Assembly: GCA_029881175.1 (NCBI GenBank)
Contig: JAOUNC010000024.1
Coordinates: 1 to 13,634, forward strand
DNA from: Nitrospirota bacterium
Lineage (GTDB): Bacteria > Nitrospirota > Nitrospiria > Nitrospirales > UBA8639
DNA: 13,634 nucleotides
Direction: 5' to 3'
Below are positions 1-13,634 of the stretch, piece by piece (positions within the stretch are counted from its first letter, which is position 1; each line of letters begins with the position of its first letter). The translations under genes were made by a program, and so were the position numbers. The notes beneath the pieces are model-generated. The model worked only from the letters and a program-made list of their open reading frames with translations. It was not told the DNA's origin and did no database searches.

Positions 1-11
1 GAAAACCCCGG

Positions 12-1577
12 CTAGAGGGATTCGTAGACTTCGTCGCGGAGGTCTTTGACGCGGATGTGGTAGCGGTTGATTTTTTTGATGAGGCCCTGGCGGCTGATAC
101 CCAGCTGTTCAGCCGTTCGCACTTGATTGAATTGGCAGGCCTGTAAGGTGTCTTTGATGATCTGTTCTTCCAGTTCACCCAAAATTTCCGGCAGACTTTT
201 TCGTTCGCCACTTTCAGGAGTTTTCGAGCTCTGCGCGGCACGTTTGATGGTGAGATCGAGTGCATCCTCATTGATAATTGCCGCTCGCACCATGACCGCT
301 AAGCGCTTCATTTCATTCCCAAGCTGCCGTACATTGCCGGGCCAATCATATTCCACCAAACGACGCATGGCGGACGCTGCGATTTTTTTCCGAGGTTTCC
401 CCATTTCTTTGCAATGCAGATCCAGGAAGTAATTGGCGAGCAAGGGAATATCAGCCGGAATTTCCCGTAAGGCCGGCGTCTGAATATGGACGACCTTCAA
501 TCGATAGTAGAGATCTTTCCGGAAAGTCCCTTTCTTGATCGCCTCTTCCAGGTTGGTATTGGTCGCCGCCACGACACGGATGTCGATAGGAATCGGCTTC
601 CGTTCCCCTACGGGTTCTACCACACGTTCTTGCAACACCCGTAAGACCTTGGCTTGAGCTTTGAGTCCCAAGTCCCCGATTTCATCCAGGAAGAGCGTGC
701 CTTTATGCGCTTGTTCAAATTTTCCAATTCTGGCCTCGACCCCCGTGGCGGTGCCACGGCCAATTCCAAAGAGTTCGCTTTCAATGAGGTTTTCCGGCAA
801 CGCGGCACAGTTGATGGCGACAAAGGGATACCGCGCCCGCGGACTGGAATAGTGGATGGCTTTGGCAACCAATTCTTTGCCCGTCCCGTTTTCTCCGGTG
901 ATGAGGACATCCACCGAACTATCCTGTATTTGATCGATGACGCGTACCAACCGTTGCATGGGGAGGCTATTCCCGAGCAGGTTTTGGGTCGAGAACCGCC
1001 CTTCGACTTCTTTCCACAACTGGGCGTTTTCTTCTTCTAACCGTTGGCGCTCATGCTGTAATTGTTCCATTTGCTGTATTTTCTGCAAGGGAATGGAGAT
1101 TTCCTCGACTAAGGCTTGAGCGAGTTTCTCATCCCTTGGAGAAAAGGCCTTGCCTTTTTTATTCACAGCTTCGAAGACACCGAATATTTCGCCCGTCGCG
1201 CTCCGCAAGGGAACGGCCAACAAAGTGCGGGTGCGCCGCTTGGTGTGGAGATCAATCCCGGAGAAAAACCGGTCATCAGATTGGACATCGTTGACATTGA
1301 GCACTTCTCCCGTCGCCACACAATTTCCTGCAATGCCCAACCGTGCATCCAACCGCAGCATTTGACCATTTTCCTTAAGCGGGAACCATAGCTCTTGTCG
1401 CTCCGCATCCAAGATGAACACGCTGGCCATCTCCGATTCCAAACGCCGACAGGCTTCATCCCTGATGAGTTGGAAAAATGCGGGGCAGTTGGTTTCTTGG
1501 TTGAGACGGATCAGGAATGGGCTCGCAGGGAGCTTGGGGCCTGACAGACGTTCTTTATTTTCGGAATGGTTTGGCAT
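12..1577 (-). CDS. GAF-AAA+-Fis transcriptional activator (sigma-54 activator family) with altered GAFTGA loop
   Basis: This is a 521-aa cytoplasmic regulator. An N-terminal GAF sensor (about residues 28-168) is followed by a coiled linker rich in Q, E and R (169-192). A AAA+ domain (about 197-435) shows Walker A GENGTGKE (228-235), Walker B GTLFLDEIGD (293-302), sensor I VVAATN (335-340), an arginine-finger region (352-360) and the sensor II box WPGNVRQL (412-419). A Fis-type helix-turn-helix lies at about 484-505. The GAF domain carries N139-K140-x4-F145-x3-D149-E150, the NKxnFx3DE signature of cyclic-nucleotide-binding GAF domains. The loop that contacts sigma-54, normally GAFTGA, reads GTATGV (275-280), so sigma-54 activation is uncertain. 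There is no receiver domain, so control is presumably by ligand binding to GAF. The ATG lacks a clear Shine-Dalgarno, but a good sigma-70 promoter lies upstream. The family is certain; the ligand and targets are not known. Confidence 0.93.
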   Translation of the reverse strand: MPNHSENKERLSGPKLPASPFLIRLNQETNCPAFFQLIRDEACRRLESEMASVFILDAERQELWFPLKENGQMLRLDARLGIAGNCVATGEVLNVNDVQSDDRFFSGIDLHTKRRTRTLLAVPLRSATGEIFGVFEAVNKKGKAFSPRDEKLAQALVEEISIPLQKIQQMEQLQHERQRLEEENAQLWKEVEGRFSTQNLLGNSLPMQRLVRVIDQIQDSSVDVLITGENGTGKELVAKAIHYSSPRARYPFVAINCAALPENLIESELFGIGRGTATGVEARIGKFEQAHKGTLFLDEIGDLGLKAQAKVLRVLQERVVEPVGERKPIPIDIRVVAATNTNLEEAIKKGTFRKDLYYRLKVVHIQTPALREIPADIPLLANYFLDLHCKEMGKPRKKIAASAMRRLVEYDWPGNVRQLGNEMKRLAVMVRAAIINEDALDLTIKRAAQSSKTPESGERKSLPEILGELEEQIIKDTLQACQFNQVRTAEQLGISRQGLIKKINRYHIRVKDLRDEVYESL

Positions 1578-1616
1578 AGTGATCGGTGCGATATTTTTTG
1601 GTCGTACAAGCTACCC

Positions 1617-1629
1617 TCTGTCAGACAGA
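1617..1629. promoter_or_regulatory. Palindrome in the regulator leader, possible operator
   Basis: TCTGTCAGACAGA is a perfect inverted repeat with 6-bp arms around a single central base. It sits about 10-25 nt downstream of the predicted start point of the regulator promoter, where a bound protein could block transcription. Autoregulation by the Fis-type HTH of the regulator is one possibility. No second copy was noticed. Confidence 0.35.
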
Positions 1630-1646
1630 TGAATTTTTTCTGGCGT

Positions 1647-1676
1647 ATTATCCCTAGGCAGGATTCACCTGGTCAA
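1647..1676 (-). promoter_or_regulatory. Sigma-70-type promoter of the GAF-AAA+ regulator
   Basis: On the minus strand, TTGACC (1676-1671) and GATAAT (1652-1647) are separated by 18 bp. Each hexamer matches five of six consensus bases. Transcription would begin near 1640, about 60 nt before the regulator's ATG. The regulator therefore probably has its own housekeeping promoter and does not depend only on read-through from the cyclase gene. Confidence 0.6.
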
Positions 1677-1766
1677 TGGGAAAGAGATTTTACCCACTAA
1701 GCGGAGGGGGAAGACCTCGGGTGGTGACAAAAGAAACCAACAGGGAATAGCCACTCGGTTCACTTT

Positions 1767-3704
1767 TTATGGCACACGTTGCTCAGTGCCTTTTAAATAC
1801 AGTCGATACACCGGAACGCTTTGCGTCTTCCCTTTTAACATCACCGAGCCTACTTCTGTGAGGAACCATGGATGAACTCCCAAATGTTGTTTAGTGGTTT
1901 CTCCTATGAGTATCCGGCACACCGTGTTTGGGTCTTCATTCTTCCAGACGTCTTTTTGGAGATTCTCTAAGCGAGCCGCAATATTCACGGCATCGCCGAT
2001 GGTGGTAAACTTCATACGTTCCGCGCTCCCCAAGCTCCCCACCATGACTGGTCCTGTATTGATGCCCACCCGCATCCTGATCAACCCCAAGCCCTGCTGT
2101 TGCCAGCGGGTGTTCAGTCGAATCATTTCTTGTTCCATTGCCAGACTGCATGTCACCGCATCTCTGGCATTGCGGCGGATATCCTCTTCGGATTGTTCCC
2201 TGGTCAGGACTCCAAATCCGGCTTTGATCATATCCCCATAATAATCATCAATGAGACCCCCATGGTCGGTAATGATCTTCACCATGGTATCCAGATAATC
2301 ATTGAGCCATTCCCATAATTGATTGGGAGGCATGCTTTCTGCCAGGGTGGTGAACCCTTCCAAATCAGTAAACACGGTCGACACCACCTGCCTGTGTGGG
2401 CGCCATCGTCCCTGTTCTAAAAATTGTTCACGCTGTTCCCATACTGCCGCCGCCACTTGGGGCGAGACATGCCGTGAGAACAACGCCATGACTGCGCGTC
2501 GTTCCTGTTGTTCCCGCTTGGAAATGAAAGCTGTGACCACCATGGCATTTACGACCCATCCCATGGCCGTGGGGATCCATGGAATCCACCAGCTATTGGC
2601 AATCGAAGCGACCACGATGCTGCTCAGCACGAGTAATCCAAACAGCACCACCACCGAAAACCGCCAGGCGCCACGCACCCAGAACCCGACCAAGGCGCCC
2701 CCCAACACCCACAAGGCTATCCAGCCGGCCTCTTGGCCATCTGAGAGAGTGGCAATGGGTGCGCTCCCTCCACGCGCGTTCCGAATGAGTTGCGCCACCA
2801 TGTGGCCATGCAATTCAACTCCTGGCACGCGAGGGCATCGAGTCAAACTGCCACATTGCGAGGTATAGAAATAGTCTTTGACGCCCTCAGACACCACACC
2901 CAGGAGGACAATGCGATCGTGAATGACTTCTTGGCTGACCTCTCCCGCTAGCACCGTTTGCAAGGAAAAGGTAGGAAACGCGTGAACCCCTCGATCCAGG
3001 TTCAACAAGAATTGATAGCCCTGGGCATCGGCATTCACATAACTCCCATCATGCGATTCGAAGGGACGAAAGACTGTTTGCCCCAGCTTCAACCAATTGG
3101 GATTTTCTCCGGCAGGCTCTGGCTTGACTCCATCCTGTTCCAGATAGTTCAGCGCGAGAAGAAAGGGTAATGAGCGAAAAACGGTTGTTCCATCATCCAA
3201 AAATAATAACCCACGCCTCACCACACCATCTTGATCCACCACCATATCGCTGAATCCCACCCGATCTGTCCCCTTTAAGATCGTTGGCCCCGCAATACCC
3301 CCTTGTTCCGGTTTCCCAAATTTCATCACCATCATAATTTGGGGGAACCGCTGGAGAACCTGGTTCAACGCGGCACGCCCTGGAAGGACTTCCAGATCAC
3401 GATAGATATCGACACCAATGACTCGCGGACCCTGAGCCTGAATGCGTGTCAGTGCCTTGGCCAGCATCTCATCGGAAATGGGCCAATGGCCTAAAGCCTG
3501 AATATCTTGATCGGTAATGGTGACCAGGGTGATGGGCGGAGATTCGTTGATGTGCTCTGATGACAGCCGCATGGACCAATCATAGGCTTCCAACTCCAGC
3601 CCTTCCAAAAGACCTTGGCTCCGCAAGCCTATGACACCAAGAAAGACCAAGAACGTCATGGCGACAATGTGAAAGACGGAACAACGAAGTAGAGATGGGG
3701 CCAC
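1767..3704 (-). CDS. CHASE2-domain class III nucleotide cyclase, membrane bound
   Basis: This 645-aa protein has a first membrane helix (about 9-27), an extracytoplasmic CHASE2 sensor domain (about 30-320), three more membrane helices (about 326-345, 349-369 and 373-394), a linker, and a class III cyclase catalytic domain (about 435-635). Metal-binding aspartates are D447 (VFTDLEGFT) and D491 (YYGDM). The transition-state pair N574 and R578 lies in VNIAARLE. The lysine that normally selects adenine is D487, and the partner position is T567, so ATP specificity is not assured. The start is GTG with Shine-Dalgarno AAGGGG six bases upstream (3711-3716); no ATG fits as well. It should turn an external signal into cAMP or cGMP. 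It lies between two GAF-domain genes on the same strand, with gaps of 189 and 158 bp. Confidence 0.93.
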   Translation of the reverse strand: MAPSLLRCSVFHIVAMTFLVFLGVIGLRSQGLLEGLELEAYDWSMRLSSEHINESPPITLVTITDQDIQALGHWPISDEMLAKALTRIQAQGPRVIGVDIYRDLEVLPGRAALNQVLQRFPQIMMVMKFGKPEQGGIAGPTILKGTDRVGFSDMVVDQDGVVRRGLLFLDDGTTVFRSLPFLLALNYLEQDGVKPEPAGENPNWLKLGQTVFRPFESHDGSYVNADAQGYQFLLNLDRGVHAFPTFSLQTVLAGEVSQEVIHDRIVLLGVVSEGVKDYFYTSQCGSLTRCPRVPGVELHGHMVAQLIRNARGGSAPIATLSDGQEAGWIALWVLGGALVGFWVRGAWRFSVVVLFGLLVLSSIVVASIANSWWIPWIPTAMGWVVNAMVVTAFISKREQQERRAVMALFSRHVSPQVAAAVWEQREQFLEQGRWRPHRQVVSTVFTDLEGFTTLAESMPPNQLWEWLNDYLDTMVKIITDHGGLIDDYYGDMIKAGFGVLTREQSEEDIRRNARDAVTCSLAMEQEMIRLNTRWQQQGLGLIRMRVGINTGPVMVGSLGSAERMKFTTIGDAVNIAARLENLQKDVWKNEDPNTVCRILIGETTKQHLGVHPWFLTEVGSVMLKGKTQSVPVYRLYLKGTEQRVP

Positions 3705-3862
3705 AAGGATCCCCTTAACGATTCAGGCACCCTGGAGGGGAGAAGGAAACATGGTTGGTTTTTTCTAACGCTTTTCTGGGATCACGACCAACATAATTTT
3801 TCTGATTTTGACAAGCGACGGGGAACAACACGGCTCTCACCTCGGGACCAATTGCCGGAAGA

Positions 3863-5143
3863 TCAGGAACAGAGATTATCCGAAGGCGGACCGGTCGACA
3901 CCTCCATTGGGAAATGAATGTGAAAAATGGTTCCCACATTTATTTCACTCTCCACCTCGATGACTCCCGAATGCGCCTCGACCACATCCTTGACAATTTT
4001 TGTCCCCAACCCGGTTCCACCCTGCTTCCTACTGATGACCCTGGAGGTGAACAAAGTATCCCGAATTTCGGCAGGCATACCCCGTCCAGTATCCATCACG
4101 GAAACGTGAATCGTCTTTCCATTTGATTCAATTTGTCCCTTTATCGTAATTGAACCACCTTGGGGAACTTCCGCAATGGCATTATTGACAAGGTTATAAA
4201 AGGCGTTGAACAACCGTGATTCATCGGCTTGCATCTCCGGCAATTCCACAATTCCTTCATGAAGCAACGTGATCCCTTTTTCCTGGGCCATCAAGTTCAA
4301 CGTGTCAAACACGGAAGCGACGACATGGTGCAGTTTGCAAGGGGCGAACCGTGGCGGGCTCGTCAAACCTTTCACGCAATCGGCAATTTCTTTGACGCGC
4401 CCTTGAATCCGTTTTGCGTTATTCGCCACCATCTCAATCACTTCAAGGCACACTTCGTGGCTGGCTAAGGCTTTGTTTGGATCAAACTTGGGCAGACTCC
4501 CAAAAACTTCATTAATCTCATCTTTCAGAAGGGAAGTCCCGCACAGTACCGGCATAAGCATATTTTTGACATCATGACCAATATTTCCAAGTATTCGTGC
4601 CACCTCAGCTAATTTGGCTTCCTGAAATAACCGGGCCTGTTCAATGGACAGCGCGGTGAACGCCGCGATGATCGTTAAGATAGCCACGTCGTCCTGATTT
4701 AACCTGCCTTCCCGCTTGTTCATTACCTCCAGGACTCCAATTGGATGTCCTTCCCATCGTTTGAGGGGAAGGGCAATCATGTCCTCGGTGTGAAAGCCCG
4801 TAAGGTGATCGATTTCGCCAAGATGCCGCTGATCTTCCTTTGCGTCCTTAACCACCATAGATTTTCCTGTGGCGAAAACCGTTCCTGCTATCCCTTGTGC
4901 CCATGGAAACGCCGTGCCCGTTTTGGGCGGTCGGTCACCAATAGCATGGTAGAAGACCAATTCCTTTGATTCCGGATTGGCCAACAACACGCACCCGGCT
5001 TGGCAGTTGACCACCTCTAAGGCAATCTTTAACCCTTGCTCCACCACATCTTCCACCCTGAGATGCTGAAAAAGTGCTTCACTAATTTTCCGGGCGGCTT
5101 CTAGCTCACGCTCCTTGCGATCCAATTGGTTCGATGGATTCAT
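3863..5143 (-). CDS. GAF-domain sensor histidine kinase
   Basis: This is a 426-aa soluble kinase. A short coiled region (about 8-25) leads into a GAF domain (about 27-170). A dimerisation helix follows with the H-box GHDVKN, where H190 is the likely phosphorylation site, then an HATPase_c domain with N-box NLVNNAIAE (317-325), G1 box DTGRGM (351-356) and G2 box GTGLGT (376-381). The frame is open further upstream to 5227, but the ATG at 5143 is chosen because GGGAGG stands six bases before it; the extra 28 residues upstream look non-coding. There are no membrane helices, so it senses something in the cytoplasm. The GAF domain has only a degenerate NKFDE-type motif (N142, K143, L148, D152, V153). 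No response regulator is adjacent, so its phosphotransfer partner is unknown. Confidence 0.92.
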   Translation of the reverse strand: MNPSNQLDRKERELEAARKISEALFQHLRVEDVVEQGLKIALEVVNCQAGCVLLANPESKELVFYHAIGDRPPKTGTAFPWAQGIAGTVFATGKSMVVKDAKEDQRHLGEIDHLTGFHTEDMIALPLKRWEGHPIGVLEVMNKREGRLNQDDVAILTIIAAFTALSIEQARLFQEAKLAEVARILGNIGHDVKNMLMPVLCGTSLLKDEINEVFGSLPKFDPNKALASHEVCLEVIEMVANNAKRIQGRVKEIADCVKGLTSPPRFAPCKLHHVVASVFDTLNLMAQEKGITLLHEGIVELPEMQADESRLFNAFYNLVNNAIAEVPQGGSITIKGQIESNGKTIHVSVMDTGRGMPAEIRDTLFTSRVISRKQGGTGLGTKIVKDVVEAHSGVIEVESEINVGTIFHIHFPMEVSTGPPSDNLCS

Positions 5144-5274
5144 GTCTGGCCTCCCAAATGGAGTCAATGCTTGCAAATTTTTTGCATACTGCCAGGATCC
5201 CATTAGGGATTTAGCGAAGGTTAGCAAATTTAAGGGAAAAAAGCTTTCACTGTCTTAGAGGGCCTTATTATTTT

Positions 5275-5296
5275 GAAAGTTGCCCTTTAAACTTTC
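5275..5296. repeat. Inverted repeat between phosphodiesterase-like and kinase genes
   Basis: GAAAGTT (5275-5281) and AACTTTC (5290-5296) form a 7-bp stem around an 8-base loop in the 217-bp gap between the MBL-fold gene and the kinase gene. On the minus strand it is followed by AAAATAAT and not by a T-run, so it is not a standard terminator. It may be an operator or an mRNA-stabilising hairpin. Confidence 0.3.
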
Positions 5297-5360
5297 GTTG
5301 TCTCCTCTCGGCATTAAATAAATGTGGTGTGTGAAATATTAAGGAAGAAATAAAAATATT

Positions 5361-6152
5361 CTACAATTCTACTTCTTGCCCTTCTTCCAAAACCGTCACC
5401 CTTTCAATTTCAAGTTGAGCGATTTCTTGAAGGATGGCTTCACGCACGGTGGGCTTCATATGGTAGACATAGAGCGGTAGGTCAGGTTTGCCAATTTTTC
5501 GAAATTCTTGGGCAAGCAGCGTCGGAGTGAGGTGCTTACTTTGAATCGCAATGTCCATCATTGAATTAGGAAAGGAAACCTCGATGAATACCCCTTTGAG
5601 ATTGGGAATGCGGGCGGCGACCTGCCAAATTTCTTCTGTGAGGTGTGTATCACCACTATAGATCCAAGCGGCGATGTCATCTCGAATCACATAGCCCACC
5701 GTTTCCACTGTGTGGTTGACGGGGATAGGGGTGACACTGATTCCGCCTGACACGGAAACTTCTTTTTTTGCCTCCAGCCCCTTCGCCCGCAAGATGGAAT
5801 GGCGCGGGCCTTGAATATTGAAAAAATTCGGAAAGACTACGTCATTGAAGATATGCTTTTGGAGGCCACCGATTACTGAAGGTACGCTCGCCACCACCAC
5901 TTGATGATCCACCAGTCCAGAGAGATTGTCCACGAGCGGTGGAATGTCCTTGATGTGATCAAGATGGAGGTGAGAAAGAAGGATATGTTTGACGCGTTGC
6001 TGTTCTGCCAATGTCAGACCGGAAGCGAGCGTGCCAGCATCCATCATGAGTTCGTCATTGACCAGGAATCCCACGCTTCGACAGAGGGTTGAACCCGTTG
6101 AACCTTTCACCAACAAGTCGGACCCATGTGATCCAAGAACGCGGATTTTCAC
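5361..6152 (-). CDS. MBL-fold hydrolase, likely class II 3',5'-cyclic-nucleotide phosphodiesterase
   Basis: This 263-aa cytoplasmic metallo-hydrolase has a complete metal site: SHLHLDH (H61, H63, D65, H66), H147 in VNHTVET, D168 in SGDTH, and H207 or H231 near the C-terminus. The text FIEVSFPN (189-196) and KHLTP (206-210) resembles class II cyclic-nucleotide phosphodiesterases (PDEase_II, yeast PDE1 type) more than generic hydrolases or RNase Z. It would hydrolyse cAMP or cGMP to the 5'-monophosphate. The start is GTG; the opening MKIRVLGSHGS is the usual first beta strand of this fold, so it is preferred despite a weak Shine-Dalgarno. It lies two genes upstream of the CHASE2 cyclase on the same strand, which supports a role in ending the cyclic-nucleotide signal. 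Another MBL substrate remains possible. Confidence 0.82.
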   Translation of the reverse strand: MKIRVLGSHGSDLLVKGSTGSTLCRSVGFLVNDELMMDAGTLASGLTLAEQQRVKHILLSHLHLDHIKDIPPLVDNLSGLVDHQVVVASVPSVIGGLQKHIFNDVVFPNFFNIQGPRHSILRAKGLEAKKEVSVSGGISVTPIPVNHTVETVGYVIRDDIAAWIYSGDTHLTEEIWQVAARIPNLKGVFIEVSFPNSMMDIAIQSKHLTPTLLAQEFRKIGKPDLPLYVYHMKPTVREAILQEIAQLEIERVTVLEEGQEVEL

Positions 6153-6231
6153 GGATTGGGACTTTCAAAAAATTGCGTTGTTCGAATTCTCTTCATACAA
6201 TTTCAGGCCTTATGCTATCTGTGCACATCAT

Positions 6232-6247
6232 CATGCAAAAATGCATG
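6232..6247. promoter_or_regulatory. Operator-like inverted repeat CATGCA-AAAA-TGCATG
   Basis: Two perfect 6-bp arms flank four A residues, 80-95 bp before the GTG of the phosphodiesterase-like gene. The size and symmetry suit a dimeric DNA-binding protein. No partner regulator is identified. Confidence 0.3.
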
Positions 6248-6437
6248 AAATAACACAACCTTTAAATTTACGCTCTCGCCTGAATTGGCCCATGGGGTCT
6301 TCAAGAAGAGCTGACCTGATATCTATGATCCAAATAAACTGATATGCCATTCAAAATATGTCCATACCGATGCCTCAACATGGGAATTATCGTTGTTCCG
6401 CTTTCCATCCCCTAAACCACCCGCACTTTTCCCCCAA

Positions 6438-6461
6438 CCTCCCTCACAGCCAACAGGGAGG
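6438..6461 (-). terminator. Possible terminator hairpin after the methyltransferase gene
   Basis: On the minus strand CCTCCCT (6461-6455) pairs with AGGGAGG (6444-6438) around a 10-base loop, starting 6 bp after the methyltransferase stop codon. The next bases are TTGGGGGAAAA, so there is no proper U-tract. It may be a weak or factor-assisted terminator. Confidence 0.3.
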
Positions 6462-6467
6462 GGCAAC

Positions 6468-7466
6468 CTATTTCTTTACCTCCCAGATCGAGTCCACGAA
6501 GTAGGCCTGTGTATCAAACAGGTGCTTCACGATCCGGTATCCACTCTTTTCAGCCAACCCTTCGATTTCTGATGGGGTGTACTTGTAGGAATGCTCGGTT
6601 TGCATCGGTTCCCACGCCCTGAAGGCAAACTCCTTCCCTAATGCCTCAATGAACACTACCTGCTCTCGAGTACTGTAAATGTGTCTCTCGACTGCATGTG
6701 TTCTTGGATTGTAGTGCCCCTGTTGGACATACTGATTTTTCACAAAATTCGCACCCAGCTTTCGATTTAGGACATCCAGCAGATGGAGGTTGAATCGTTC
6801 AAACACTCCCGTGGAATCGTTATACGCTGCATACAGCGTCTTCGGATGTTTCATGAGATCGAACCCGATCATGAGGTAGTCCCCATCGTTTAACGATTCT
6901 CGCAATTGCCGAACAAACAGTTCTGCCGCTGGCAACTCCATATTTCCAATGGTCGAACCCAGAAAGAGAACGATGTTTCGCAAGTGGGGTTGCTCTTTGA
7001 TCACACGAAGTCCATCGAAGTAATCAGCGGCCAATCCTGTGACCGACATGGTGCTCTGTAAAAAACGCAACTCAAGAAATGCTACGAGATTCTTAATAGC
7101 CCCCTCGGAGATATCGATTGGCACATAGTCGAATGTCAGCTGACTCTGGATGAAGTACTCAAGAAGAATTTGAGTCTTTCCACCATCTCCCGCGCCCAGC
7201 TCAATCACCCGAAATGCCTCCTTCGCCAGCATATTAGTGATGGACTGTTTGTGCGTCTGGAATATCTCAATTTCACATTGAGCTGGATGGTACCCTGCAA
7301 GTTGGGTAATCTCGGTAAAGATTTCGCTGCCTCGATCATCGAATATCAACCACGAGGGCAGACGTTTCGGTTCTCTCGATAGTCCGTCTAGCACAGCTTG
7401 AGCGAACTGGTCATCGGATGATGCGGTTGCGGTTCCAGAACGCAAATTGTGAAATTCAAATGACAT
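6468..7466 (-). CDS. EgtD-like SAM-dependent methyltransferase (L-histidine N-alpha-methyltransferase family)
   Basis: This 332-aa protein matches the Methyltransf_33/EgtD family over its full length. It shows the family opening around RLPSWLIFDDRGSEIF (35-50) and Y59, SAM motif VIELGAGDGGKT (87-98), acidic ribose-binding PIDIS (116-120), FLGSTIGN (168-175, asparagine N175 in the amino-acid pocket region) and TEHSYKY (290-296), whose E291 and S293 fit the substrate-recognising pair of EgtD. EgtD trimethylates the amino group of histidine in ergothioneine synthesis. The next step needs an EgtB-type sulfoxide synthase, and none is in this window. The gene is instead divergent from a diiron oxidase, so the substrate may be another amino acid or product. 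AAGGAGG lies 3 bases before the ATG. The family call is strong; the substrate is open. Confidence 0.88.
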   Translation of the reverse strand: MSFEFHNLRSGTATASSDDQFAQAVLDGLSREPKRLPSWLIFDDRGSEIFTEITQLAGYHPAQCEIEIFQTHKQSITNMLAKEAFRVIELGAGDGGKTQILLEYFIQSQLTFDYVPIDISEGAIKNLVAFLELRFLQSTMSVTGLAADYFDGLRVIKEQPHLRNIVLFLGSTIGNMELPAAELFVRQLRESLNDGDYLMIGFDLMKHPKTLYAAYNDSTGVFERFNLHLLDVLNRKLGANFVKNQYVQQGHYNPRTHAVERHIYSTREQVVFIEALGKEFAFRAWEPMQTEHSYKYTPSEIEGLAEKSGYRIVKHLFDTQAYFVDSIWEVKK

Positions 7467-7494
7467 GAGCCTCCTTTTTCCTCATTTGACAAGA

Positions 7495-7521
7495 TTCAGG
7501 GTTTGCTCGCCCTGAACGAGC
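7495..7521. repeat. Two overlapping inverted repeats in the divergent control region
   Basis: TTCAGGG (7495-7501) pairs with CCCTGAA (7510-7516), and GCTCG (7505-7509) pairs with CGAGC (7517-7521). The two stems share bases, so only one can form at a time. They lie between the divergent methyltransferase and oxidase genes. The text also resembles a worn copy of the repeat type seen at 8858-8973. It may be an operator or simply repeat debris. Confidence 0.35.
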
Positions 7522-7580
7522 TTGCTAGGATGAGGTGTCATGTCCTTTATACACACATTTCCTATTTTAATCGTCCCTTG

Positions 7581-8642
7581 ATGAACGTTTCTTCCCTCCC
7601 AATCCTTACGGCCATCGATTTCCGTGAAGCCGAAGAGTCGTTTACGCACCTTCTTCAGCATGATGATCTCGATCAGTATGTGTCCAACGCACCGGAAGGC
7701 CTGGAGACATTCGAGCATGTTTTGGGGTTAGCCCTCTTGGAAGCCTACGAGACCCAATCTCCATCTCCCCACGCGCATCTCTTCCTTCAACGAATTCTGT
7801 ATCGAATCAACCGATTAAAACTGTTTTGGTATGACGATCTTGAGAATTACACCAATGAGAATTCAACGTTTCTCTTCTCGGTGCATGCGAAAATTGAATC
7901 AGCATGGCAGGCCTGGGAAACCCAACACATCGCTATCGCTTCCTTGAAGGACTTAGATATCGAGGTCGCGCTCCGGGAACGCACCGCTAAAGATCTTGAT
8001 CCTCCACCATCGAAAATTGGCCTCTTCTTCCGCAATGACATGTCACTTATCGGATATCGTCGATTGTTAGCCATTGCCTCTTTGGACGGATTAGTGGAGG
8101 CCAGCCAATTGTCGCGAGTCATTGGAGGCGTGGGTAATGAAATTCAAAACATGCTCACCAAAATCCTTCTCGAAGAGTATGGAGGAGGGAAATTGGCGAG
8201 GAAGCATTCATCATTTTTTGCTTCCATGCTGGAAGAATTTGGCATGGATGCCACGCCAGAGGCCTACTACGCCATTGTTCCCTGGGAAGTACTTGCCAAC
8301 ATCAACCACAGTTTTTCCCTTTGTGAGCGAAAGAGAAATTTCTTACGGTATATTGGCAGTTTTCTCTACTTTGAAATATCAGTCCCTGCAGCATTTCAAC
8401 ATTATAAAACTGCGGGGGAACGTCTCGGTTTCAGTGAACAAGCTATCAGCTACTGGGATATACATATCAAAGAAGACTTACGGCATGGGCAGTGGATGCT
8501 AGATGAGGTCGCCCTGCCACTCATTCATCGCTATAAAGACCTCGCCTGGGAAATTTTGTGGGGTTATGACCTGCAACGATTTCTCAGTACACGCGCCAGC
8601 CAAGCCATCGCCCAATCTGTCCAACAGGCCGAAAACGGTTAG
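7581..8642 (+). CDS. Haem-oxygenase-like diiron oxidase (HDO) family protein, iron-containing redox enzyme
   Basis: This protein has 353 residues from the chosen ATG. It belongs to the all-helical haem-oxygenase-like fold used by non-haem diiron oxidases such as CADD, UndA, BesC and SznF. A full set of likely iron ligands is visible: E199 and H209 in EEYGGGKLARKH, E265 in the helix FLYFEISVPAAF, and H295-x3-D299-x2-H302 in the last helix, the same H-x3-D-x2-H spacing as CADD. Such enzymes use O2 to oxidise, cleave or desaturate amino acids and fatty acids. The open frame extends upstream to a TTG at 7503 and an ATG at 7530, but that part overlaps inverted repeats; ATG 7581 leaves a 114-bp divergent promoter region. 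No strong Shine-Dalgarno supports any of the starts, so the N-terminus is tentative. Substrate unknown. Confidence 0.85.
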   Translation: MNVSSLPILTAIDFREAEESFTHLLQHDDLDQYVSNAPEGLETFEHVLGLALLEAYETQSPSPHAHLFLQRILYRINRLKLFWYDDLENYTNENSTFLFSVHAKIESAWQAWETQHIAIASLKDLDIEVALRERTAKDLDPPPSKIGLFFRNDMSLIGYRRLLAIASLDGLVEASQLSRVIGGVGNEIQNMLTKILLEEYGGGKLARKHSSFFASMLEEFGMDATPEAYYAIVPWEVLANINHSFSLCERKRNFLRYIGSFLYFEISVPAAFQHYKTAGERLGFSEQAISYWDIHIKEDLRHGQWMLDEVALPLIHRYKDLAWEILWGYDLQRFLSTRASQAIAQSVQQAENG

Positions 8643-8857
8643 TCTCATAATTCCCATTTTCCAAAGAAATTCGAGTGACTCAACCCCGCGCATTGAATTC
8701 CACGAATACGCTCAGTGGCCCTTGGATGGTCGAAACGTAAAAGAGGGGAAATTGCCTCCACAAACGAAAAAGGCATGATCTTGCATTCCGCAACTCGCTG
8801 AGCCCAGAGTTTGCCGAATGGCCAAGTATGAGTCAATTTCCCTCATACGAACTGGTA

Positions 8858-8973
8858 GGTTCGGAACCTTTCGACACGCCCACTCCACAGGCTGCTCAGG
8901 GCGAACGGACCCTTCACCATTTGGTTGAATGCGTCAAAAGCCGTTCGCGTGGAGCTTGTCAAAGCATAGGCGG
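8858..8973. repeat. Degraded dispersed intergenic inverted repeat
   Basis: GCGAACGG (8901-8908) and CCGTTCGC (8941-8948) form a perfect inverted pair. The right arm continues as GGAGCTTGTCAAAGCA (8951-8966) and ends in a GGCGG. This layout, CCGTTCG...GAGCTTGTC.AA.CA...CGG, resembles the common bacterial intergenic repeat that reads roughly CCGTTCGTGGTGAGCTTGTC plus a mirrored tail. The left arm (8858-8908, with TTCGACA at 8870-8876) is broken by an insertion. It appears to be a decayed pair of repeat units. Confidence 0.5.
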
Positions 8974-9036
8974 TGTTTCACCACAGCAATTGCTGTTTTA
9001 GGATTCTTGCTCCCCATCTTCACCACCTAGCCATGC

Positions 9037-9073
9037 AAAAAAGCCCTTTGGAATATGACTTCCAAAGGGCTTT
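9037..9073 (-). terminator. Rho-independent terminator of tRNA-Asn
   Basis: A 14-bp perfect stem (9040-9053 with 9060-9073) encloses a 6-base loop. Read on the minus strand it is followed by a run of T residues (complement of 9037-9042) and starts 8 bases after the tRNA CCA end. Confidence 0.9.
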
Positions 9074-9081
9074 GATTAATT

Positions 9082-9157
9082 TGGCTCCTCGGGCAGGACT
9101 CGAACCTGCGACCATTCGGTTAACAGCCGAACGCTCTACCAACTGAGCTACCGAGGA
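9082..9157 (-). tRNA. tRNA-Asn (anticodon GUU)
   Basis: The minus strand folds into a standard cloverleaf. The acceptor stem TCCTCGG pairs with CCGAGGA, the D-arm contains AGCTCAGTTGGTAGAGC, the anticodon stem TTCGG/CCGAA holds the loop CTGTTAA with anticodon GTT (complement of 9122-9124), and the T-loop is GTTCGAGTC. The discriminator base is G and CCA is encoded (9084-9082). It has its own promoter upstream and terminator downstream. Confidence 0.97.
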
Positions 9158-9196
9158 ACGAATATTTAAATAAGTGCGTAGTATCTCTTTCAGGTG

Positions 9197-9225
9197 ATCA
9201 TAGCCGGACTGGCTGTTTTCTTCAA
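9197..9225 (-). promoter_or_regulatory. Sigma-70-type promoter of tRNA-Asn
   Basis: On the minus strand, TTGAAG (9225-9220) and TATGAT (9202-9197) are exactly 17 bp apart, 39 bp before the mature 5' end of the tRNA. The -35 element overlaps an inverted repeat TTCAAG-AAC-CTTGAA (9221-9235), which could be an operator or part of the 3' end of the upstream message. Confidence 0.65.
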
Positions 9226-9258
9226 GAACCTTGAAAGGGTTTTCAGCATTTTTATGCG

Positions 9259-9522
9259 CTAAAATTGAAAATCTTGAGAATCCTCTTCACCTTCTTCGGC
9301 CTCTGAAGCCCCCCCATCAGATAAATTTACATAGTGACGAGCCCAGGACAAATAAATATTGGCACTATCCTTCATTGCATCGGTGCCATTAATCAGTTTA
9401 CCGACAACTTCCTGGTCACCTCCACTCATTTCAATCTCACGTGCCTTGGCTTCTAACGCGTGATGAAAGCTTTGCATCTGTTCGGTCAACGTCTGCACTT
9501 GTTGTTTCAAATCACTGCTCAT
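9259..9522 (-). CDS. Small acidic helical hypothetical protein
   Basis: This is an 87-aa protein of unknown function. Residues 1-33 form a likely amphipathic or coiled-coil helix (LKQQVQTLTEQMQSF and following), residues 36-67 a second helical stretch containing YLSWARHYVNLSDG, and the tail 72-84 is strongly acidic (EAEEGEEDSQD). It has no cysteines, no signal peptide and no membrane segment. AGGGG stands nine bases before the ATG. A strong terminator separates it from the oxidoreductase operon upstream, so it is probably expressed on its own. No terminator follows it, so its transcript may run into the tRNA-Asn. A 10-bp palindrome CCTAATTAGG lies 28 bp before the start (9550-9559). Good ribosome binding and codon use suggest a real gene. 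Confidence 0.7.
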   Translation of the reverse strand: MSSDLKQQVQTLTEQMQSFHHALEAKAREIEMSGGDQEVVGKLINGTDAMKDSANIYLSWARHYVNLSDGGASEAEEGEEDSQDFQF

Positions 9523-9582
9523 TTTATTATACCCCTATGTCCCCTTCACCCTAATTAGGACATTGTTCGATTCAAGACAAAT

Positions 9583-9635
9583 AAAAAAGCCCTACGATCT
9601 TTCATAAGACTGAAGATCGTAGGGCTTTTCCTCTT
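9583..9635 (-). terminator. Strong terminator closing the oxidoreductase operon, bidirectional in form
   Basis: A perfect 17-bp stem (9585-9601 with 9613-9629) has an 11-base loop. On the minus strand it is followed by six T residues. On the plus strand the stem is followed by a second T-rich run ending near 9639, so it could work in both directions. It begins about 15 bp after the stop codon of the ferredoxin-like subunit. Confidence 0.92.
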
Positions 9636-9644
9636 TTTTAGTAG

Positions 9645-9923
9645 TTACCCTTGATAAGCTTGACCCAATTCCGCCGCTTCTCCAGCCTTATCCATTAAGG
9701 TTCCATCTGAATTCACGGCGACCATATCAATCGCTTCATGTTTAGCGGCATCACACACCACTTTACACAACTCACAACCCTTGCACCGTTCAATATGCAC
9801 TTCGGCCACCATTTTGCCTGGATTAAGGTCCAAACAATTGGCTTCCGGACAATACATAATACAAAGCCGACAGCCTTTTTTCGCCACACACTTTTCATCT
9901 GTTACTTGGGCAACATTATACAT
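9645..9923 (-). CDS. porD: 2-oxoacid:ferredoxin oxidoreductase, ferredoxin-like delta subunit (two [4Fe-4S])
   Basis: This 92-aa protein carries two 4Fe-4S motifs. The first is C12-x5-C18-x2-C21-x3-C25-P, with an unusually long first gap. The second is C47-x2-C50-x2-C53-x3-C57. By bacterial-type ferredoxin rules, C57 completes the first cluster and C25 the second. C30 is an extra cysteine. It should carry electrons between the TPP-containing core and external ferredoxin. It is last in the operon, 31 bp after the gamma gene, with AAGGA about 10 bases before the ATG. Its role is clear from position and motifs; the letter used for this subunit differs between organisms, so the symbol follows the general Por convention. 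Confidence 0.88.
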   Translation of the reverse strand: MYNVAQVTDEKCVAKKGCRLCIMYCPEANCLDLNPGKMVAEVHIERCKGCELCKVVCDAAKHEAIDMVAVNSDGTLMDKAGEAAELGQAYQG

Positions 9924-9954
9924 CTATCTCTTTCCTTCGCTGGGGTTCTCAATA

Positions 9955-10659
9955 TTACGCAGCTGCAGCTTCTCCAACTATCAATTCCACATGGTTTTTC
10001 TCCGCCCATTCAGCGCCGATTTCATAAGCTCTCGCCACGGTATCGAGATTTTTTTTCAACAACATTTCCTTCTTTGCAAACTTCTTCTTAATCGCTTCGT
10101 CCAGGGTTGCCGTGCCACCAGAGGCCACGAATTTTTTCCCAAATCGTTCTTGTAAGGCCAAGTCCAAGGCATTCATGGATACACACTTGGTAATACCAGC
10201 CACCGAACCAATCATGGTCATATTCGTTGCCAGCTCAGTCCCTGCGATTTCCATAGCGATATTGGTCCCTGGAATGCTAAAAACTGCCACATTCAGGTCT
10301 TTGAGTCGCTTCACGTCTTCATCTGACAAGAGGGGCATGTCAGTATTAATAATGACGAGCCCACCCTCTTTGATACCAGAATAGAATGGCATGGTATAAC
10401 TCTTCCCCATCGTAATGACTTGGGGGTGAAACACTTGAATCACATCAGGAAATACCAGTTCGCCACGATCGTAGATTTTTCTTAACCCTATTCGACAATA
10501 GCTTTCCGCTGGCGCCATACGTTTTTCGGCTCCAAAGAAGGGATTAGAAATAGCAAACTTGCCATCCTTGGAGGCCGCCATGGCCATGACATGTGCAGCC
10601 GTCACGGCACCCTGTCCTCCTAGCCCTGACATTCTTATGTTAATTCGACGTACAATCAT
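9955..10659 (-). CDS. porG: 2-oxoacid:ferredoxin oxidoreductase gamma subunit
   Basis: This 234-aa protein starts with the gamma-family nucleotide-type loop GLGGQG (12-17) and continues with the family text around NPFFGAEKRMAPAESYCRIG (39-58), which covers the region that helps bind CoA in related enzymes. The C-terminal 40 residues form a lysine- and alanine-rich helix. It is one of the structural subunits that assemble the core enzyme with alpha and beta. AGGAG lies seven bases before the ATG, and the gene follows beta after 28 bp, so the two are co-transcribed. Length is normal for a stand-alone gamma subunit. Confidence 0.93.
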   Translation of the reverse strand: MIVRRINIRMSGLGGQGAVTAAHVMAMAASKDGKFAISNPFFGAEKRMAPAESYCRIGLRKIYDRGELVFPDVIQVFHPQVITMGKSYTMPFYSGIKEGGLVIINTDMPLLSDEDVKRLKDLNVAVFSIPGTNIAMEIAGTELATNMTMIGSVAGITKCVSMNALDLALQERFGKKFVASGGTATLDEAIKKKFAKKEMLLKKNLDTVARAYEIGAEWAEKNHVELIVGEAAAA

Positions 10660-10687
10660 AATTTGGCTCCTCTCACATGCCCGCTAC

Positions 10688-11602
10688 TTACACTGTTACT
10701 GTTTGGGAAGCAAGTTGCCTTTTCGCTTCAGCCTTTCGTTCCTTTTCCTTCGCTGCTAATTCAGCCAACAATTCCTTGGCCGGTTCGCTCACATATTCTT
10801 TATAGGCAAACCGCTCAGAGGGCTTTTCAGAATCCCGCATTTCCTGTAAGCCTTCCATACTGTTTTTCCCAATTTCTAAGATACATGGCGTGTACAACTG
10901 TAAGTAGGTTGGACCGATTTCGCGTGCGATATGCACAGCATTTTTTATGACTTTTTCAATGAGATTCGGCTTACTCACCGTGCAATTCACGACATAATGG
11001 CAACCGGATTCTCTGGCAATTTCAGGGAGACGCACTTTCTCAAACGTCTTTCCTACCGGTGCCATCTTGGCAACAAACCCCTTTTGCATGAGTCCACTTT
11101 CTTGACCACCCGTATTGGCATACAGCTCGTTATCAAAACAAATCGTTGTAAATTTCTCTTGCCGGAACCAAGCCTGGAGCGTCATGTCCAATCCGATATC
11201 CACTGTCGCCCCGTCTCCGGCCAACACCACCACATCTTTGTGTCGATCCGGGAAACGGACACTCAGCGCTCGCTTTAATCCAGATGCAATGGCATTTTGG
11301 TTGCCAAACAAAGAATGAATGTTATGCACAGCCACATGCGGGAACACTAAACTGGTACAGCCTGTTGACCCCACCATCACCGTATCTTCCGGGTTTGGGA
11401 GGGAGGCTAAGATATAACGAAAGGCCATCGACTCTGGGCAGCCGGCACAGAGGGAATGCTCTTCAATCAGTTCCTTGGCATTCCCTATATCTTTCCAACC
11501 TCTTGTTTCATTCCCATACGTAGCCCGTTTCACCAGATCTTGATACTCAGCGGGCATAATATCATATAATTCTTCTGCTATTTTAATGCGTTCTTTGCTC
11601 AT
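10688..11602 (-). CDS. porB: 2-oxoacid:ferredoxin oxidoreductase beta subunit (TPP and 4Fe-4S binding)
   Basis: This 304-aa catalytic subunit has the proximal 4Fe-4S ligands C52 and C55 (CAGC), C82 (STGCTS) and probably C240 (LYTPC). The TPP/magnesium motif runs from G129-D130-G131 to D157-N158 in DNELYANTGGQ (157-167). The C-terminus (about 268-297) is a charged helix rich in E, K and A. With alpha it forms the active site for reversible oxidative decarboxylation of a 2-oxoacid to acyl-CoA. AAGGAG lies seven bases before the ATG. A 53-bp gap separates it from alpha. The motif set is complete, so activity is expected. Confidence 0.95.
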   Translation of the reverse strand: MSKERIKIAEELYDIMPAEYQDLVKRATYGNETRGWKDIGNAKELIEEHSLCAGCPESMAFRYILASLPNPEDTVMVGSTGCTSLVFPHVAVHNIHSLFGNQNAIASGLKRALSVRFPDRHKDVVVLAGDGATVDIGLDMTLQAWFRQEKFTTICFDNELYANTGGQESGLMQKGFVAKMAPVGKTFEKVRLPEIARESGCHYVVNCTVSKPNLIEKVIKNAVHIAREIGPTYLQLYTPCILEIGKNSMEGLQEMRDSEKPSERFAYKEYVSEPAKELLAELAAKEKERKAEAKRQLASQTVTV

Positions 11603-11655
11603 TATTAATCTCCTTAACTCAGGTTAGGCGAGGCCTTCATTGCTGAAAAAATCCT

Positions 11656-12867
11656 TCAACTTCCACGAGCCGACAAGGCTTCTGATTTAATGCCAAGTAA
11701 AGTTTTGATTTCGCTGGCAATAATTTCAGGCGGCATCGTCATCCCACCACAGACATGAGGACCGGCATGAACACGCTCATTATTCTGCACAGTCGCTCTC
11801 ACTTCACGCGCTAACCATCCAATAACATTAAATTCCGGCACAATGATATGCTTCGCATGCTTTGTGGCCTCTCGGATCTCCTCCCCTGGCCATGGCCGCA
11901 ACGTTTTCACCTTTACTAACCCAACCCGTATACCTTCCTCTTCCAATATCGCTATGGCTTCACGGCTTTGCGATACCGCAGTTCCTGAAGCCACCACAAT
12001 AATATCTGCATCCGTATTTTCGGTATCAACCAGGCCATCCATCCAGCGGATCGTGTGCTTCCTTGATCGCTCAACAGCCGCCCAAACCTCTTGCTGCCAG
12101 CTCGCATGAGTCGCGTAACTAATATAATTGCTTTTCATGACAAATGGATCTCTCATCATGCGAACCGGAGGACATTCCATATCCATACACGGAACCGGCG
12201 ATCGATAAGGATCATATGGAGGCAGACACATATCGACAGGAGTGAGATCAACCATATCTTTCGTATGGGTGACAAAAAACCCATCACAACACAAGGCCAA
12301 AGGCAAATGGACGTCAGGTTCTTCTGATACCATGTACCCTTTAAGGATCCAGTCATAAAAATCTTGGGCAGTTTCTGCATGCCAGACCAGCATGCCCGTC
12401 TGCATGAGGTAGGCAATTTCCAAGGTGTCTGGCTGAATAGAAAGCGGCGAGTTAATGCCTCGGCAGGTCACAATCATCTGAATGGGTAAGCGAGCGCCAG
12501 CCCACATGGGGAAATTTTCCATGGCCCGCATCGTCCCCGGTCCTGCTGTAGTGGTAAAAACTCTGGCGCCACCAAAAGCTGCGCCTGCACATTGCGACAT
12601 GACGGCAAATTCACTTTCACCACGGAAGTAATCGCCAATATACCCTTCGGCGAACAGCTCCCCGCACAATGCCGCCGCTTCACTTTGAGGGGTAATAGGA
12701 TAGGCGACCATAATGTCACAAGAGGCTCGACGGACAGCCTCCTTAATCACCTCACTGCCTGTAAAAAATGAAGGCGTTCTTTCCGCCTCCTGCATCATTT
12801 TCCAGGGATCAGTATATACCTGGTCTTTTTTATTTTTTTGTCCTATGAACGAAGCTTGAGTGGCCAT
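11656..12867 (-). CDS. porA: 2-oxoacid:ferredoxin oxidoreductase alpha subunit (pyruvate-type motif)
   Basis: This 403-aa subunit shows YPITPQS (56-62), the TPP-activating acidic segment GESEFA (83-88), TTAGPG (106-111) and the C-terminal domain text around RPWPGEE (324-330). The substrate-pocket segment R136-x4-P141-x2-I144-x2-D147 resembles PorA (pyruvate) more than the R-x-GPSTG text of 2-oxoglutarate enzymes, though five-subunit 2-oxoglutarate enzymes of Hydrogenobacter are close paralogues of pyruvate ones. In autotrophs using the reductive TCA cycle this enzyme carboxylates acetyl-CoA or succinyl-CoA with reduced ferredoxin. The ATG has an excellent AAGGAGGT six bases upstream. A 121-bp AT-rich gap before it may contain a second promoter. 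Family certain; substrate only suggested. Confidence 0.94.
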   Translation of the reverse strand: MATQASFIGQKNKKDQVYTDPWKMMQEAERTPSFFTGSEVIKEAVRRASCDIMVAYPITPQSEAAALCGELFAEGYIGDYFRGESEFAVMSQCAGAAFGGARVFTTTAGPGTMRAMENFPMWAGARLPIQMIVTCRGINSPLSIQPDTLEIAYLMQTGMLVWHAETAQDFYDWILKGYMVSEEPDVHLPLALCCDGFFVTHTKDMVDLTPVDMCLPPYDPYRSPVPCMDMECPPVRMMRDPFVMKSNYISYATHASWQQEVWAAVERSRKHTIRWMDGLVDTENTDADIIVVASGTAVSQSREAIAILEEEGIRVGLVKVKTLRPWPGEEIREATKHAKHIIVPEFNVIGWLAREVRATVQNNERVHAGPHVCGGMTMPPEIIASEIKTLLGIKSEALSARGS

Positions 12868-12961
12868 GTCAAGACCTCCTTGTAAGCGCTTCTGGTTAAC
12901 TGCAAATTTACTATTACAATGCTCAATTGTTGTTTAATAATCCGAAATTAAATATTTACGA

Positions 12962-12987
12962 ATACACTATACACTAAAATGGTGTAT
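12962..12987. repeat. Tandem heptamer and inverted repeat in the gap upstream of the alpha subunit gene
   Basis: ATACACT occurs twice in tandem (12962-12968 and 12969-12975). ATACAC (12969-12974) also pairs with GTGTAT (12982-12987) around a 7-base loop. It starts directly after the stop codon of the first operon gene, inside a 121-bp AT-rich gap that is larger than the other gaps of this operon (28-53 bp). It could be an mRNA-processing hairpin or a regulator site. Confidence 0.35.
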
Positions 12988-12988
12988 C

Positions 12989-13603
12989 TTATTCAGGAGG
13001 AGCCACTGTTCCTTTCAATTTTTTGACCCAGTCAGCCAGTCTCCCGATCTTTTCTGCTGTGGCATCTCGGAACGAAAGCATAGCATCCTCATGGCCCGCT
13101 TGGGCACACATGGCCACAGTATAACAACTCGTCCCTCCTCGAATAATTTTCAGGGAAAGGTTGGCCTGATGGCAATGCACACCAACGAACATACAGGCAT
13201 CAATTTTATTATGCCAAATAGTGAGATTCGGATGATTGGGATTAATTTCAATTTCCGGATTGATCTTGGGATACTTGGGACGATAGTCCGGCATGGGAAT
13301 GAGCATGGCATGTTGGAGTTTAGGATCCACGCATTCTTTAATCGTTTCATAGAGATGCCGAACCGCTTTCGCTTTTTTGGCGGCCTTATCATTCCAAGCC
13401 CATAAAACCAAAGGACCCGGGAAAATGGTTGGCACCTTCGCAGAAAGAAATTCTCGGGCAGCCGCCTCCATCGCTTCTTCCTCTGTAACAATGGCACCGT
13501 AAATATGCGCTTGCCCAGGGTCTGGCAACCGGATCCCCATCGACGACGCCGAAGGAGGGAGAAAATGTTCGGGGCCTGGCATTACCTTATAAGATGTCGT
13601 CAT
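12989..13603 (-). CDS. Accessory subunit of five-subunit 2-oxoacid:ferredoxin oxidoreductase
   Basis: This 204-aa protein is the first visible gene of the operon and is not part of the classical four-subunit enzymes. It has no obvious cofactor motif. It contains four cysteines in its C-terminal half (C137, C144, C160, C166), including GVHCHQANLSL (141-151) and GGTSCYTVAMC (156-166). The region 56-75 and the later G/C-rich strands suggest a Rossmann-like fold; relatives are sometimes labelled CO dehydrogenase beta-subunit family, which I cannot verify here. Position and order match the extra subunit of the five-subunit enzymes of Hydrogenobacter thermophilus. The ATG at 13603 is preferred over one 18 bp upstream because GGAG and AGGA lie just before it; neither start has ideal spacing. 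Its function is probably structural or protective against oxygen, which is an inference. Confidence 0.75.
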   Translation of the reverse strand: MTTSYKVMPGPEHFLPPSASSMGIRLPDPGQAHIYGAIVTEEEAMEAAAREFLSAKVPTIFPGPLVLWAWNDKAAKKAKAVRHLYETIKECVDPKLQHAMLIPMPDYRPKYPKINPEIEINPNHPNLTIWHNKIDACMFVGVHCHQANLSLKIIRGGTSCYTVAMCAQAGHEDAMLSFRDATAEKIGRLADWVKKLKGTVAPPE

Positions 13604-13634
13604 CGTCCTACAGGTCTCCATTCTTCAAGAATTG

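Follow-up and report, generated by a model that had tools for sequence, protein, structure and literature searches.

A candidate cyclic-mononucleotide circuit built on a CHASE2 cyclase and an MBL-fold phosphodiesterase-type protein in a Nitrospira-type bacterium

Organisation of the locus

The window analysed here is a 13,634-nucleotide stretch of DNA from a Nitrospira-type bacterium, and ORF calling placed four genes between positions 12 and 6152, all on the minus strand (Table 1). An earlier note had described four same-strand genes encoding a CHASE2 cyclase, an MBL-fold protein with class II phosphodiesterase features, a GAF-AAA+-Fis activator and a GAF histidine kinase, and both the ORFs and the Pfam searches confirm these genes and their domains, every match quoted exceeding its curated cut-off. 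The cyclase matched CHASE2 (200.5 bits) and Guanylate_cyc (PF00211, 61.7 bits), the AAA+ protein GAF (51.8 bits), Sigma54_activat (220) and HTH_8 (42.1), the histidine kinase GAF_2 (63.8 bits) and HATPase_c (83.9), with its H-box around H218, and the MBL-fold protein PDEase_II (47.5 bits against a cut-off of 23.7) and Lactamase_B_2 (54.7). The full open frame of the kinase encodes 454 residues from a TTG codon; the start is likely the methionine at residue 29, which the 426-residue orthologs in three genomes (G156, G157 and G162) fit. With this start the intergenic gaps are 189, 158 and 217 bp, in agreement with the 158-217 bp spacing given in the note. The left edge of the contig lies only 11 bp past the AAA+ gene. 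A scan of the window for sigma-54 promoters returned one site, at threshold, compared with 0.8 expected from shuffles, and promoters and terminators in the window did not rise above the level of shuffled sequence.

Table 1. Features of the locus and of the adjoining upstream region.
Feature	Position	Strand	Basis
GAF-AAA+-Fis regulator, 521 aa	12..1577	-	ORF, Pfam, motif alignment
CHASE2 class III nucleotide cyclase, 645 aa	1767..3704	-	ORF, Pfam, catalytic-residue alignment
GAF histidine kinase without receiver	3863..5143 (open frame to 5227)	-	ORF, Pfam, ortholog lengths
MBL-fold protein, class II cyclic-nucleotide phosphodiesterase type, 263 aa	5361..6152	-	ORF, Pfam
Gap between EgtD-like gene and MBL gene	6153..6467	-	Scanned for CRP gene and CRP boxes
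EgtD-like histidine methyltransferase, next upstream gene	6468..7466	-	Profile match

Catalytic residues and base selection of the cyclase

The cyclase carries an intact class III catalytic set, with metal-binding D447 and D491 and transition-state N574 and R578. Alignment with solved cyclases assigns D487, K565 and T567 as its specificity residues, the correspondence with the positions of mammalian cyclases being one that we assume. The first base-selecting position holds Asp487, neither the ATP-selecting Lys of class III adenylyl cyclases nor the Glu of guanylyl cyclases, and Glu was found there in 5 of 118 scored rows among the 120 homologs listed. Because Asp replaces the ATP-selecting Lys and a Lys stands two residues before the second specificity position, the product could be either cAMP or cGMP; overall, cAMP seems a somewhat probable product, cGMP a tentative candidate and any other nucleotide improbable. 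A charge inversion of the mammalian-type Lys/Asp pair was dropped as a description of this site, since the alignment puts the second position at T567, which is kept, with K565 two residues before it. A pyrimidine cyclase was also rejected, as the specificity residues quoted for PycC enzymes in the consulted part of PMC11224242 differ from those of the window cyclase.

The swap of Asp, Asn or Glu at 487 together with Lys at 565 ranked 13 of 15,086 residue pairs by covariation. In a mixture-model tree, 46 of the 47 swap rows fell into one set (support 91), the remaining row (L069) being a long branch, and the covariation thus mostly reflects one event; repeated reversions seen in a FastTree tree were not confirmed under the mixture model. 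It is possible, if doubtful, that this charge-swapped CHASE2 clade dropped ATP selection and makes cGMP or a mixed product. That would amount to a bacterial cGMP pathway not described before, equipped with an MBL phosphodiesterase of its own and with readers of the GAF or CRP type. Such a pathway would belong to Nitrospira-type nitrite oxidisers and their CHAT- and TPS-bearing relatives, and the swapped pair allows a direct test of how base choice works in class III cyclases.

The MBL-fold protein and its pairing with the cyclase

The metal motif HxHxDH of the MBL-fold protein is formed by H61, H63, D65 and H66, with H147, D168, H207 and H231 further along, and each of these residues is present in 101 of 101 aligned relatives; in a wider alignment of 34 rows, H231 is only nearly invariant. 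The class II phosphodiesterase signature is present in the form of HxHxDH, the MBL family and the PDEase_II profile, and the protein scored 40.1 of the 400 bits set as the equivalog cut-off of NCBIfam NF041851. In a profile search against the PDB, RNase Z was the top match, which would suit an RNase Z-like or other phosphoesterase kept for housekeeping, as would the families in which the MBL gene has trpA-type genes on one side and accD-folC-type genes on the other, away from any cyclase, and the few MBL-bearing genomes where no class III cyclase was found. Against such a role stand the PDEase_II score, the matches to PDE1 and Apyc1, the [T/S]HXHXDH motif, which the consulted part of PMC9293780 ascribes to atypical class II enzymes, and the frequency of cyclase, cNMP-binding and GAF genes among the neighbours of the MBL gene; we consider the housekeeping role unlikely.

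These neighbours were counted in a sample of the phylum. Among 77 other MBL-bearing genomes, 23, from 8 family groups, have a class III cyclase gene no more than 1.5 kb from the MBL gene; within 3 kb of it lies a cNMP-binding gene in 21, a GAF gene in 35 and any of the three kinds in 47 of the 77. A class III cyclase is present in 73 of 78 MBL-bearing genomes versus 39 of 70 others (73/5/39/31; odds ratio 11.6, p = 6.5e-8, with each genome counted as independent and kinship ignored). The two class III cyclases found in the genome of the window each adjoin an MBL gene, and in Arcobacter an MBL-GAF-HD fusion adjoins a CHASE2 cyclase. A make/break pairing of cyclase and MBL genes is well supported by adjacency and co-occurrence, and it suggests a function by which a family of MBL-fold hydrolases, otherwise generic, could be named.

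Conservation of the neighbourhood

All four genes occur in the same order and strand on a single contig in 5 of 20 same-genus genomes, a recurrence that confirms an arrangement beyond chance. The neighbourhood is modular within the genus, with whole genes absent inside single contigs, and under strict cut-offs close relatives of the kinase, the cyclase and the AAA+ protein were found in 14, 16 and 3 of 148 phylum genomes, respectively, with at most 10 or 11 candidates per genome scored for the kinase and the AAA+ protein. The proposed conservation of the four-gene set therefore stands within the genus, while the exact set is no phylum-wide unit. A chance gathering of widespread signalling genes that share no messenger would be compatible with gaps that are not of operon-type spacing, with the members missing in some relatives and with the rarity of the kinase and AAA+ relatives, but the shared order and strand, the cyclase-MBL adjacency and the CRP boxes described below count against it, and we regard it as very unlikely. 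An EgtD-like gene also precedes the MBL gene in three relatives (G152, G153 and G154) and a broken MBL copy in G155.

A different origin is suggested by the near relatives of the cyclase. Those outside the genus whose context was fetched (G127, G135, G137, G043, Desulfobacula and Syntrophaceae) adjoin TPR-CHAT genes, and several of them have ShlB or DUF928 genes nearby as well; relatives of the AAA+ protein are found next to CHAT genes, or no more than about 2 kb away, in C507 of the window's genome and in G155, G137 and G164. The cyclase might then belong to a secretion/CHAT system, its clade having ancestrally resided in a two-partner-secretion/TPR-CHAT/CHASE2-cyclase/DUF928 cluster of which the window genes are a relocated remnant, with the MBL neighbour incidental. 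Two observations make this fairly unlikely: cyclase and MBL genes are associated in two distinct arrangements within the genus, that of the window and that of C456 and G155, and pairs of MBL and CHASE2-cyclase genes whose cyclase is of another branch are found repeatedly in the phylum and also in Pseudomonadota.

GAF domains and the sigma-54 loop

NKFDE is the motif of cNMP-binding GAF domains. It is present in the GAF domain of the AAA+ protein in 23 of 24 rows, versus 2 of 61 other GAF ORFs, and among the other GAF domains scored in the window's genome only the AAA+ paralog has it. The kinase GAF domain lacks it in all 30 rows and reads NK...L...DD instead, so the two GAF readers proposed in the note are reduced to one with the motif. 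Loop 1 of the AAA+ protein is GTATGV. In each of the 23 GAF-bearing rows that contain this loop, that of the window among them, G[TVI]AT[GD]V stands in place of GAFTGA; the sole receiver-type protein in the list has GAFTGA. As GAFTGA is the loop that contacts sigma-54, a role of the AAA+ protein as a sigma-54 activator is doubtful.

A CRP receptor in related loci

Of 18 MBL loci from the same genus, 12 have a CRP-type gene adjoining the MBL gene. The E. coli CRP box consensus is TGTGA-N6-TCACA, and CRP boxes precede the MBL gene in all 12 of these loci and in 2 with a box alone; a box with at most one mismatch is found in 12 of the 18 loci versus 0 of 117 control ORFs, and in 10 of the 14 boxed loci tandem boxes are exactly 23 bp apart. 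The recognition helices read RETLSR, RESLSR or RETVSR, which we take to be close to that of E. coli CRP. Elsewhere in the phylum, boxes before MBL genes showed no clear excess (2 of 77 at one mismatch, 7 at two).

The gap upstream of the window's MBL gene lacks a CRP gene, and no box in it comes closer to the consensus than three mismatches; loose matches across the window numbered 6, against 6.7 expected. In G152 the equivalent gap contains both a CRP gene and a one-mismatch box. Replacement of CRP by EgtD was dropped as an explanation, because G152 has EgtD, CRP and MBL genes in a row, and CRP was thus lost from between the EgtD and MBL genes. Of the two cNMP-binding proteins found in the window's genome, one is a CRP whose gene adjoins the second MBL gene, in the paralogous locus C456. 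The locus in the window seems to be a derived one, and the loss of CRP and its boxes shows the circuit rewired within one genus. That making and breaking are encoded together, as the note proposed, is supported, whereas its description of the locus as self-contained is not, given the receptor gene and boxes beside the relatives' MBL genes.

At the base-reading position, placed by what we presume to be the E. coli numbering, the CRP-type proteins encoded close to MBL genes show S, N, T or D and never Glu. An argument for cGMP from the receptor side was abandoned on this ground, as they lack the Glu of Xanthomonas XC_0249 and so lean towards cAMP; the lean is not decisive, because the CRP encoded in the window's own genome carries Asp at this position, which is acidic like that Glu.

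Proposed circuit

Taken together, the data suggest that the locus is probably a cyclic-mononucleotide circuit derived from a conserved cyclase/MBL phosphodiesterase/CRP module. The membrane CHASE2 protein would sense something outside the membrane, its cyclase domain would make a 3',5'-cyclic mononucleotide and the MBL enzyme would hydrolyse it. This nucleotide is probably bound by the GAF domain of the AAA+-Fis protein, which would then alter transcription, probably by a route other than ordinary sigma-54 activation given the absence of GAFTGA. The GAF kinase may feed in or read out by way of a response regulator whose gene lies elsewhere. In relatives, nucleotide-bound CRP would control phosphodiesterase expression through the CRP boxes, likely as feedback, a link that the window's lineage appears to have lost at this locus while retaining CRP in C456. 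No publication describing such a locus in Nitrospirota was found, for the broader searches among the matches listed, and none that joins CHASE2, adenylate cyclase and Nitrospira. The CRP/FNR regulators of a Nitrospira MAG are treated as resembling NnrR and FNR, and adenylate cyclase is not mentioned in the consulted part of the text (PMC8510549); a term search for cyclase, phosphodiesterase and CRP gave no match in the N. marina genome paper (PMC8115632).

Comparison with known systems

The home of the cyclase's near relatives is the two-partner-secretion/TPR-CHAT/CHASE2/DUF928 clusters of cyanobacteria and others, unlike which the window genes have no neighbouring CHAT, ShlB or DUF928 as far as the contig reaches. 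E. coli Cya-CRP-CpdA is a cAMP-CRP circuit with a phosphodiesterase; the present system likewise combines a cyclase with a phosphodiesterase, to which the relatives add a CRP whose recognition helix and boxes are of E. coli type, but it differs in its class III CHASE2 cyclase, its MBL-fold phosphodiesterase, the clustering of its genes and, in the window, GAF proteins instead of a CRP gene and boxes. The Xanthomonas XC_0250/XC_0249 cGMP pathway likewise links a cyclase to a cNMP-binding receptor, here seen in relatives, although the receptors differ in the base-reading residue noted above and an MBL phosphodiesterase is present. In MBL family, HxHxDH and PDEase_II match the MBL protein resembles the atypical and classical class II phosphodiesterases Rv1339, YhfI, PDE1 and Apyc1, whereas it scores far under the NCBIfam equivalog cut-off and such proteins are here often encoded next to CHASE2 cyclases. 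The Synechocystis guanylyl cyclase Cya2 (2w01) differs from the window cyclase, a CHASE2 membrane protein, in having Glu rather than Asp and Gly rather than Thr, but in both an acid replaces the ATP-selecting Lys and a Lys stands two residues before the second position.

Gene content and genomic setting

The four minus-strand genes at 12-6152 are ordinary parts, but their arrangement is conserved, interesting and partly rewired. The domain assignments proposed for them in the earlier note hold, all matches lying above curated cut-offs. The intergenic gaps are 189, 158 and 217 bp with the kinase start placed at Met 29 (5143), which is favoured because the orthologs are 426 aa long. Hydrophobicity of the cyclase, with one segment near the N-terminal start and a stretch after CHASE2, is as predicted for a membrane receptor. 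The window's contig (C112) belongs to an assembly of 509 contigs, 82% complete, and the closest named protein relatives carry the names Nitrospirota, Nitrospirales or Nitrospira. Two genes of the putative oxidoreductase operon also lie upstream of the MBL gene at seven other same-genus loci, and therefore these MBL loci occupy the same genomic place. An 87-aa ORF similar to the one in the window is found upstream of the MBL gene in genome G160.

Features of the window at and upstream of the four-gene locus
Feature	Position	Strand	Remark
GAF-AAA+-Fis regulator (AAA+)	12-1577	minus	
CHASE2 class III cyclase	1767-3704	minus	
GAF histidine kinase	3863-5143	minus	
MBL-fold protein, class II cyclic-nucleotide phosphodiesterase type (MBL)	5361-6152	minus	
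EgtD-like methyltransferase			upstream of MBL gene; 266.6 bits, below equivalog cut-off of 290.9
Gene with iron-containing redox enzyme domain (Haem_oxygenas_2)	7503-8642		divergent from EgtD-like gene; domain match
87-aa ORF	9259-9522		adjoins tRNA-Asn gene; no NCBIfam match
tRNA-Asn gene			upstream of four-gene set
Putative 2-oxoacid:ferredoxin oxidoreductase operon			upstream; read from translations

Pairing of cyclase and phosphodiesterase genes across the phylum

MBL relatives were found in 78 of 148 phylum genomes (E <= 1e-20) and class III cyclases in 112 of the same genomes; 73 carry both, 5 the MBL gene only, 39 the cyclase only and 31 lack the two, giving an odds ratio of 11.6 (p = 6.5e-8, a statistic not corrected for kinship). 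The MBL neighbourhoods of all 77 other MBL-bearing genomes in this sample were examined, and a cyclase gene lay within 1.5 kb in at least 23. A radius of 3 kb took in a cNMP-binding gene in at least 21, a GAF gene in at least 35 and a gene of any of these three kinds in at least 47; all four counts are lower bounds because many contigs are short. The 23 adjacencies are spread over eight family groups, 13 of them in one group, and by a rough estimate fewer than one would be expected by chance. Adjacency and co-occurrence thus support the proposal that making and breaking of a second messenger are encoded together. Counting against the pairing are the 5 of 78 MBL genomes in which no class III cyclase was found and, in several families, an MBL gene placed between tryptophan-synthase and accD-folC genes (names read from sequence) with no cyclase near.

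Pfam searches of five GAF proteins neighbouring MBL genes gave four GAF-HD proteins and one GAF-PAS-cyclase with a cNMP-binding domain. In 80 named loci found through the cyclase and scanned with profiles, the MBL gene adjoins a CHASE2 cyclase in Pseudoalteromonas, Thiobacillus and Methylotenera. A 782-aa Arcobacter protein (L096:7280-9628) fuses MBL (class II phosphodiesterase-type), GAF and HD domains and also adjoins a CHASE2 cyclase.

Organization of the locus within the genus

The MBL gene is carried by 17 of 20 same-genus genomes, the AAA+ gene by 14 (E <= 1e-100) and some kinase relative by all 20 (E <= 1e-40). Five of the 20, namely the window's genome, G157, G165, G160 and G162, keep the complete four-gene set on a single contig with order and strand unchanged; in the last four, an additional kinase gene and an additional, divergent cyclase gene are interposed. 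Within single contigs, the cyclase is absent from G154, the kinase from G153, both from G152 and all three MBL neighbours from G166. The check proposed in the earlier note, whether the neighbours scatter in related genomes, therefore gives a mixed result within the genus: conservation extends to gene order but not to content, which is modular.

The additional CHASE2 cyclase of these enlarged loci (L165:14040-16400, L176:14211-16571 and relatives) has the specificity residues D-E-R or D-gap-R. In some copies the second metal Asp, or each of the two, is gone (DGNR, DHNR, ENNR); this cyclase is likely a degenerate partner. In G157, a tandem of two cyclase genes (L166:3607-10807) adjoins the CRP-MBL genes; the products measure 1188 and 1152 aa, and a scan of one of them gave cyclase, AAA and TPR domains.

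Another arrangement, CRP-MBL followed by cyclase and kinase on the opposite strand, occurs at a second locus of the window's genome (C456, whose contig ends inside the kinase gene) and in G155, there with an additional response regulator. The G155 MBL gene adjoining the AAA+ gene (L213:9829-10158) is broken by several stops; the copy at the CRP-type locus is intact.

The reader missing from the window would be CRP. A CRP-type gene lies directly upstream of the MBL gene at 12 of 18 same-genus MBL loci. Boxes matching the CRP consensus TGTGA-N6-TCACA were scored up to 400 bp from the MBL start. At up to two mismatches they were found at all 12 CRP-bearing loci, in G150 with its fragmentary CRP gene and in G160, where no CRP gene was seen (14/18). 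At up to one mismatch they were present at 12 of 18 MBL loci versus 0 of 117 control ORFs of the same loci, 18 of which reached two mismatches; these counts use mechanically called ORFs, with overlapping loci retained. Ten of the 14 boxed loci have a tandem pair spaced exactly 23 bp. The helix of these CRP proteins has the sequence RETLSR, RESLSR or RETVSR, and the nucleotide cassette of most is GEMxxLExxxRSAxV. The ancestral circuit would have CRP with its nucleotide controlling the phosphodiesterase, as activator or repressor.

Neither CRP gene nor boxes were seen at the MBL loci of the window, G153, G154 and G156. An EgtD-like gene precedes the MBL gene in the window, G153, G154 and G152. 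Because G152 keeps the order EgtD, CRP, box, MBL, the simplest account is a loss of CRP and box from the stretch separating the EgtD-like and MBL genes in the window's kin.

GAF domains and the AAA+ loop

The NKFDE motif is complete in the GAF domain of the AAA+ protein, whose family shows it in 23 of 24 rows; elsewhere the motif occurs in 2 of 61 further GAF ORFs, one being the GAF-PAS-cyclase that adjoins an MBL gene, and in none of 30 kinases. In the window's genome it appears outside the window's AAA+ protein only in the paralog C507 among 15 PF01590 matches listed, an incomplete set that lacks the window's own two GAFs. Of the two GAF readers suggested earlier, the motif thus supports nucleotide binding by that of the AAA+ protein but not by that of the kinase. 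A loop G[TVI]AT[GD]V replaces GAFTGA in 23 of 23 family rows having both GAF and loop; some rows in the motif and loop counts are overlapping sequences that cover one and the same gene. Because GAFTGA is absent and passages of PMC10274813 report sigma-70 promoters as targets of regulators without it, we would not call this protein a sigma-54 activator.

Base specificity of the cyclase

The one testable oddity of the locus is a specificity swap in the cyclase. Residues 487, 565 and 567 (window numbering) read DKT in 95, NKT in 10, EKT in 5, KET in 4 and others in 4 (two incomplete) of 118 scored rows, drawn from 120 homologs listed of 690. Of the 252 unique rows whose catalytic residues are intact, 128 have Lys487 without Lys565, 109 Lys565 without Lys487, none both and 15 neither; corrected mutual information places the pair 13th among 15,086. 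The better tree places 46 of 47 swap rows in one set (support 91), and therefore the swap is essentially one event.

Outside the genus, near relatives of the swapped clade lie in clusters with TPR-CHAT, often with ShlB or DUF928 genes, and AAA+ relatives are likewise beside or near CHAT genes. A TPR-CHAT protein and CHASE2 cyclase recur at L034, L037, L039, L040, L046 and L054, with an ShlB-type transporter and/or DUF928. One literature search for papers that pair the CHAT domain with CHASE2, or either of these with two-partner secretion, found none.

By contrast with XC_0249, whose comparison residue comes from passages of PMC11224242 and PMC3770947, the base-reading residues on the CRP side lean towards cAMP; the exception is the CRP encoded by the window's own genome, in which this position is Asp. 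The product of the cyclase may therefore be cAMP or cGMP.

In an alignment with solved cyclases, the first base position is Asp487 in the window, Lys in CyaB and CyaC (3r5g and 1wc0, respectively) and Glu in Cya2 (2w01), and Thr567 is retained in the window. Passages of PMC4886424 identify 2w01 as the guanylyl cyclase Cya2; those of PMC4215837 describe Glu replacing Lys in guanylyl cyclases, with variable partner residues, Thr among them, and those of PMC5967339 include the position two before the second specificity one among the altered ones. At that position, residue 565, the window shares Lys with Cya2, differing from it in Asp487 for Glu, whereas the adenylyl cyclases CyaB and CyaC read Lys and Asp where the window reads Asp and Lys.
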